A stretch of DNA of 58,562 nt, taken from assembly GCF_000766945.1 (NCBI RefSeq), contig NZ_KN266207.1, positions 19,379 through 77,940 of the forward strand. The letters run 5' to 3'. The notes beneath the pieces were generated by a model. That model was not told the DNA's origin and searched no databases. It saw only the letters and a program-made list of their open reading frames with translations. Source of the DNA: Cellvibrio mixtus subsp. mixtus J3-8. Lineage in GTDB: Bacteria; Pseudomonadota; Gammaproteobacteria; Pseudomonadales; Cellvibrionaceae. Positions 1-58,562 of this stretch are shown one piece after another. The translations under genes and the position numbers were made by a program. Numbering within the stretch: position 1 is the first letter of the stretch; each line of letters begins with the position of its first letter.

Positions 1-3
1 ATA

Positions 4-79
<76 letters not shown>

Positions 80-224
80 GTCTTAAAGTTTTACTGTCAT
101 CGTATTTTCTGATCAAAGCGTTACAAAAATCCTTATGGGTTTTGTTTGTGCTTTGCTTTATCCTTCCTGCATTTTTTGCGATTGTTCAATCGCATTTAAC
201 TTCATTTGATTTTGGCGAGGCGTT

Positions 225-1172
225 ATGACTCCGGCAGATTCTATCCCGGCGCTTTCGATTAAAAATTTGCGCAAAACCTACAACGAAAAATTGGAGGCAT
301 TAAAAGGTATAAGCCTGGATGTAATGCCGGGTGATTTTTTTGCAATGCTTGGCCCGAATGGCGCAGGTAAATCCACCACTATTGGCATTATCAGTTCGCT
401 GGTTCGCAAAACGTCGGGCACGGTTGAAGTGTTTGGTAAAAATACCGATACCGACTTTTCTGCCGCAAAAAAACATTTGGGTGTGGTGCCGCAAGAATTT
501 AATTTCAGTATGTTTGAAAAAGTGGAAGATATAGTTTTGCAGCAGGCGGGCTATTATGGTCTACCGCGCAAACAAGCTGAGATACAAACAGAAAAATATT
601 TAAAGCAATTGAGTTTGTGGGACAAGCGTCAGACGCCAGCGCGAATGTTGTCGGGCGGTATGAAGCGGCGTTTGATGATTGCACGCGCGCTCGTACATGA
701 GCCGCAATTATTAATTCTGGATGAGCCTACTGCGGGGGTTGATATCGAATTGCGCCGCTCTATGTGGGATTTCCTGCGTGAAATTAATGCAGCGGGCACC
801 ACAATTATTTTGACCACTCATTATTTGGAAGAGGCGGAAAGCCTGTGCCGCAATATAGCGATTATTGATCGTGGCACCATTGTGCAAAATACCAGCATTA
901 AAAATCTGCTCCAACAATTAAATAAAGAAGTTTTTATTTTTGACGTTAAAGGTAATTTGCAGCATTTGCCGGTATTGAGTGGGCACCATGTTGCGCAAAT
1001 CGATGAGCATTCATTTGAGGTTGAAGTAGAAAAAGGGCAGTCATTAAATGGTGTATTTGCGCAATTAACAGCCCAGCAAATTGAAATTGTAAGTATGCGT
1101 AATAAAGCTAACCGTCTGGAAGAGTTATTTGTTGCCATGGTAAATGCCAATAAAAACGAGGTGCAGTCATGA
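225..1172 (+). CDS. yadG: ABC-2 type transporter ATP-binding protein (YadG-like)
   Basis: Cytoplasmic ATPase subunit that powers an inner-membrane ABC-2 exporter; the substrate is unknown. Visible motifs: Walker A GPNGAGKST (about residues 43-51), a Q-loop, signature LSGGMKRR (about 142-149), Walker B LLILDEP (about 162-168) and the switch His in LTTHY. At 315 aa it matches YadG/CcmA-type proteins with a C-terminal extension. A GAGG-like ribosome site precedes the ATG. The stop overlaps the start of the permease gene as ATGA, so the two are translationally coupled. Symbol is by similarity to E. coli yadG as remembered. Confidence 0.9.
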   Translation: MTPADSIPALSIKNLRKTYNEKLEALKGISLDVMPGDFFAMLGPNGAGKSTTIGIISSLVRKTSGTVEVFGKNTDTDFSAAKKHLGVVPQEFNFSMFEKVEDIVLQQAGYYGLPRKQAEIQTEKYLKQLSLWDKRQTPARMLSGGMKRRLMIARALVHEPQLLILDEPTAGVDIELRRSMWDFLREINAAGTTIILTTHYLEEAESLCRNIAIIDRGTIVQNTSIKNLLQQLNKEVFIFDVKGNLQHLPVLSGHHVAQIDEHSFEVEVEKGQSLNGVFAQLTAQQIEIVSMRNKANRLEELFVAMVNANKNEVQS

Positions 1173-1942
1173 CAGCCAGTGAACAGTGGATCGCCTTCCT
1201 GACTATTTTACGTAAAGAAATAAAACGTTTTACCCGTATTTGGATCCAAACGCTATTGCCTCCGGCAATTACCATGATCTTGTATTTTGTGATTTTTGGT
1301 AAGTTGATTGGTAGCCGTATCGGTGAGATGAGCGGTTTTAGCTATATTGAATTTGTTGCGCCTGGCTTGATTATGATGGCGGTGATTACTAATGCCTACG
1401 CCAATGTTTCATCATCTTTTTTTAGTGCAAAGTTTCAGCGCAGTATTGAGGAACTGCTGGTCTCACCTACACCCAACTATATTATTTTGCTGGGTTATGT
1501 AATGGGTGGTGTTGCGCGTGGTGTTGCTGTGGGTTTGATTGTGACGGTGATGTCATTGTTTTTTACTAACTTACATATTCATCACTGGTTTACAACATTG
1601 TTTATTGTGTTTATGACATCTGTGGTGTTTTCATTGGCCGGGTTTATCAACGCAATTTATGCGAATACATTTGATGATGTCTCCATTATTCCTACCTTTG
1701 TGCTGACACCACTAACGTATTTTGGTGGTGTTTTCTATTCGATTAATTTACTGCCCGAATTTTGGCAGCAGGTATCGGTACTTAATCCGATTTTGCATAT
1801 GGTTAACGCATTTCGTTACGGCATGTTGGGCATTAGTGATTTGCATATTGGTATGGCGCTTGTGGGATTGACGGTATTGGTAGCGGTCTTGTTTGCAATT
1901 GCATTGCATTTATTGAAAACCGGTAAGCGTTTGCGCGCGTGA
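1169..1942 (+). CDS. yadH: ABC-2 type transporter permease (YadH-like)
   Basis: Inner-membrane permease partner of the upstream ATPase. The 257-aa protein has about six hydrophobic segments and the conserved ABC-2 pattern near the end, including PLTYFGGVFYS and LNPILHMVNAFRYG. It begins inside the ATPase stop codon (ATGA). Together they form a two-component exporter of the YadGH family, whose substrate is not established. queF follows 13 bases later, so the three genes probably share a transcript. Confidence 0.9.
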   Translation: MTASEQWIAFLTILRKEIKRFTRIWIQTLLPPAITMILYFVIFGKLIGSRIGEMSGFSYIEFVAPGLIMMAVITNAYANVSSSFFSAKFQRSIEELLVSPTPNYIILLGYVMGGVARGVAVGLIVTVMSLFFTNLHIHHWFTTLFIVFMTSVVFSLAGFINAIYANTFDDVSIIPTFVLTPLTYFGGVFYSINLLPEFWQQVSVLNPILHMVNAFRYGMLGISDLHIGMALVGLTVLVAVLFAIALHLLKTGKRLRA

Positions 1943-1955
1943 TGCAGGAGTTGAT

Positions 1956-2780
1956 ATGAGCCACAATCCATTAGGTCAGCAAACAGAATATATTTCTGAA
2001 TACGCTCCCCATTTATTATTCCCTATTGCGCGCAGTGAGTCGCGCAAACAATTGGATATCAATGCCGGCTTGCCATTTTTTGGTGTCGATATCTGGACTG
2101 GTTATGAGTTGTCCTGGTTGGATAAATCAGGCAAGCCAGTGGTTGCTGTGGCAGAATTTACTATTCCTTGTGATAGTGAATGCATTATTGAATCAAAATC
2201 CTTTAAGTTGTATCTCAACTCGTTTAACCAAACCCGGTTCAATAATGTTGACGAAGTTCGCGCAATAATTATTGGGGATTTATCCCGCGCTGCCAAAGCC
2301 GATGTTAATGTGCAAATACTGCCATTGCGCGGTGTGGGCGGGGATAATTATCTGGGAATTATCGCACTGCCAAATGCGATATACCTGGATGATCTGGATG
2401 TGGCGATAGATGCCTATCATCCAGCACCGGAATTATTAAAAGTGGGTGTTGATTTAGTTGAAGAAACTCTGGTGAGTCATTTGTTAAAAACCAATTGTCC
2501 AGTCACTGGGCAACCGGATTGGGCAAGTGTATTTGTTCGTTATAAAGGCAATCAAATTGTGCATGATAATTTGTTGCGCTATTTGATTTCATTCCGTGAG
2601 CATCAGGATTTCCATGAGCATTGCGTAGAGCGTATTTTTTGTGACCTGTTGCGTGTGTGCAAGCCGGAATATTTAAGTGTCTATGCACGTTATACGCGGC
2701 GGGGTGGGTTGGATATTAACCCGTTTCGCTCAACGCATGCTTGGGAAAAACCGGAAGGTATCCGTCTTATTCGTCAGTGA
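1956..2780 (+). CDS. queF: NADPH-dependent 7-cyano-7-deazaguanine reductase QueF
   Basis: Reduces preQ0 to preQ1 in queuosine biosynthesis for tRNA wobble modification; cytoplasmic. The 274-aa length fits the long bimodular QueF form (E. coli about 282 aa). The QueF signature ESKSFKLYLNS is at about 79-89. The catalytic Cys181 lies in TNCPVTGQPDW, with the likely general acid Asp188. A GGAG site lies just upstream of the ATG. Last gene of the yadGH-queF cluster. Confidence 0.96.
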   Translation: MSHNPLGQQTEYISEYAPHLLFPIARSESRKQLDINAGLPFFGVDIWTGYELSWLDKSGKPVVAVAEFTIPCDSECIIESKSFKLYLNSFNQTRFNNVDEVRAIIIGDLSRAAKADVNVQILPLRGVGGDNYLGIIALPNAIYLDDLDVAIDAYHPAPELLKVGVDLVEETLVSHLLKTNCPVTGQPDWASVFVRYKGNQIVHDNLLRYLISFREHQDFHEHCVERIFCDLLRVCKPEYLSVYARYTRRGGLDINPFRSTHAWEKPEGIRLIRQ

Positions 2781-2793
2781 TTTTGTTTCAGAG

Positions 2794-2820
2794 GTGATTG
2801 TTTGTTGATTAAACAATCAC
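2794..2820. terminator. Bidirectional hairpin terminator between converging genes
   Basis: Ten-base perfect stem GTGATTGTTT (2794-2803) with AAACAATCAC (2811-2820) around a 7-base loop. It lies between the end of queF and the stop of the opposing cyclase gene, whose last codons it covers. T-rich on the + side; probably serves both strands. Confidence 0.6.
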
Positions 2821-4197
2821 TTTGTCTTTGAGGCGGGCGGCAGCTTTTTCCAATGATTCAATCACTTTTTGCTTGTCATAATTGCGCACTTTATCCATAT
2901 CCAGATACATGGAAAAACCTTCGGCGCGATCTTCAAAGTATGTTTGATTTTTACCCATTTCCTTGCGCAAATCAGCAACCTGATAAACCTTGACGGGCAT
3001 TGAAAAACCTTTCACCTGGATTTCGCCTTTGTCCCTGCACATGACGGTGTCTTTGACTAACGACCAGGTTTCATGCGAGATCAGAATTTCATCGGGTTCA
3101 GCGGCTGATTCCAGGCGGCTGGCGAGGTTCACCTGCGTTCCCAGTACTGTGTAATCCAAATGGTTGGATGTGCCAAAGGTGCCAACGGTGCAATAACCTG
3201 TGTTAATTCCCATGCGCACTTGCAATGGCTTTTTAATGCCTTGATTAAACCATTCTTGTTGCATCGATTTAATGCGTTTTTTCATTGCTATCGCCATTGC
3301 AACACAACGGGTCGCATCGTCTTTTACGCCTTTGCTGGCACTATCACCAAATAACACCATAATGCCGTCGCCCATAAATTTATCGATGGTGCCGCCATAA
3401 TGGGCAACGATTTTGGACATTTCGGTGAGATAGTGATTCAGTAATTCGGTGAGGGCTTCGGCTTCAATTTCCTCGGAAAGCTGGCTGAAATCCTTAATAT
3501 CAGAAAAGAAAATACTGATGCGTTTACGTTCTGCCTGTAAGTGTTTATCGTCGCCGCGATTAATGGCCTGCCATACGGTAGGCGGTAAATAACGTGATAA
3601 TTTATATGCACGGATTTTGTGCCACTTCTGTTCGTTTTCCAGTTGTTTTTGGCTAAGCATTAATTTATGAAAGCGTTGATGCATATAAATTGCATATACT
3701 AAAAAGTAAGTTGCTACACCAATCAGGCTGGCAGCACTGATTTCAATACTTCCGGATAACATTAATTGTGGGCTGTGGATAAACAGGCTGAGTACTATTC
3801 CGATCGCAAAAGCACTGTTGTCTTCCAGTAATTTCCTAACTCCACCACTGATCAATGCGTTAAATTGAATCATTGTGAGGAACATAACACAGGGAAGAAT
3901 ACTGAAGTCCGTCAGGCTTAAAACTATACCAATCAATGCAGCATCTACATGGGATAACCAACGATTGATGCGCGACATTAATTCCGGCAATTGTTTACGG
4001 GTAAAATGGTAGGTGCCGTATGCATATGCCAATAAAAAAACAATGACACCCATATGGGTAAGGCTTGGGTTATCCCAATTGATAAAAGACGCTAATGTCC
4101 CTGATGCGGCAAAACAGATGAGCGCGCGAAAATAATACTGTTGGATAGGGGATTCAGTTTGAAGCTGCGAATCAGTCTTACTGTTCATTGGTTTCAA
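2809..4197 (-). CDS. Membrane-anchored class III adenylate/guanylate cyclase
   Basis: Makes a cyclic nucleotide (cAMP most likely). The N-terminal half (about residues 22-172) has five or so hydrophobic segments forming a membrane sensor, followed by a short linker and a CHD catalytic domain (about 225-430). The metal-binding aspartates are visible in FFSDIKDF (Asp233) and GDGIMVLFG (Asp277). The downstream pattern LDYTVLGTQVNLASRLE is typical of the family. Single gene, convergent with queF. Whether it makes cAMP or cGMP cannot be read reliably. A perfect CRP-type site occurs elsewhere in the window (52615), but no direct link is shown. Confidence 0.88.
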   Translation of the reverse strand: MKPMNSKTDSQLQTESPIQQYYFRALICFAASGTLASFINWDNPSLTHMGVIVFLLAYAYGTYHFTRKQLPELMSRINRWLSHVDAALIGIVLSLTDFSILPCVMFLTMIQFNALISGGVRKLLEDNSAFAIGIVLSLFIHSPQLMLSGSIEISAASLIGVATYFLVYAIYMHQRFHKLMLSQKQLENEQKWHKIRAYKLSRYLPPTVWQAINRGDDKHLQAERKRISIFFSDIKDFSQLSEEIEAEALTELLNHYLTEMSKIVAHYGGTIDKFMGDGIMVLFGDSASKGVKDDATRCVAMAIAMKKRIKSMQQEWFNQGIKKPLQVRMGINTGYCTVGTFGTSNHLDYTVLGTQVNLASRLESAAEPDEILISHETWSLVKDTVMCRDKGEIQVKGFSMPVKVYQVADLRKEMGKNQTYFEDRAEGFSMYLDMDKVRNYDKQKVIESLEKAAARLKDKVIV

Positions 4198-4332
4198 GCC
4201 TTATTGTTATCTGCAGTAAGTCCATCATTGTGCATTGACGCCAGCTCCATATACGATACTGCGAATTAAACGGCTTTTTGTTATAAATGTCTACTTGTTA
4301 ACTGAAAGTTCGTCGCGTTTTATGCCTGCTTA

Positions 4333-5580
4333 TTATTTAAACTTCAGTTCCAGGTATTTTTCTTCCAATTCGGCATATTGGCGACGCAATTCAGCAAACT
4401 CTGTCTTGATATGTTCAATGTTATCCGATGTGCCAGCAGTAGCGGGTGCAGTTTCGTCGCGAGTATGTTTGAGTTCGTCGTTCTCTTTCTCCAGTTCTTC
4501 AATATTCTCTAGCAGCTCTTTGCTTTCCTGGGTGAAATCTTCAAGGGTTTGTTTGATTCTTTGGTTTTCTTCTTCGAGATGATGTTCGTTGTCCAATTGT
4601 TGTTCTTGTTCAGCAATTTTCTCATTAGCTTTATTGAGCTCTTCTTCAAGGAGCTGAACACAAGTATCTGATTCCTGCACAAAGCGAACTTGCCGTTGTA
4701 ATTGTTGTTCGAGTTCTTTTATAACCAGATCTTTTTCCTCTGGGCTTACGGCTTCCTCCAGCTTGCGTTGCAAATTACTGATTACCCTGTATTGATCCGC
4801 GGCGACATTGCGCAATTTCATAATTTCATCGGCGGCGCGCGGGTCCTGACGAATAATGTTAATAGTTTTATTTTCTTGCGGTACGCCATTGATAGCGCTG
4901 CTGGCAGAGTAAATATAATGGTTAATATCGTTGTAGCTGTCGTTATAGCGCCCTAGTAGCACTTCATATTGCTCGCGATCAGCAACGCTATCAGCCATTG
5001 CGTGGAGCTCGTTGTAGTAGCCTTGTGCATTGGCTTGCGCTTCGTTCCAACGTTTTTCCAGATCAAAAAAGAGTTTCTTGAATTTCTCCAGATTCTCAAC
5101 GCGCTTTTTATAGGTTTCAAGCTCATTGGTGTCAGTTTCGGCTGGTGGATTTTCCGTTGCAGGTTGAAGCAATGGTTCTAATGTCTGTTTGAAAATATCC
5201 CAATAACCCTCACTGCCGGGAACTGCGGTAGTGCCTAGTTCTTCTGCGCGCAAAAATGCATAGCGTAAGGCTACAATGCGCTGGTTGAGCGGGCCATCCA
5301 ATGGTTGAATTCCTGATATATCACTACGCGGTGCCAGAAAACTGAAGCGATCCTGAGTGATATCCAACTGTTCATAAATAAATTGCTTATAGGTTTTGGC
5401 TGGTGGAAGTGCCGGGGTCTGAATGTTTTTTACGGTGTCGAGAAGTTCTTTCAGTTTGCTTTGCTGGCGTTTAATTAATTTCTTTTGCTTGATAGAAAAG
5501 TAGAGCAACGCAAAGGTTGCTATGAGCAATGCCAGATAAATTTCAATGGCTACCACGAGCACAAGGGTAGGTACTTGCAT
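4333..5580 (-). CDS. Hypothetical membrane-anchored coiled-coil protein
   Basis: Not recognised as a named family. From the ATG at 5580 it starts MQVPTLVLVVAIEIYLALL, one N-terminal membrane segment. A cytoplasmic body follows with long heptad-like, Glu/Lys/Gln-rich stretches, especially the last 150 residues (EELEKENDELKH, LRRQYAELEEKYLELK). An in-frame TTG at 5628 could extend it by 16 residues, but no good ribosome site supports that. Divergent from the nitroreductase gene. A scaffold or envelope-associated role is only a guess from the architecture. Confidence 0.7.
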   Translation of the reverse strand: MQVPTLVLVVAIEIYLALLIATFALLYFSIKQKKLIKRQQSKLKELLDTVKNIQTPALPPAKTYKQFIYEQLDITQDRFSFLAPRSDISGIQPLDGPLNQRIVALRYAFLRAEELGTTAVPGSEGYWDIFKQTLEPLLQPATENPPAETDTNELETYKKRVENLEKFKKLFFDLEKRWNEAQANAQGYYNELHAMADSVADREQYEVLLGRYNDSYNDINHYIYSASSAINGVPQENKTINIIRQDPRAADEIMKLRNVAADQYRVISNLQRKLEEAVSPEEKDLVIKELEQQLQRQVRFVQESDTCVQLLEEELNKANEKIAEQEQQLDNEHHLEEENQRIKQTLEDFTQESKELLENIEELEKENDELKHTRDETAPATAGTSDNIEHIKTEFAELRRQYAELEEKYLELKFK

Positions 5581-5736
5581 ATTATTATGAGCCGAGACAA
5601 TCAGTGGGTGGGTGCGCTCAAAACGCAACCCTATGTTCGGAAGTATGGTACAGGTTTGTCTAATATTCGACTTTGACGACAGTAATTAGCCTGTTAAGTG
5701 GCTGATTCAATGAAATAATCTTGAGGCTTTTACACT

Positions 5737-6300
5737 ATGGATGCACTGGTAGCATTACACCAACGGGTTTCTATCACCAAGCTGATGGAGCCAGCGCCTG
5801 ATAAGGCGCAACTGGACCAGCTCTTTAAAGCCGCATTGCGCGCTGCTGATCACGGTAATATGCGTCCCTGGCGTTTTCTGGTGATTGAAAAGGGAGGGTT
5901 GGTGAAATTGGGAGCCTTGTTTGCCCGTGTTGCGCAGGCTAACAAACCGGAAATTACGGAACCAGAGCTGGAGCGTTTTAAATCCATGCCGTTGCGTGCG
6001 CCGATGATTATCGCGTGCATTGCAAAAACGCAAGACAATCCGAAAGTGCCACTCATTGAACAAATTATTGCCGCCGGTGCAGCGACGCAAAATTTAATTA
6101 CCGCTGCTTTTGCCCTGGGGCTGGGAGCGGTGTGGCGCACTGGTGATATGGCTTACGATCCACAAATTAAAACAGCTTTGGGTTTAGCTACCAATGAGGA
6201 GTTGGTTGGTTATGTGTATATAGGCACGCCATCAATTCCTGTGCATCTGCCGCGAGAACAAAAGCCGGAAGATTTTTTTAGCTATTGGTCACCGGAATAA
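5737..6300 (+). CDS. ydjA: YdjA-family nitroreductase
   Basis: FMN-dependent NAD(P)H oxidoreductase of the small nitroreductase fold; the physiological substrate is unknown. The 187-aa length matches E. coli YdjA (183 aa). The N-terminal pattern MDALVALHQRVSITKL, then AADHGNMRPWRFLVIE, is characteristic. The central AAGAATQNLITAAFALGLGAVWRTG stretch forms the flavin and dimer region (shown here only as its key residues; about 106-130). Standalone gene upstream of tRNA-Ser. Confidence 0.9.
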   Translation: MDALVALHQRVSITKLMEPAPDKAQLDQLFKAALRAADHGNMRPWRFLVIEKGGLVKLGALFARVAQANKPEITEPELERFKSMPLRAPMIIACIAKTQDNPKVPLIEQIIAAGAATQNLITAAFALGLGAVWRTGDMAYDPQIKTALGLATNEELVGYVYIGTPSIPVHLPREQKPEDFFSYWSPE

Positions 6301-6302
6301 GA

Positions 6303-6331
6303 TTGCGTTTACCTGTTCGCTTGTGTACATT
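6303..6331 (+). promoter_or_regulatory. Sigma-70 promoter for tRNA-Ser
   Basis: TTGCGT (6303-6308), 17-base spacer, TACATT (6326-6331), followed by a GC-rich AGCGCGCC discriminator typical of stringently controlled stable RNA promoters. It starts inside the end of the nitroreductase intergenic gap, about 48 bases before the tRNA. Confidence 0.5.
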
Positions 6332-6378
6332 AGCGCGCCTTTGCAGGGCTAGGCAAAAATGCCCTGACAAAGAAAAAC

Positions 6379-6466
6379 GGTGAGATGTCCGAGTGGCCGA
6401 AGGAGCACGCCTGGAAAGTGTGTATACCGCAAGGTATCGAGGGTTCGACTCCCTCTCTCACCGCCA
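6379..6466 (+). tRNA. tRNA-Ser (GGA)
   Basis: Acceptor stem GGTGAGA (6379-6385) pairs with TCTCACC (6456-6462), then G and encoded CCA. The anticodon loop CTGGAAA gives GGA. A long variable arm, as expected for serine tRNA, is formed around TACCGCAAGGTA. Confidence 0.96.
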
Positions 6467-6595
6467 GTTTTCAACGCAAATACAAGTCGCGCATCACAGC
6501 ATCGAATGCTGTTTGTACAACTTGATCGAATTTGTAGCTGATTGATTTATAAAGCATTAATTTGAAAATTTTGTAAAAGAAAATCAAATAAATGC

Positions 6596-6624
6596 TTGAC
6601 TCACAAAGCCTCGATCAATAAAAT
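6596..6624 (+). promoter_or_regulatory. Sigma-70 promoter for tRNA-Arg
   Basis: TTGACT (6596-6601), 17-base spacer, TAAAAT (6619-6624), then the GC-rich discriminator GCGCGCCT. It lies on the host side of attL, so the tRNA split by integration keeps its native promoter. Confidence 0.75.
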
Positions 6625-6639
6625 GCGCGCCTCAACAAC

Positions 6640-6716
6640 GCACTCGTAGCTCAGCTGGATAGAGTACTCGGCTACGAACCGAGCGGTCGGAGGTTCGAAT
6701 CCTCCCGAGTGCGCCA
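6640..6716 (+). tRNA. tRNA-Arg (ACG), prophage integration target
   Basis: Acceptor GCACTCG (6640-6646) pairs with CGAGTGC (6706-6712), then G and CCA. Anticodon stem CTCGG/CCGAG with loop CTACGAA gives ACG. The 3' part from 6670 is repeated exactly at 46582-46628, showing that the prophage inserted in this gene and restored its 3' end. Confidence 0.96.
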
Positions 6717-6718
6717 TA
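6670..6718 (+). repeat. attL core (direct repeat of attR)
   Basis: Forty-nine bases identical to 46582-46630. The core spans the anticodon loop to the CCA end of tRNA-Arg plus two bases. The flanks differ on both sides (C versus T before, C versus T after), which fixes the ends. It defines the left prophage boundary. Confidence 0.93.
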
Positions 6719-6724
6719 CAATTC

Positions 6725-6754
6725 AAAGGCTTAGCTGGAAACAGCTAAGCCTTT
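6725..6754 (+). terminator. Hairpin after tRNA-Arg, phage-supplied
   Basis: Thirteen-base perfect stem AAAGGCTTAGCTG (6725-6737) and its complement (6742-6754) closed by a GAAA loop, with T-rich sequence at its 3' side. It replaces the host terminator, now displaced to 46634. The remainder up to 6939 shows no further gene. Confidence 0.65.
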
Positions 6755-6939
6755 GTTATATGTGCGGTAAAACCATGTGGTAAAACTTTTATAGCGTCTC
6801 GATAAGTTCCTCTGTTTGCCATTCCATTGCTGGGGCTCTTTGTCTGTTGATTTGGCGTAACTCGACGTAATCGTTGGGTGTTGATTTGTGTGCTAGGCTC
6901 CTCTTCGATTTAACTAATAATCGGGAAGATGGAGTTGTC

Positions 6940-7917
6940 ATGGCTGAAATCGATATTGTTGTCTATTGTGGAAGTGTGAGTGTTGCTGGTTACTTAGAGT
7001 TAACTAGCAAGATCGAGGCAAACCGATCAAATAGTGCAAAAAAAGTTTTTTTTATACCGGTAACTACCGGAGGCGATCCTAATGCGGGCTACCGTATTGC
7101 GAGGGCTCTGGGACATTATTACCCAAGTGGTGTGATTGTAGGCATACCTTCGGTCTGTAAGAGTGCTGGCACCTTGATGTGCATAGGTGGTAGCGAGCTG
7201 GTAATCGGTGATCGGGGCGAGTTGGGTCCGTTGGATATCCAGCTTAGCAGTAAAGATGAGCTTTTCGGGTATTCATCAGGTTTGGATATCATGCAAGCTC
7301 TGTCAGCACTGCAGGAAACTATGAATGCTGCCTTCAAAAACTATCTTTATGATCTGAAGTTTGGTGGGCGCCTTGGCACAAAATTAGCATCTGATATTGC
7401 GTCTAATATGGCTGTCGGTTTAGTGACACCAATTGCTCAACAAATTGATCCGGTCAAGTTGGGGGAGCATCAGCGCGCAATGCAAATTGCGGTTGCTTAC
7501 GGAGAGCGCCTTAATTCTAAATTTAACAATACGGACAGGGCGCGTATCGAGCGATTGTTAATCTCATATCCGGCTCATGGCTTTGTGATAGACCGCAAAG
7601 AAATTGCTGAATTATTTAACGAAGTTAGGTGTCCGAATGATGTAGAGAACAAGGTATTTGATTTATTATTTAAAACGTTCTTACCAAACTATGGTTTGGA
7701 CGTGGCTTCTGGAAAGCACCGGACTATTGTTTCAACGTGGGAAGAGATTGTAGATATGATTCCTCGCGAAGAAAGTGATGCCGTTGCTGTCGACACAGAA
7801 AATGTGGAGGTAGAAAATGTTAGTAACCAGCCAAACGAAGGAGGCGTCGATGATAGAGAAACAGATGCAGGAAATGTTGAAGAAATCCCAGGAAAGCCGA
7901 AGCGTAAGAGAAGTTAA
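6940..7917 (+). CDS. SDH_sah/ClpP-superfamily serine protease-like protein (cargo)
   Basis: A 325-aa protein resembling the serine dehydrogenase proteinase (SDH_sah) branch of the ClpP/crotonase fold. Seen: TTGGDPNAGYRIARAL (about 42-57, the oxyanion region, like SPGG in S49/ClpP), the nucleophile-type VCKSAGT (Ser75), and GELGPLDIQL (about 93-102). The tail (about 285-325) is acidic then basic (KPKRKRS). The ATG at 6940 has GGAG upstream and is preferred to a TTG at 6874. No membrane segment. It sits between attL and the integrase, outside the phage operons, as lysogenic cargo usually does. Substrate and role are unknown; a defence or protein-quality role is inference only. Confidence 0.72.
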   Translation: MAEIDIVVYCGSVSVAGYLELTSKIEANRSNSAKKVFFIPVTTGGDPNAGYRIARALGHYYPSGVIVGIPSVCKSAGTLMCIGGSELVIGDRGELGPLDIQLSSKDELFGYSSGLDIMQALSALQETMNAAFKNYLYDLKFGGRLGTKLASDIASNMAVGLVTPIAQQIDPVKLGEHQRAMQIAVAYGERLNSKFNNTDRARIERLLISYPAHGFVIDRKEIAELFNEVRCPNDVENKVFDLLFKTFLPNYGLDVASGKHRTIVSTWEEIVDMIPREESDAVAVDTENVEVENVSNQPNEGGVDDRETDAGNVEEIPGKPKRKRS

Positions 7918-7990
7918 GCAAACTGAAATTAAAAGAATTTATGAGGCTCAGTTTCAGGTGTTAAAGAATCAAACACCACGGCAGGCATAA
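7850..7990 (+). CDS. Overlapping 46-aa hypothetical protein
   Basis: Starts inside the 3' end of the SDH_sah-like gene in another frame, behind a strong AAGGAGG ribosome site 6 bases before the ATG, and ends 13 bases before a terminator. The product (MIEKQMQEMLKKS...RQA) is a charged, probably helical peptide without a membrane segment. The good ribosome site, coupling to the upstream stop and the terminator make expression plausible. No family recognised; it may be a partner of the protease-like protein. Confidence 0.5.
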   Translation: MIEKQMQEMLKKSQESRSVREVKQTEIKRIYEAQFQVLKNQTPRQA

Positions 7991-8003
7991 ATTTCGAAGA
8001 GAA

Positions 8004-8026
8004 AGGGGCGTAATGCCCCTTTTTTT
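8004..8026 (+). terminator. Rho-independent terminator of the protease-like cargo unit
   Basis: Stem AGGGGC (8004-8009) with GCCCCT (8015-8020), loop GTAAT, then a run of T. It ends the two-gene unit 6940-7990. Confidence 0.85.
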
Positions 8027-8199
8027 GCAATTACACTACTTGAGTGTCTCTCATACTAATTCTCGATATAAGCTAATCCAGAACCTGGCAGCATTGCAGG
8101 CGTTCTATCACTTATGGTTTGTTAGAGTCTGGTGCTAATGAATCAGCAGGCTATCTTCTACTACTTTTGCTAAAAAATCGCTGTAAACATAAAAAATGC

Positions 8200-8258
8200 T
8201 TGCAGATTAATTTTCATGGTGTAGGATTTAAACCAATCGGTTAATTTTTTAAACCGAT
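8200..8258 (+). promoter_or_regulatory. Promoter and operator candidate for the XRE-ImmA pair
   Basis: TTGCAG (8200-8205), 16-base spacer, TAGGAT (8222-8227). Just downstream is an inverted repeat ATCGGTT (8236-8242) and AACCGAT (8252-8258), plus an overlapping AACC-AATC-GGTT dyad at 8231-8242. The placement over the expected transcription start fits autorepression by the XRE protein. The rest of 7991-8319 shows no gene. Confidence 0.42.
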
Positions 8259-8319
8259 GCAAGAAGAAAACTGTACCAATGGAATGCACCTACATATATG
8301 AACTAGTGAGGTATGGCAA

Positions 8320-8682
8320 ATGTTAACTAAATTCGGACAGTTCATCCGTAAGCTACGGATCGATATGGCGATGAATTTGGGCGATATGGCCGAAAAACTT
8401 TCTGTCAGCGCTTCTTATTTGTCTGCTGTTGAAACAGGAAAGAAAAAGATTACTAATGATTTATTGAATCAAATAGTACTCAAGTTCAATTTGAGCGATA
8501 GCCAGGAATTGCTCTTGCTTACCGCTGCAGCAGAATCGAAAGATGAAGAAAAGATAAGCTTGAATGGTTTGCAGGACAAGACTAAGCAAACGGTCGCAAT
8601 GTTTGCAAGAAGTATTGAAACGGGCACCCTCAATGCCGAGCAATTGCAGGCAGTGAGGGATATTTTAAAGCTAAAGGGCTAA
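8320..8682 (+). CDS. XRE-family HTH transcriptional regulator
   Basis: A 120-aa DNA-binding protein. The N-terminal HTH_3 domain (about 5-60) shows FIRKLRIDMAMNLGDMAEKL and SASYLSAVETGKKKI, the classic recognition-helix pattern. The rest is a short helical tail. A GAGGT ribosome site precedes the ATG. It is 20 bases upstream of an ImmA/IrrE-type metallopeptidase gene, the usual partner that cleaves or inactivates such repressors. It is distinct from the CI-like repressor at 20267, so the prophage carries two separate repressor systems. Confidence 0.85.
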   Translation: MLTKFGQFIRKLRIDMAMNLGDMAEKLSVSASYLSAVETGKKKITNDLLNQIVLKFNLSDSQELLLLTAAAESKDEEKISLNGLQDKTKQTVAMFARSIETGTLNAEQLQAVRDILKLKG

Positions 8683-8702
8683 GGGTATGTGAGAGGTAAT
8701 CA

Positions 8703-9242
8703 ATGCAAAATCGTGGGCATAAAGTTCCGCCAATGTCGTGTAATGACATCCGGAATATATCGGAAATGACATCAGATTTATTAGCTGTATTTGGTGCCAA
8801 AGTTACTGGTGCTAGGAATATCGTGGAGTTGCTGGATGTTCAGCTTCCGCAACTTATGCCCGGGTTTACGCTTCAAATCCTTGAGGATTGCGAGCTACCC
8901 AATGATTATGCTCGGACTTACCCTGAAAGTTCTTTAATGCAAGTTAGGGAGTCGGTTTATGAAGGCGCGCGATCAGGTAACCCGAGAGATCGATTTACTC
9001 TTGCACATGAATTGGGGCATCTTTTTTTGCATCAAGGTGTAACAGCTTACGCGAGATCTGAAAACTCTCCCCCGCACAAGGTTTATGAGGATTCTGAATG
9101 GCAGGCTGATACTTATGCTGCGGAATTTTTAATGCCAATGGACGAGGTAAAGAGTATTAGATCTCACGTAGAGATTATGCTGCGTTTCAATGTGTCGGAA
9201 ATGGCCGCACAGAGAAGGTTTCGGGCAATAAAAAAGCGCTAA
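8703..9242 (+). CDS. ImmA/IrrE-family metallopeptidase
   Basis: A 179-aa zinc-peptidase domain protein. The active-site motif HELGH is at 102-106 inside FTLAHELGHLFLHQG, and the third ligand region is in SEWQADTYAAEFLMP (about 130-144), both family hallmarks. Ribosome site GAGG 6 bases before the ATG. Paired with the upstream XRE regulator. Family precedent (ICEBs1 ImmA, Deinococcus IrrE) is cleavage of the partner repressor under stress; the target here is inferred. Could also function as a toxin-antitoxin-like or defence module. Confidence 0.87.
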   Translation: MQNRGHKVPPMSCNDIRNISEMTSDLLAVFGAKVTGARNIVELLDVQLPQLMPGFTLQILEDCELPNDYARTYPESSLMQVRESVYEGARSGNPRDRFTLAHELGHLFLHQGVTAYARSENSPPHKVYEDSEWQADTYAAEFLMPMDEVKSIRSHVEIMLRFNVSEMAAQRRFRAIKKR

Positions 9243-9267
9243 GAAACGGCAATTTCAAAGCGCTTTT
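9232..9267. terminator. Hairpin at the end of the ImmA-like gene
   Basis: AAAAGCGCT (9232-9240) and AGCGCTTTT (9259-9267) form a 9-base stem overlapping the stop codon, with an 18-base loop and T-rich 3' side. The following 9268-9408 contains a direct repeat CTAATTAG but no gene. Confidence 0.45.
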
Positions 9268-9408
9268 CGGATACATCAAAGACTAATTAGCAGTCGGGGG
9301 TCTAATTAGAGCCAACCACCATAGCTTTTAAATTGTATAACTGCAAAATCAGTTTAACAGTTAAGGTGTTGGACAATCAATCCCCCCTCATGTTTTGAGG
9401 GCATTGTT

Positions 9409-9516
9409 ATGTTTTCAAATTCTCGCAAGCCGGTATTTGTCCGGAAGTACGTCCGTTTTCGTTTTGGACGTTGGGAAGATGTAATTTGCCATTATCGTAG
9501 TTGGCCTAGACGATAA
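9409..9516 (+). CDS. 35-aa basic hypothetical protein beside int
   Basis: Reading MFSNSRKPVFVRKYVRFRFG then RWEDVICHYRSWPRR. It is strongly basic and aromatic, with a GAGGG site 8 bases before the ATG and a terminator 6 bases after the stop. It stands alone between the ImmA-like gene and the convergent integrase. The composition suggests nucleic acid or protein binding (for example a small Xis-like factor), but there is no family evidence. Confidence 0.5.
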   Translation: MFSNSRKPVFVRKYVRFRFGRWEDVICHYRSWPRR

Positions 9517-9521
9517 TGTTG

Positions 9522-9545
9522 AAAAGGGAGCTTTGCTCCCTTTTT
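9522..9545. terminator. Bidirectional terminator between the 35-aa gene and int
   Basis: AAAAGGGAG (9522-9530) and CTCCCTTTT (9536-9544), 5-base loop, A-run before and T-run after, so it can serve both converging units. Confidence 0.85.
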
Positions 9546-9551
9546 GACTAT

Positions 9552-10613
9552 TTACCTGGTCGCGTCGATCACTCTTAACTTCCTGATGTAAACCAATCTC
9601 GTTTTTTCTGATTTGTGGCCGCCCCAGTGTTCAGTATGGTCAGTCATTCCCTTTGCCTTCAGGTCGTGGAATGTGAAAGGCTTTTCCAATTTCACGATAT
9701 GATCGTCAATCTTCAGGCCCTCGCTTACTGCTTTCTCCATAATGCGCTGCCACGCGCTATCAAAGCGATTCTTGCTCACTTTTAGACCTTTGGCGTCGTG
9801 CAGTATATAGGCTCCGTCAGGAGGTGCTGGAGCGTTTGGGTAAATGCATTTGGCTGCGATGATAGCTTCTCGCAACCGATGGCTAATTTTGGTGAGTTCA
9901 CCTAACGAGCCTTTGGTGCGCGTGATACGGATGTGTCCGTCTTTAATATCTGAATGCTTTAGGTTTCTAACCTCTTGGTTGCGCAAACGGCATAGGTATG
10001 CGAATTCCATCATGATGGCGATGTAATGGCTCTTTGTAGTTTTGTAAATGATTTCCTGTACCAAGTAATACTCCCAGTCTTCAACGTAGCGATCACGTGG
10101 TTTCTCTTCGTTTAACGTTACTTTCTCGCACGGGTTCTCGACGGGTACTTGTGCGTAGCGCTGGCTAGCCCAATTCCACGCTGCCTTAAGATATTGGATA
10201 TGCCGATTGGCGGCTACTTTATACACGGCGATATCTAGATAACGACGTATGGTGATGCGGCTTAGATCGGTGAGTAGAATGTCACCAAATTTGGTGCCTT
10301 TTTTTCCAACGGCTTCTGTAAGTGCGTTGCGATACATTTCATGCTGACGTTGCGTTGAGGTTGCATTCTTTCGATTTGCTTCGCTGTTGTTGTAGGTGTC
10401 TAGCAGCCAGCGCAGGGTATTAGTTTCGCTCTTTGATAACGATTCAAATGCTTGCCATACTTCCGATATGGGAGCATCTAATGAGCACAATCTGGTTTTT
10501 TTACCCATTTTGCCTTTACCCAAGTATTCCCAATGGAAATAGCAATTTCTCGCTGTATTTTTGTATACATAAGGTGGTAGGCGCGCGTTGTCTCTGTCTC
10601 TATCTCTTGCCAT
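9552..10613 (-). CDS. int: Tyrosine-family site-specific integrase
   Basis: Phage integrase that recombines attP with the tRNA-Arg attB. 353 aa: an N-terminal arm-binding part, a SAM-like core-binding region (about 90-170) and the catalytic domain (about 175-353). Catalytic residues seen: Arg in CRLRNQEVRNL, Lys in TRTKG, then FHDLKAKG (His present, but the usual following Arg is Lys), GGHKSEKTRLVYIRK with His, Arg and nucleophile Tyr. The start overlaps the upstream DUF4224 stop as TAATG. Last gene of the leftward early operon, as in lambda. Confidence 0.93.
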   Translation of the reverse strand: MARDRDRDNARLPPYVYKNTARNCYFHWEYLGKGKMGKKTRLCSLDAPISEVWQAFESLSKSETNTLRWLLDTYNNSEANRKNATSTQRQHEMYRNALTEAVGKKGTKFGDILLTDLSRITIRRYLDIAVYKVAANRHIQYLKAAWNWASQRYAQVPVENPCEKVTLNEEKPRDRYVEDWEYYLVQEIIYKTTKSHYIAIMMEFAYLCRLRNQEVRNLKHSDIKDGHIRITRTKGSLGELTKISHRLREAIIAAKCIYPNAPAPPDGAYILHDAKGLKVSKNRFDSAWQRIMEKAVSEGLKIDDHIVKLEKPFTFHDLKAKGMTDHTEHWGGHKSEKTRLVYIRKLRVIDATR

Positions 10614-10816
10614 TAGAAAAATGAATCCACGTTAGATGTATTGGCTGCTGGTGTACCTGCAAGTACGCGATCAACAGCTGCTTGCGTTACTAAAATTTTG
10701 TTGCCTTTACCGCGAGTGAAGGGAATTTTTTCCCGGCGTAAAAACTCTTCAACTTTTGACCGACGTTTGTACCCAGTCCATTCCATTAATTGTTCTTCTG
10801 TTAGTAGAGCGCTCAT
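10613..10816 (-). CDS. DUF4224-family small protein (excisionase-like position)
   Basis: A 67-aa protein with the pattern LLTEEQLMEWTGYKRRSKVEEFLRREKIPF (the conserved TEEQL...TGYKR core and IPF), typical of DUF4224 proteins encoded next to phage integrases. Predicted winged-helix-like fold; a directionality-factor role is suggested by position and size, not shown. GGAAG ribosome site. Overlaps int by one base (TAATG), so it is translationally coupled. Confidence 0.8.
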   Translation of the reverse strand: MSALLTEEQLMEWTGYKRRSKVEEFLRREKIPFTRGKGNKILVTQAAVDRVLAGTPAANTSNVDSFF

Positions 10817-10822
10817 TTATTT

Positions 10823-11479
10823 CTACTTCCAAAATTGACAGGTGGTTTCCAAAACACTGAACTCGGTTTTCCATACCCAAGGGTTTAAATCCCATGCGTT
10901 GTGGCCGTAAATTGAATTCCAAAGGCTTTGAAAGCTGTGTAGCGGAGCGGTCTCTTTTCCTTCTGGATACCAGCTATCTGGATTGGTGTAGCAGCGCCAG
11001 CGCCTACCAAATTCGCAGTCGACAACCTCAATGCCTTCTGCAATTGCATCTGCTGTAGTCATCTGTTGCAGGCGTTCGGCTCCAACAGTTTTGACTTCAA
11101 GTAATATTCGGCTCGCCCAGCGCGGCATGTGTATTGATGGTCGCCATTTTTGAGGGCACATGCGTTTGGTGTAATCCGGATCGGCTTTATAATCGATTTC
11201 AATAACGTGTCCGTTCGGGTTTCCTTGTGCATACACAATGTAATGCGCCTCTCTAACCCATAAGCGATCACCTGGTTGACCTTGTGGGTGTTCGTGCGAG
11301 GTGGCGTGACCTGGAGCTATTGGCAAAAAATCCATACTGCTTGCCGCTCCCCAGGGGAATTCCCAGAATGGGCTTCTGTAAACTGGTAGCGGGTTAATTG
11401 GTCTTCGCGTTTGAGTTTTTCTTCCCGACAAAATTGCTTGAATCATTGGCGCGGAGAAAAGTATTGGGCGTTCTTTCAT
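10823..11479 (-). CDS. Phage protein of the 'LFSAPMIQAILSGRKTQTRR' (ASCH-like) type
   Basis: A 218-aa protein starting MKERPILFSAPMIQAILSG followed by RKTQTRR, a well-known phage early-region family often placed near ASCH-domain proteins; no experimentally defined function known to me. The ATG at 11479 has GAGGT upstream and overlaps the preceding stop as ATGA, so it is preferred to the earlier start at 11494. Rich in Trp and Pro. RNA binding is possible if the ASCH relation holds. Confidence 0.7.
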   Translation of the reverse strand: MKERPILFSAPMIQAILSGRKTQTRRPINPLPVYRSPFWEFPWGAASSMDFLPIAPGHATSHEHPQGQPGDRLWVREAHYIVYAQGNPNGHVIEIDYKADPDYTKRMCPQKWRPSIHMPRWASRILLEVKTVGAERLQQMTTADAIAEGIEVVDCEFGRRWRCYTNPDSWYPEGKETAPLHSFQSLWNSIYGHNAWDLNPWVWKTEFSVLETTCQFWK

Positions 11480-11910
11480 GGTTTTACCTCGCAAACGCTG
11501 ACTGCTTTTTTGTAAATATTTTTGATGGTGTCCCAGGGGACATCGTGAAATAAAATCTGGGTACCGCCGCCATCACAGTCGATGCAGTCGGTGCCATCAG
11601 ATGCTTTCCCTTCGCCTTCGCAATAAGAGCACGTTTGTTCTGATGTAACGTGGAATTCACTAATAAGTGCACTCTTTGCTCCGTTCTCTGCTGTGAGCGT
11701 TTTGGGCATTACAACCAAGTCCGGATTAAGCTGCGAGTGCGGCTGTAGATCGAGCTCGGCAAGACGCTTCATAAGGGCCGTGCGATATTGCCCCATTGTT
11801 TGGAACGTCATTGCATAGCTGTCATCGGCAATAAGGCTTACAGCGATCGTGCGCAGTTGCTCAAGCTTGGCGCGCGTGAGTAACTGCGAATAATTGAATT
11901 TATCCATCAT
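11476..11910 (-). CDS. Hypothetical protein with a DnaJ-like zinc motif
   Basis: 144 aa. The C-terminal half has CSYCEGEGKASDGTDCIDCDGGG (about residues 106-128; key pairs CxxCxGxG and CxxCxGGG), resembling one DnaJ-type zinc finger. The N-terminal part is helical. Coupled by ATGA overlaps on both sides to its neighbours. Function unknown; phage early genes often carry such small zinc proteins. Confidence 0.7.
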   Translation of the reverse strand: MMDKFNYSQLLTRAKLEQLRTIAVSLIADDSYAMTFQTMGQYRTALMKRLAELDLQPHSQLNPDLVVMPKTLTAENGAKSALISEFHVTSEQTCSYCEGEGKASDGTDCIDCDGGGTQILFHDVPWDTIKNIYKKAVSVCEVKP

Positions 11911-12281
11911 GTTTGCTCTCCGTTGAATTCCACATTTTGTATCGAGGGCGTGCCAGTAAGTTGAGGTGGCTTGCTGTATTTAGTGCGGTGATCAGATTTC
12001 ACTTTTTTCGCAAGGTGATTGGTCATTTCCTGGCTAATTGCCAGTGAGACCAAATTCAAATTATCTTTGTGCTCGATGCAGGTGGCATTTAGTTGGTCGC
12101 GTAGGCGTTTAATTGAATCAGGATGTTCGAACATCGCGCGCGCCATCGCGTCTAGCCTTTCGAAGTGATAAACCATTTCCTCCAAGTCTTTGGTGTATAC
12201 GCTTACCTGTCTTGGGGCGTGGCTGTGGCGGTAGCTATTTTCTAAATGGCTCTTAATGCGTGTGTAAAAGTTTTCGCGCAT
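11907..12281 (-). CDS. Hypothetical early-operon protein
   Basis: 124 aa from the ATG at 12281, chosen because GGAGA lies 6 bases upstream and the preceding gene stops 2 bases before. Charged and helical (RIKSHLENSYRHSHAP, YHFERLDAMARAMFEH). No recognised family. Ends with an ATGA overlap to the zinc-motif gene. Confidence 0.65.
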   Translation of the reverse strand: MRENFYTRIKSHLENSYRHSHAPRQVSVYTKDLEEMVYHFERLDAMARAMFEHPDSIKRLRDQLNATCIEHKDNLNLVSLAISQEMTNHLAKKVKSDHRTKYSKPPQLTGTPSIQNVEFNGEQT

Positions 12282-12283
12282 GG

Positions 12284-12628
12284 CTATCTCCAGATATAAC
12301 ACTCAAAACCGTAACCGCTTGTTGGAAAATTCAAGCAAAAATTATCGATTTCTTCGTTAGTGGTTGAGTCGTTGATCGAGTGCATGAACTCTGCCCAAAT
12401 GCGAAAAGTTTCAGCATTCAAAATGTCTATGAGCTCATTGGCGTGGTCGTCCAGGATTGGTTTTAAATCGCCTAGAAAAATAGGGTCATGGACGATAATT
12501 TCGTTTTCTTCCGTCTCGGTTCTGTTGGGCAGTTTTACCCACATACGAACCTTGAATTTTTTGCGGCCCTTGGGCGTGTAAAGCAGATGCGATTCGTCTG
12601 GCGCGCGGAAAGTTAAAAAAGGTTTCAT
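12284..12628 (-). CDS. Hypothetical early-operon protein
   Basis: 114 aa, mixed alpha/beta character, acidic middle (DPIFLGDLKPILDDHANELI). Its ATG overlaps the methyltransferase stop as TAATG. No family recognised and no membrane segment. Confidence 0.65.
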   Translation of the reverse strand: MKPFLTFRAPDESHLLYTPKGRKKFKVRMWVKLPNRTETEENEIIVHDPIFLGDLKPILDDHANELIDILNAETFRIWAEFMHSINDSTTNEEIDNFCLNFPTSGYGFECYIWR

Positions 12629-13965
12629 TACGCTGCCAGCCTCAAATAACGGGTATCGTAATTCGCAAGCACTAGGGCTTCGGCCATATCCGGGCAGACG
12701 CTATTGCCGCATCTCGCAACTTGTTTGTATTTGGGAATGCGATTGCCAAATAAATCACGATCAATAATGTAATCTGCGGGAAAGCCCTGCGCGGCAAAAA
12801 GCTCATGTGGCTCCAGCATGCGCATTCCAATATCTGCGATTTGATATTGCTCGCCGCGTACAGTTACTAAGCCGAAGCGATCTTGCGCGGTGATGGTGTG
12901 CAATGGTTCGCGTAAACTGATACCGCTGTCTGCGCTGCTGTAATACTTAATTAAAAATGCGCGCACTTCACCGACGTGTGCAACGTTGGTTAGCGTTGGC
13001 ATTGGATCAAAAAGCGATTGGCCAACCTGGTTGTTTTTGAGTTTTATAAGGTGGCTGGTCACAAGGCAGTGTTCTTGCTTTGTGGTGATAGTGGTTAGTG
13101 GCTGATCAAGCCCGTATTGCATTCCGTCGCCGCCAAAGCCCTGCTGTCCAATGCGAACGATAAAGGGCTTTGGGTCGTCGATTACAAAGCGCTGGATGCC
13201 CTTATAGATGCGCTGTAGGGTGTTATCTGAAAGGGGTCGCTTTCGACCGAATATGCTCGGTACCGGAATTGACCAATCAATAATTTCATGTGCGGGACGC
13301 CATTTTTTTAACCCGGACTGTCTAAAGTTTAAAATGCGTGGATCGCCGTGCGTTGGTGATGGCCACGCGATTTCTTCCCCGTCACAGCGAGCAACCAGAA
13401 ACAATCTTTTACGAATCGTTGGCGTGCCATAATCAGATGCACGCAAATTGCGCCATTCAACGTTGTACCCGCACTCGCGCAATTGCCCGACAAAATTGTT
13501 AAAAGTTTTGCCTTTGCGTTTAGGACAGGGCTTGCCATCTACTACTGGTCCCCAGTTAACAAATTCCTCCACGTTTTCAAGCATGATCCGTTGTGGCTTC
13601 ACTGTGGCGGCCCAACGATTAGCAACCCACGCTAATCCGCGTATGTTCTTGTTTACAGGCGTTGAACCCTTAGCCTTACTAAAATGCTTGCAATCGGGCG
13701 AGAACCACGCCAATCCCACTGGCTGGCCATTAGTTACCTTGCGCGGATCAATGTCCCACACCGATTCGCAATAGTGCTTAGTGTGAGGGTGGTTTATTGA
13801 ATGCATTGCGATAGCATCTGGATCGTGATTAATAGCGATATCAACTGGGCGCCCCAGCGCACGCTCGATGCCTGTGCTGGCGCCGCCGCCTCCCGCGAAG
13901 TTGTCCACTATCAGCGGCTCAAGCCAAAGATTTTGCTGCGGTGATGTGCGATAACTGGTTAACAT
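12628..13965 (-). CDS. C5-cytosine DNA methyltransferase
   Basis: 445 aa from ATG 13965 (AAGG site 5 bases upstream; a longer frame to 14121 lacks support). It transfers methyl from SAM to cytosine C5. Motif I VDNFAGGGGASTGIERA (about 20-36); motif IV is FSPDCKHFSKAKG, where the nucleophile Cys sits in PDC rather than the usual PCQ; motif VI ENVEEF; motif VIII YGTPTIRKRLFLVAR; motif X VARCGNSVCPDMAEAL. No restriction enzyme is adjacent, so it is probably an orphan phage enzyme protecting phage DNA or altering regulation. The PDC variant is known in phage-type members as I remember it. Confidence 0.93.
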   Translation of the reverse strand: MLTSYRTSPQQNLWLEPLIVDNFAGGGGASTGIERALGRPVDIAINHDPDAIAMHSINHPHTKHYCESVWDIDPRKVTNGQPVGLAWFSPDCKHFSKAKGSTPVNKNIRGLAWVANRWAATVKPQRIMLENVEEFVNWGPVVDGKPCPKRKGKTFNNFVGQLRECGYNVEWRNLRASDYGTPTIRKRLFLVARCDGEEIAWPSPTHGDPRILNFRQSGLKKWRPAHEIIDWSIPVPSIFGRKRPLSDNTLQRIYKGIQRFVIDDPKPFIVRIGQQGFGGDGMQYGLDQPLTTITTKQEHCLVTSHLIKLKNNQVGQSLFDPMPTLTNVAHVGEVRAFLIKYYSSADSGISLREPLHTITAQDRFGLVTVRGEQYQIADIGMRMLEPHELFAAQGFPADYIIDRDLFGNRIPKYKQVARCGNSVCPDMAEALVLANYDTRYLRLAA

Positions 13966-14080
13966 TTTTTGCCTTGTGGTTGTGCGATTTCGCTTACAAA
14001 AATCTCCGCTTATTGCGGCTATATCTACTGCTTTTTTGCCGATAAAGTGGCGTTGTTTCTTCGGAAACTTCTTGTAATTT

Positions 14081-14106
14081 GCCGGGGAGAGCCCCGGCGC
14101 TTTTTT
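14081..14106 (+). terminator. Strong terminator-like hairpin facing the + strand
   Basis: GCCGGGG (14081-14087) AGA-type loop GCCCCGGC (14091-14098), then GC and TTTTTT on the + strand. All surrounding genes are on the minus strand, so it either blocks antisense transcription or ends a short + strand RNA. Confidence 0.5.
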
Positions 14107-14160
14107 AAAATTAATCCGCAAGCCAACGCTGGCGCCATAAGGAAATGGGCTGGCGTTTTT

Positions 14161-14301
14161 TTATCCGATAGGGCAGTGCTTTAAATAAATTCCTGGTGAT
14201 GGCTCGCAGTCTGTTAAAAGGCCGTAAATCACAAATGCGCCAAATAGAGTCCCGATAACTAACCCGCAAATTTGCGCAATTTTTATAAGTTTTCTCTTCA
14301 T
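14161..14301 (-). CDS. 46-aa single-span membrane protein
   Basis: Reading MKRKLIKIAQICGLVIGTLF then GAFVIYGLLTDCEPSPGIYLKHCPIG. One transmembrane helix (about 8-29) after a basic start. The ATG overlaps the preceding stop as ATGA, good evidence that it is translated. Small early membrane peptide, function unknown. Confidence 0.6.
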   Translation of the reverse strand: MKRKLIKIAQICGLVIGTLFGAFVIYGLLTDCEPSPGIYLKHCPIG

Positions 14302-14492
14302 TGGTGCTGTCTCTTTGCCTGGTTGATGTGATGCACAACAGGAAAATTTTCAGTAGCAAACCCCTGAATTTTTAAAAGCTCGTGCTGTGTTAGCGGCTTA
14401 ATGTCTGCGGACAAATTGAATTTGATAATTCCTTTGTTGATGCGCTCTAAAGTCAGTTGCGAAATCTGCGGTTTTGGTAGTGCCTTACTCAT
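14298..14492 (-). CDS. 64-aa hypothetical protein
   Basis: Charged, helical small protein (SKALPKPQISQLTLERINKG, PLTQHELLKIQGF). GAAG precedes the ATG, and its end overlaps the next membrane peptide gene as ATGA. The phrase HELLKIQGF resembles the C-terminal motif X region of phage cytosine methyltransferases (compare HELFAAQGF in the adjacent methyltransferase), so it could be a remnant or paralogue of that end. Confidence 0.55.
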   Translation of the reverse strand: MSKALPKPQISQLTLERINKGIIKFNLSADIKPLTQHELLKIQGFATENFPVVHHINQAKRQHQ

Positions 14493-14607
14493 AAAATTTC
14501 TTCACCCATTCGTTAATATCGGATTGGTCTGCAGGGCTGAAAATAGAAAAAATTACCAGTAGGGCAAACATGCCGACGATGATTGCGCTGGGTTCAATGA
14601 TGATCAC
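14485..14607 (-). CDS. 40-aa single-span membrane protein
   Basis: Starts at GTG 14607 with GGAG 7 bases upstream: MIIIEPSAIIVGMFALLVIF then SIFSPADQSDINEWVKKFYE. One membrane helix followed by an acidic tail. Overlaps the start of the 64-aa gene. A longer upstream frame exists but has no ribosome site. Function unknown. Confidence 0.5.
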   Translation of the reverse strand: MIIIEPSAIIVGMFALLVIFSIFSPADQSDINEWVKKFYE

Positions 14608-14628
14608 TGCAGGTCTCCGATCGTTGTT

Positions 14629-14650
14629 AAAACCCGCCGTTGCCAGCGGG
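14629..14650 (-). terminator. Terminator-like hairpin on the minus strand
   Basis: On the minus strand CCCGC-TGGCAACG-GCGGG is followed by TTTTAAC. It lies between the 114-aa gene and the small membrane genes and may reduce read-through. Confidence 0.45.
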
Positions 14651-14717
14651 CACCGCTTTCGTGTGTTGGCTAAACCGACCAACCAAAAAAACTCTATAAA
14701 TAAAGTGCTTTTGGTTG

Positions 14718-14740
14718 CCTGCTGGTGAGGGGCCAGCAGG
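14718..14740. repeat. Covarying hairpin, copy 2
   Basis: CCTGCTGG-TGAGGGG-CCAGCAGG. The same loop and flanks (GGTTG before, TTCCC after) recur at 15471-15493, with two stem positions changed on both sides so that pairing is kept. It lies just after the stop of a minus-strand gene, as does copy 1. Confidence 0.7.
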
Positions 14741-14754
14741 TTCCCTTGCTTCAA

Positions 14755-15099
14755 TTACTCGGCGGCTGATGCGTTGGCAGTGTCTGTCGTTGCATTGCTC
14801 TCTGCAGCGCCTGCAGGAGCGTTGATGCCATCGCTTGAAGTCTCGACAGCCGTGTCTGCGCCGGTGCCGGTATCGCCTTCTGTGGTGCCATTGGCGTTGT
14901 CGTCTGTACCGGTGGCGGTGCCAGCGTCAGTTGCATAATTCGCATCTACTTCATCGATGGTGATCGATTGGCCGTCATAAACGTGGTGACTGCAGCTTTC
15001 ACCTGGTAACAGCACATTGCGCAATTCATTGTTCACTTTTACGTGAACAACTTTTTCTTGGTTATGGATTTCTGCGCGGATAAAAATTTGAGTAGTCAT
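14755..15099 (-). CDS. Phage early protein with low-complexity acidic tail
   Basis: 114 aa from ATG 15099 (GGAG 6 bases upstream). The first 55 residues form a compact beta-rich domain (MTTQIFIRAEIHNQEKVVHV, PGESCSHHVYDGQSITIDEV). The rest is a disordered Ala/Thr/Asp/Gly-rich tail. The frame stays open upstream to 15312 and reads a conserved-looking peptide, discussed under the regulatory RNA candidate. Position and layout recall Icd-like/Ash-type phage genes; that is inference. Confidence 0.65.
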   Translation of the reverse strand: MTTQIFIRAEIHNQEKVVHVKVNNELRNVLLPGESCSHHVYDGQSITIDEVDANYATDAGTATGTDDNANGTTEGDTGTGADTAVETSSDGINAPAGAAESNATTDTANASAAE

Positions 15100-15119
15100 T
15101 AAGTGCTCCAAAAAATTTA

Positions 15120-15474
15120 CAAAAATTGTGTGTGGTGCCCGCATCCGGCTTCGTCGCTTTTCAATTGCGACGCCTGCTTGGCATGCAGTTGCTGAACCTT
15201 TGTCTCTTCCCCTCCATACGCACACCATGGAAGTTCTATTGGGGGGCTTGCTGGGCTTTCCTGCAGGTGCCACCCGTACAGGACGTGCTGATTGCTCTTT
15301 TTGCTGTGCCACTAATTGGCTTGATGCAACCAGAAAGACTCTTGCAATATTGCCGCCCTAGAAACTGTCACAACTGTTTGCGCTCGGTAGCGCTGGAATT
15401 GTTTTTCTACATCCGTTGGTTGTGAGGGTGCGGTCTCGGTTATTTCCAATTGCAAGAGCCTTTCTGGTTGCCCA
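15120..15474 (-). promoter_or_regulatory. Candidate antisense/structured RNA region (C4-like arrangement)
   Basis: No convincing gene on either strand here. Arms 15326-15348 and 15449-15471 are inverted repeats of 23 bases with one mismatch. Downstream on the minus strand are more foldable segments, for example CGTCGC...GCGACG about 15150-15175. A short RNA carrying the upstream arm could pair with the downstream arm in the same operon, as C4/CI RNAs do in phages P1 and P4. This is inference from layout only. Confidence 0.35.
15326..15471. repeat. Inverted repeat, 23-base arms
   Basis: GCAACCAGAAAGACTCTTGC (plus AAT) at 15326-15348, and its reverse complement with a single A/G change at 15449-15471; about 100 bases between. 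The right arm abuts the covarying hairpin. Confidence 0.85.
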
Positions 15475-15493
15475 CTGGTGAGGGGCCAGTGGG
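15471..15493. repeat. Covarying hairpin, copy 1
   Basis: CCCACTGG-TGAGGGG-CCAGTGGG, flanked by GGTTG and TTCCC. Compare copy 2 at 14718-14740: loop identical, stem changed compensatorily at two pairs. Located 8 bases past the stop of the DUF2303 gene. Confidence 0.7.
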
Positions 15494-15501
15494 TTCCCGT
15501 G

Positions 15502-16338
15502 TTAAATTTCTAACTTGCCGCGATAGAGTTCCAAGTCAGTCTCAACAAAGCGATCGTTGAGAATGTCGAGGAAGTTTTCGCTAATGGTTTCCTGCATGGT
15601 TTCCAATTGGCGAATGGCAATTTTGAAAATTGGTGCTTCATGTGCGGTAATCAGTGCGATGCGGCACTCGAATGTTTGTTCATCCAGACCGCTGTACGGG
15701 ATGCAGGTGAATTTCATCAGGGAAGGTAGGGCTGACTCGCTCTTGGCTTCGATCGATTCCAGCGCAGATTTGGTGGCTTTAAAGTCCTGTGCTTCGTGAT
15801 CTTCTTTGCGAGAGGATTCAATGGTTACTCGGCGCACTGCTGAAATAACTTTGCGCGTTTCCAATATGTCGCCTTCGCTATCAAGGAACTCCAAATTGGG
15901 TACCCAGTCTTCAATCCATTCGGCGAATTGCTTTTGAGAAAAATTCATGTTGGCGGTGTTAAGCAGGGCGCGGAGTTCTGCGCTCTTATCAAGCGACAAA
16001 ACACTAGTGAAATCACCATGGCCCGGATTGTTCGCATCACCCAAGTTGAAAAACACTTTGGCGGTCATTTTGTCCGGATCAATAAAACCAGTAGATTCCC
16101 CTTTAACTTGATGCGCTTTCACAAATGCAACAAAGTCATTGATTACGGTGGTGTTCATCTGGCCACGGAAGCGAGAGCGCTTCGGCTGAAATTTTTCCAG
16201 CTCGACCAGGCTAAAATCTTGCGGTACTACAGCTACAGGTTTTGCATTCGAGGCAAGGCGTTTGGTGATCGCTTCGTTAGCGGTAGCGACTGCATCTGCT
16301 TTGCGAATTTCCTGAATTGCTGAACTATCTAAACTCAT
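15502..16338 (-). CDS. DUF2303-family phage protein (YfdQ-like)
   Basis: 278 aa, cytoplasmic. Recognised by the pattern LVELEKFQPKRSRFRGQMNT and later FKIAIRQLETMQETISENFL, shared with DUF2303 proteins of temperate phages (E. coli YfdQ is one). Function unknown in the family; usually in early operons near recombination or inhibitor genes. Preceded by the gene at 16384, its usual neighbour. Confidence 0.82.
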   Translation of the reverse strand: MSLDSSAIQEIRKADAVATANEAITKRLASNAKPVAVVPQDFSLVELEKFQPKRSRFRGQMNTTVINDFVAFVKAHQVKGESTGFIDPDKMTAKVFFNLGDANNPGHGDFTSVLSLDKSAELRALLNTANMNFSQKQFAEWIEDWVPNLEFLDSEGDILETRKVISAVRRVTIESSRKEDHEAQDFKATKSALESIEAKSESALPSLMKFTCIPYSGLDEQTFECRIALITAHEAPIFKIAIRQLETMQETISENFLDILNDRFVETDLELYRGKLEI

Positions 16339-16383
16339 TTTCTATCTACCTTTGGTAGTTAATGGGAGGGTTAAAGATTCGGG

Positions 16384-16722
16384 CTATACCTGTGCGGGTA
16401 TTTCACCTTTTTTTCCAATCATTGGAATTTGGTTCTCGGGGAAAAAGCTCATGGCGCCGCCTTTCCCAACATGCATTGGTGTGCTGGTTTGTTCGTCTTC
16501 CTGCACCGATCCACGCTTGGTTGGACGGACGTATTTCACTTTGTGGTCAACGGTTACCTGGTGGCCGTTACCGATTTGCTTTAATTCAAATTCAAGCGTG
16601 ATCTTGCCTTTACGGCCGTGATCGCAAACGGCGCCGGCCACTTGTGAAAGGATGTGTGAAAGTTTTTCTTCAAATACGCCTCCATCCAAATCACCCAAAA
16701 AAGTTCCTACATTTGTGCTCAT
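16384..16722 (-). CDS. Hypothetical early protein preceding the DUF2303 gene
   Basis: 112 aa. Contains FLGDLDGGVFEEKLSHILSQ and a beta-rich centre (KITLEFELKQIGNGHQVTVD), a type commonly found directly upstream of DUF2303 genes. ATGA overlap with the 55-aa gene before it. Function unknown. Confidence 0.7.
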   Translation of the reverse strand: MSTNVGTFLGDLDGGVFEEKLSHILSQVAGAVCDHGRKGKITLEFELKQIGNGHQVTVDHKVKYVRPTKRGSVQEDEQTSTPMHVGKGGAMSFFPENQIPMIGKKGEIPAQV

Positions 16723-16886
16723 GACTCTTTCCTCTTGGAGTTAACAAAAAAAGTAATTTCAACGTGACTTTTAACTAACGCTTGCCACTGTGGAGGGACT
16801 TTATTTAAGTGTTCCTGCCGTTGCTCTTTCGTGGGTAAGGCCGCGATTTCGCTGGCCCAGTGGCGGGGCCGTTTTTCTCTTTGCAT
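16719..16886 (-). CDS. 55-aa hypothetical protein
   Basis: Reads MQREKRPRHWASEIAALPTK then EQRQEHLNKVPPQWQALVKS. Its start overlaps the upstream stop (TAATG) and its stop overlaps the next start (ATGA), so it fits the operon exactly. The phrase HWASEIAALPTKEQRQEHL resembles a recurrent small phage protein family as remembered; function unknown. Confidence 0.68.
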   Translation of the reverse strand: MQREKRPRHWASEIAALPTKEQRQEHLNKVPPQWQALVKSHVEITFFVNSKRKES

Positions 16887-17335
16887 TAACTGGCCTTATT
16901 CAAAAGCCCCATGCTCCCCAATAATTCCAGGCACTTTTTGCGCTCGGTTTGATCTTCCGCACTACGCGGTTTTTGCTGCAGCTCCCTAGCGTTTTGTTCG
17001 TTGAGCGGAAGCACTAAAGGGGGTAGTGAGCTTGCTATATTTAATTTATTTTCCAATTCATGGATTCCTAATCGCGTGATGACTGTGACCACGTAATGCA
17101 CCTTCACTTTTTTGTTGCGTTGTGAAGGCCGCTTACGCTGTTCTGTAGTTAAAAATCCTGCTGCGATGGTCCAATGGTAGGGGTGGTTTCGCTCTTGTCT
17201 CGATGCGTTAATCCACTGCCTTTTTATGGGATATTTTTTGCTTTCACCGCGCAGTATTTTGTAAAACTCTATTTCACTAATACCGAATAAGTGAGCCGCA
17301 TCTTTGAGGTCATAATTCTTATTCGGTATGTTCAT
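16886..17335 (-). CDS. KilAC/antirepressor-like DNA-binding protein
   Basis: 149 aa. YDLKDAAHLFGISEIEFYKILR (key: AAHLFGIS...F) followed by HPYHWTIAAGFLT and YVVTVITRLGIHELENKL matches the winged-helix layout of the C-terminal KilAC domain of phage antirepressors, without an N-terminal Bro or AntA domain. It may bind DNA and modulate lysogeny; the match is pattern-based. One-base overlap with the downstream 55-aa gene. Confidence 0.55.
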   Translation of the reverse strand: MNIPNKNYDLKDAAHLFGISEIEFYKILRGESKKYPIKRQWINASRQERNHPYHWTIAAGFLTTEQRKRPSQRNKKVKVHYVVTVITRLGIHELENKLNIASSLPPLVLPLNEQNARELQQKPRSAEDQTERKKCLELLGSMGLLNKAS

Positions 17336-17338
17336 TTG

Positions 17339-17596
17339 CTATTGCACTCGGTCGCTGGTTGGAATCGAAAGGCAAGCAACAAACTGATTCATTTCTTGGT
17401 GCAAATCGTTAAGCAACTGACAGCCTTCATCTTCGGAAACGATTTCCGCTACTTCTGTGAAGGTTACGAGCATCACTTGGGCGCCGCCGTAAAATGCGAG
17501 CTTGCATTCATTAATTTGGGTTTCGAGTGCGTCTGCAGGCAATACACCTTTTTTGTACGTTTCCCATAATTGCGCGATGGTAAATTTCTTTTTCAT
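17339..17596 (-). CDS. Hypothetical early protein
   Basis: 85 aa, acidic, with FTIAQLWETYKKGVLPADAL at the start. Overlaps the preceding gene as ATGA and is 3 bases from the next. No family recognised. Confidence 0.62.
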   Translation of the reverse strand: MKKKFTIAQLWETYKKGVLPADALETQINECKLAFYGGAQVMLVTFTEVAEIVSEDEGCQLLNDLHQEMNQFVACLSIPTSDRVQ

Positions 17597-17925
17597 AGTT
17601 GCTTTCCGTCCACGTTATTGCGCGCGTAAATCATTGCGCTGTAATTGATAATGCTGATGTAGTCTTTATTGTTGATGGCTTTTTCCAGCAGCTTTTCAAG
17701 ATTTTCTATGGTGCATTCCTCTTCAATCCACCAGCCGCTTTTGCCGTTGTTGTGCGCTTCAAATAAGCTCACACGGACAGCCATTTCCACGAACAGAGCG
17801 AGGTCGCTCGCAAGCATTTCGTCGATCAATGTGCGGGGGTAATGCTTGTGATTGGCCCGATAGCTCTTAATGCTTAGTGCTAACAGGTATGCGCCTTGCT
17901 GAATGGTTTTTAGGCCCGCCATCAC
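17593..17925 (-). CDS. Hypothetical early protein
   Basis: 110 aa helical protein (TIQQGAYLLALSIKSYRANH; FVEMAVRVSLFEAHNNG). ATGA overlaps on both sides. No family recognised. Confidence 0.62.
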   Translation of the reverse strand: MMAGLKTIQQGAYLLALSIKSYRANHKHYPRTLIDEMLASDLALFVEMAVRVSLFEAHNNGKSGWWIEEECTIENLEKLLEKAINNKDYISIINYSAMIYARNNVDGKQL

Positions 17926-18485
17926 GCCGCCTCTTTGTTCGCGGTGTCGATTTTTTTCATCAAGTCGGCAATGGCTTTGCGGTCATTTAAATTGAGGGTG
18001 TTGCTGTCCACGATAATGTCTGTGGCGTTTGTGCTGAGTGGGTGAAAGTCTGGCCAGCCTTCACCGTGTTTAACGTGCACCATGATTCCGCCGCGATTCC
18101 GAATAAAATCGGCTTCCGCTGGTCTGGATATGCCACTAATCACATGGCCACCAAAAATGTTCTGCAGAGTTTCGGTAAAGCCTGCAATGCTGCGTTCAAG
18201 TCTCAGTGCGGCAACATCAGTAAAATAATTTGTATTGAGCTCGTAGATCGCTGCAAAAAAAGAACGCTCAAATGCGGCTACAGTGCATTTCAATTCATTA
18301 ATTTTTTGCGTTGCAGGTAGCAGCGCAGCGTTTTGTGACGTTAGGCCGGTTACTGCTGCCAGAACGTCATGGAAAGGTTGGCGCATATTGATATTGATCA
18401 GGTTCAGTTCCTGGCTGATCAAATGAGTGACGGCTTTGGTTGTTGGATTGCGCTGGCCTGTGACGCCGACTAATAAGCGATTCAT
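17922..18485 (-). CDS. dNMP-kinase-like P-loop protein with degenerate Walker A
   Basis: 187 aa. The C-terminal half matches phage deoxynucleotide monophosphate kinase-like proteins: ISRPAEADFIRNRGGIMVHV, then HPLSTNATDIIVDSNTLNL. At the N-terminus the sequence is LLVGVTGQRNPTTKAVTHLI, where GxxxxGK[ST] is expected, so the nucleotide-binding Lys-Ser/Thr of the P-loop is not intact. It may bind nucleotides without catalysis, or have another role. ATG at 18485 chosen by TAATG overlap and GAGG. Confidence 0.6.
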   Translation of the reverse strand: MNRLLVGVTGQRNPTTKAVTHLISQELNLININMRQPFHDVLAAVTGLTSQNAALLPATQKINELKCTVAAFERSFFAAIYELNTNYFTDVAALRLERSIAGFTETLQNIFGGHVISGISRPAEADFIRNRGGIMVHVKHGEGWPDFHPLSTNATDIIVDSNTLNLNDRKAIADLMKKIDTANKEAA

Positions 18486-18901
18486 TAACAAATTTCCTCA
18501 ATATCAATTAATAAACTTTTATTTTTGCCGGCGCGTTGTGCGCGAGCAGTTTGGGTGCGAGTGGTGCGAGAAACGCGCGCATTTATTCCGTTGTCATCCG
18601 CTTGCAGTGCAGATAAAAAACACATGAACGACACGAAAAAAATTGAGCGCAATTGCAAGTAACCATTGCGAATCGCTTTGGTAATTAATTCGGGAGTGGA
18701 GTCGGCGTGCAGCTTTAAAAACAGTGCAGTTATGGCCTGTTTTATATTTGCGGGGCTGCAGCAGAGTAGTTGCGCACACTCACTTATGGAATTGCCGCGA
18801 GCGCGTAGTAACAGCACTTGGCATTGCCGCGGCGGTAGACCGGATGTGTGCAGGTCGCCGCATTGGTATCCGGTTTCTGTGCGTTCCGTGGGGCCGTTCA
18901 T
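18485..18901 (-). CDS. LuxR-type HTH protein
   Basis: 138 aa from ATG 18901 (ATGA overlap with the preceding stop). LPPRQCQVLLLRARGNSISE...CSPANIKQAITALFLKLHA (about 22-67) is a GerE/LuxR-like helix-turn-helix. A hydrophobic stretch FFVSFMCFLSAL follows, then a basic tail. No receiver or ligand domain. Probably a small phage transcription factor; whether the hydrophobic segment is a membrane anchor is unclear. Confidence 0.65.
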   Translation of the reverse strand: MNGPTERTETGYQCGDLHTSGLPPRQCQVLLLRARGNSISECAQLLCCSPANIKQAITALFLKLHADSTPELITKAIRNGYLQLRSIFFVSFMCFLSALQADDNGINARVSRTTRTQTARAQRAGKNKSLLIDIEEIC

Positions 18902-19167
18902 TGCAGGCGCTCCGCAAAACACGCGCGCACTTCTGCCTCGGTGCGAGGTTTATGCCCAGGGAATAAAATTGGCGATAATTCATTGAAATCGAGGTAAGCG
19001 GCTTCCACACAAGACAGCACTTCGCCCAGGGATAAATCCAGCAAGTCGCACGACTTTATCTTTGCGAGGTTTTCAATTCGCTCAATAACCAGCCGTTCAT
19101 AATTCCCATTGCATTCTTCGAGATTGAGTACGGAAAAAATGCCATGTACCCGCGACAGTACGCTCAT
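18898..19167 (-). CDS. Hypothetical early protein
   Basis: 89 aa, acidic helical (NLEECNGNYERLVIERIENL). ATGA overlaps with neighbours on both sides support expression. No family recognised. Confidence 0.62.
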   Translation of the reverse strand: MSVLSRVHGIFSVLNLEECNGNYERLVIERIENLAKIKSCDLLDLSLGEVLSCVEAAYLDFNELSPILFPGHKPRTEAEVRACFAERLQ

Positions 19168-19370
19168 GCTGCAGCGCCTCCCCCGTTAAATGGTTTCGGG
19201 GAACTAGCGTGGGCTTGTTTAACTTTGGCTGTCTTACCTGGTGGGATAAGGTGCAGATACCTTCCGGTTACAGCGGAGTAACCCTGTAAATGCTGTGACC
19301 ACAAAAAGACTCGCAATGGATATGCCCATTGTTTGGCTGTGAATGATGGGTGAATGCCTATAGTCCCCAT
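19164..19370 (-). CDS. Hypothetical first gene of the leftward operon
   Basis: 68 aa, basic. GAGG lies 7 bases before the ATG, and the start is about 36 bases downstream of the PL -10 box, so this is the first gene transcribed from PL. Position corresponds to early functions such as N in lambda, but no antitermination motif is evident. Confidence 0.62.
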   Translation of the reverse strand: MGTIGIHPSFTAKQWAYPLRVFLWSQHLQGYSAVTGRYLHLIPPGKTAKVKQAHASSPKPFNGGGAAA

Positions 19371-19405
19371 TGGAATTGCCTCAATGTTTGTAGGTATTGA
19401 TTAAA

Positions 19406-19448
19406 TCTATACAAGTATGCATAGTTATGTCAATGCATTAATGCATAG
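19406..19448 (-). promoter_or_regulatory. PL promoter with operators OL1 and OL2
   Basis: Minus-strand TTGACA (19428-19433), 16-base spacer, TATAGA (19406-19411). Two 18-base operators of pattern CWATRCA-N4-TGYATWG lie at 19407-19424 (covering -10) and 19431-19448 (covering -35), 24 bases apart. The same pair and spacing recur at 20688-20729. The rest of 19449-19549 holds a hairpin AGGGGCT/AGCCCCT at about 19515-19532. Confidence 0.8.
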
Positions 19449-19549
19449 TTATGAGGAATAACTACTCAAAAGTGTTTAAGAGTATCTGGGTGGGGTCGCG
19501 GAAAGTTAGGCTTAAGGGGCTGTAAAGCCCCTCATGGTGAAGGGGAATG

Positions 19550-20080
19550 CTATTTAGATTTCCAAACTCTGGTATCTATTACTTCCAACGTAATTTGGGT
19601 GATTTCTGAATTATGATCCAGTGCTTGGTCGAGTGATACAACGGTTTTCCCTACGGGAATGTTTCGTATGCTTTCGGGCCAAAAGTTGCGACTTGCGATA
19701 GGTTTATTGTTTGCGTTTAGGCCAACTATTTTCAATTGAGCTCCTGATGGAACCGCGCAGGCATTTGTTAGCGTCGCGGAGCCCTCCATGTAGTAACAGT
19801 CTGATTGGCTGCACTTATTGGCAAAAGTGAAATTGTTAATTTCTACCGAAAAATCACTTACCGTACATGGGCTATTTTTAGGTGTTGATTGAAGTGTCGG
19901 ATAGTTTGGTGTGTGTGAGTTCTGTCCGGTTGCGAAGTGGTAGCAGATGAATCCAACGATTGCTACTGCAGCAATTTTTGTAAGGCTATAGTGAGTGCTC
20001 ACTGGTTTACCGCAAGTAGGGCATGCCTTTGCTGAATTACTCATTAAGCCCGAGCATTCCCGGCATTTTATTAACGACAT
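19550..20080 (-). CDS. Zinc-ribbon membrane protein in the rex position
   Basis: 176 aa from ATG 20080 (GGAGG 5 bases upstream). An N-terminal zinc ribbon CRECSGLMSNSAKACPTCGKP (about 6-25; four Cys), one membrane helix (about 33-50), then an extracytoplasmic domain with further Cys pairs. It lies directly downstream of the repressor gene, the place of rexAB in lambda, and should be expressed in the lysogen. A superinfection-exclusion or envelope role is inference. Confidence 0.75.
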   Translation of the reverse strand: MSLIKCRECSGLMSNSAKACPTCGKPVSTHYSLTKIAAVAIVGFICYHFATGQNSHTPNYPTLQSTPKNSPCTVSDFSVEINNFTFANKCSQSDCYYMEGSATLTNACAVPSGAQLKIVGLNANNKPIASRNFWPESIRNIPVGKTVVSLDQALDHNSEITQITLEVIDTRVWKSK

Positions 20081-20139
20081 GTATCCTCCATTGATGTTGT
20101 TAGGGATTGTAATTTTTAGAAATAAACTATTTTGCAACT

Positions 20140-20370
20140 ATGGTTAGTCACGCGCAGAAAGCGTTTAATCATAGATCAGATTTGGATATTGGTATGGATT
20201 TTCTTGAAGTGTATGTACTGTTTAGTAGGTTAACTAATGAGCAAAAAAGGGAGATTTTAACGGAGATTAATTCTGGTTGTTCTTCGAATCATTTAGCTTC
20301 TTGTAGAGCAGGGTTTGAGCACGTATCTGTTCCTTCAGTTCCTCAGGTAGATGAAGATAAGCATTCATAA
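20140..20370 (+). CDS. Doubtful 76-aa ORF converging on the repressor gene
   Basis: The first 45 residues look natural (MDFLEVYVLFSRLTNEQKRE), but there is no ribosome site and the last 104 bases are antisense to the repressor 3' end. Could be a truncated gene. Confidence 0.25.
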   Translation: MVSHAQKAFNHRSDLDIGMDFLEVYVLFSRLTNEQKREILTEINSGCSSNHLASCRAGFEHVSVPSVPQVDEDKHS

Positions 20371-20665
20371 ACTCCTCATCTTCTGCCGATTGAGGGCTCA
20401 CACCATCCAGCAAATCAATCGGCAATTCGCCTCTCATCTGAGCTGGACTAATTCTGAATGCTTTAGCGAGCCTATTGATGTTTTCATCTGTTGGTTTACT
20501 CGATCCTGCAAACCATCTAGACACATTGGTTTGTGATGTGCCTGCCTGCCTTCCAATCTCACTTTGATTCGGTTTTCCTGCGCGCAAGTAATCGCCACCT
20601 TTCGCCAGGCAAATTAGCGTTAGGGTTTCTATTAGAGTCCGTGTTTTAAATCTTTTGCTATTCAT
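20267..20665 (-). CDS. CI-like phage repressor, HTH only
   Basis: 132 aa. HTH_3 domain with QSEIGRQAGTSQTNVSRWFA (about 34-53) and RLAKAFRISPAQM; the short acidic C-terminal region PEELKEQIRAQTLLY may dimerise. There is no S24/LexA-type autocleavage domain, so classic RecA-driven self-cleavage is not expected and induction must work differently. Divergent from the Cro-like gene across a shared operator pair. Little or no ribosome site, as in leaderless or weakly translated PRM messages. Confidence 0.85.
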   Translation of the reverse strand: MNSKRFKTRTLIETLTLICLAKGGDYLRAGKPNQSEIGRQAGTSQTNVSRWFAGSSKPTDENINRLAKAFRISPAQMRGELPIDLLDGVSPQSAEDEEFMNAYLHLPEELKEQIRAQTLLYKKLNDSKNNQN

Positions 20666-20687
20666 ATGCGAATACTACAGAAAATAT

Positions 20688-20730
20688 CTATGCATGTTTG
20701 CATTGTTATATCTATACATTTGTGTATAGT
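20688..20730 (+). promoter_or_regulatory. PR promoter with operators OR1 and OR2
   Basis: Operators CTATGCA-TGTT-TGCATTG (20688-20705) and CTATACA-TTTG-TGTATAG (20712-20729), 24 bases apart as at PL. PR: TTGTTA (20703-20708), 16-base spacer, TATAGT (20725-20730), in the same register as PL. PRM for the repressor reads the other way from here. Confidence 0.8.
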
Positions 20731-20759
20731 TGTGCTCGTTTAAATGTAGAGGATTCAAC

Positions 20760-20951
20760 ATGATTGGCATTCAAGCGATGTTGTCATATCTGATTGAGCA
20801 TGGTTGGTCTCAGTCTGCTTTAGCCAGAGAACTGGGGACTACGCAATCAACGATTCACCGTTTGGTTGAAAAAAACCAAGCCACTAGTTATGAGTTAGGT
20901 AAAAAAATCGAGAAGCTTTACGGCGACGAATCTCAGAAGAAAGCTGCCTAA
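20760..20951 (+). CDS. Cro-like HTH regulator
   Basis: 63 aa from ATG 20760 with AGAGGA 7 bases upstream. Nearly all HTH: WSQSALARELGTTQSTIHRL. First gene of the rightward operon from PR, divergent from the repressor. Expected to bind the same operators and repress early transcription. Confidence 0.85.
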   Translation: MIGIQAMLSYLIEHGWSQSALARELGTTQSTIHRLVEKNQATSYELGKKIEKLYGDESQKKAA

Positions 20952-21073
20952 CTGCTTCCCATCCGTGGGGTGCAGCTAATTTCCCTGGCTTTCTGGTTGG
21001 TGAGTTCATTGTGCTTTTTTGCATCAATGATCGCTGTCACCGGCTGGCTATGTTTTTTTATACAGGAGGATAA

Positions 21074-21250
21074 GTGAAAAAAATTCGGACTTGCTGTGAT
21101 TTGTTGGTAGAGCAAAAAGAGCTAAAAGCGAGGTTAGCTCTTTTGCGTGCGGAGAGCGTGGAGGATGGGCCAGCTAAACGGCGTCTTTTGGCAGTTTCCA
21201 GCCTTCTTTCTCTTGATGCAAAACTAATTCGATGTCCTCGTAAGACATAG
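21074..21250 (+). CDS. 58-aa ORF downstream of the Cro-like gene
   Basis: Starts with GTG behind a strong AGGAGGA site and reads MKKIRTCCDLLVEQKELKAR, a helical start. The final third overlaps the opposing gene 21174-21434, which looks better supported in that part. May be a real CII-position gene or a truncated one. Nothing else is seen in 20952-21073. Confidence 0.38.
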   Translation: MKKIRTCCDLLVEQKELKARLALLRAESVEDGPAKRRLLAVSSLLSLDAKLIRCPRKT

Positions 21251-21434
21251 ACTGTACATCGCGTGGTAGCCAGTGGAATTTCTGAATCAGATAAAAGTGA
21301 ATTGCATCCATTCCTCCGAGGTTCTTGTATTTCTCGCGTTTCGCCAGTGTGTCTCCAAATACGGCGAGGCTATAAGCAAGGTCTCCTTGAGCGCTGTGGA
21401 GTCGATGCAAAATTTCATATTTTTCATTTTTCAT
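21174..21434 (-). CDS. 86-aa hypothetical protein opposing the PR operon
   Basis: GGAG lies 7 bases before the ATG. Helical, aromatic-rich (EKYEILHRLHSAQGDLAYSL, HFYLIQKFHWLPRDV). It is transcribed against the Cro/primase operon, which is unusual in a lambda-like early region and suggests a lysogenically expressed or independently regulated gene. No family recognised. Confidence 0.6.
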   Translation of the reverse strand: MKNEKYEILHRLHSAQGDLAYSLAVFGDTLAKREKYKNLGGMDAIHFYLIQKFHWLPRDVQSMSYEDIELVLHQEKEGWKLPKDAV

Positions 21435-21565
21435 GATTAATCTCCATGTGATTAATTGTGATTGGGGATGGGTGTTGGCGCACCCAGCCCCGTTTTTACA
21501 CTATCGACCAGCTTTCTGCATAGAGCTGAGTGACGCATTTTTACTTATAAGATCGGGTTTGGGTA

Positions 21566-24361
21566 ATGAGTAACTTTAAGTACACGTTGGGTGATATCAA
21601 GGACGCCTTGCGCGAGTTGTATCCCGACGATACGGATGAATGGTTACGCTCGGGGATGGCGATAAAAAAAGAATTCGGCGAGGATGGTTTTGATGTATGG
21701 GATTCCTGGTCGAGTAATTACAGTGATTACAAAGAAAAAGAATGTCGCACTCGTTGGAAAAGTTTTAAAGGTGGTAGCAGTCGGGGTAGTGTGAGCATTG
21801 CTTACATTATTACCTTGGCCACCCAGCGCGGTTGGTCCCTTGATCGCCCGGAGTTCACTCCGGAAGAAAAAGAAAAGTTTATGCGCGAGCAGGAAGCGCG
21901 ACAAGCTGCAATGGCCGAACGTTGGGCAAAAGAAGAGGCCGATATTCAGCGCTGGTATGACGTAGTTGCTGAAGCCTCGCAAAAATTATTGCCAATGCTA
22001 AGAACGGTTGGTAATTCAAAATATCTCGGTATTAAAAAAATCCATAGTTGCGGATGCTTGTTTTCGCCGTGCGCAATTCTTTTAGATTTTAAGGCCGATT
22101 TCACCATCGATATTCTTACCGGTGATGCCATTAAGCCTGTGTTTGAACGGGTGAAAAAAAACAAGGCAAATGGCAAAGAAGATGCGGACGCAATAATTTA
22201 TTTTAAACGCGGCTCGATCATGGTTCCCATGTTCAACGAGTTTAATCAGCTGCGAAATTTTCAAATAATTTATAACGATGGTAAGTCAAAGCGGTTTTTA
22301 ACCAACGGACAAAAATCCGGGCTTTGGTTTGTTATTAGTTCCGGTAAGGCCTCCCCCGATTCCCCTCTTTCGTTTTGCGAGGGTTTTGCCACTGGTGCCA
22401 GTATTCATATGGCAACTGCGTGGGACACCGTTGTAACTTTTGATGCGGGCAATATGCCGGTAGTCGCTGAAAAGTTCCGCTTAGATCCGCGAAGAAAAAT
22501 TTTCGCCGGCGATAACGATTGGGAAACGGCACTGGATCCAAAAAAGAAAAATATTGGACTGGTGAAGTGTAAAGAAGCCGCGCGCATTGGCGGCGGCGCC
22601 TGGTCAATTCCGAGTTTTGGCGGCAATGCTGAAGGATTGAGTGACTTCAATGATCTGCACGCGGTAGAGGGTTTGGCAATCGTTAGAGGGCAGCTTGAGG
22701 CTGCATTGACCTGGCCTGATACCAGCGAGCTTGAACAGCGTGTAGAAAATTATTCCCTGGATGCGCCTCCTGATTACGGTGATATTCCATTGCCTGATGA
22801 TTCGGATTACCCCGGCGATAATGCCTCTCCCGATCCCTCTCTTTCCGTTGAGCAACTTACTATTGAAAATTTGCTTACGCGGTATGCGTTAATTGATCCA
22901 GATGGGAAGGTTTGGGATTCTTTTAATAAAAAAATTATTAAATCCGGTGCGTTTAAAAATATCGTGCGCCCAAAAATGTTCAGAGAGTGGCTGGAGCATG
23001 AAAAGCGTCGCACTGTGTTGCTGGATGATGTTGAGGGTGAAGCTGCTGCCGCACAAAAGCGGGGGCGCGGGGGGCTAGCTGAGGCGCTTAATAGATATGT
23101 TTATTTAAATCCGAGTGATAGCGTGTGGGATAAACAGACTCGTGAGCTAGTGGCGGTGAGTCATTTAAAAATTGCTATTGCTGATTGTTTTGGTATGTGG
23201 GTTGCGCATCCGGATCGAGAAGAAATTCCTTTGCGTAACCTGGTGTTTGATCCAACCCAGCGGTGTAATACACAGACCCACATTAATCAGTTTCGTGGCC
23301 TTGCTTTGCAGCCCGACGACAAGGTTGATAAGTGTCGCAATATCCTGCAGATGTTAATGGGGCTGTGCAATAACGATATGGTTGTTTATAAGTGGTTGCG
23401 TCGTTGGTTGGCGTATCCACTGATAAATGTTGGGGCAAAAATGGAAACGTCTGTGCTTTGTCATTCCGATGTACATGGCTCGGGTAAGAGTTACTTTTTT
23501 GATGTGGTTATGCGCAGTATCTACGGCGAATATTCTCGCACTGTTGGTCAGGCCCAGCTTGAAGGCCAATACAACGATTGGATGAGTAAGGTTCTCTATT
23601 GTGTGTATGAAGAGGTTTTAAGTAGAAGCCAGCGCTATAGCCACACAGGTACGATTAAACAAACTATTACCGGTAAAACCGTTCGGATCGAAAAAAAGTT
23701 TATGAGCGGTTGGGAGGAATCCAACCACATGAATTCAGTATTTTTATCCAATGAAGTTTTGCCGTTGCCTGTTGAGCCGAGTGACCGGCGCTTCTTGGTA
23801 ATTTGGCCAGAGACGAAATTGTATGAACATCTGCAGCGTGGTGTTGATCAAGATCTAAAGAATGGTGGGGCTGCTGCCTTCTATCAATTTCTGCTGAATA
23901 CAAAAATGCAGGACGATGATGAAGAGTTTCCATTTGATGAGCACACCAAGCCCCCAATGACCGAAGCGAAGGAGCGATTGATTGAGCACGGGCGCCCGAT
24001 CTGGGAGGTGTTTTATCAGGAGTGGGAACGGGGTGCGCTGATGCACAATAAAAAAATTGTTCCGTATGGCACTGTGCGCGTTAGTGATCTGTTTAAATAT
24101 TTTGAAGCCTGGTGCAGCCAAAACAAAGAGCATGGTATGGGCTCGCACCGGTTTTCCTCATTCATTGGTAGCAAAGTGAAAAAGCGGCGCGACCTTGATT
24201 ACGATTGGATGAGTGTGAAGGGGAAGGCAACATTTTTTATTATCGGAAAATGCCCGGAAGATAAAACCCAGCAGCAGTGGCTTGGAGCATGTGTGCAGGG
24301 GCATGACGAAATACTTAATGCAGGTGATTTCGTAGATTCCAATACAAAAACTGCTGCTTAA
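21566..24361 (+). CDS. Phage primase-helicase (PriCT-2, Toprim-like, DUF5906 helicase)
   Basis: 931-aa replication initiator. An N-terminal PriCT-2-like domain (about 1-95, AIKKEFGEDGFDVWDSWS), a Toprim-like segment with FCEGFATGASIHMAT (about 269-283) and KIFAGDND (about 310), then an SF3/DUF5906-type helicase with Walker A HGSGKS (about 639) and Walker B LYCVYEEV. Comparable in role to the P4 alpha protein: primes, unwinds and recognises the phage origin. The iteron array immediately downstream (24362-24630) is the likely cognate origin. Confidence 0.88.
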   Translation: MSNFKYTLGDIKDALRELYPDDTDEWLRSGMAIKKEFGEDGFDVWDSWSSNYSDYKEKECRTRWKSFKGGSSRGSVSIAYIITLATQRGWSLDRPEFTPEEKEKFMREQEARQAAMAERWAKEEADIQRWYDVVAEASQKLLPMLRTVGNSKYLGIKKIHSCGCLFSPCAILLDFKADFTIDILTGDAIKPVFERVKKNKANGKEDADAIIYFKRGSIMVPMFNEFNQLRNFQIIYNDGKSKRFLTNGQKSGLWFVISSGKASPDSPLSFCEGFATGASIHMATAWDTVVTFDAGNMPVVAEKFRLDPRRKIFAGDNDWETALDPKKKNIGLVKCKEAARIGGGAWSIPSFGGNAEGLSDFNDLHAVEGLAIVRGQLEAALTWPDTSELEQRVENYSLDAPPDYGDIPLPDDSDYPGDNASPDPSLSVEQLTIENLLTRYALIDPDGKVWDSFNKKIIKSGAFKNIVRPKMFREWLEHEKRRTVLLDDVEGEAAAAQKRGRGGLAEALNRYVYLNPSDSVWDKQTRELVAVSHLKIAIADCFGMWVAHPDREEIPLRNLVFDPTQRCNTQTHINQFRGLALQPDDKVDKCRNILQMLMGLCNNDMVVYKWLRRWLAYPLINVGAKMETSVLCHSDVHGSGKSYFFDVVMRSIYGEYSRTVGQAQLEGQYNDWMSKVLYCVYEEVLSRSQRYSHTGTIKQTITGKTVRIEKKFMSGWEESNHMNSVFLSNEVLPLPVEPSDRRFLVIWPETKLYEHLQRGVDQDLKNGGAAAFYQFLLNTKMQDDDEEFPFDEHTKPPMTEAKERLIEHGRPIWEVFYQEWERGALMHNKKIVPYGTVRVSDLFKYFEAWCSQNKEHGMGSHRFSSFIGSKVKKRRDLDYDWMSVKGKATFFIIGKCPEDKTQQQWLGACVQGHDEILNAGDFVDSNTKTAA

Positions 24362-24630
24362 CCCGTAATCCCGTAAATCATCCCGTAATTGATGATTTTT
24401 TAACTTATTGAATAATAAGGAAATCCCGTAAACCCGTAATCCCGTAATTGTTTTTTTGCGCGCGTGCATATGTGCGCGCACGCGCGCGACCTATCGGAAG
24501 CAATGCGAGATAACTAAAAATATTTCCACGCGAGGAAATATAAATACGGGATTACGGGTTTACGGGATTTTATTAATTTTCAATAACTTATCAGTTTTTA
24601 ATTTACGGGATGCTTTACGGGATTTACGGG
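24362..24630. repeat. Mirror-symmetric iteron array, candidate replication origin
   Basis: Six CCCGTAA copies on the left (start 24362, 24370, 24382, 24425, 24433, 24441) and six (T/A)TACGGG copies on the right (start 24544, 24552, 24560, 24603, 24615, 24624). The two halves are symmetric about 24495.5, with only the outermost right copy shifted by one base. The inner triplets form an inverted repeat of about 26 bases. The centre contains 31 alternating purine-pyrimidine bases (24458-24488) and a hairpin TATTTCC/GGAAATA (24521-24540). No gene is supported in 24362-24672. Confidence 0.85.
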
Positions 24631-24672
24631 AGGAAAAATTTCTTGGTTTGGTTGGTGATTATCGGGGTATTT

Positions 24673-25053
24673 ATGCAAGGCGAAAAAAGCTGCTCACCAG
24701 ATTGGTTTATTCCGCTTTTGGAGGAGTGGGGAATCGAGTACGGTAGAGGGAAAATTGTGGATCTTAGTGCGCGGTCTGGCACTCAAGTTCTTTGGGGGAA
24801 AGGTAGGGCGCGTAAAGGGTTTAACTCCAGTGAATCGGAACGCGCTTTAGTAAACAAGGCTTTCGAAGAGTTGCGAAAACTCAATGAATACGCGGCGGGA
24901 ATGATTCAGTTTGTGTATTTGAGTGGTCGTCGTAAATCGATGTGTGATGTAGAAAATTGCTACAACTTAAGTAACCGCGCTGCAGGTCAGGAAGTGAGTG
25001 CAGCAGAAGCGTTGATGTATAACGAGTTCATGAGATTTAAACGAGTGGCATAA
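24673..25053 (+). CDS. Q-like late regulator candidate
   Basis: 126 aa from ATG 24673 (GGGG-type site upstream). The C-terminal half, SESERALVNKAFEELRKLNE followed by an aromatic-basic segment and SAAEALMYNEF, resembles the sigma-4-like/HTH pattern of phage antitermination Q or late activator proteins. Its place before the late promoter and lysis genes fits that job. Similarity is weak and pattern-based. Confidence 0.5.
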   Translation: MQGEKSCSPDWFIPLLEEWGIEYGRGKIVDLSARSGTQVLWGKGRARKGFNSSESERALVNKAFEELRKLNEYAAGMIQFVYLSGRRKSMCDVENCYNLSNRAAGQEVSAAEALMYNEFMRFKRVA

Positions 25054-25059
25054 AATCGT

Positions 25060-25088
25060 TTGCATTTTTGATCAAAGCAATTTATAAA
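25060..25088 (+). promoter_or_regulatory. Late promoter candidate (pR'-like)
   Basis: TTGCAT (25060-25065), 17-base spacer, TATAAA (25083-25088). The -10 box lies in a perfect 16-base palindrome GCAATTTATAAATTGC (25077-25092). It starts right after the Q-like stop codon and faces the lysis genes. Confidence 0.65.
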
Positions 25089-25117
25089 TTGCCGCATGCT
25101 TGGCAGAGCTACGCGAT

Positions 25118-25149
25118 AAAGGCCGTTGGGGAAACCTAACGGCCTTTTT
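25118..25149 (+). terminator. Leader terminator before the late genes (tR'-like)
   Basis: AAAGGCCGTT (25118-25127) pairs with AACGGCCTTT (25138-25147), then TTG. It is only about 20-50 bases past the expected start of the late promoter, as in lambda pR'-tR', implying antitermination control. Confidence 0.85.
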
Positions 25150-25238
25150 GTTTGCCTTGCATGTGCTTTCTGTGACCACGACCCTTGCCCCTGTGCATTT
25201 TGCACTGGGGCTTTTTTTTGAATTTTTTTCGGTGCTCC

Positions 25239-25844
25239 ATGACTTTCTACGAACAATTGCAAACTGCTGCGGTTTCATTGGGTGCTAATTGGCTCGTTGA
25301 CTTTGGGGCGCTGAACATTGTTGGCGTGCGTAATACCGTTGAGCTTGATGCAAATAGTTTTAACGATTTGGTTTGTATTGCGTACATGAGCCGCACTTAT
25401 GGTCCTTGCGTTTTAATTTGCGAGGCTACTACCGATCCGGGCATTTACTGGCGTAAGAATTTGGCCAATGTGAAAGGCACTGCAGTGCTGCCGCGTGGAC
25501 ACCATAAGCGTTTGTGGTGCCTGGGTAAGCATCAGGGCAAATATGTTGCACTGGTGCAGTCATCACCTGTTGGTGTTTTACGTGATCGCAATCGTGATTC
25601 AAAGATCGATCTGAATGGTGTGCTCGATGTTGGGATGCATGGCATTGCGTTGCATCGTGCTAATGAGCATGTTGAGTCGAAACAAGTTGATAAGTGGTCG
25701 GCGGGTTGCCAGGTGATTGCATCGCCCGCGCAATACGATCGCGTTATTGAGCTCGCTCACACGCATGCACGTACCTTGGGTAATTCGTTTGATTACACGT
25801 TGGTGCATGACGTTGATATCGGGTTGAAGTGGGGAGGCAAATAA
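25239..25844 (+). CDS. Endolysin candidate with YkuD-like His/Cys motif
   Basis: 201 aa, cytoplasmic as made. Seen: TTDPGIYWRKN, LWCLGKHQGKYVALVQ, DVGMHGIALHRA (His139) and DKWSAGCQV (Ser154, Cys157), resembling the H...S-x-G-C catalytic motif of L,D-transpeptidase/YkuD-type enzymes found in some phage lysis cassettes. First late gene, followed by XhlA-like, holin and spanin genes. No signal peptide. The ribosome site is weak. Confidence 0.65.
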   Translation: MTFYEQLQTAAVSLGANWLVDFGALNIVGVRNTVELDANSFNDLVCIAYMSRTYGPCVLICEATTDPGIYWRKNLANVKGTAVLPRGHHKRLWCLGKHQGKYVALVQSSPVGVLRDRNRDSKIDLNGVLDVGMHGIALHRANEHVESKQVDKWSAGCQVIASPAQYDRVIELAHTHARTLGNSFDYTLVHDVDIGLKWGGK

Positions 25845-25846
25845 CT

Positions 25847-26116
25847 GTGTCCAGCAATTCCCACGAACAACGCTTTGATCGCATTGATGCAAAGCTTGAT
25901 GACTTGAATAAGGCTGTAATTTTGTTGGCACGTATTGAAGAGCGTTTGGTCGCTCAATCCGAATTATCACAGCGCCTCGGACGGCGCCAAGAAGTGATGG
26001 AGAAAAGAATCTCCAGACTGGAATTATCGCGTGCGAAATTTGCGGGCGCGGTAATGGTGTTAGGTGGCCTGAGTACATACATAGGGCCGTTAATTGAAAA
26101 ACTTTTTAGGGGTTAG
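25847..26116 (+). CDS. XhlA-like coiled-coil membrane protein of the lysis cassette
   Basis: 89 aa from GTG 25847 (GGAGG 9 bases upstream). Coiled coil RFDRIDAKLDDLNKAV...RISRLELSRAK followed by one membrane helix (FAGAVMVLGGLSTYIGPL). This layout matches hemolysin XhlA-type or holin-accessory proteins. It sits between endolysin and holin genes. Confidence 0.65.
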   Translation: MSSNSHEQRFDRIDAKLDDLNKAVILLARIEERLVAQSELSQRLGRRQEVMEKRISRLELSRAKFAGAVMVLGGLSTYIGPLIEKLFRG

Positions 26117-26118
26117 TT

Positions 26119-26502
26119 ATGGGCCGTTATACAGCGAGTTTAGCGAGTGCTGTTCTTTGTGTTGTTGGTTGTGTGTTGATGGTTGCGTTTGCTGTTGTGC
26201 CGTCACCAGTGCTTGCTGCTGATGTTGCTGCCAGTGTGCCTGTGGTGGCATCTGCTCCAGCTGTTGCAGCAGATGCAGTGGCTGAAGTTAGTTTCATTAC
26301 CTGGTTGCTTGCGAATGTACCTGATGTGCTGCAGTTGTTGAGTTTGGTTGTTGCACTTGCATCGAGCTTTGCCGCACTCACACCCACGCCGAAAGATGAT
26401 GGGGTGCTGCTGTGGTTGCGTAAGGCAATTGATTTCTTGGCGCTGAATTTTTTAGGAGCGAAGAATGCAAAGTCTAATAAAGATTTTAGTTCTTATCGGT
26501 GA
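26119..26502 (+). CDS. Holin-like membrane protein
   Basis: 127 aa with a signal or first helix (LASAVLCVVGCVLMVAFAVV), an Ala/Val-rich stretch, a second helix (VLQLLSLVVALASSFAAL) and a charged end TPTPKDDGVLLWLRKAIDFL. The TPTPKDD...LALNFLGAKN ending is typical of a phage holin family seen in pseudomonad-type phages. Its end overlaps the next gene start. Confidence 0.65.
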   Translation: MGRYTASLASAVLCVVGCVLMVAFAVVPSPVLAADVAASVPVVASAPAVAADAVAEVSFITWLLANVPDVLQLLSLVVALASSFAALTPTPKDDGVLLWLRKAIDFLALNFLGAKNAKSNKDFSSYR

Positions 26503-26686
26503 ATTGGTTACGTGGGTTATTCGAGTAAAGCAACAGGAGAAGCAACGTGAACAAGTTGAAACTATTCGCAATGATCCTGTCGATGCTTTCCGTAATGAGT
26601 TTGGCGGCGTGCCAGACAATGAAGCCGGACAGCCCGAAGGTCTGCACGGCAGTAAAGCCAGTGCTGAAGTCGATGCAAAGCAATGA
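26465..26686 (+). CDS. Inner-membrane spanin candidate (Rz-like)
   Basis: 73 aa with AGGAG 6 bases before the ATG. One N-terminal membrane helix (LIKILVLIGELVTWVI), then a charged coiled segment (RVKQQEKQREQVETI). It overlaps the lipoprotein gene at 26547 in another frame, the hallmark of Rz/Rz1. Shorter than lambda Rz. Confidence 0.6.
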   Translation: MQSLIKILVLIGELVTWVIRVKQQEKQREQVETIRNDPVDAFRNEFGGVPDNEAGQPEGLHGSKASAEVDAKQ

Positions 26687-26771
26687 TCGAGGCGGTATCA
26701 GTCTTGATCGCGATGACACTGCAGCATTGATGATCTACATCAAGCAGCTGCAGTCATGTGCGGGGGTCTAG
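26547..26771 (+). CDS. Outer-membrane spanin lipoprotein candidate (Rz1-like)
   Basis: 74 aa from GTG 26547 with AGGAGA 7 bases upstream. Signal peptide with lipobox LAAC (Cys22), then a 53-residue mature part with two further Cys. It overlaps the Rz-like frame by 140 bases. Predicted to reach across the periplasm to its partner at lysis. Confidence 0.72.
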   Translation: MNKLKLFAMILSMLSVMSLAACQTMKPDSPKVCTAVKPVLKSMQSNDRGGISLDRDDTAALMIYIKQLQSCAGV

Positions 26772-26861
26772 TCCCCCCGCCCTTTAGGTTCTTCCCCGGA
26801 ATCGAAAGCCTACGGGAATAAGCCCCGCAGGATTTCTCTAAAGGTCTGAGGCTAAGGGGGG
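26761..26861. other. Multi-stem structured region before the terminase genes (cos/pac candidate)
   Basis: CCCCCC (26773-26778) can pair with GGGGGG (26856-26861), CCTTTAG (26781-26787) with CTAAAGG (26838-26844), and inside is CCTACGGG/CCCCGCAGG. A competing hairpin CGGGGG/CCCCCG (26761-26779) encloses the spanin stop codon. It lies just before the small terminase gene, where cos or pac sites occur. Confidence 0.4.
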
Positions 26862-26907
26862 TTGTAGTAGTAGCTTGATTTTAAAGAATTTTTTTTTGGT
26901 GTTTTCT

Positions 26908-27441
26908 ATGAGCTGGCCGGAACCCGATTTGAAAGCGAGCCAGACAACGTTCGCGTTGATGGTGGGTGTATCGCAGCAAGCGATTAGTCAGTTAAAGGGC
27001 AAGGGTGTATTGCCTGAAAATGGAACCTACGCCGATTGGTTAATTGCCTACCTGGAGCGCCTGAGATCCGAAGCAGCAGGCCGTGAGCAAGACCAGCGCC
27101 TTTCCGATGTTCGCATTCGCGAAACTGAAATGTCCGCAAACTTGAAAGAACTCGAATACGCAAAGCAACTTGGAAAAATTATTTTGGTGGATGACTTGGC
27201 TCCGCTAATGAATTCCTTTTGCAGTGCGGTGCAATTTAACGTGATGGCCGCTCAGGAGCGGATCATCGAAGCAATTGAATCAAAGTATTCAATAACCATT
27301 GACGATGACGATGTTAGTAAACCACTTCGCGCCGCGATCGAATCTGTTATCAGCGGGTCGCGTGAATTTATCGCGCGTACTTCGCCAGGCGATGGCAGCG
27401 ATGAAGCCAGTACCGGACATACCGACGGCGCAATGGTCTGA
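26908..27441 (+). CDS. Terminase small subunit (Nu1-like)
   Basis: 177 aa from ATG 26908. The N-terminal winged-helix pattern SQTTFALMVGVSQQAISQL then GKGVLPENGTYADWLIAYLE matches lambda gpNu1-type DNA packaging proteins that bind cos. A charged central helix mediates contact with the large subunit. It overlaps the large terminase gene by about 50 bases. Confidence 0.82.
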   Translation: MSWPEPDLKASQTTFALMVGVSQQAISQLKGKGVLPENGTYADWLIAYLERLRSEAAGREQDQRLSDVRIRETEMSANLKELEYAKQLGKIILVDDLAPLMNSFCSAVQFNVMAAQERIIEAIESKYSITIDDDDVSKPLRAAIESVISGSREFIARTSPGDGSDEASTGHTDGAMV

Positions 27442-29356
27442 GAGTTATCTAAAACTACCGAAAGAAAATAGCGATACGCCGGGCGATTTCGATCTTTATT
27501 ACGCCCCATATCTTCACGGCATATTTGCCGCTTTCGATAACCCAAAGATTCCAGAAATTGTGTGCATGAAGGCCGCGCAAGTTGCGTGGACTACAGCATT
27601 GATCGCACACATTCTGAAGCGAGTTGATGTATCGCCATCAGCAATGATTGGCATGTTTGCCACAGAAAAAGCTGCGCTCGCGTTCAGTGATGAAAAGCTT
27701 GTTCCCATTCTGAAAGAAACTTCGCGGATTCATGGAAAGATCGATACAACCTCCGCGCGTAAATCAGGTAACCGTGCGTTACATAAAAATTTCCCTGGTG
27801 GGTTTTTAAAGTTAATCACTTCTAAAGCGATTGGCGATGTTAAATCGACACCGGCTAAATTTGTTTTCGTTGAAGAGCCGGACGACGCCGCTGAGAACGT
27901 AAAGGATCAGGGCGACTCAGTGTTGCTGCTCTGGGAGCGGACAAAGCGCCAGCGCAACCCTAAACGCATTTTAGGTGGTACTCCCAAGGTCAAAGGGTTT
28001 AGTCGCGTTGAGCGATATATCCAGCGATCAGATCAGCGTGTATTACCCATTGTTTGTCACGACTGCGGTGAATCCCACGTGCTCGACTTCATCAACGTCA
28101 CCTGGGATGAAGCGGAACAAGAGTGGCACAAAGAGTACGGTAAGGCTTTACCAGATACTGCCGTGTACGCTTGCCCGCATTGCGGTAGTGCATGGGACGA
28201 TTACCAACGGAAGGAAAATATTCGCAACACTGTTTATGCAGCGATGGAAGCTGGTGATGAAAACTGCGGATGGGTAGCAACTGCAGAGTTTTCCGGCGTT
28301 GCTGGGTTCATGGAACTGAATGAAGTTTATGTGTGTTTGCCAGGCGCAGGTTTAGCGGAGCTCGTGAAGTCATATCTTCAGGCGGAATACCAAAGCGCCC
28401 AGGGTAATGAGAATGACAAAATTGTTTTTGTTAATTCAAAGCAAGGCCGCCCTTACGAATTTGATGATGATCGCGATGATGCGGAAGCGCTTCAAAAACG
28501 CGCTGAAGCTGATGAGTCTTCGCAGCATGAAGAGCTGATTTGTCCATACAGCGGATTGCTGCTGACCTGTGGCATTGATGTTCAACATGATCGTGTTGAG
28601 CTCGTTATCCGGGCATGGGGTGAAGGGGAAGAAAGCTGGCAAGTTTATTACGGGGCTCTTTATGCATCGGTAGGTTGCGTTGATAAAAACGATCCGGTGT
28701 GGGCCGCCCTGGACCAAATTGTATTTGGTGCGATCCAGCATGAGCGTGGCATGAATGTTTATGTTTCTGCGGTAAGCATCGACTCATCAGACGGAACCAC
28801 CAGCGACGCGGTTTATCACTGGGTGAGAACGCGCTCCAAGACTTACCCTCATCGTTTGGTGATGGCGATCAAGGGGGCGAGCAGCGGCGATCCTGAAATA
28901 TTCGTCACTCCAAAAGTGAAAGGGATTGATCATAAAAATCCGAAGAAAACTACCAAAGCAGATAAGCATGGTGTGAAAGTTTTCATCGTGGGTACCAACA
29001 AAGCCAAAGACTGGCTTTCGAGTCATATGAAGCTCAACGGAAAAGGCGCTGGCCGGTTCCATTATTACAAGGGCGTGCGATTGGATTACTTCGATCACAT
29101 GTGCGCCGAAGCAAAAATTCCAAACAAGTTTGGAAAAAAAACGTGGCAACCCAGAGCCGGGCGTCGCACCGAGGGGTGGGACTGCGAAGTTTATTCCCTT
29201 CACGCGGCAAGAGCTCGCCGCGTGCATTTGTACAAATCTGATGATTGGAAAAAGTTAGAGGCGGAATTAACGCAAGCGGATTTATTTGCTGCAGTTGACG
29301 AAGCACCAATTGCAAACCAAACGCGCGTTACCCAGCGCAGAGAATCACGGTGGTAA
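27392..29356 (+). CDS. Terminase large subunit (GpA family)
   Basis: 654 aa ATPase-nuclease that cuts and packages phage DNA. N-terminal ATPase with degenerate Walker A KAAQVAWTT and Walker B FVFVEEPDD; a Cys-rich pair (CHDCGES, ACPHCGS) in the middle; nuclease region starting GIDVQHDRVELVIRAWG. ATG 27392 or 27401 are both plausible starts; the frame upstream to 27299 overlaps the small subunit. Confidence 0.93.
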   Translation: MAAMKPVPDIPTAQWSESYLKLPKENSDTPGDFDLYYAPYLHGIFAAFDNPKIPEIVCMKAAQVAWTTALIAHILKRVDVSPSAMIGMFATEKAALAFSDEKLVPILKETSRIHGKIDTTSARKSGNRALHKNFPGGFLKLITSKAIGDVKSTPAKFVFVEEPDDAAENVKDQGDSVLLLWERTKRQRNPKRILGGTPKVKGFSRVERYIQRSDQRVLPIVCHDCGESHVLDFINVTWDEAEQEWHKEYGKALPDTAVYACPHCGSAWDDYQRKENIRNTVYAAMEAGDENCGWVATAEFSGVAGFMELNEVYVCLPGAGLAELVKSYLQAEYQSAQGNENDKIVFVNSKQGRPYEFDDDRDDAEALQKRAEADESSQHEELICPYSGLLLTCGIDVQHDRVELVIRAWGEGEESWQVYYGALYASVGCVDKNDPVWAALDQIVFGAIQHERGMNVYVSAVSIDSSDGTTSDAVYHWVRTRSKTYPHRLVMAIKGASSGDPEIFVTPKVKGIDHKNPKKTTKADKHGVKVFIVGTNKAKDWLSSHMKLNGKGAGRFHYYKGVRLDYFDHMCAEAKIPNKFGKKTWQPRAGRRTEGWDCEVYSLHAARARRVHLYKSDDWKKLEAELTQADLFAAVDEAPIANQTRVTQRRESRW

Positions 29357-29359
29357 ACC

Positions 29360-29560
29360 ATGGCCTACACGCAAGCTGATATTGATGCACTTGAAGTTGC
29401 AATGATATCGGGTGTTAAAAAAGTAAAAATCGATGGCCGTGAAACCGAATTTCGCGACCTGGATGAAATGGAACGCCTTTTGAACACAGCAAAGGCTTCC
29501 GTTGCTGGCCGCCGGCGTACTGCTTACACCTCATCTGGTTATGATCGCGGATATCAATAA
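29360..29560 (+). CDS. gpW-like head-tail joining protein
   Basis: 66 aa, helical with a small beta hairpin (KKVKIDGRETEFRDLDEMER), matching the gpW family that completes the connector below the portal. Position between large terminase and portal is as in lambda A-W-B. Confidence 0.85.
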   Translation: MAYTQADIDALEVAMISGVKKVKIDGRETEFRDLDEMERLLNTAKASVAGRRRTAYTSSGYDRGYQ

Positions 29561-29563
29561 ATC

Positions 29564-31078
29564 ATGAAAATGCTGGAATCTCTAATCGAAGCTGTCGCAC
29601 CCCGTGCTGCGCTTAAGCGTGCGCTAGCGCGAAAGGCAATTGATTTGCTGGATGTTCGTGCCGGTTACGATGCTGCAGGTCGCGGGCGCCGTGGAATGCG
29701 TGGACGTGGCACCACTCAAAACGCCGAGTCCCGCCGCTCATTGGTATTCATGCGCAACAATGCAAGAGAACTGCAGCGAAATAATCCTTACGCTGCGAGT
29801 GCATTGCAGGCCGTCGTATCGGGTACTGTTGGCAGCGGCATTAAACCCGTTGCCAGTCACCCAACAAGCAAAAAAAAGAAAAAGCTTGCCGATGAATTAA
29901 TGTCTGAGTGGGCTAACAGCGTTGCGTGCGATTTTGATGGCCGTCTTAATCTGTTCGGATTGCAAGCGTTATCAATGCAAACCGAATCATTAAGTGGTGA
30001 AGCGTTGGTTGTTCGCAGATTCGTGAATGATCCAACGATGAGAATTCCATTAAAGCTGCAGCTATTGGAAGGTGATTTCCTTGATCACACTAAGGATACC
30101 CCGTTAACAAATGGCGATACCGTAACCCAAGGTATTCAGGTTCGTGACGGTGTTCGCCAATTCTATTTTCTCCATGATTGTCATCCTGGGGAATCAGGTG
30201 TGCATGGTCTCACATCAAAGCCGGTCAGCGCCGACCAAGTTGCGCACATTTATGACATGGTTCGCCCGGGCCAAATGCGCGGTGTTCCTCGTGGTGTATC
30301 TGCGTTCACGCGATTAAAACTGCTAGATGATTATCAAGATGCGCGTCTTGAACTTCAAAAAATGGCCAGCTGTATTGCTGGCTTTATTTTTAATGAGGAC
30401 AACGATTCGGCGAAAGGTGATGTGCTTCCTTCACGGTTGGAGCCGGGAATGCTTGCACGTTTGAATGGTGATGAGCGGATCGCGTTTAACACTCCGCCCA
30501 ATAGTTCAGACCATGCGAGTTTTGTTGTTCCTGAGCAGCGAATTATTGCTACCGCTTGGGGAATTACTTATGAAGCGCTTACCGGTGATTACAGCGATGT
30601 GAATTTCGCTAGTGGAAAAATGGGCCGCATCCAGATGTTTAGCAATGTGCATCGCTGGCGATTCAATATGTTGATCCCACAGTTTTGCAAAAACATTGAG
30701 CGCTGGTTTTTGGAAGCAGCGAAAGTAAGAGGTTATGACCTCTCTGGTGTGACATTCGATTGGACACCTCCTAAAAAAGAAATTCTCGACCCTGCTGCAG
30801 AAATTCCCGCAATCATTAAAGAAATTCGTGCTGGTCTCAATAGCTTCCAAGGCGCGTGTCGTGAACGTGGGATTGACCCTGAATTGCTGTTAAAACAAAT
30901 CAAAGAAGATATTGATTTGTTCGACCAGTATGGATTGGTCCTCGATATCGATCCGCGTCGAACAACCAGCAGCGGCCAGATGCAGTCAGTCGGTAATGCT
31001 GCAGAGGGAGTGGATCTATCAACGAACGACAAAGGTATTCCCGGAGAAGATGATGAAGAATTTAAAAAAGCCGCATAA
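29564..31078 (+). CDS. Portal protein (lambda gpB family)
   Basis: 504 aa. Typical N-terminal pattern MRNNARELQRNNPYAASALQ and VSGTVGSGIKP, then DMVRPGQMRGVPRGVSAF. It forms the dodecameric channel in the capsid vertex. Its 3' end overlaps the start of the protease-capsid gene by 26 bases. Confidence 0.93.
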   Translation: MKMLESLIEAVAPRAALKRALARKAIDLLDVRAGYDAAGRGRRGMRGRGTTQNAESRRSLVFMRNNARELQRNNPYAASALQAVVSGTVGSGIKPVASHPTSKKKKKLADELMSEWANSVACDFDGRLNLFGLQALSMQTESLSGEALVVRRFVNDPTMRIPLKLQLLEGDFLDHTKDTPLTNGDTVTQGIQVRDGVRQFYFLHDCHPGESGVHGLTSKPVSADQVAHIYDMVRPGQMRGVPRGVSAFTRLKLLDDYQDARLELQKMASCIAGFIFNEDNDSAKGDVLPSRLEPGMLARLNGDERIAFNTPPNSSDHASFVVPEQRIIATAWGITYEALTGDYSDVNFASGKMGRIQMFSNVHRWRFNMLIPQFCKNIERWFLEAAKVRGYDLSGVTFDWTPPKKEILDPAAEIPAIIKEIRAGLNSFQGACRERGIDPELLLKQIKEDIDLFDQYGLVLDIDPRRTTSSGQMQSVGNAAEGVDLSTNDKGIPGEDDEEFKKAA

Positions 31079-33281
31079 CTTTTTTTGTGATGTGAGCGCA
31101 GGCGCCTTAGATACAAAAAATAGCATTAGTGCAAGTGGCGAGCTGCTGCTGTATGGGGTGATCGGGGAATGGTGGGATGGCCTTGATGCGCTGTCCATCG
31201 TTACTCAATTGAACGCCATGCCAGGCAGTGAAATTGTAGTGCGTATTCAGTCACCAGGTGGGAGTGTTGCTGAAGGCTTGGCGATGTTTAACAACCTCAA
31301 GCAGTCGAGTAAGAAAGTCATCGTTTATATCGATGGAATTGCAGCGAGCATGGCAAGCGCGATTGCAATGGCTGGCGACGAAATCATTATCCCGAGTAAT
31401 GCATTGTTCATGTTGCACAAGCCGAGTGCGATGGTTGGAGGCAACGCAAACCAGTTGCGTGATTACGCGGATGATCTTGATGTTTATGAGGGGTCTCTGC
31501 TGCAAATTTATTCTGATCGTACTGGCAAAACGATGGATGAAATAAGAGCGCTTTTAGCGGATGGCAAAGACCACTATTTTCGTGGACAGGACGCAATTGA
31601 TTACGGTCTCGCAGATAAGTTGGCAGGTGATTATTCAATTCAGGCGAGTGCAAAACACATTGCAGCATTGGGCGTTCCTGCCGCCTATGCATCAACACTT
31701 TTTAAACCTACCGCGGCGGCCGCCGCATCAACTACAGAGGAAAATACGATGAAGATTAAAATCAAAGCCAAAGGTGGCGGCTGGCATTTTGTTCCGGCCA
31801 TTACAGCAGCTTTGGAAAATAGTTATAAAACTCCTGCAGAAATTATCGCTGCATTGGCCAAAAAAGGCATTCAAGTTACCGAAGCAGCTTTGAATGGTGA
31901 ATCTGAGGTCGATGAGCAAACTTTGGGGGCAATCGCAAGCGCCCTGGAAATTCCCCCGGTACAAAACGCTACGCCTTCCGCTCAAACAAATGGCCAGCCC
32001 CTGGATGCGGAAGCCGCGATTGCTCAAGAGCGTCAACGTGTTAAGGAGTTGCGTGAATTGGGAGTACAGGCAAGCGTCGACGTAGCGATCATAAATGCCT
32101 GGATTGACAGCGGTATGACGGTTCCCGAGGCGCGTGTAAAAGCATTGGAGGCGATGGCGCAGCGTGATAAGGATGGATCGCCGTCTTTCACTCACGTGCG
32201 GGTGGGATCAGGCGTTACGGCTGAAGCATTACGCGGTGCATTAGTTGGTGCGTTGCTTCATCGCGCAATGCCTGGCACGTTTAAGCTTGATCAGGTCAGT
32301 GCAGAATTCCGTACGTTTACCGTCATGGATATGATCAAGCAAGTGATGGCATATGCTGGTGAAAGTGTTAGCGGAAAAACTGTTTCAGATTTGATTGCAA
32401 TGGCCATGCACACTACCAGTGATTTCCCGCTCATTCTGCAGGAGTCCGCCAATAAAGTGCTTCGTAACGCTTATGCGCTTGCGCCCAATACCTATCAACA
32501 GATTGCAGTTAAAACGACCTCAAAAGATTTCCGCGCAAAACACTCATTGCAAATCGGTGGTGGTAGCGGTCTGGAAAAAGTGGGTGAGAACGGCGAATTT
32601 AAAGCCGGTTCTTTGAGTGAAAGTGATGACAGCTACAAGCTGGATACTTACGGAAAGCTGTTTCCGTTTACTCGCCAGTTAATGATCAATGACGATGTGG
32701 GTGCGTTGGTTCGTTTCTTCAACACTGTTGGCCTGCTTGCTGGCCGCAATGAAAACAAAATCGTTTGGAACCTGGTTAAATCAAACCCCAACTTGAGAGA
32801 CGGTATCCCTGTTTATTCAACGAATACCAAGCGCAAAAACCTGGTGACTGGTGCTGCCATTGATGAGGCAACAGCAACCAAGCTGAAAAAGTCTCACCGT
32901 CAAATGGTGGGGTTGGATGGCGAGCCTTTGAATATCGCACCGAAGTTCCTTGTTGTTAACTCTGAGCGTGAAGTAGAAGCTGCCAAGTTCTTGGAAATTG
33001 TTAATCCTTCCAAAACCTCTGACGTGAACATCTTTGCGCGCACCATGGATCTGATTGTTGAAACTCAATTGGATGGTGTGGCTAACAACCCATTCTGGAC
33101 TTTCGCTGATCCTGCATTGGTTCCTGCCATTGAATATGCGTATCTCGAAGGTGAAGAAGGTCCGGTGATTGAAGCGGATTGGGGTTTCGAGGTTGACGGC
33201 ATGACCTTGAAAATCCGCCACGATTTCGGTGCCGGTTTTGTGGATTATCGTGGTACTGCACAAAGCACTGGCGCAGCTTAA
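31053..33281 (+). CDS. ClpP-like prohead protease / major capsid protein fusion
   Basis: 742 aa with GGAG before ATG 31053. Residues 1-230: S14/ClpP-type protease with IQSPGGSVAEG, the Ser in IAASMASAIAMAG and the His in LFMLHKPS. Then a linker with scaffold-like charged helices (about 235-380), then a HK97/Mu-like major capsid domain to the end. Such fusions are known in pseudomonad phages. An in-frame ATG at 31749 with GAGG may give a separate scaffold-capsid product. Confidence 0.9.
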   Translation: MKNLKKPHNFFCDVSAGALDTKNSISASGELLLYGVIGEWWDGLDALSIVTQLNAMPGSEIVVRIQSPGGSVAEGLAMFNNLKQSSKKVIVYIDGIAASMASAIAMAGDEIIIPSNALFMLHKPSAMVGGNANQLRDYADDLDVYEGSLLQIYSDRTGKTMDEIRALLADGKDHYFRGQDAIDYGLADKLAGDYSIQASAKHIAALGVPAAYASTLFKPTAAAAASTTEENTMKIKIKAKGGGWHFVPAITAALENSYKTPAEIIAALAKKGIQVTEAALNGESEVDEQTLGAIASALEIPPVQNATPSAQTNGQPLDAEAAIAQERQRVKELRELGVQASVDVAIINAWIDSGMTVPEARVKALEAMAQRDKDGSPSFTHVRVGSGVTAEALRGALVGALLHRAMPGTFKLDQVSAEFRTFTVMDMIKQVMAYAGESVSGKTVSDLIAMAMHTTSDFPLILQESANKVLRNAYALAPNTYQQIAVKTTSKDFRAKHSLQIGGGSGLEKVGENGEFKAGSLSESDDSYKLDTYGKLFPFTRQLMINDDVGALVRFFNTVGLLAGRNENKIVWNLVKSNPNLRDGIPVYSTNTKRKNLVTGAAIDEATATKLKKSHRQMVGLDGEPLNIAPKFLVVNSEREVEAAKFLEIVNPSKTSDVNIFARTMDLIVETQLDGVANNPFWTFADPALVPAIEYAYLEGEEGPVIEADWGFEVDGMTLKIRHDFGAGFVDYRGTAQSTGAA

Positions 33282-33305
33282 TAGATAATCTTTTTTGACC
33301 TACAG

Positions 33306-33329
33306 AAAGCGGCTTATGCCGCTTTTTTT
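33306..33329 (+). terminator. Attenuating terminator after the capsid gene
   Basis: AAAGCGGC (33306-33313), loop TTAT, GCCGCTTT (33318-33325), T run to 33329. It lies within the late operon, so it probably reduces expression of downstream genes relative to capsid. Confidence 0.88.
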
Positions 33330-33344
33330 ATTGAGGAATTTGAA

Positions 33345-33674
33345 ATGAAAAATTTTGTGCAAAAGGGCCGGACGGTTACCTTCACTGCTTCTGCAGCTTT
33401 GGCTTCGGGTGCCGGCGTTATGTTAAATGCGACCTTGTTTGGTGTGAATAGCAACGATGTTGCTATCGGTGGAACTGGCGAAGCTGTGATTGAAGATGTG
33501 TTCGCACTTCCTAAAGCCGCGATTACTAACGCGCAATTCGCAGCTGCCTACTGGGATAACACCAACAAGGTCACTACGAACGTGGCAAGTGGTAACGCGC
33601 TTATTGGTGTGTACACCGAAGCAGGTGGCCCCGGTGTTCAATCCCCGGTGCGCCTGATTCCAAAGGCAGCGTAA
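33345..33674 (+). CDS. DUF2190-family head decoration-type protein
   Basis: 109 aa, beta-rich, starting MKNFVQKGRTVTFTASAALA with YWDNTNKVTTNV near the end, as in DUF2190 proteins found beside phage capsid genes. Probably a capsid decoration or stabilising protein. Confidence 0.82.
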   Translation: MKNFVQKGRTVTFTASAALASGAGVMLNATLFGVNSNDVAIGGTGEAVIEDVFALPKAAITNAQFAAAYWDNTNKVTTNVASGNALIGVYTEAGGPGVQSPVRLIPKAA

Positions 33675-33675
33675 C

Positions 33676-33993
33676 GTGAACTTTGATCGTTTGCACCACA
33701 ACACCGCCCGGACCCAGCTTCGCCTGCTGGGCGGTGTTGCTGGCACCTTCGAAAAAGGTGGCATCGTTACCGATCCAATTTTGGTACTTGTTGAACGGAA
33801 CGTACAAATGCCCGCTGACAATGGGCTTACATTGGAGCGCCGCAATATTGCCACGCTGTTGAAGCAAGAGGTTGGTGAAGTTAAGTCTGGAAATTTAATT
33901 ACTGTTGATGCTGAAACCTTAAAAGTTACCGACTTGATGAGTGATGACGGTTTTGTCGTAAAGGTATTTGTTCGTGGCTCAACCCCTGGCTAA
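33676..33993 (+). CDS. Head-tail connector protein
   Basis: 105 aa, GTG start. Beta-rich (TDPILVLVERNVQMPADNGL; NIATLLKQEVGEVKSG). Size and place fit the gpFII or ATP-binding sugar-transporter-like head-tail joining group. Assigned mainly by position. Confidence 0.6.
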   Translation: MNFDRLHHNTARTQLRLLGGVAGTFEKGGIVTDPILVLVERNVQMPADNGLTLERRNIATLLKQEVGEVKSGNLITVDAETLKVTDLMSDDGFVVKVFVRGSTPG

Positions 33994-34552
33994 ACAGATT
34001 AAAAGTCTGGAGCGAAAGCTAAAGGACTATTCCGAAAAAGAATTGCCACGTGCGAGTGCCAGTGCGCTTAATAAAATTACCGGGAAAGTCAAAACACATT
34101 TGGTTAGAACTGTCTCTAAAGACGTAAAAGTTCCAACCAAAATTTTAAACAAACAGGTTTTCACTTCGCGTGCCACAACAAAAAGTTTACGCGCATACGT
34201 GAAGTCATATCTGCGACCAATCGCTGCAGCTCGCCTGCTGCCTTTCAATATGCTGGTAAAAAACAGGACGCGAGGCACTAACCGGCGCGGTGTGCGCGTC
34301 GCCGGACAACAGTTTGATGGAGCGTTCATCAATGTGGGAATGTCCAGCGGTCGGGGTACAGGTAAGTATTCCAAGTTTTATATCTTGCGGCGGCTCGGTA
34401 AAGAGCGTTATCCCCTGGAGCAAATCACGATAAAAATTGATGAGACGGTGATGAATAATCAGTTGCCGATCGCACAGCGATTTATGCGTGAAGATTTTCA
34501 ACGAGAGTTGATTCGTCAACTTACTTACAGGATTAGTAAATATGCCAAATGA
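33974..34552 (+). CDS. Minor tail protein Z-like (GPZ)
   Basis: 192 aa from GTG 33974 (AAGG upstream). Strongly basic: RASASALNKITGKVKTHLVR, VPTKILNKQVF and IRQLTYRISK are the family pattern of prophage minor tail protein Z, which connects tail and head. It overlaps the genes on either side. Confidence 0.82.
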   Translation: MAQPLAKQIKSLERKLKDYSEKELPRASASALNKITGKVKTHLVRTVSKDVKVPTKILNKQVFTSRATTKSLRAYVKSYLRPIAAARLLPFNMLVKNRTRGTNRRGVRVAGQQFDGAFINVGMSSGRGTGKYSKFYILRRLGKERYPLEQITIKIDETVMNNQLPIAQRFMREDFQRELIRQLTYRISKYAK

Positions 34553-34919
34553 ACGTAAAGCGATACGCGATGCGATTACAGAGGTTTTAGAAAGCGTCTT
34601 GGATTTTCCTGTGTTTTCCGGGCGATCGATTGATGGGCGAGAGTTAACGGAATTTGTAAATGTGTATATCACGGATGGAGAAGTTTTTACTGAGGGGCTT
34701 GGGTCGCGAACGGAAGCAAGTGTATTGATTAGTTATCGGACAGACGACGAACTGACTGATGACCAATTAGATGAAAAAAGTGATCCGATTGCGGAAGCGA
34801 TGGAATCACATGATTTTGGTGGTGTGATGCAGGGAATTATACCGGCTGGCTTTGAATATTTGGATGAGCGTGAGCGTGGTTACGATGGAATCAGTTTGCG
34901 TTATTTAGTGATTTATTAA
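34542..34919 (+). CDS. Tail terminator (gpU-like)
   Basis: 125 aa, starting RKAIRDAITEVLESVLDFPV with a beta-rich centre. Size, overlap with the GPZ gene and position before the tail tube gene match lambda gpU-type tail terminators. Ten-base overlap with the preceding gene. Confidence 0.72.
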   Translation: MPNERKAIRDAITEVLESVLDFPVFSGRSIDGRELTEFVNVYITDGEVFTEGLGSRTEASVLISYRTDDELTDDQLDEKSDPIAEAMESHDFGGVMQGIIPAGFEYLDERERGYDGISLRYLVIY

Positions 34920-34933
34920 CCTGGAGAAATCTT

Positions 34934-35371
34934 ATGGCACTTTCGGAAAATGTGAAGCTTGGTGCAGGCGCCAAGCTTTCATACAGAGTTGGTGGTGGCA
35001 GCGGAGCTTTTACGTTGCTGCCAAATGCTTTAGTTATTGGGCCTGTGGGGGCGCAAGGCGGATTTGTGGATGTCACTCCAATTATGGAGATTACTGAAGA
35101 ATCAATTCGCGGTCCTTTGACAGCACCTGAGCTTCAGATGGAGTTTAACCATCAGCCCGGCAAAGAAGCCTATGCAACGTTTCTTGCTACGGCGCGTGAT
35201 CGTACTATTGATCAGATAGAGATTCAGATTGATTACTCCACGGGTGACCGCTGTACTCTCGTAGCAATTCCTAACGGCGTTCAGGTCGCAAGCCCTGAGC
35301 GTTCAGTGCAACAAAAGGCGACTGTGTTTCTAAAGCAGTCAGGCGATGAAGTTTGGTCAACGGCGGCTTAA
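34934..35371 (+). CDS. Major tail tube protein (gpV-like)
   Basis: 145 aa with GGAG before the ATG. Beta-sandwich type sequence: LGAGAKLSYRVGG, LQMEFNHQPGKEAY, IQIDYSTGDRCTL. Comes just before the frameshifted chaperone pair and tape measure, as tail tube genes do. Confidence 0.8.
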   Translation: MALSENVKLGAGAKLSYRVGGGSGAFTLLPNALVIGPVGAQGGFVDVTPIMEITEESIRGPLTAPELQMEFNHQPGKEAYATFLATARDRTIDQIEIQIDYSTGDRCTLVAIPNGVQVASPERSVQQKATVFLKQSGDEVWSTAA

Positions 35372-35374
35372 GGT

Positions 35375-35716
35375 ATGTCATTTTCATTTTCGGAATTAAA
35401 AAAGGGCTCGCTCAAGTTAGCGCCGGTACCGGTTGATGTAAGCGGGGTGAAAGAGCCGATTATTGTGCATCAGTTTTCTGCAGCGCAAATGTCCGTAGTG
35501 ATGGCTGACCATGAAGGCGAAAGCAGCGATGCGGAAATAGTTTTGTTCAACAGGCTTTTAATTTTTTTGAACGGTTTTGATTACGTGCCGACTGAAGAAG
35601 ATCGCGCAATATTGGTAGACAATTTTGCGCAATGGCAAATCCGCGAGTTGTATTCAAAGGTGTTAAAGCTTAACGGGTTCGGCCCGGATGCATTGCGAGA
35701 AGCGGAAAAAAACTAA
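35375..35716 (+). CDS. Tail assembly chaperone, frame-0 product (gpG-like)
   Basis: 113 aa. It prevents premature polymerisation of the tail tube and coats the tape measure. Its last codons contain the slippery heptamer A-AAA-AAC (35707-35713) directly before the stop. A -1 slip reads through into the 35719 frame, giving a GT-type fusion. Located between the tail tube and tape measure genes. Confidence 0.82.
   Translation: MSFSFSELKKGSLKLAPVPVDVSGVKEPIIVHQFSAAQMSVVMADHEGESSDAEIVLFNRLLIFLNGFDYVPTEEDRAILVDNFAQWQIRELYSKVLKLNGFGPDALREAEKN
35707..35713 (+). other. Programmed -1 ribosomal frameshift site
   Basis: A-AAA-AAC in the correct zero-frame phase (GAA AAA AAC TAA). After slipping, reading continues CTA AGA ATG into the 35719 gene without a stop. 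Confidence 0.85.
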
Positions 35717-35718
35717 GA

Positions 35719-36069
35719 ATGGACCCTGAACTTTTGTTCAGGGTCCGTCTCGCTGCGATGTTCGGTTGTCCTATCTGGCAGGTGGGGGAATTGGTGCCTG
35801 CCAGCGAATTGCCAATATGGCGTGCTTTCTACAATCGGGAGCCTTGGGGGTTTGAGGCGAACGATATGTTATCCAGTAAAAATGCATACCACCACGCGCT
35901 CACTAGTGGCCGCGTTCAACCAGGTGTGACATATCACGATTTTATGTTTACCGACCCCTACGAATCACTAAGTCTCACCACTGAACAATACGAAAGCTTG
36001 GACGAAGATGAGCAATTAGCTTATGCGCGTCGGCAGGTTGCCGCCGCAAAAAAAGCAACCGGCTCGTAA
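35719..36069 (+). CDS. Tail assembly chaperone, T-like extension (frameshift product)
   Basis: 116 aa in the -1 frame relative to the upstream gene. WQVGELVPASELPIWRAFYN is the family pattern of gpT/DUF4035-type C-terminal extensions. There is no good ribosome site before its ATG, consistent with expression as a fusion through the slippery site. Confidence 0.8.
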   Translation: MDPELLFRVRLAAMFGCPIWQVGELVPASELPIWRAFYNREPWGFEANDMLSSKNAYHHALTSGRVQPGVTYHDFMFTDPYESLSLTTEQYESLDEDEQLAYARRQVAAAKKATGS

Positions 36070-36097
36070 CTGCTGCAATTATCACAGGCGTTGAAAA

Positions 36098-38251
36098 GTG
36101 ACTAAGAAAATCATTGAAACGTTTATTACTGAACTGAAAACGGAAGGGGCAAAATTTAGTGCTGGTCTTGGTAAATCCCTGAAGGAAGCTGAAAAATGGG
36201 GTGAGCGTGTTACTAAAATAACCAGCGGTATTGTCATTGGCGGAATCGGAAGCACTGCTGCATTTACTGCAGGTTTGGCCGCAATCACAAGGGGGGCGAT
36301 TGAGACAGCAGACGCATTTGATGAGCAGTCACAGCGGGTAAATATTTCTGCTGAAGATTTAAGTGCGTATGCGTATCAAGCCCAATATGCCGGTGTGGCG
36401 CAAGAGGAATTAAACGCTGCCTGGGTGAAGTTGAATAAGACTTCATCGGATGCCTATTTGGGCGTTGGCAAGGGCGCGGATGCATTTGAGAAGTTGGGTA
36501 TTAGTGCGGAAGGTGCAGACGGAAAAATAAAAAGTAATGCCCAATTGATCGGCGAGCTTGCCGATAAATTTCAAGACTTTGAAGATGGACCGCTTGAAAC
36601 ATCCATCGCCATGGATATTTTCGGCAAATCGGTTGGCCCCAAATTATTACCAATGCTGAACGACGGTAAGGAGGGTATGGAGGTGTTTAGGGAAGAAGCT
36701 GAGCGCATGGGTAAAATTGTACGTAATGACACCGCTGCAGCAGCTGGTCAATTCAACGATAACTTGGACAAGCTGCATAACTCTATCGATGGTTTAGGTT
36801 TGCTTATCGCGCAGGAAGCGCTGCCTACTCTTGTCGAGCTTACCGACACCTTCAATGATCCGGACACCCAGCAAGGGCTAACTAATATTGCTGTTGGTAT
36901 TTTGAATATTGGTGCAGCCATCGTTGACACAATGGTTGAAGCTGCAAATTTCTCTCGATGGGTCGGTGAGGAAATTGCCTCATATTCTGGAATTCACAGT
37001 GACGATATTGTGCGTCTGGAGCAGCGTCGGGACCAAATACTTACAAGCTTAAACGGCGATATTTGGGACCGTTTCACCAAGGGCGGTAATACTGATTTTG
37101 TTGATTCAATTTTTGGTGATAAGGGTAAGCTGGAAGCGCGGCTGCAGGATGAATTAAAAACGATTGATGGAATGTTAAAAGAGGCTTACCAGGCGCAACA
37201 GCGCGAAGCGGTAGCGTCTCGCACTGCGGCAGCGAATGCTGCCAAAACACCTCCTCCTGAAAAGGAAAAAAAATCCACGTTCAATATTCAAAGCGCGTCC
37301 TCCAAAAAGAATTCCGAATGGGAGCTTGAGCAGCAAAAGGAAATGCGTGAAGTAATGGACCGTGAGAATCGAGCGCGCGAGGAAGCTGATAAAGAAGTGC
37401 AGATTCAGCGTGAAAAATTTTCTCGCATTCATGAGGAGGCTTTGGAAGCAGATAAAAAAGTTATCGATTTGGAAAGTTATCGCTACAAGCGACAACAGGA
37501 CGAACTCGAAAAAGAGCTGGCCGATTTAAAGAAAAAGGGTCTGTTGACTGCAGAGCTGGAGGCAGAATTTCAGACTGCGCGTGAAGAGCAAGAGGCCACC
37601 CACCAAAGTCGGCTTAAGGAGATAAAAAAACAGGCTGCTGCAGATGAAGTAAAAATGCGGCAAGTACAGTTGGCCGGTGCGGAAACATTGTTTTCATCAT
37701 TGGGTGATCTTGCTGAAGAGTTTGGAAGTAAAAGCTCCCGGTTGCGCAAAGCGTTATTGATCGCTGAAAAGGCGGCATCTATAGCGAGGGCAACCATTGC
37801 AATTAAAACTGGTATCGCGGAAGCAGCAGCAAACCCGTGGCCAACCAACTTAGCTGCAATGGCTACAGTAGCGGCTGCGACGGCTGGGGTGCTTACTGAT
37901 ATCAAGTCGGTAAATGTCGCGGGGATCGCGCATGGTGGTCTCGACAATGTTCCCAAAGAAGCTACTTATCTGCTGGATAAGGGTGAGCGAGTTTTAAGTC
38001 CGCTACAAAACCGCGACCTCACATCGTTCCTAAAGTCTGGTGGCGGTGGCGGCGGGTCAATAAAAATTGAAGTAATTAATAGCGCAACCAATCAGGCAAT
38101 GGAAGCTGAGGCATCGATGATCAATGAAGACACATTGCGAATTGTTTTGAAAGCGGTTGATCGCCAGCTTCGAGATGACCTTGGTAATGGTCGTGGTGTT
38201 TTTCGACAAATGGAAAGCCGCTATGGCTTAGCTGTTAAGGGGGCTTATTAA
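36098..38251 (+). CDS. Tail tape measure protein
   Basis: 717 aa, GTG start. N-terminal hydrophobic-helical region (about 30-80), a domain with DIFGKSVGPKLLPML typical of tape measures, long charged coiled coils (about 405-525) and a Gly-rich hydrophobic C-terminus. Its length sets tail length; about 700 residues suggests a tail near 100 nm by the usual 0.15 nm per residue rule. Confidence 0.9.
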   Translation: MTKKIIETFITELKTEGAKFSAGLGKSLKEAEKWGERVTKITSGIVIGGIGSTAAFTAGLAAITRGAIETADAFDEQSQRVNISAEDLSAYAYQAQYAGVAQEELNAAWVKLNKTSSDAYLGVGKGADAFEKLGISAEGADGKIKSNAQLIGELADKFQDFEDGPLETSIAMDIFGKSVGPKLLPMLNDGKEGMEVFREEAERMGKIVRNDTAAAAGQFNDNLDKLHNSIDGLGLLIAQEALPTLVELTDTFNDPDTQQGLTNIAVGILNIGAAIVDTMVEAANFSRWVGEEIASYSGIHSDDIVRLEQRRDQILTSLNGDIWDRFTKGGNTDFVDSIFGDKGKLEARLQDELKTIDGMLKEAYQAQQREAVASRTAAANAAKTPPPEKEKKSTFNIQSASSKKNSEWELEQQKEMREVMDRENRAREEADKEVQIQREKFSRIHEEALEADKKVIDLESYRYKRQQDELEKELADLKKKGLLTAELEAEFQTAREEQEATHQSRLKEIKKQAAADEVKMRQVQLAGAETLFSSLGDLAEEFGSKSSRLRKALLIAEKAASIARATIAIKTGIAEAAANPWPTNLAAMATVAAATAGVLTDIKSVNVAGIAHGGLDNVPKEATYLLDKGERVLSPLQNRDLTSFLKSGGGGGGSIKIEVINSATNQAMEAEASMINEDTLRIVLKAVDRQLRDDLGNGRGVFRQMESRYGLAVKGAY

Positions 38252-38252
38252 A

Positions 38253-38630
38253 ATGAGTTATCCAATTTGGCCCGAGTCACTTCCCCAGCAATTTATGAGA
38301 GACGGTTTCGCTAATTCCGGTGAGCTGCCAGTTCGCCGGCAACAAATGGAATCGGGTCTTGATCGTGTTACGCGAGTTTCTTCATCGACAATAAAAACCA
38401 ACACTTATTCAATCGTAGTTGATGAAAAACAGATGGCAGATTTTTGGAGTTTTTTTGAAAGGGATGCAAATGCTGGTGCTGATTTAATTCAAGCACCGAT
38501 GTTAACCGGCAACGCTGTCGGCATGCATTTATGCAGATTTACAACTTACCCAACTATTGCCAGGCATGGTGTTAAGTGGAAGATCTCTTTCACGTTAGAA
38601 ACTGATGAACAATTTATTAATTGGAGTTGA
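38253..38630 (+). CDS. Minor tail protein (gpM-like position)
   Basis: 125 aa, starts 2 bases after the tape measure stop. YPIWPESLPQQFMRDGF and a beta-rich end. Position after the tape measure suggests a tail-tip or gpM-type protein; family match not certain. Confidence 0.6.
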   Translation: MSYPIWPESLPQQFMRDGFANSGELPVRRQQMESGLDRVTRVSSSTIKTNTYSIVVDEKQMADFWSFFERDANAGADLIQAPMLTGNAVGMHLCRFTTYPTIARHGVKWKISFTLETDEQFINWS

Positions 38631-38631
38631 T

Positions 38632-40113
38632 ATGGCAAGGCTTTTAACAGGTACATTGTTTCTTCCTGATGGTTCGCCATTGGCAAATGCGACAATTTAT
38701 CTCACTTCCAAGCGGAATGAGATAGCTGGAATTGTAAAAGGTTTGGATGGTGCGTTTACCACTAACGCTGGCGGCCATTATTCGCAAAGTGTTCATGAAG
38801 GCTTTTACCAGGTATCGATTAGTCATCCTTTGGCTGGAAATCCATCCCGCCGTTGGAACTTGGGCAACATTCAAGTAAGTGCGGGTGCTGCAATATCAAT
38901 CAATGACCTGCTGCAATTTTCTGAAGACGCGCAAAATCCGATTGCGAATGAAATTCAGCAAATGTATGAGCAGATTATTGCGGCGCGTGATGCTGCCCAA
39001 TTGTCGGCTATGGCTGCAGGAACTTCGGCAACTGCAGCTTCGGCGAGTGCAACCTCTGCAAGTGGATCGGCCACTTCTGCAGCTGGTGCTGCCACTACTG
39101 CAACCACGAAAGCCGGTGAAGCAACCACTGCGGCGGCGACTGCAACGGGTGCTGCTACTACTGCAAACGCGAAAGCCGGTGAAGCCACCACTGCAGCAGG
39201 CACTGCTGTTGGTGCTGCAACGACTGCGACAACAAAGGCCGGTCAAGCTTCGGCTAGTGCAACCGCAGCTGCTGGTTCGGCTTCCAATGCCGCTGCAAGC
39301 GCTGCCTCTGTTGGTGGCGTAGTGACTGCAGCTCAATCTGCCAGAGATGACGCTATCGCCGCTAAAAACGCTTCGCAGGGCGCAGCAGGCGATTCCATTG
39401 CGGCGGCGGAACTTGCAGGTGAATCTGCTGGGACTGCAACTACAAAAGCCGGTGAGGCTACCGCTGCAGCAGCAACAGCAACCGGCGCTGCAACAACTGC
39501 AACAACTAAAGCGGGCGAGGCTTCAACCAGTGCAACTGCGGCGGCGGATTCGGCTGCTAGTGCAGCTGCAAGTGCTTCCTCGGTTGATGGTGTAGTGACT
39601 GCAGTTGAATCGGCAAGAGATAAAGCTGAGCAATGGGCAGAAAATGATGAAGAGGTTGAAGTTGAGCCAGGAAAATACTCTTCCAAGCATTGGGCTATGA
39701 AATCCCAAGATGCAGCGCCTATTGAATACTCCCTTGAAATAACGGATGCAAGTTCTTTTGTTGCTGGCAAAAGTGATTCGATAGGTTCGTTCGGTGTGCA
39801 TTTTCGAAAGCTGTATAACCACTGTTGCGTGTCTGGTTATTTTGTTGTTACTACGGCGCTTGGGGCGCAGTCTAGACATATTCTTTTTTCGCCGGTCAAT
39901 GCAAGCGCTAATCAGGTGCCGTTGCCTAGATATGATGTTGGTGCATTCAAGTTCGTGAGGAATCCAGCGCTGGGTAGTGCCGCTCTTCTTGATGGAGTGG
40001 TAGTTTTGTTTGCCCATGGAGATAACGTTGAACTCAGGGTGGACCTCCTTGCTTCTGGTATTCAGAGTTTGGCTGTTGGAACATATTATTTCAGCGGGGC
40101 TTTTTCTTTATGA
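38632..40113 (+). CDS. Stf-like tail fibre protein
   Basis: 493 aa from ATG 38632 (GGAG 6 bases upstream). A carboxypeptidase-like N-terminal domain (about 1-95, as in the prophage tail fibre N-terminal family), then about 200 residues of Ala/Thr/Ser-rich repeats, then the common fibre motif WAENDEEVEVEPGKYSSKHW (about 337-357) and a C-terminal globular domain (about 375-493) that probably binds the receptor. It is unusual to find the fibre gene between the M-like and L-like genes. Confidence 0.8.
   Translation: MARLLTGTLFLPDGSPLANATIYLTSKRNEIAGIVKGLDGAFTTNAGGHYSQSVHEGFYQVSISHPLAGNPSRRWNLGNIQVSAGAAISINDLLQFSEDAQNPIANEIQQMYEQIIAARDAAQLSAMAAGTSATAASASATSASGSATSAAGAATTATTKAGEATTAAATATGAATTANAKAGEATTAAGTAVGAATTATTKAGQASASATAAAGSASNAAASAASVGGVVTAAQSARDDAIAAKNASQGAAGDSIAAAELAGESAGTATTKAGEATAAAATATGAATTATTKAGEASTSATAAADSAASAAASASSVDGVVTAVESARDKAEQWAENDEEVEVEPGKYSSKHWAMKSQDAAPIEYSLEITDASSFVAGKSDSIGSFGVHFRKLYNHCCVSGYFVVTTALGAQSRHILFSPVNASANQVPLPRYDVGAFKFVRNPALGSAALLDGVVVLFAHGDNVELRVDLLASGIQSLAVGTYYFSGAFSL
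39109..39297 (+). repeat. 63-base tandem repeats inside the tail fibre gene
   Basis: Units of 63 bases begin at 39109, 39172 and 39235 (Lys-Ala-Gly-Glu start, 21 codons), the third diverged. Similar units recur near 39441-39510. Likely to change length by recombination. Confidence 0.7.
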
Positions 40114-40625
40114 ATGATTTATCTCCTGCTCAGAAAGAGGCGTATGCACGCGCTAAAAGCAGTGTCGTTGATTTGTTTAGTTTTGAATTGCGTCACTCTG
40201 CTTTTCCGCAACCAATTCGCATGATTTCTTATGACTGTGATGTGAGGGTACGGCTTGAGGATTATGCACCTGCAAACCCTGGTGAAGTGGTTGATTTTAT
40301 GGGGGTAGCCTTTAAGGCTCCCCAAGAGTCAATTAACACTGAACCGGGTAATAATTTTTCTGTGTCTGTTGGTGGTATTTCCTCGCAGGCGTTGCCTTAT
40401 CTGGCGGTGGCCAGCGATTCGTTGGAGCCAATTTCTGCGACTGTTCGATACGTTGCGTTGGATACGCGATTGTTGAGAAAGCGTGATCAAGTGCCTAGGT
40501 TGGATGCCGTTATCGGTGTAAGTAGGCCGTCTGAAATGCAAGTTAAAAATGTTTCAGTAAGCATGCTGGTTGTGCAAATGACTCTTGGTTTTACAAATTT
40601 GAGCGGTCGAACTCTTGATGTTTGA
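40110..40625 (+). CDS. DUF1833-family tail protein (L-like)
   Basis: 171 aa, overlapping the fibre stop as ATGA. Beta-rich, with SVSVGGISSQALPYLAVASD and VSMLVVQMTLGFTNL, the pattern of DUF1833 proteins that sit between M-like and K-like genes. Likely part of the tail tip complex. Confidence 0.75.
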   Translation: MNDLSPAQKEAYARAKSSVVDLFSFELRHSAFPQPIRMISYDCDVRVRLEDYAPANPGEVVDFMGVAFKAPQESINTEPGNNFSVSVGGISSQALPYLAVASDSLEPISATVRYVALDTRLLRKRDQVPRLDAVIGVSRPSEMQVKNVSVSMLVVQMTLGFTNLSGRTLDV

Positions 40626-41001
40626 CATTGCGCCGTATCAGTTTCTGGAATGGAATGCGGAAACTTTTTGCTGTGGTGATTACGTGTTACTGGTTTTGCG
40701 TGATTACAAAGGCTTAAAGGCTCCGCCAGTTAATTACCAAGGCTCAACCCCCCTTCATGCTGCAATCGCGTTAAAACATTCCCCTCTTAGAAAACTATTC
40801 AAACCAATCGAAAAGCCAAAACCATTTTGTGTGGTGGAGCTGCAGCAATTTAAATCTGCGGACCATGTTGGTGTGTGCGTTGAAATTGATGGGGAGTTAA
40901 TGGTTACGCATTGCGAGCAGCTGACCGGTGTTGTCATTAGCACCTTTAATGAAATTAAAGAGACTTACAAAATACTGGGTTTTTATGAATGCAATTGCTA
41001 A
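40618..41001 (+). CDS. DUF6950/NlpC-P60-like tail assembly protein (K-like)
   Basis: 127 aa from ATG 40618. FCCGDYVLLVLRDYKG (Cys) and FKSADHVGVCVEIDGEL (His) match the Cys-His pair of NlpC/P60-type tail assembly peptidases in this position. Overlaps both neighbours. Enzymatic activity is unproven. Confidence 0.68.
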   Translation: MFDIAPYQFLEWNAETFCCGDYVLLVLRDYKGLKAPPVNYQGSTPLHAAIALKHSPLRKLFKPIEKPKPFCVVELQQFKSADHVGVCVEIDGELMVTHCEQLTGVVISTFNEIKETYKILGFYECNC

Positions 41002-44000
41002 TTATCGTGGTTCACTTTTTGGTGACGACGCAAAAGAGTATCAAATTCGTGTGGGTATGACTGTAATGGATTGGCTGCGGGAGAGTGGCTATTGGGAAAA
41101 AATGCATGAATGCCCAATGGTAGTTATCCTGAATGGCGTAGAGTTAATGGAAGCCGATTACGGGACTGAAATTAAAGCGGGTGACGTTGTAGAAATTCAG
41201 CAATTTCCGCGAGCTGCTGCAGTAGTGAAATTTATTTACTGGGTTTATGTGGTGCTGATGATTGCCAGCGCAATCTACATTCTCACTATGCCTGAACCGG
41301 GATTGCCTGAAACTGCGGATATTAAAGAGGGCTCCCCGACTTATTCTGTCAGTGCGCGCGGTAACCGTTATCGCCCGGATACCAAGGGGCCAATTCTTTA
41401 CGGCACGCTCCGGATTGTTCCTGATTTTGATCAGCCCGCATTTTCTACTTACGATGCAAACAATGATCAAACCTTGCATTTAATTTTTCGAATAACGCAA
41501 GGCATTGCAGATGTGAATGTGCCTTCAATTACGTTTGAAGATACACCGCTCTCTAACTTCCAAGGCGTGCAGATTGAAGTTATTCCGCCAGGTGAGGTTC
41601 CCACGATTTTTCCGTCTGGCGTTATTGAGTCGAACGATATCAGCAATATTGAACTGCTCGATGCAATTACCTCCGCTTACGTTGTAAATGACGTTGGCAC
41701 AAAGGTTACAAAAATTGCGGTTGATGTTACTTCGCCGGGTCTTGCTGTCCAAAGTCGTAGCACTGGGGAGCTGTCGGTAAAGGTTGTTGAGTTCAATGTG
41801 CAGGCCCAAAAAATTACTGATACCAATGCGCCCGATGGTGGCTGGTTTTCTTTGGGCATTGGATCGTTATCGGGTTCATCGCGCGATGCAATCCGCCGCA
41901 CATTTGAATATGCTGTAGATCCCGGACGCTACCAGGTACGACTGCAGCGGCTAACCAGAAAAGACGATTCCCAGTACGTTCAAGATAACGTGACTTGGGC
42001 AGGATTAAAGGGGTATTTGCATGATCCCGAAGATTCTAGCCCTAACACTCGATTGGCGATCGCCATCCGTGCGAGTGAGCAGATTGGCAACCGCGCATTA
42101 ACCGATATGAGTGTGGTTTGTTCGCGCCACTTGCATAAATGGAATCCGGTTGATGGCTGGGATCAAGAACTTTCATTAACTAATTCCATCGCGTGGGCCA
42201 TTGCAGATTTATGCCGCGCGAATTACGCCGGTAATCGTTCGGATTTGAATTATGACCTGCAGCGACTTTATCAGTTAGCGCAACAGCTTGACCCGTTGGG
42301 CCATGAATTTAATGCTTATTTTGACACTGAGGGCGTAACGGTTTGGGACGCTATTGTTAAAGCCGGTACACCTGGTCGCATTACGCCGATTGATAAGGGT
42401 GGGTTCTATACATTCGTGCGTGATGAGCTGCAGACTGTTGCAGTGCAAGCATTCACCATGCGCAACATTATTCGTGGAAGTTTTCGCATTGAGCACGCTA
42501 CTGTACTTGAAGAAACTGCAGACTCGGTGATCGTTAAAATTCAGGATGAAGATAACGATTTTAGAGTGAGAGAGATACCTTGCGCCTTGCCCGATAGTGC
42601 CTCACTTAACCCGCGAACGATTGAATTGTTTGGTGTGACGAATCCTACCCGCGCAAAAGAATTGGGCATGTTTATCGCGGCAACAAATCGGTACCGGCGC
42701 AAGCAAGTATTTTTTGATACCGGCATCGAGGGCAGGATTCCGTTTTATGGCTCGCGTATTGCGATTAGCCATTGGTTAATTGGTGCCGAAGGGGTACGGC
42801 AGGTATCGGGTGATATCGTCGATTTTGACGGTGTTGATGTGCTTAGATTGAGTGAGCGTATTAAACCCGGATATTTTACCAATCCGCGTATCATCATGAT
42901 TGATCTGGATGGCAGGCCGCTACCGGCGTATGAAGTCGAATTAATTGATGAAAATTCATTGCGGGTTATCGGTAACACATACTGGGAACATGTTCGCTTT
43001 GAGTCGAATTACAAGCGGCCAATGTTTGTTTTGGGTGATGGTGCCGACCATGTGACCTATGCAAAAGTAACCAAGATTGAGCGGGATGGGGCTAATTTAA
43101 AAATCGAGGGATTTGTTGACGATCCGCGACCCTATATTTTCGGTGAAGATGTTATTCCGCCAGACGCAATTACTATTCCGGGGCCGCAATCAGCGGCCCC
43201 AGTTTTATCTGAGCTGCAGGCCCATTTGATCGGGTCTATTGAGCAGCCAATAGTGGTGCTTACCTGGTCGCTAAAAAACGCGGATAAGACAGACCTGCAG
43301 TTTAGTCTCGATGGCGGCGCTAATTTTCATCCTATCGATACGGGTTACGTTTACCAAAATCGTTATGAACACAGACCTGAGCCGGGCGTAATTGTTTATC
43401 GGCTCGCTGCAGTAAATTTATTTCGCGGCCCTTGGGTAACGGTGACTGTAGACACGCGTGATGTGAGCTTTGTGCCGCCTCCCAGCCCTTACGATTTGGT
43501 GTTGCGTGAATCGTTTATTGGTCCGGTGCTAAAGGTTAAATGGAAAAGCGATTCCTATCGCCACAGGATTGAAATTGTTGTACTGGGAGCGACGTTATAT
43601 ACCGAAATAGTTGAGGGGCTTAGTTGGGATTTTGCTGGCGAGCGTGCGCAGGAAGTTGGAATAGGGCGTGCATTCACTGTCAGGATTTTTGCTATTGGTC
43701 TTAACGGGAAATTGTCAGTGGGAAGTGCGCAGCTTGCGGTAAATAACCCCGCGCCGCCAATACTCTCAAATCTGGCTGTTGAATCATTTTTCGGTATGGC
43801 TTCAGTTACGTTCACATTTCCGGTAACTGTTGCTGATCTGGTGGGTATTAGCGTTTGGAAGTCGCCAGCGAGCGGCTTCGTTCCCTCGCAAACAAATTTA
43901 GTTGTTGATCGCACCATGAACCCCGTTATTGGTGTGCCGTTAGATGAGGCGGAAACTGCGTATATTCGTATTGCAGCAGTGGATGCCTGGGGTTTTCAGG

Positions 44001-45532
44001 GGTTGAATTACTCCGGTGAATACACAGTAACGGGCAAGGGGATTGACCTTGGGCCCATCTATGATGCATTGGCTGAACTGCAGGATGAGTTGGCCGGGGT
44101 CGATGCTGATTTGGATTTGGTGGCTGCTGCATTGGCTCAGGCCAAGAATGATCTGAATCAGGCAAAGACGGAATTAAACGCGGCTAAAGGTGATATCGAT
44201 CAGTTGGAGGGAAAATTCCCGATAAAGACGGTTGATATCACTAACGATGCGATTACCGCCCCTAAAATTGCTGCCAATTCAATTGATGCCGATAAGATTG
44301 TTGCGAATTCAATTATCACCCCGAAGCTTGCTGCGCTGGCCATCACTGCAGAAAAAATTGCGGCCTTGGCAATTACTGCGGAAAAAATTGCAGCGGGTGC
44401 AATTACAGCTGACAAAATTGCGGCCAATGCAATCACCGCCGATAAAATTGCCGCTAACTCTATTAGCGGTGACAAGATTGTTGCCAACGCAGTTACTGCA
44501 GATAAAATCGCGGCGCTTGCAGTCACGGCTGGAAAAATTGCCGCAAGTTCAGTTACAGCGGATAAGTTATCGGTTAGTGATCTTTCTGCAATTTCTGCGT
44601 CGCTTGGAACCATTATTGCGGGGCTATTAAAAACAACTTCATCGAGCACGGATGCGCGCCTTGAAATTGATAGTAATGGTAGCTTTCCTCTGTGGGCTGG
44701 TGCAGGCATAAAAGATGCGACGAACGGTCAATTTTTCTATGACAAAACGTCGCAAACTTTAGTGATTCGCGAGCCTGCCACTGGCAGGCGTTTCGAGTTT
44801 CAGCCGTCAAGCTCGATGCCGTTCTGGTATGGTTCCGGCACCAAAGCCGTATCAAATGCGTGGATGTATTTTGATGCGAACAGCCAGCGACTTGTTTTAA
44901 GAAATATTCAGGCGACCAATGGTTTTGTTACTGAATTGCAGTCTAACAACTGGGTAAATAATTCCCTCGGCTGGAAATTATTTTCCGATGGTTCGGCGCA
45001 ATTTAATAACCTGGTTATTAGTCGTCCCAATGTGGTTGCTCAGGGCACTTTGTCCCTTCCTGCAGCAACTGCAGTAACGGCTCACTTCGGTAATTTTAGG
45101 TCTGGTGCAAGTGGTGCTCAAACTACCTATTTTGCATCTCGATACAATGCACCAGAGTATTCTCAAAATGTTGATGGTTACTGGTACGAATCCTTCCCTG
45201 CTGGAGCTGGATTCGGGAGAGGGGGGTATTACGAATTTACTGTGAATGTTCCGACTTCCACTTTTAATCCGGAAGAGGTTGGGGTTGTAAACGGAAGGAT
45301 GTTGACTGCGCAGGCCGTGGTTGTTGATTCTGAATATTGGTATAGCGGGGGTGCGCCTTCATATGGATATGAAACGCCGTGCAATGCGATTGTAAGTAGG
45401 GTTGCAAACTACGGGGCATCGGGTTCCTACATTCAAATTAGAATACAGGTTCCTGTGCCATTTAATCGGCATCCAAATATCAACGCAATTCAGATTAGAA
45501 GTATTAAGTGGGCCTTATCTGCATTCACTTAA
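40985..45532 (+). CDS. Host specificity / tail tip protein J-like
   Basis: 1515 aa from ATG 40985, overlapping the preceding gene. Contains an N-terminal I-like segment with a membrane-type stretch (about 80-100: FIYWVYVVLMIASAIYILTM), the tail hub region (GPILYGTLRIVPDFDQP), fibronectin type III-like domains (about 740-1020) and a stretch of about ten to eleven decapeptide repeats of type AITADKIAAN (about 1080-1195). A C-terminal receptor-binding part follows. The N-terminal I/J fusion is typical of pseudomonad-type phages. It governs host recognition. Confidence 0.9.
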   Translation: MNAIANYRGSLFGDDAKEYQIRVGMTVMDWLRESGYWEKMHECPMVVILNGVELMEADYGTEIKAGDVVEIQQFPRAAAVVKFIYWVYVVLMIASAIYILTMPEPGLPETADIKEGSPTYSVSARGNRYRPDTKGPILYGTLRIVPDFDQPAFSTYDANNDQTLHLIFRITQGIADVNVPSITFEDTPLSNFQGVQIEVIPPGEVPTIFPSGVIESNDISNIELLDAITSAYVVNDVGTKVTKIAVDVTSPGLAVQSRSTGELSVKVVEFNVQAQKITDTNAPDGGWFSLGIGSLSGSSRDAIRRTFEYAVDPGRYQVRLQRLTRKDDSQYVQDNVTWAGLKGYLHDPEDSSPNTRLAIAIRASEQIGNRALTDMSVVCSRHLHKWNPVDGWDQELSLTNSIAWAIADLCRANYAGNRSDLNYDLQRLYQLAQQLDPLGHEFNAYFDTEGVTVWDAIVKAGTPGRITPIDKGGFYTFVRDELQTVAVQAFTMRNIIRGSFRIEHATVLEETADSVIVKIQDEDNDFRVREIPCALPDSASLNPRTIELFGVTNPTRAKELGMFIAATNRYRRKQVFFDTGIEGRIPFYGSRIAISHWLIGAEGVRQVSGDIVDFDGVDVLRLSERIKPGYFTNPRIIMIDLDGRPLPAYEVELIDENSLRVIGNTYWEHVRFESNYKRPMFVLGDGADHVTYAKVTKIERDGANLKIEGFVDDPRPYIFGEDVIPPDAITIPGPQSAAPVLSELQAHLIGSIEQPIVVLTWSLKNADKTDLQFSLDGGANFHPIDTGYVYQNRYEHRPEPGVIVYRLAAVNLFRGPWVTVTVDTRDVSFVPPPSPYDLVLRESFIGPVLKVKWKSDSYRHRIEIVVLGATLYTEIVEGLSWDFAGERAQEVGIGRAFTVRIFAIGLNGKLSVGSAQLAVNNPAPPILSNLAVESFFGMASVTFTFPVTVADLVGISVWKSPASGFVPSQTNLVVDRTMNPVIGVPLDEAETAYIRIAAVDAWGFQGLNYSGEYTVTGKGIDLGPIYDALAELQDELAGVDADLDLVAAALAQAKNDLNQAKTELNAAKGDIDQLEGKFPIKTVDITNDAITAPKIAANSIDADKIVANSIITPKLAALAITAEKIAALAITAEKIAAGAITADKIAANAITADKIAANSISGDKIVANAVTADKIAALAVTAGKIAASSVTADKLSVSDLSAISASLGTIIAGLLKTTSSSTDARLEIDSNGSFPLWAGAGIKDATNGQFFYDKTSQTLVIREPATGRRFEFQPSSSMPFWYGSGTKAVSNAWMYFDANSQRLVLRNIQATNGFVTELQSNNWVNNSLGWKLFSDGSAQFNNLVISRPNVVAQGTLSLPAATAVTAHFGNFRSGASGAQTTYFASRYNAPEYSQNVDGYWYESFPAGAGFGRGGYYEFTVNVPTSTFNPEEVGVVNGRMLTAQAVVVDSEYWYSGGAPSYGYETPCNAIVSRVANYGASGSYIQIRIQVPVPFNRHPNINAIQIRSIKWALSAFT

Positions 45533-45542
45533 CGATAGATAA

Positions 45543-45576
45543 AAAAATAGCTTAGTGTTTCCACTAAGCTATTTTT
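45543..45576. terminator. Late operon terminator
   Basis: AAAAATAGCTTAGTG (45543-45557), loop TTTC, CACTAAGCTATTTTT (45562-45576), a perfect 15-base stem. It acts both ways, between the J gene and the convergent hicAB unit. Confidence 0.93.
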
Positions 45577-45630
45577 GATTCTTAAATTAGAGTCTTTTCC
45601 ATTTAAATCCAAGTAAGTTAATGAAGATAC

Positions 45631-46041
45631 TTATACTGCAGCAAGCGTAAATCTTTTTCCTACTGCTTGAATTGCTCTATCTAATGTATCGATTTTAGTT
45701 GAATGGTTTAAATCTATAATTCTCTGCACTTCCTGCCTTGTTGTATCCATTCTTTTTGCCAAATCAGATTGGGTAATTCTTTGTTCAACCATGCTATTAA
45801 GTAACAGCACTTTTGCTTCGACACTTAATGGAATCTCTACCCAGTCGGCGTAATCTCCATCACTTGCAGCGGGTACAGTTCTTTGATCTTCAAAATAAAA
45901 TTCAAAAGCGGTTAATAGTGCGTTTTTGGCTTCAGCTAAAGTTTCTTCTTTGGTATCGGCCCCGGTTAAAGCTTCGGGGATATCTGGAAATCGAGCAAAA
46001 AAGCCGTTTCCGTCTTTTTCGATGATTACTGGATATTTCAT
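45631..46041 (-). CDS. hicB: HicB-family antitoxin
   Basis: 136 aa. N-terminal HicB fold MKYPVIIEKDGNGFFARFPD...AKNALLTAFEFYFED (about 1-50) and a C-terminal HTH (TQSDLAKRMDTTRQEVQRII), the DNA-binding type. It neutralises HicA and represses the pair. Downstream of hicA in the minus orientation, separated by 54 bases with a hairpin. Confidence 0.92.
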   Translation of the reverse strand: MKYPVIIEKDGNGFFARFPDIPEALTGADTKEETLAEAKNALLTAFEFYFEDQRTVPAASDGDYADWVEIPLSVEAKVLLLNSMVEQRITQSDLAKRMDTTRQEVQRIIDLNHSTKIDTLDRAIQAVGKRFTLAAV

Positions 46042-46067
46042 ATATTTTCCTAGTCTGCCTAGAGACG

Positions 46068-46085
46068 TAGCCCCTTACGGGGCTA
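46068..46085 (-). terminator. Hairpin between hicA and hicB
   Basis: TAGCCCC-TTAC-GGGGCTA, a 7-base perfect stem without a T run. It may lower or process hicB message relative to hicA. Confidence 0.45.
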
Positions 46086-46095
46086 TCACTAGATT

Positions 46096-46272
46096 TTAGT
46101 TTAATCCCAGTTGTTTAAGGATCGCCTTTCGCAGGCCTTCTCCTAATTCTTGGCTGGGATGACGTGGTAATGTTGACTGTTTGCCGTTGTAGTAGAGCTT
46201 AAGATGCTTTGAGCCATTTTGAACTTCTACTCCCTGCGACTCCAGCCATCGCCTGAATTCGCTTTGCTTCAC
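46096..46272 (-). CDS. hicA: HicA-family toxin (mRNA interferase)
   Basis: 58 aa from GTG 46272 with GGAGG upstream; the longer open frame has no support. Pattern SEFRRWLESQGVEV, then GSKHLKLYYNGKQSTLPRHP with the catalytic His in GSKH, and LRKAILKQLGL at the end. It blocks translation by cutting mRNA unless bound by HicB. The unit sits at the right end of the prophage, next to attR, and would stabilise the lysogen. Confidence 0.9.
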   Translation of the reverse strand: MKQSEFRRWLESQGVEVQNGSKHLKLYYNGKQSTLPRHPSQELGEGLRKAILKQLGLN

Positions 46273-46305
46273 CGTACCTCCATTCTTGTTGTTGTCGAGG
46301 CCAGT

Positions 46306-46344
46306 GTAAACAAAAAAGATTACACTATAAACATTTTTGTTTAC
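46306..46344 (-). promoter_or_regulatory. Inverted repeat upstream of hicA (operator candidate)
   Basis: GTAAACAAAAA (46306-46316) and TTTTTGTTTAC (46334-46344), a perfect 11-base arm pair, enclosing a TATAGT -10-like box on the minus strand. It fits autorepression by HicB. The rest of 46345-46581 has no gene. Confidence 0.55.
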
Positions 46345-46581
46345 TTTATTTTTGACCGCCAAGAACGCCCATTGTTTCGCTTGTGCTGAGCTTTTGTTTC
46401 GGCAAGCGTGTGGGTTTTAACCTCCCGCCGATCGTCGCTGATACATCTCAATTTGGTGCATAAAATGATCAAATCAAGGGTTAAAACAATAAAAAAAATC
46501 CTTATAAATCAAATGGTGCCATGTAGCGTTTGGGGTAAAATTTATTTGTTTAAGGTTTTGATTTATAAAGGTATAATGCTT

Positions 46582-46630
46582 GGCTACGAACCGAGCGGTC
46601 GGAGGTTCGAATCCTCCCGAGTGCGCCATA
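46582..46630 (+). repeat. attR core with tRNA-Arg 3' fragment
   Basis: Exact copy of 6670-6718, from the anticodon loop to CCA plus TA. No acceptor 5' half is present, so this is not a working tRNA. It marks the right prophage boundary. Confidence 0.93.
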
Positions 46631-46633
46631 TTA

Positions 46634-46661
46634 AAAAGCCCGCTAGCAATAGCGGGCTTTT
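46634..46661 (+). terminator. Displaced host tRNA-Arg terminator
   Basis: AAAAGCCCGCTA (46634-46645), loop GCAA, TAGCGGGCTTTT (46650-46661), then T-rich sequence. Before integration this followed tRNA-Arg directly. The remaining 46662-46972 shows no gene. Confidence 0.9.
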
Positions 46662-46972
46662 TCTTTTCTGCCGCAGTGATTTTTATTTCCCTTCTGCACA
46701 ATTTCCTTTTCTGTTTCTTAACTTCACAGCGCGGGTAACCGGACTTTTGTAGGCCGATCAATAAATTTATTTTCATCTTCAGCTCAATAAAAAAGTTATT
46801 GATGGGTTATTGCCTGAATTTTGCGCTATGAAATATTTGGTATCAGCATTCCATTTTTGACATCTGGAATTGCGATAAGCCAAACATTTGCTATACCCAA
46901 TCTCAGGCGAGGGGGATTTATGGGGTGGATGTTGGCCTTGCCGCGACTATATGAGATGCAAGCGAGGGTATT

Positions 46973-47794
46973 GTGGAGCTTAAAAATTTAATTGATAACG
47001 CACAGAAGTTGCCGAATATTCCTAAAGTGGTGCAGGAATTGATTGAGAGTTTTGGTGACGAAAATATTAATAATGATGCAATTGCAAAGAAAATCAGTGC
47101 TGACCAGGTGCTGACAGCAAAAGTGCTACGCGCAGCAAACTCCGCGCATTACGGTGGCAATCGTAAAGTGGGTTCGGTTAGTGATGCAGTATTTATTCTC
47201 GGGTTTAACGCTGTAAGAACCCTGGTGCTGGCGTCGGGGATGACCGGGGCGTTCAAGGCGCCGGAGGGTTTTGATCTACCCGCTTTTTGGCATAACAGTT
47301 TTGCTGTTGCGGCGACCTGTAAATGGCTTGCAAAATTCTCCAAAGATGACGCTGAAACAGCGTTTACCTGCGGCATGATCCATAACATAGGTGAGTTGTT
47401 GATCCACATTTTATTGCCCGAAGAGTGTAAGGAGATCCAGAAAGTAGTGGATCGCGGTGCGCGTAATTCCGATATCGAAAAAAATGTATTGGGTTTTAAT
47501 TTCCCGGAGGCGGGTGCTGAGCTGGCGAATCGCTGGAAGTTTCCAGATGCCATCGTAGCGGGCATCCGCTATCAGCTGGATCCATTAGCGGCACCGGAAT
47601 TCTCGCGTTTTGCTGCCTTAATCAATATTGCTGATTACATTGTCCATGTGCATGAGAAGGGTAACGACGCTGATTTATTGGCGAACTTCCCGAATGATTT
47701 GGCCACCAGGTTGGGAATCAATATGGTGAAGCTGGCTGAGCGAATTGATGAAACCAACGATTTGATGGGTGGTTTTGACGAGCTGATCCACTAG
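46973..47794 (+). CDS. HDOD-domain protein
   Basis: 273 aa, GTG start with GAGGG upstream. Residues about 15-215 form the HDOD (HD-related output) domain: LPNIPKVVQELIESF, SVSDAVFILGFNAVRTLVL and FWHNSFAVA. The catalytic HD metal ligands are largely absent, so it is regulatory rather than hydrolytic. HDOD proteins often act in signalling with c-di-GMP, motility or competence. Single gene with its own terminator. Confidence 0.9.
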   Translation: MELKNLIDNAQKLPNIPKVVQELIESFGDENINNDAIAKKISADQVLTAKVLRAANSAHYGGNRKVGSVSDAVFILGFNAVRTLVLASGMTGAFKAPEGFDLPAFWHNSFAVAATCKWLAKFSKDDAETAFTCGMIHNIGELLIHILLPEECKEIQKVVDRGARNSDIEKNVLGFNFPEAGAELANRWKFPDAIVAGIRYQLDPLAAPEFSRFAALINIADYIVHVHEKGNDADLLANFPNDLATRLGINMVKLAERIDETNDLMGGFDELIH

Positions 47795-47835
47795 CCTGGA
47801 CTTTTAAAAGTTAACTACAACGACGGTGAGAGTCG

Positions 47836-47865
47836 AAGGCTCGCAGAAAGATGCGGGCCTTTTTT
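47836..47865 (+). terminator. Terminator of the HDOD gene
   Basis: AAGGCTCGC (47836-47844) with GCGGGCCTT (47853-47861), one G-T pair, followed by a T run. It faces the convergent dusC. Confidence 0.85.
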
Positions 47866-47879
47866 TCTTGCATGGTTCT

Positions 47880-48851
47880 TTATTGCCGAATTGCGCTGCA
47901 AGCTGCCAATGCATCCTGAAAGCAAGTTTCCAGTTCCGATGGTGTTGTTTTGCGTTTTATCGCCTCAAAAAACACGGTAGCTTGCGGATACTGGCGGCTT
48001 AAATACATTAACCACTGTTTTACACGATTGCCGCAGTTGCGCTCGCAATAAAGTGGGGTTGTGAGCCGATAATAATCGTACAGCATGGTGCAGATTTCCG
48101 GCCATGTCAGCGGTGTGTAATCTTCATTATTCAGGTGGGCTTTGATGTGACGGGCCAGGTCGGGGCGGGAGAGCAGGCCACGGCCAAGCATTACATCGAC
48201 GCCTGCGGATTGCTCGCAACAGCGCAGGTAATCTTCTACTGTCCAGATTTCACCGTTAGCGACTACCGGGATTTTAAGTTCTGCGCGGATATCGGCAATG
48301 TAATGCCAATAAGCCGGTGGCTTGTAGCCATCAACCTTGGAACGGGCATGCACGGTGAGCTCATTGGCACCGGCGGCCTCTACAGCGCGGGCGTTATCCA
48401 TATAGCTGCTGCGATCCTCATAACCCAGGCGGATTTTGGCGGTAACCGGGATTTCCACCGGAACTGCATCGCGCACCGCTTTAATAATGGAATAAACGCG
48501 ATCCGGCGTGCGCAGCAAACAGGCACCACCTTCGTGAGAATTTACAGTTTTGGCCGGGCAGCCAAAGTTCAGATCAATGGCTTTGGCTCCATAGTTAACC
48601 AGCTCCAGCGCGTTGATAGCCATTGGCTCGGGTTTACTACCGAGCAATTGCACACGAACAGGTGTTCCGTTAGGCGTATTGCAACCGCTTTCCAATTCGG
48701 GGGCAAATTTATAAAAGACTTTATAAGGGAGTTTTTGGTCGGTAACGCGGATAAACTCGGTGACGCATCCATCTAACCCTCCGATGCGGGTCAGGATATC
48801 GCGTACGTGATGTTCAACAACACCCTCCATCGGGGCCAACATAATTCTCAT
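47880..48851 (-). CDS. dusC: tRNA-dihydrouridine synthase DusC-like
   Basis: 323-aa FMN enzyme that reduces uridine in tRNA (position 16 in the DusC branch). Seen: MLAPMEGVVEHHVRDIL at the start, LNFGCPAKTVNSHEGGACLL with the catalytic Cys, ELTVHARSKVDGYKPPAYW, IPVVANGEIW and DVMLGRGLLSRPDL. The length and VEHHVRDIL type favour DusC over DusA or DusB. Divergent from the helicase gene. Confidence 0.92.
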   Translation of the reverse strand: MRIMLAPMEGVVEHHVRDILTRIGGLDGCVTEFIRVTDQKLPYKVFYKFAPELESGCNTPNGTPVRVQLLGSKPEPMAINALELVNYGAKAIDLNFGCPAKTVNSHEGGACLLRTPDRVYSIIKAVRDAVPVEIPVTAKIRLGYEDRSSYMDNARAVEAAGANELTVHARSKVDGYKPPAYWHYIADIRAELKIPVVANGEIWTVEDYLRCCEQSAGVDVMLGRGLLSRPDLARHIKAHLNNEDYTPLTWPEICTMLYDYYRLTTPLYCERNCGNRVKQWLMYLSRQYPQATVFFEAIKRKTTPSELETCFQDALAACSAIRQ

Positions 48852-48984
48852 GACGCTTGCTCGGTTTTACAAAAGGGCGGCATTTTAGCGGTATGTGGGC
48901 GGTTTTGGTTGAAATATTGTTCAACCCTGCGTAGATTGCGCGGCCTTTTTAGCTATTCCTATTTATTTATTATTGAGGTTCGCC

Positions 48985-50361
48985 ATGACTTTACCCAACT
49001 TTCATGACCTGATTAGCGATAACCAGTTGCGCAAGGCCATTGAGTTGTTGGGTTATGAGCAGGCCACGCCGGTACAGGCAAAAGCGATTCCGGCGGCGCT
49101 GGCGGGTAAGAACCTGATTGTCAGTTCGAAAACAGGCAGTGGTAAAACAGTCGCTTTCCTATTGCCTGCACTGCAATCCATGCTGGCAAATGTATCGGTG
49201 AACCCCAGTTCGACGCGTATGTTGATATTAACTCCTACCCGTGAGCTGGCCCGCCAGATCGTAAAAAATGCTGAACAGCTATTGAAGTTTACTGGTATGA
49301 AAGTGGGAACCATTTGCGGTGGTGAAGAACTGAAATACCAGAAAGCCATGTTGCGTAAAAACCCGGAAATTATTGTGGGTACCCCTGGTCGCCTGGCGGA
49401 ACATGTAATGCTGAAATCCACCGAATTTTCCGGACTGGAGTTTTTGGTGTTGGACGAAGCAGATCGCATGCTCGATATGGGGTTGAGTGAAGATGTGCTC
49501 AAAATTACCGCCAGCTGCCGCGCTGAACGCCAGACGTTGTTATTTTCCGCCACCATGGAGCAGAAAGGCTTACGCCACTTAATCAAGCAGGTGATTTTGG
49601 GAGATGCAGAAGAAATTTATCTCGACGAAAAACCCAACGCCATCATCCAGCAAATGATGTTGGCGGATGACTACAAACACAAAGAAAAACTATTGGTCGC
49701 ACTTCTGGAAAAAGCTACCTTTGAAAAGGCAATTATTTTTACCAACACCAAAGTGCGCGCAACACAATTGGATAATTTCCTGCGCTACAACAAATACCGT
49801 GTAAGTTGCTTGCATGGTGATATTACTCAGGATCAACGCAAAATTGCTCTAGAGCATTTCCGCCAGGGGCGTACGCAATTATTAGTGGCTACAGACGTAG
49901 CGGCGCGTGGCCTGGATATTCCTGGTGTTGAATTGGTAGTGAACATTGATGTGGCGCATTCTGGTGACGAATATTTGCATCGTATTGGCCGTACAGGGCG
50001 CGCTGATGCTGAGGGCAGGGCGGTAACACTGGTAGATGCAAAGGAATGGAACCTTTGCAAAAGTATTGAGCGTTACCTGAACGTAACGTTTGAAATAACG
50101 GGTATGCCTGGATTGAAAGGAAAATACCAGGGGCCGGATAAAGTAAAGGCTTCCGGCAAAGCTGTCGGTACAAAAAAGAAATCGTCCAAAGATATCAAGA
50201 CTGACGATAAAAAACCGAAGGTAAAGGTGCGCGAGCGAGATAAGAAAAATATTGGTAATCGCCGCGTTCCCACTGCGCTTAAAAATGCGGAGATCGTTGA
50301 CGGTTTTGCGCCGCCGAAAAAGAAAATCAGTAAAACATTGGATGAAGCCGGTGAAGAATAA
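48985..50361 (+). CDS. DEAD-box RNA helicase (SrmB-like)
   Basis: 458 aa from ATG 48985 (GAGG 7 bases upstream). Q motif near LGYEQATPVQAKAIP, motif I SSKTGSGKT, Ia PTRELARQ, II VLDEADRML, III FSATM, V ATDVAARGLD and VI HRIGRTGRA. The basic Lys-rich tail (about 385-450) suits RNA or ribosome assembly intermediates. Assignment to SrmB among DEAD-box proteins is by similarity of the N-terminal pattern and is moderate. Confidence 0.9.
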   Translation: MTLPNFHDLISDNQLRKAIELLGYEQATPVQAKAIPAALAGKNLIVSSKTGSGKTVAFLLPALQSMLANVSVNPSSTRMLILTPTRELARQIVKNAEQLLKFTGMKVGTICGGEELKYQKAMLRKNPEIIVGTPGRLAEHVMLKSTEFSGLEFLVLDEADRMLDMGLSEDVLKITASCRAERQTLLFSATMEQKGLRHLIKQVILGDAEEIYLDEKPNAIIQQMMLADDYKHKEKLLVALLEKATFEKAIIFTNTKVRATQLDNFLRYNKYRVSCLHGDITQDQRKIALEHFRQGRTQLLVATDVAARGLDIPGVELVVNIDVAHSGDEYLHRIGRTGRADAEGRAVTLVDAKEWNLCKSIERYLNVTFEITGMPGLKGKYQGPDKVKASGKAVGTKKKSSKDIKTDDKKPKVKVRERDKKNIGNRRVPTALKNAEIVDGFAPPKKKISKTLDEAGEE

Positions 50362-50496
50362 AACCGGTTTGCTGCGCGCTTTTAATGCTTCCCGGCTATG
50401 TCATTTTTAATACAAAGAAGTGATTGACCCAAATCAAAAATAAGCCTAGTATCAAATCAAGGGTGACGAACACAACCAGTAGTTGCCCGCTACAAT

Positions 50497-50540
50497 CTGA
50501 ACCACTATCGGTTGCTTTTTTCAAAGGCGATGTGGTTCAG
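50497..50540. repeat. Long hairpin in the 470-bp gap before phoH
   Basis: CTGAACCAC (50497-50505) and GTGGTTCAG (50532-50540), with an inner ATCG/CGAT pair. There is no T run, so it is not a terminator. The gap 50362-50828 otherwise holds an inverted repeat GTTATTTA/TAAATAAC near 50692 and no gene I can support. Confidence 0.5.
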
Positions 50541-50828
50541 AATCACAAACGAATTTAGTAGTTGCGGACGATGTTCGCGCGTAGATTTTATTCGGCCTTG
50601 CGTCATCTTTCTGTCACAGCCTTTTGTTTTACTTAATATGTTTTGTTGTGTGAACTGATGCCTGAATTGAGTATCTAAAACATTGAACAGCGTTATTTAA
50701 CATTAAAGGGGAGGTGTATCGACAACCATGTAATCGACATTAAATAACTTGCGTAAATCGGGTGACTCACATCAACGGGTATTGCTTAAATGCTCGTGTT
50801 ATTTACCGACCGAAGGGGATTATGATTT

Positions 50829-51635
50829 ATGGCAAAAAAATCGCATGCCAGACGCAGTGCAAATCATCAACACTTTGACGATAACAACTATTCGACGTCA
50901 CGGCACAAGTCGCGAAAGAATCCACGGACTGATGACAATATCGTCGACCTCAAATCCCGCTCGCAACAACTTGAAACTGCTTACTCTCCCCCTCGCTCTC
51001 CCCAACCGCTTCGTGCGAAGACAAAATCCCAGCAACAATATATCAACGCTATTAACACCCACATGCTCACGTTTGGTATTGGCCCGGCCGGTACTGGCAA
51101 AAGTTATTGTGCGGGTGCGTTAGCCGCTGAGGCGCTGGAATCCGGGCGTATTGAGCGAATTATCCTTACCCGCCCGGCGGTGGAGTCTGGAGAAAACCTG
51201 GGTTTTTTACCGGGGGATCTGGACCAGAAATTCTCAGTCTACATCGATGCCTTCCGCGATATTTTGAATGAGCGATTAGGGGCTGGCACCGTAGATTATT
51301 GTTTGCGCCACGGTCGCATAGTGGCTGCACCACTTGCATTCATGCGCGGCAAGACCTTTAACAGTAAAACCTTTGTGATTCTCGATGAAGCACAAAACAC
51401 TAGCCCTGCGCAAATGAAAATGTTTTTAACGCGCATTGGTGAGGACTGTAAAGTGGTTATTAACGGTGATATCAAGCAAAGCGATATTCGTGGCCCCAAT
51501 GGTCTGGCGGACGCAGTTGAACGTTTGCAAGGTTTACCTAATGTTTATGTGCATGAGTTTGAGCGTGAAGATATTGTTCGCAGCGGGTTAGTGCGCGATA
51601 TTATTGATCGCTACGAAATCGCTGAAGAAAGTTAA
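50829..51635 (+). CDS. phoH: PhoH-family ATPase
   Basis: 268-aa cytoplasmic P-loop protein. Walker A GPAGTGKSYC (about 85-94), TRPAVESGENLGFLPGDL and Walker B VILDEAQN, all typical of PhoH-like ATPases, some of which are linked to RNA helicase or phosphate-starvation functions. AAGGGG upstream of the ATG. The N-terminal 65 residues are basic and low-complexity. The symbol is by family. Confidence 0.85.
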   Translation: MAKKSHARRSANHQHFDDNNYSTSRHKSRKNPRTDDNIVDLKSRSQQLETAYSPPRSPQPLRAKTKSQQQYINAINTHMLTFGIGPAGTGKSYCAGALAAEALESGRIERIILTRPAVESGENLGFLPGDLDQKFSVYIDAFRDILNERLGAGTVDYCLRHGRIVAAPLAFMRGKTFNSKTFVILDEAQNTSPAQMKMFLTRIGEDCKVVINGDIKQSDIRGPNGLADAVERLQGLPNVYVHEFEREDIVRSGLVRDIIDRYEIAEES

Positions 51636-51661
51636 CCAGAAACCAGAAACCAGAAACCAGA
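51634..51661 (+). repeat. Four tandem 7-base units after phoH
   Basis: AACCAGA repeated four times, starting within the stop codon and running into the terminator stem. A simple-sequence tract that could vary in length. Confidence 0.85.
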
Positions 51662-51702
51662 GGGCGCCGGGCCGATATTGACAGGCACGCCCTCTGATTT
51701 TT
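51658..51702 (+). terminator. Terminator after phoH
   Basis: CAGAGGGCG (51658-51666) pairs with CGCCCTCTG (51688-51696), followed by ATTTTT. Confidence 0.8.
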
Positions 51703-51775
51703 CCTCTTGCATGACTTGCTTATTCGCAAGTGAGTCGCCATTCTGCGCGCTAATTTTTCCGTATCGATTATTACT

Positions 51776-52582
51776 ATGAAAGATTTGCGTTGCCCTCTAT
51801 GCAGACAGCCATTGCTATTAAATTCGCTGGGACTTACCTGCGAAAATCGTCATCAGTTTGACCGTTCCAAAGAAGGTTATTTCAATTTGTTACCTGTGCA
51901 AAATAAACATTCGCGCGAGCCGGGTGATGCAAAAGAGCAGTTGCAGGCGCGCCGCCAATTTTTGCAGGCAGGTTTTTTTGACCTGCTAAAGAAACGATTA
52001 CAAACTTTGCTGTCCCCGGATATACAAACATTGCTGGATATAGGTTGCGGTGAAGGCTACTTCACCCATGCATTTGCCGAGGCTTTACCGCAAGCCCAGG
52101 TTTACGGTGTGGATATTGCTAAAGCCGGCGTGCGCCTTGCAGCAAAATCTGCGATTGATAAAAACCGCAATTTGTTCGCTGTGGCTTCCAGTTTTGATTT
52201 GCCATTTGCTGATCAATCTATGGATGCAGTGACTCGTATCTATGCTCCCAGTAAAGATGAGGAGTTATGGCGTGTAATAAAGCCGGAGGGGCTTTTGGTT
52301 ATAGTTGCACCGGCTGAAAACCACCTGCTGGGCTTGCGCCAACGTATATATGCAGAAGTTCGTCCCCATGAATCGCCAGTTGTTCCAAATGGATTCAGGT
52401 TGATGGCGAGCGAAAGGCTCACAGACGAGCTGGTAATAAAGGATAAGGTCCTGTGTCAGGCTTTGTTAACAATGACCCCGTTTGCCTGGAAGTTAGCGGA
52501 AAACGTACGCATGCAGCTTGAAGCAGAAGGTTTGGTTGATCAGTTGGATTTCGGTATCTACTGTTATCAACGCGATAATTAA
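51776..52582 (+). CDS. rlmA: 23S rRNA (guanine-745 N1)-methyltransferase RlmA
   Basis: 268 aa. Zinc finger with Cys6, Cys9, Cys22 and His26 (RCPLCRQ...TCENRHQFD), then a SAM-binding Rossmann domain with motif I LLDIGCGEGYFTHAF and YGVDIAKAGVRLA. APSKDEELWRVIKPEGLLVIV is the family's conserved stretch. It modifies helix 35 of 23S rRNA. Single gene. Confidence 0.93.
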   Translation: MKDLRCPLCRQPLLLNSLGLTCENRHQFDRSKEGYFNLLPVQNKHSREPGDAKEQLQARRQFLQAGFFDLLKKRLQTLLSPDIQTLLDIGCGEGYFTHAFAEALPQAQVYGVDIAKAGVRLAAKSAIDKNRNLFAVASSFDLPFADQSMDAVTRIYAPSKDEELWRVIKPEGLLVIVAPAENHLLGLRQRIYAEVRPHESPVVPNGFRLMASERLTDELVIKDKVLCQALLTMTPFAWKLAENVRMQLEAEGLVDQLDFGIYCYQRDN

Positions 52583-52614
52583 TAGAGCAAAAATTAGCAT
52601 TTCAGTTATAGTTG

Positions 52615-52630
52615 TGTGAAATTTGTCACA
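52615..52630 (+). promoter_or_regulatory. Perfect CRP/Vfr-type operator
   Basis: TGTGAAATTTGTCACA, an exact TGTGA-N6-TCACA palindrome, 177 bases before the secretion operon. The family and dyad are the CRP consensus; regulation here is inferred. Confidence 0.7.
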
Positions 52631-52806
52631 AAGATAAATTCTATTGTGGAATAAACGTTCACTAAGTTATGATGAAAATCTATTTTTGGATGTTTTTTGC
52701 GCCATTGCCAGGTGTTCACAAGTTGGTCGGGAGGGGTGAATGCCATAATGTTAGGGACGCTAACCAGGATTAATTTCTAACATTGATAAAATCGGAAATC
52801 ACATTA

Positions 52807-54588
52807 ATGATCCGTTCACTCTTTCAACCCGGTGTTTCGTTTAAAAAGTCACTTCTTTTTGTTTCCCTCTATGCACTTTCTTCCAGCGTTTTTGCCCAGG
52901 CAAATAACGTGAAAGATGCGGCCTTGAAAGCCATAGAATCCAACCCTGACGTGCAAGCCAGCTGGCATGAATTCAAAGCCTCGGCACTGGATGTGCGTGT
53001 AGCACGTGCCGGCTATTTGCCGTCAGTCGATCTCGCTGCAACATCAGGTGAAACTGCACGTGATTATGATGGTCGCGGGACTTATTCAACCGGTCAAGGG
53101 CAAGTGACGCTCACCCAGATGTTGTTTGATGGTTTCCGCACTTCGGGTGAGGTGAAGCGTATGGATGGTATTCGCCTGGTGCGCTACTACGAATTACTCA
53201 ACACCGTCGAAACCACTGCGCTTGATGCAGTACAAGCGTATGAAGACGTAAAACGTAACCGCGATCTGGTGGCACTGGCGCGCGATAATTACGCCAAGCA
53301 CCGCGAAGTGTATGCGCAAATTGAAGAGCGTGTATCTACCGGTGTTGGCCGCCGTGTAGACCTTGAGCAAGTGGCCGGGCGTTTGGCATTGGCAGAGTCC
53401 AACTTATTGACGGAAGCTTCCAATTTGCATGATGTCACCGCGCGTTATTTACGTATTGTTGGCCAGTTGCCTGCGGAAGAATTAAATCCCAGTGATCTCG
53501 CGGCGCAAAAATTGCCGGCATCCGTGCGTGAAGCATTGGTGTTGGCTTATCAGGGTAACCCGGGTTTTCATGCGGCAATAAAAAATATCAGTGCTGCGCA
53601 GGCGGCTGTAAAAGTTGAACGCTCTGGTTATTACCCGAAAGCGGAATTGCGCGCGCGCGGTGTGACTAACCGCAACCAGAATGGTTTTGATAATCGCAAT
53701 GACCCGGATTCCTGGGGTGATGAAAATGCGGTTGAAGTGGCTATTACTTATAATCTCTACAGTGGTGGCGCCAATCGTGCCGCAGTGCGCCGCTCATTGG
53801 AACAAGTAAATCAAGCCAAAGATTTGCGCGATCAGGCGTGCGTCGATTTGCGTCAAACAACGCAAATTGCTTACAACGATTCACAACGTATTCGCGAACA
53901 ATTAATTTCGCTGGAGCAACATAAATTATCCAGCGATAAAGTACGCACTGCTTACGCAGAGCAATTTAATATTGGCCAGCGCACCTTGCTGGATTTGCTC
54001 GATGCCGAGAATGAATATTTCCAGGCAAGCCGCGCATTGATTACTGCGAATGGTGAGTTGGAAGTGGCGCATGCGCGCTCATTGGCTGCGATGGGTAGCT
54101 TGTTGCCCGCATTAGGTATTGTGCGCGATGGTTTGGGCATTTTGCATGAGATTAAAGTAGAGGACTCACTGAATGTTTCTGAATCGGCATGTCCCGATGA
54201 TGCACCCGCCGCATTAAGTCGCGCAGATCTCATCAGTAATTTAACTCCATTGAGTGGCGATGCATTATTCGATGTTGGCAGTTCTGAATTAAAGCCTGGT
54301 GCTGCACAGAAATTGGATAATGTTGTTGCCAGCATTAAGTCCACCCAAAACGTAGTGCAAATTAAAATCGAAGGCCACACCGACAACACCGGTACCGACG
54401 CGTTGAACATTCCGCTCTCCAAAGCCCGCGCCCAGCGAGTGCGCGATTATTTTATATTGAACGGATTGGAAACTATTCCGATGACGGTGGACGGTTTCGG
54501 CGCTACTCGCCCCGCAGCTGACAACAATACTGAAGCTGGAAAAGCAGCGAATCGCCGTGTGGATGTTACGGTAACGCGTAGCCGTTAA
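52807..54588 (+). CDS. TolC-family outer-membrane channel fused to an OmpA domain (LapE-like)
   Basis: 593 aa from ATG 52807 (TTG 52783 is a weaker alternative). Signal peptide ending SSVFA-QA; two TolC-type outer-membrane efflux repeats with long coiled helices (about 30-430) forming the trimeric channel of a type I secretion system; then an OmpA/peptidoglycan-binding domain (about 480-593: FDVGSSELKPGA, GHTDNTGTDALN, SKARAQRVRDYF). The fusion anchors the exit channel to peptidoglycan. First gene before LapB- and LapC-like genes. Confidence 0.9.
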   Translation: MIRSLFQPGVSFKKSLLFVSLYALSSSVFAQANNVKDAALKAIESNPDVQASWHEFKASALDVRVARAGYLPSVDLAATSGETARDYDGRGTYSTGQGQVTLTQMLFDGFRTSGEVKRMDGIRLVRYYELLNTVETTALDAVQAYEDVKRNRDLVALARDNYAKHREVYAQIEERVSTGVGRRVDLEQVAGRLALAESNLLTEASNLHDVTARYLRIVGQLPAEELNPSDLAAQKLPASVREALVLAYQGNPGFHAAIKNISAAQAAVKVERSGYYPKAELRARGVTNRNQNGFDNRNDPDSWGDENAVEVAITYNLYSGGANRAAVRRSLEQVNQAKDLRDQACVDLRQTTQIAYNDSQRIREQLISLEQHKLSSDKVRTAYAEQFNIGQRTLLDLLDAENEYFQASRALITANGELEVAHARSLAAMGSLLPALGIVRDGLGILHEIKVEDSLNVSESACPDDAPAALSRADLISNLTPLSGDALFDVGSSELKPGAAQKLDNVVASIKSTQNVVQIKIEGHTDNTGTDALNIPLSKARAQRVRDYFILNGLETIPMTVDGFGATRPAADNNTEAGKAANRRVDVTVTRSR

Positions 54589-54615
54589 TTGCGAAATTAT
54601 CTGGCAGCTTCCTGA

Positions 54616-54650
54616 AAACGCATCAACTCTCCGGGATTGATGCGTTTTTT
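54616..54650 (+). terminator. Terminator after the TolC-OmpA gene
   Basis: AAACGCATCAA (54616-54626) with TTGATGCGTTT (54637-54647), then T. It separates the channel gene from the ABC/HlyD pair, which therefore probably has its own promoter. Confidence 0.88.
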
Positions 54651-54805
54651 TATGCCGGCATAATGTGGTCGGGGAAAATCCCCAGCCAAAAATCTGTAGC
54701 GAAATTGCTAGAGCATACATCGCCATCTATATTACAGGGGCCTTATCACGTAACCTGCGAATTGGCTCTGGTTTATAGCGTTTTCATGAGTGACACGGAG
54801 CAATC

Positions 54806-56974
54806 ATGACCCTTGATGTTCAACCCGCATTGGATTCCATCCCGACACAGAAGGGCGGCCCATTGCTTGAGTGTTTATTGATTATTGCCCGTGCGCACCA
54901 ATTGGCTGCAACCCGTGAGGTTTTGCTGGCGGGTTTGCCGCTGGAGACCCATGACCTTACCCCTTCGTTATTTGCGCGTGCTGCGGTGCGTGCAGGCCTC
55001 ACTAGCAAAATTGCACAACGTTCGTTAGGGCAATTGAACCCCGCGCTGTTTCCTGTGGTGTTATTACTGAATAACAATAATGCGTGTGTGTTATTAGCGC
55101 TGGAGGCAAACGGTGCACGCGTAATCTTCCCGGAATTGGGCGAGGCCAGTGTTGCCATTTCACTGGAAGAATTGACTGCGCAATATGCCGGTCGTGTTAT
55201 TTATACGCGCCCCACCGAGCGTTTTGATGCGCGTGCATCAGATATCGGTAAAACTGCGAACCTGAAAAATCGCGATGCGCATTGGTTTTGGGGTGTTATC
55301 GCGCAACATAAATATTTGTATCGCGACGTATTGTTAACAGCGTTATTAATTAACTTTTTTGCGCTGGTATCACCGTTGTTCGTGATGAATGTGTATGACC
55401 GTGTAGTACCCAACCATGCGACCGATACATTATGGATTTTATCGATAGGAATGCTGATTGCGATTAGCGCTGATTTTGCATTGCGCATGATGCGAGCATG
55501 GTTTGTAGACCTCGCTGCAAGCCGTATTGATGTCACCTTGTCCGCCACTATTATGGAGCGGGTGCTGGGGATGAAATTATCCGAACGGCCCGCATCGGTC
55601 GGTTCTTTTGCATCGGGTTTGCAATCATTTGAAGCGGTGCGCAGTTTTATTTCATCAGCAACTATTTTAGCGTTAGTCGATTTGCCGTTCGTATTATTGT
55701 TTATGGTGGTGGTGCTGCTGATTTCATGGCCATTGGTTTTTCCGATAGTGGTCGGTGTTGTTTTGGTAATGCTTTACACCGCAGCGGTGCAACACAAAAT
55801 GCATGTACTGTCTGAAAACTCCATGCAAGCGTCTGCACAACGCAACGCGACCCTGGTCGAAAGCCTTGCCAGTTTGGAAGCCCTGAAAGTATTGGGGGCC
55901 GAAGGGCGTATGCAAGCAATTTGGGAAAAAACAACGTTGCTGGTATCGCGCGTGGGCGTAAAAATGCGCTTGCTGTCCGGCTCTGTGGGCAATAGTACCG
56001 CCTGGATCCAGCAGGCGGTTTCGGTAGTTATTATTATTGTTGGTGTGTATCAAATTATTGAAGGCAATTTGAGCCAGGGTGGTTTGATTGCTGCTTACAT
56101 GCTTTCATCGCGCATTATGGCACCCGTAGGACAAACGGCTGGTTTACTCATGCAATACCACAGTGCTGCTACAGCGTTGGCCGCGCTTGAACAAATTATG
56201 GAAAAGCCCATTGAGCGTCCATTGGATAAACAATGGATCAGCCGCCCGCGTTTGCAGGGTGGAATTGAATTTAAAAAAGTTGCTTTTAAATATCCGCACG
56301 ATGAACGCGAAGTATTGCGTGATGTTTCATTCAAGATTAATCCTGGTGAACGGGTTGCAGTTCTTGGCCGCAATGGTTCTGGTAAAACCACATTGGAGAA
56401 ATTAATTGCCGGATTATATGAAGCGAGTTCAGGGACTGTGTTGCTGGATGGTATTGATATTCGCCAATTAGACCCTGCTGAGTTGCGCCGCAATATGGGT
56501 TACGTTGCGCAAGATGTGAATTTATTTTTTGGCTCGCTGCGCGACAACATCGCCTTGGGAGCAAGTCACGCGACTGATGACATGATTTTAAATGCGGTAC
56601 GTTTAAGTGGCCTTACCGAGTTTGTGAACCAGCATCCGATGGGGCTGGCTATGCCGGTGGGCGAGCACGGACAATTATTGTCCGGTGGCCAACGGCAATC
56701 CGTGAGTATCGCCCGTGCGCTACTGAATGATCCGCCGATCCTGTTAATGGATGAGCCAACCGGTTCTATGGATCACACCAGTGAAGAAGAATTCAAACGC
56801 AATTTATTGCAATTCGCCGAACACAAAACCCTGCTGGTGATTACCCATCGCACGTCATTACTGGAATTGGTGAATCGCATTATTGTCATTGATAGCGGAA
56901 AAATTATGGCGGATGGCCCGAAGGAGCAGGTGATAGAAGCCTTGCGTCAGGGCCGCATCGGGAGGGCTTCCTGA
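54806..56974 (+). CDS. lapB: Type I secretion ABC transporter (LapB-like)
   Basis: 722 aa. An N-terminal C39-like domain without the catalytic Cys (about 1-130), a transmembrane domain of about six helices (about 165-455) and a nucleotide-binding domain with Walker A LGRNGSGKTT, signature LSGGQRQ and Walker B ILLMDEP. It exports large RTX or Lap-type adhesins from the cytoplasm through the HlyD- and TolC-type partners. GGAG lies upstream of the ATG. It ends 1 base into the lapC start. Confidence 0.88.
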   Translation: MTLDVQPALDSIPTQKGGPLLECLLIIARAHQLAATREVLLAGLPLETHDLTPSLFARAAVRAGLTSKIAQRSLGQLNPALFPVVLLLNNNNACVLLALEANGARVIFPELGEASVAISLEELTAQYAGRVIYTRPTERFDARASDIGKTANLKNRDAHWFWGVIAQHKYLYRDVLLTALLINFFALVSPLFVMNVYDRVVPNHATDTLWILSIGMLIAISADFALRMMRAWFVDLAASRIDVTLSATIMERVLGMKLSERPASVGSFASGLQSFEAVRSFISSATILALVDLPFVLLFMVVVLLISWPLVFPIVVGVVLVMLYTAAVQHKMHVLSENSMQASAQRNATLVESLASLEALKVLGAEGRMQAIWEKTTLLVSRVGVKMRLLSGSVGNSTAWIQQAVSVVIIIVGVYQIIEGNLSQGGLIAAYMLSSRIMAPVGQTAGLLMQYHSAATALAALEQIMEKPIERPLDKQWISRPRLQGGIEFKKVAFKYPHDEREVLRDVSFKINPGERVAVLGRNGSGKTTLEKLIAGLYEASSGTVLLDGIDIRQLDPAELRRNMGYVAQDVNLFFGSLRDNIALGASHATDDMILNAVRLSGLTEFVNQHPMGLAMPVGEHGQLLSGGQRQSVSIARALLNDPPILLMDEPTGSMDHTSEEEFKRNLLQFAEHKTLLVITHRTSLLELVNRIIVIDSGKIMADGPKEQVIEALRQGRIGRAS

Positions 56975-58422
56975 TGGATCAGGCAAATGTTAATACTGAT
57001 GTAAAAAAAACGACGCGCGACAAAATCTGGTTCGACAATATTGGTCGCTGGTTAAATAAATTGGGTATTCCCGCCAGTAAAATCATTGATAAAGCTTACG
57101 CACGTTGGCTTGATCCTTTACATGAACAACCCAAAGATTGGGTGACAGATTCGGATTGGGCACGTTTGCAACAAGAGCCAATTAAAGCGCGTTTGTTACT
57201 ACGCATTATGGCCCTGATTATTTTTATTTTATTGCTCTGGGCTGCTTTTGCGCCGCTCGATGAAGTGGCGCGCGGCGAAGGCAAAGTCATTCCTTCATCG
57301 CAATTGCAAGTGATTCAGTCGTTTGATGGCGGTGTAGTACAAGAAGTATTGGTACGCGAAGGGCAAGTGGTTAATAAAGGCGATTTATTGTTGCGCATCG
57401 ACCCTACGCGTTTTATTTCTACCTTTCGTGAAAATCGCGCTGAGTATTTGTCGCTGCAAGCGCGTGCGGCGCGTTTGCAAGCGTTGACCTCCAACAGTGC
57501 ATTTAAATTGCCGCAGGATTTATCCAGCGAAGCGCCCGATATTGCAGCGCATGAAAGCAGCATGTACGAATCCAGCCGCAAGGAATTGGATGAACAATTA
57601 AGTATCGCACGCAGCCAATTGGACCAGCGCACAGAAGAATTAAATGAAGTGCGGGCAAAATTGACCCAGTCCAAACGCGCATTGGAATTGGCAACCCAGG
57701 AATTAAATGTTACTAAACCGTTACTGGCGAGCGGCGCAATTTCCGAAGTTGAAATTTTGCGTTTGGAAGGTGAAGTGGCAAATGCCAAAGGTGCGCGCGA
57801 ACAAGCTGGCGCGCAGGAGTCGCGGTTAATATTGGCGATTGAAGAGTCGCAAGGAAAATTGCGTGAAACGGAATTGCTGGCGAACAATAAATGGCGCGCT
57901 GAATTATCGGAAGTGTTGAGTAAGATCGCTGCATTGAGTGAAAGTAGCACAGGGCTTGCCGATAAAATTAAATACGCTGAGATTCGTTCGCCGGTGCGCG
58001 GTACTGTGCAACGCGTTTTTACGAATACGGTGGGCGGTGTTGTGCAGCCCGGGCATGAAGTGATCGAGATGGTTCCGCTCGATGATGATTTGCTGGTGGA
58101 AGCAAAAGTATCACCTAAAGATATTGCGTTTTTGCACCCGGGGCAGGAAGCGATCGTAAAGTTTACCGCTTATGATTTTGTGGTGTATGGCGGTTTGCGC
58201 GGTAAAGTTGAACATATCAGCCCGGATACGATTACCGATGAAAAAGATCGCACGTTTTATATTGTCCGCGTGCGCACCGAGCGCGCCGGTTTTGATCCAA
58301 CCTTGCCAATTATGCCGGGGATGATGACGCAGGTAGATGTGCTCACTGGTAAGAAAACCGTATTGGCGTATTTGTTAAAACCTGTGCTGCGTGCGCAACA
58401 AAATGCAATGACCGAACGATGA
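56974..58422 (+). CDS. lapC: Type I secretion membrane-fusion protein (HlyD/LapC-like)
   Basis: 482 aa. A cytoplasmic N-terminus of about 70 residues, one membrane helix (MALIIFILLLWAAFAPLDEV), the lipoyl-like part (GEGKVIPSSQLQVIQSFDGG), a long coiled hairpin (about 135-325) and a beta-barrel C-terminus (about 330-470). Links the ABC transporter to the outer-membrane channel. Start overlaps the lapB stop as TGATG. Confidence 0.9.
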   Translation: MDQANVNTDVKKTTRDKIWFDNIGRWLNKLGIPASKIIDKAYARWLDPLHEQPKDWVTDSDWARLQQEPIKARLLLRIMALIIFILLLWAAFAPLDEVARGEGKVIPSSQLQVIQSFDGGVVQEVLVREGQVVNKGDLLLRIDPTRFISTFRENRAEYLSLQARAARLQALTSNSAFKLPQDLSSEAPDIAAHESSMYESSRKELDEQLSIARSQLDQRTEELNEVRAKLTQSKRALELATQELNVTKPLLASGAISEVEILRLEGEVANAKGAREQAGAQESRLILAIEESQGKLRETELLANNKWRAELSEVLSKIAALSESSTGLADKIKYAEIRSPVRGTVQRVFTNTVGGVVQPGHEVIEMVPLDDDLLVEAKVSPKDIAFLHPGQEAIVKFTAYDFVVYGGLRGKVEHISPDTITDEKDRTFYIVRVRTERAGFDPTLPIMPGMMTQVDVLTGKKTVLAYLLKPVLRAQQNAMTER

Positions 58423-58562
58423 CCCAACACCTGTTTATTGCGCCAGCGGATATCCAATCGCCGCGTTGGCAACAAGCATTTCCCTCCGCCCTGATTGCTC
58501 AGGATGCAACCCCTATCGCACAAGCCGATTTTGTGTGGATAGTGTTGCGCGACGAAAACGAT
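58419..58562 (+). CDS. Partial gene at the window end
   Basis: Begins with ATG overlapping the lapC stop (ATGA) and stays open for 48 codons to the window end: MTQHLFIAPADIQSPRWQQA then FPSALIAQDATPIAQADFVW. Coupled to the secretion genes. Too little to classify. Confidence 0.6.
   Translation, partial: MTQHLFIAPADIQSPRWQQAFPSALIAQDATPIAQADFVWIVLRDEND

Follow-up and report, generated by a model that had tools for sequence, protein, structure and literature searches.

What is the role of a set of short repeats that stand, as two mirrored halves, directly behind a primase-helicase gene in Cellvibrio mixtus subsp. mixtus J3-8? The window analysed here is the whole stretch of 58,562 nucleotides in which they lie, and all positions are those of the window. 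At 24362-24630 two half-sites of six iterons each face one another across a 96-bp core, 3' of a gene for an SF3-type DUF5906 primase-helicase. Judged by its sequence and by comparison with relatives, this region is most probably the replication origin of a prophage, for a self-loading SF3 helicase of which one hexamer would be placed on each half, head to head.

The array and its setting in the prophage

Reading away from the gene, three copies of CCCGTAA are followed after a 43-bp step by three more, then by the core and by the same series reversed (Table 1). A first description made from the letters of the window alone (the sequence-only reading) had counted twelve copies, six in each orientation. 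This holds for eleven exact copies, six on the forward and five on the reverse strand, the twelfth (ATACGGG, at 24544) having one mismatch. The steps are 8, 12, 43, 8 and 8 bp on the left and 8, 8, 43, 12 and 9 bp on the right, and about a centre at 24495.5 five iteron pairs are exact mirror partners with the outermost pair 1 bp off, all as had been stated; the array also follows the primase-helicase gene as described, its first iteron sitting directly behind the stop codon. The array matches its own reverse complement with 71% identity over 269 bp (E 1.9e-26) and is therefore an imperfect palindrome, so that the palindrome of roughly 270 bases first reported is right in extent and is imperfect in sequence.

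Exact CCCGTAA occurs 15 times in the 58.5-kb window, and 11 of these occurrences are in the array (100 shuffles gave a mean of 4.81 and a maximum of 10). These counts bear on the possibility that the repeats are centromere or incompatibility iterons, forming a partition or copy-control site beside the start site. Iteron arrays do serve partition and copy-control roles in plasmids. The window holds no second CCCGTAA array, the other four exact matches being scattered where 4.8 are expected by chance, and this is the least probable of the readings weighed here.

Table 1. Features of the array, its core and the adjoining gene (window coordinates)
Feature	Position	Strand	Remarks
Primase-helicase, presumed initiator, 931 aa	21566-24361	+	PriCT_2 aa 11-81; DUF5906 SF3-type helicase domain aa 635-742; C-terminal winged-helix-like domain
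Left outer iterons	24362-24368, 24370-24376, 24382-24388	+	CCCGTAA matches
IHF-like site, one mismatch	24401-24413	-	gap scan; coordinates placed by eye
Left inner iteron triplet	24425-24431, 24433-24439, 24441-24447	+	CCCGTAA matches
Alternating purine-pyrimidine tract, 32 bp, Z-DNA-prone	24457-24488		longest in window, next 17; gene-proximal core half
A+T-rich distal core half, presumed melting site	24496-24543		35% G+C vs 58% proximal
Small hairpin ATATTTCC-ACGCGA-GGAAATAT with CGCGAG box (24529-24534)	24520-24541		read from sequence
Right inner iteron triplet	24544-24550 (one mismatch), 24552-24558, 24560-24566	-	CCCGTAA matches
IHF-like site, one mismatch	24578-24590	+	gap scan; coordinates placed by eye
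Right outer iterons	24603-24609, 24615-24621, 24624-24630	-	CCCGTAA matches

The core has an overall G+C content of 46.9%, divided between a proximal half of 58.3% and a distal half of 35.4%. The alternating run that had been placed at the centre (31 bases, 24458-24488) does exist, but it is one base longer and lies to the left of the mirror centre; the small hairpin described there was found. In the literature on related origins, as far as the available text of those papers goes, no known origin element resembles a 32-bp alternating tract. Each 43-bp gap holds one IHF-like site, absent from the list of the sequence-only reading, and the two are exact mirror partners. The IHF consensus used for the scan is WATCAANNNNTTR.

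Pfam calls PriCT_2 and DUF5906 in the 931-aa ORF, the latter at 61.6 bits (cut-off 27.6), and the protein matches PHROG DNA primase families. No Toprim call was made in it at E 0.001, and this domain was called in a relative (L010) and in P4 alpha. When a profile of the helicase part was compared with the PDB the sole match was the C-terminal region of the NrS-1 polymerase (E 2e-25). An AlphaFold2 model (mean pLDDT 92.6) ends in a helix-helix-strand-strand arrangement (410-423, 431-439, 443-452, 455-463), which in the model may be read as winged-helix-like. Foldseek also placed NrS-1 at the top (E 4.7e-19), followed by the D5 and SaPI5 primase-helicases with poor overall superposition, and PriRep1 was among the matches.

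The window is a prophage region, with genes for a gpA-type terminase, a lambda-type portal and a minor tail Z protein downstream. A C-5 cytosine DNA methylase gene (12628-14121, reverse strand) and a DUF2303 gene (15502-16338) are also present, and one relative found by protein search is a Cellvibrio MAG contig. GC skew over the prophage has no turning point at the array, a measure that is confounded by local gene direction.

Recurrence of the layout and variation of the word

Scans of viral contigs, genomes and named phages with protein and helicase alignments gave 203 loci. Fourteen that lacked a helicase ORF by the profiles were removed (189 left), as were 11 more with less than 430 bp downstream or with N (178 left), and the rest fell into 106 non-redundant clusters (85% identity over 250 bp). 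A locus was called positive when its word scored at least 7.5 and an inverted inner set was present (core support 2); these thresholds were fixed after the 106 loci had been viewed, and profiles A2 and A3 draw on loci, mostly array-bearing, in which the downstream DNA had been inspected beforehand. The positive loci, 85 in number, are the basis for what is said on words, halves, IHF-like sites and pairing, and the 95 with core support at any score are the basis for the core features.

By this rule a mirrored array lies just 3' of the helicase gene in 85 of the 106 loci and in none of 408 control stretches taken from those loci (0/105, 0/106, 0/106 and 0/91), a comparison which supports the reading of the array as an origin beside its initiator. 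The sequence-only reading had proposed a search of other DUF5906-encoding prophages for this layout, and had named a lack of the motif next to homologous primase-helicases as a refutation; as far as the layout goes no such lack is seen, whereas the word CCCGTAA itself is not conserved. Over 453 bases that span the stop codon and the DNA behind it, the best 7-mer score has a median of 10.0, compared with 4.5 in shuffled and 4.5 in in-gene sequence, with just 51 of the 106 loci scoring above the single best shuffled score (10.0). At least four mirrored pairs were seen in 71 of the 106 loci and in none of the shuffled (0/106) or in-gene (0/105) stretches, and the mean number of mirrored pairs was 4.25 against 2.74 when the steps and orientations of the same array were shuffled. 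The rule was failed by 21 of the 106 loci. Seven named phages had been fetched, and pAN, PG1, Halomonas H4907 and Stenotrophomonas S1 pass whereas Pseudomonas phages LPPA56 and Turba and Moraxella Mcat7 fail (7.0 each); failing Mcat7 has five mirrored pairs, a number reached by 0 of 100 shuffles. In the literature as searched, mainly open-access and at the level of abstracts, this mirrored layout is undescribed for DUF5906 phages.

Among 16 loci fetched later and scored with the rule unchanged, eight were positive, and control stretches of the same loci scored at most 5.5; no filter for similarity to the first set was applied to these 16 (L217 is similar to L111), and L215 and L211 were omitted as already included. 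The score is exactly 7.5 in two of the passing loci (L214 and L225); a core longer than 130 bp is the sole reason for the failure of L219, and L226 scores 6.0 despite a clear 3+3 set. Since half of these later loci pass, the layout is common, and not universal, across the wider helicase family. Wider searches with the helicase found it in 4 of 369 genomes class-wide and in 14 of 398 phylum-wide, the window's own genome included. It was absent from the plasmids of PLSDB, and for this reason no free replicon backs the origin reading. Outside the DUF5906 group, L010 has a related primase with a VapE-like helicase and a 3+3 inverted set that scores 8.5, and its VapE-type viral relatives L209 and L210 both pass the rule. 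In all three, inverted triplets flank a core of about 90 bp, the VapE-like domain call being that of L010.

The first repeat starts at a median of +7 bp from the helicase stop codon (87 loci with a score of at least 8). That the array starts at this stop codon across the family argues against its being an operator, at which the repeats would bind a regulator of the downstream transcription unit with no part in replication, as does the agreement of the layout with annotated origin parts of P4 and Sfi21. The array does precede a co-directional gene (24673-25053), and in Halomonas phage H4907 the gene in the corresponding place is annotated as an antitermination protein; on balance we regard an operator as highly improbable. 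The window's gene has no Pfam or PHROG match. Its ORF is listed as 24610-25053 and would begin within the right outer iterons, the ATG at 24673 being the likelier start.

The 85 positive arrays have 61 different consensus words, of which those of 82 arrays are linked in a chain through common 5-mers. Word similarity follows identity of the initiator C-terminus, given the helicase core, weakly (partial r 0.152, 0/500), and follows the helicase core, given the C-terminus, with a partial r of 0.084 (3/500). A wing motif, D[LVM]xY, goes with words that contain CCG (16/19 against 10/66), although the motif was chosen post hoc and kinship was ignored in this comparison. The recognition helix did not stand out in a column-wise covariation analysis.

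Half-sites, gaps and core across the family

Six is the commonest number of iterons in a half-site, being found in 45 of 85 left and 50 of 85 right halves, and 6+6 is the most frequent pairing (29/85); these counts include every copy that lies up to about 120 bp from the core and has no more than one mismatch, which makes the count for any one half uncertain. The inner repeats of the family have a spacing of 8-9 bp, and the outer sets mostly start 50-65 bp beyond them. Agreement in repeat position and orientation is 0.532 between the two halves of a single locus, compared with 0.357 between loci (permutation maximum 0.413, with 0 of 1000 permutations reaching the observed value). Agreement within a locus is thus above that across loci, and the halves therefore evolve together.

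The palindrome itself could in principle be the element recognised, with the initiator binding a cruciform extruded from the 270 bp, as proposed for the archaeal plasmid pRN1 and the Bordetella phage BIP-1. According to the available text of the pRN1 study, a 100-bp stem-loop just 3' of the primase-helicase gene is required there, and both elements, like the array, immediately follow the gene for a primase-SF3 helicase that ends in a winged helix, but no iterons were found by the authors in what that text covers (PMC4234260). The replication gene of Bordetella BPP-1 has no array above background (score 4.0). In the window the array DNA folds as a single strand far better than shuffles (z -12.7) and its spacers are partly mirrored (33/57 positions). 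A working cruciform should have paired spacers too, and the family does not fit this expectation: over the 85 arrays complementarity is 76% in the iterons (1840/2424) and 37% in the spacers (1489/4005, with 26% expected from composition), and is 32% in the core arms. The 8-12 and 43-bp steps recur whereas spacer sequence does not, and in several loci (for example L039, L126, L134 and L100) the right outer repeats run in the same direction as the left, an arrangement that cannot form a long stem. Pairing along the whole stem, as in pRN1, is thus not a property of the family. The window's own array is unusually palindromic, so that a cruciform has some probability at this one locus; as an account of the array we consider it very unlikely. 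The preferred reading remains that of two half-sites bound iteron by iteron.

IHF-like sites with at most one mismatch are present in 21 of 85 left gaps and 30 of 85 right gaps, the rate in 6279 control windows being 2.3%. Perfect sites are present in seven left and five right gaps (of 85 each), compared with 0.03% of control windows. In 53 of the 85 loci neither gap has such a site at one mismatch. In gaps of this kind (L013, L056, L059, L154, L128, L159 and others) a shared box was noticed by eye, in forms of CATGCGGGTTTCAG or CGGGCTGTAG and often on both sides.

Both helicase groups have an alternating purine-pyrimidine tract in their cores. It is longer than any in same-size stretches of its own locus in 40 of 56 loci of group a2 and 29 of 39 of group a3. 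As a general gene-proximal element the tract was rejected, since it occupies the core half nearer the gene in 54 of 56 loci of a2 but does so in just 18 of 39 of a3. The distal half is more A+T-rich than the gene in all 56 loci of a2 and in 16 of 39 of a3. Of the 56 loci of a2, 29 have a YGCGAG box within the final 40 nt of the core and none (0/56) has one within the initial 40 nt; in a3 a single locus of 39 has it within the final 40 nt. The hairpin, considered as a conserved stem, is weak (mean 4.36 bp against 3.91 shuffled in a2, and 5.26 against 4.42 in a3), and the conserved part in a2 is the box rather than the stem.

The anatomy of the array, its recurrence and position, the concerted halves and the IHF-like sites are seen directly in the sequences. 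For events in the cell we infer the following, with binding, the two hexamers, direction and every cellular role included in the inference. The winged-helix-like C-terminal domain of the primase-helicase would bind the 7-bp iterons, and an IHF-type protein in the 43-bp gap would loop each half-site back on itself. Each half-site could then assemble one SF3 hexamer, six iterons corresponding to six subunits. With two hexamers placed head to head, the A+T-rich distal half of the core would be opened by them and the DNA unwound outward to either side; the primase-helicase itself would supply primers and a host polymerase would copy the strands. The CG-rich alternating tract may absorb supercoiling or act as a one-sided barrier, and this is the least certain step.

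Comparison with known origins

The DUF5906 cut-off (27.6) is reached by P4 alpha (38.2 bits), by the Sfi21 replication protein and by the NrS-1 polymerase. P4 resembles the window in its DUF5906 helicase domain, and it has an annotated ori and crr that are made of short repeats. P4 alpha has no match to the A5 helicase profile at E 10. It had been suggested that the array follows its gene as ori follows alpha in P4-like replicons; in the P4 record, however, it is crr (4291-4590) that adjoins the 3' end of alpha, and the annotated ori (9086-9809) lies beyond its 5' side. The type 1 repeats of P4 ori have offsets from the innermost of 0, 10, 53 (reversed), 75, 86 and 96. Five of 170 family half-arrays fall within 2 bp of these at all five positions and 130 of 170 match at two or fewer, a P4-like example being one half of L059 (0, 8, 53 reversed, 75, 86, 95). 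The window's own halves (left offsets 0, 8, 16, 59, 71, 79) do not follow the P4 series closely. P4 has one half-array at ori with the crr repeat sets about 5 kb away, whereas in the window both halves face each other in a single array.

In Sfi21 the annotated origin lies, as in the window, directly 3' of a DUF5906 gene, and its inner AGTTACT repeats are 8 bp apart and inverted around a 69-bp core. In contrast to the window this core has 12% G+C and lacks a CG tract, and the outer repeats are irregular; the best word there reaches 7.5, a value also reached by the top in-gene control. A Pox_D5 C-terminal domain was called in the Sfi21 protein and none in that of the window. The SaPIbov1 origin is reported to consist of two iteron sets that are symmetric around an A+T-rich region, and the words are said to be specific between SaPIs. 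The sequence-only reading knew of no described origin with this exact mirrored geometry; mirrored iteron sets as such have precedents in these two cases, the mirrored inner repeats of the annotated Sfi21 origin and the symmetric sets reported for SaPIbov1. The window has a two-set symmetry, 6+6 and mirrored, of the kind described for SaPI origins.

The available text of a study of Cch2, a related initiator, states that the iterons immediately behind the Cch2 gene are recognised by the C-terminal domain of the protein, and cites the same for SaPI Rep, which apparently binds as two hexamers; the SaPI origin lies directly downstream of a self-loading helicase initiator (PMC7581432). The array in the window has the corresponding position behind its primase-helicase gene. 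The SaPI and window proteins are distant (10-14% identity in Foldseek alignments). In GN-PICI, the ori is placed downstream of pri in the text available (PMC10111431). The C-terminal region of the NrS-1 polymerase is described in the accessible part of its report as a hexameric ring (PMC7102993), and this AEP-type primase-polymerase differs from the window's protein in that class. A dense AAAGTGT array (score 14.5) stands directly after its gene (L208:17065-17440) and overlaps an annotated hypothetical ORF; its orientation and spacing are irregular and it is not mirrored, unlike the window. By its sequence this array is a candidate for the origin served by an enzyme whose biochemistry has been studied.

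By analogy, the presumed origin in the window very probably works like those of the SaPIs and P4, and would extend the known phage and satellite origins without being a wholly new kind. There is about an even chance that it belongs to a widespread class of phage origins with two face-to-face half-origins, one iteron per SF3 subunit and an IHF-type bend, in which geometry is kept while the word and the winged helix diversify together. For few systems is it understood in detail how a ring helicase first gets onto double-stranded DNA. Were the class real, nature would have supplied numerous orthogonal pairs of initiator and origin, together with a fixed ruler by which a double hexamer is loaded head to head on the duplex. 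A constant spacing with a changing word separates geometry from sequence, and the rules of two-ring assembly could be read from natural variants and tested by simple binding assays. Origins in many unannotated prophages could also be sought by a simple rule, namely 7-mers in mirrored order at a spacing of 8-9 bp immediately behind a DUF5906 gene. P4 would then carry a half-origin alone, and the origins of P4, Sfi21 and the SaPIs could be set side by side as variants of one plan.
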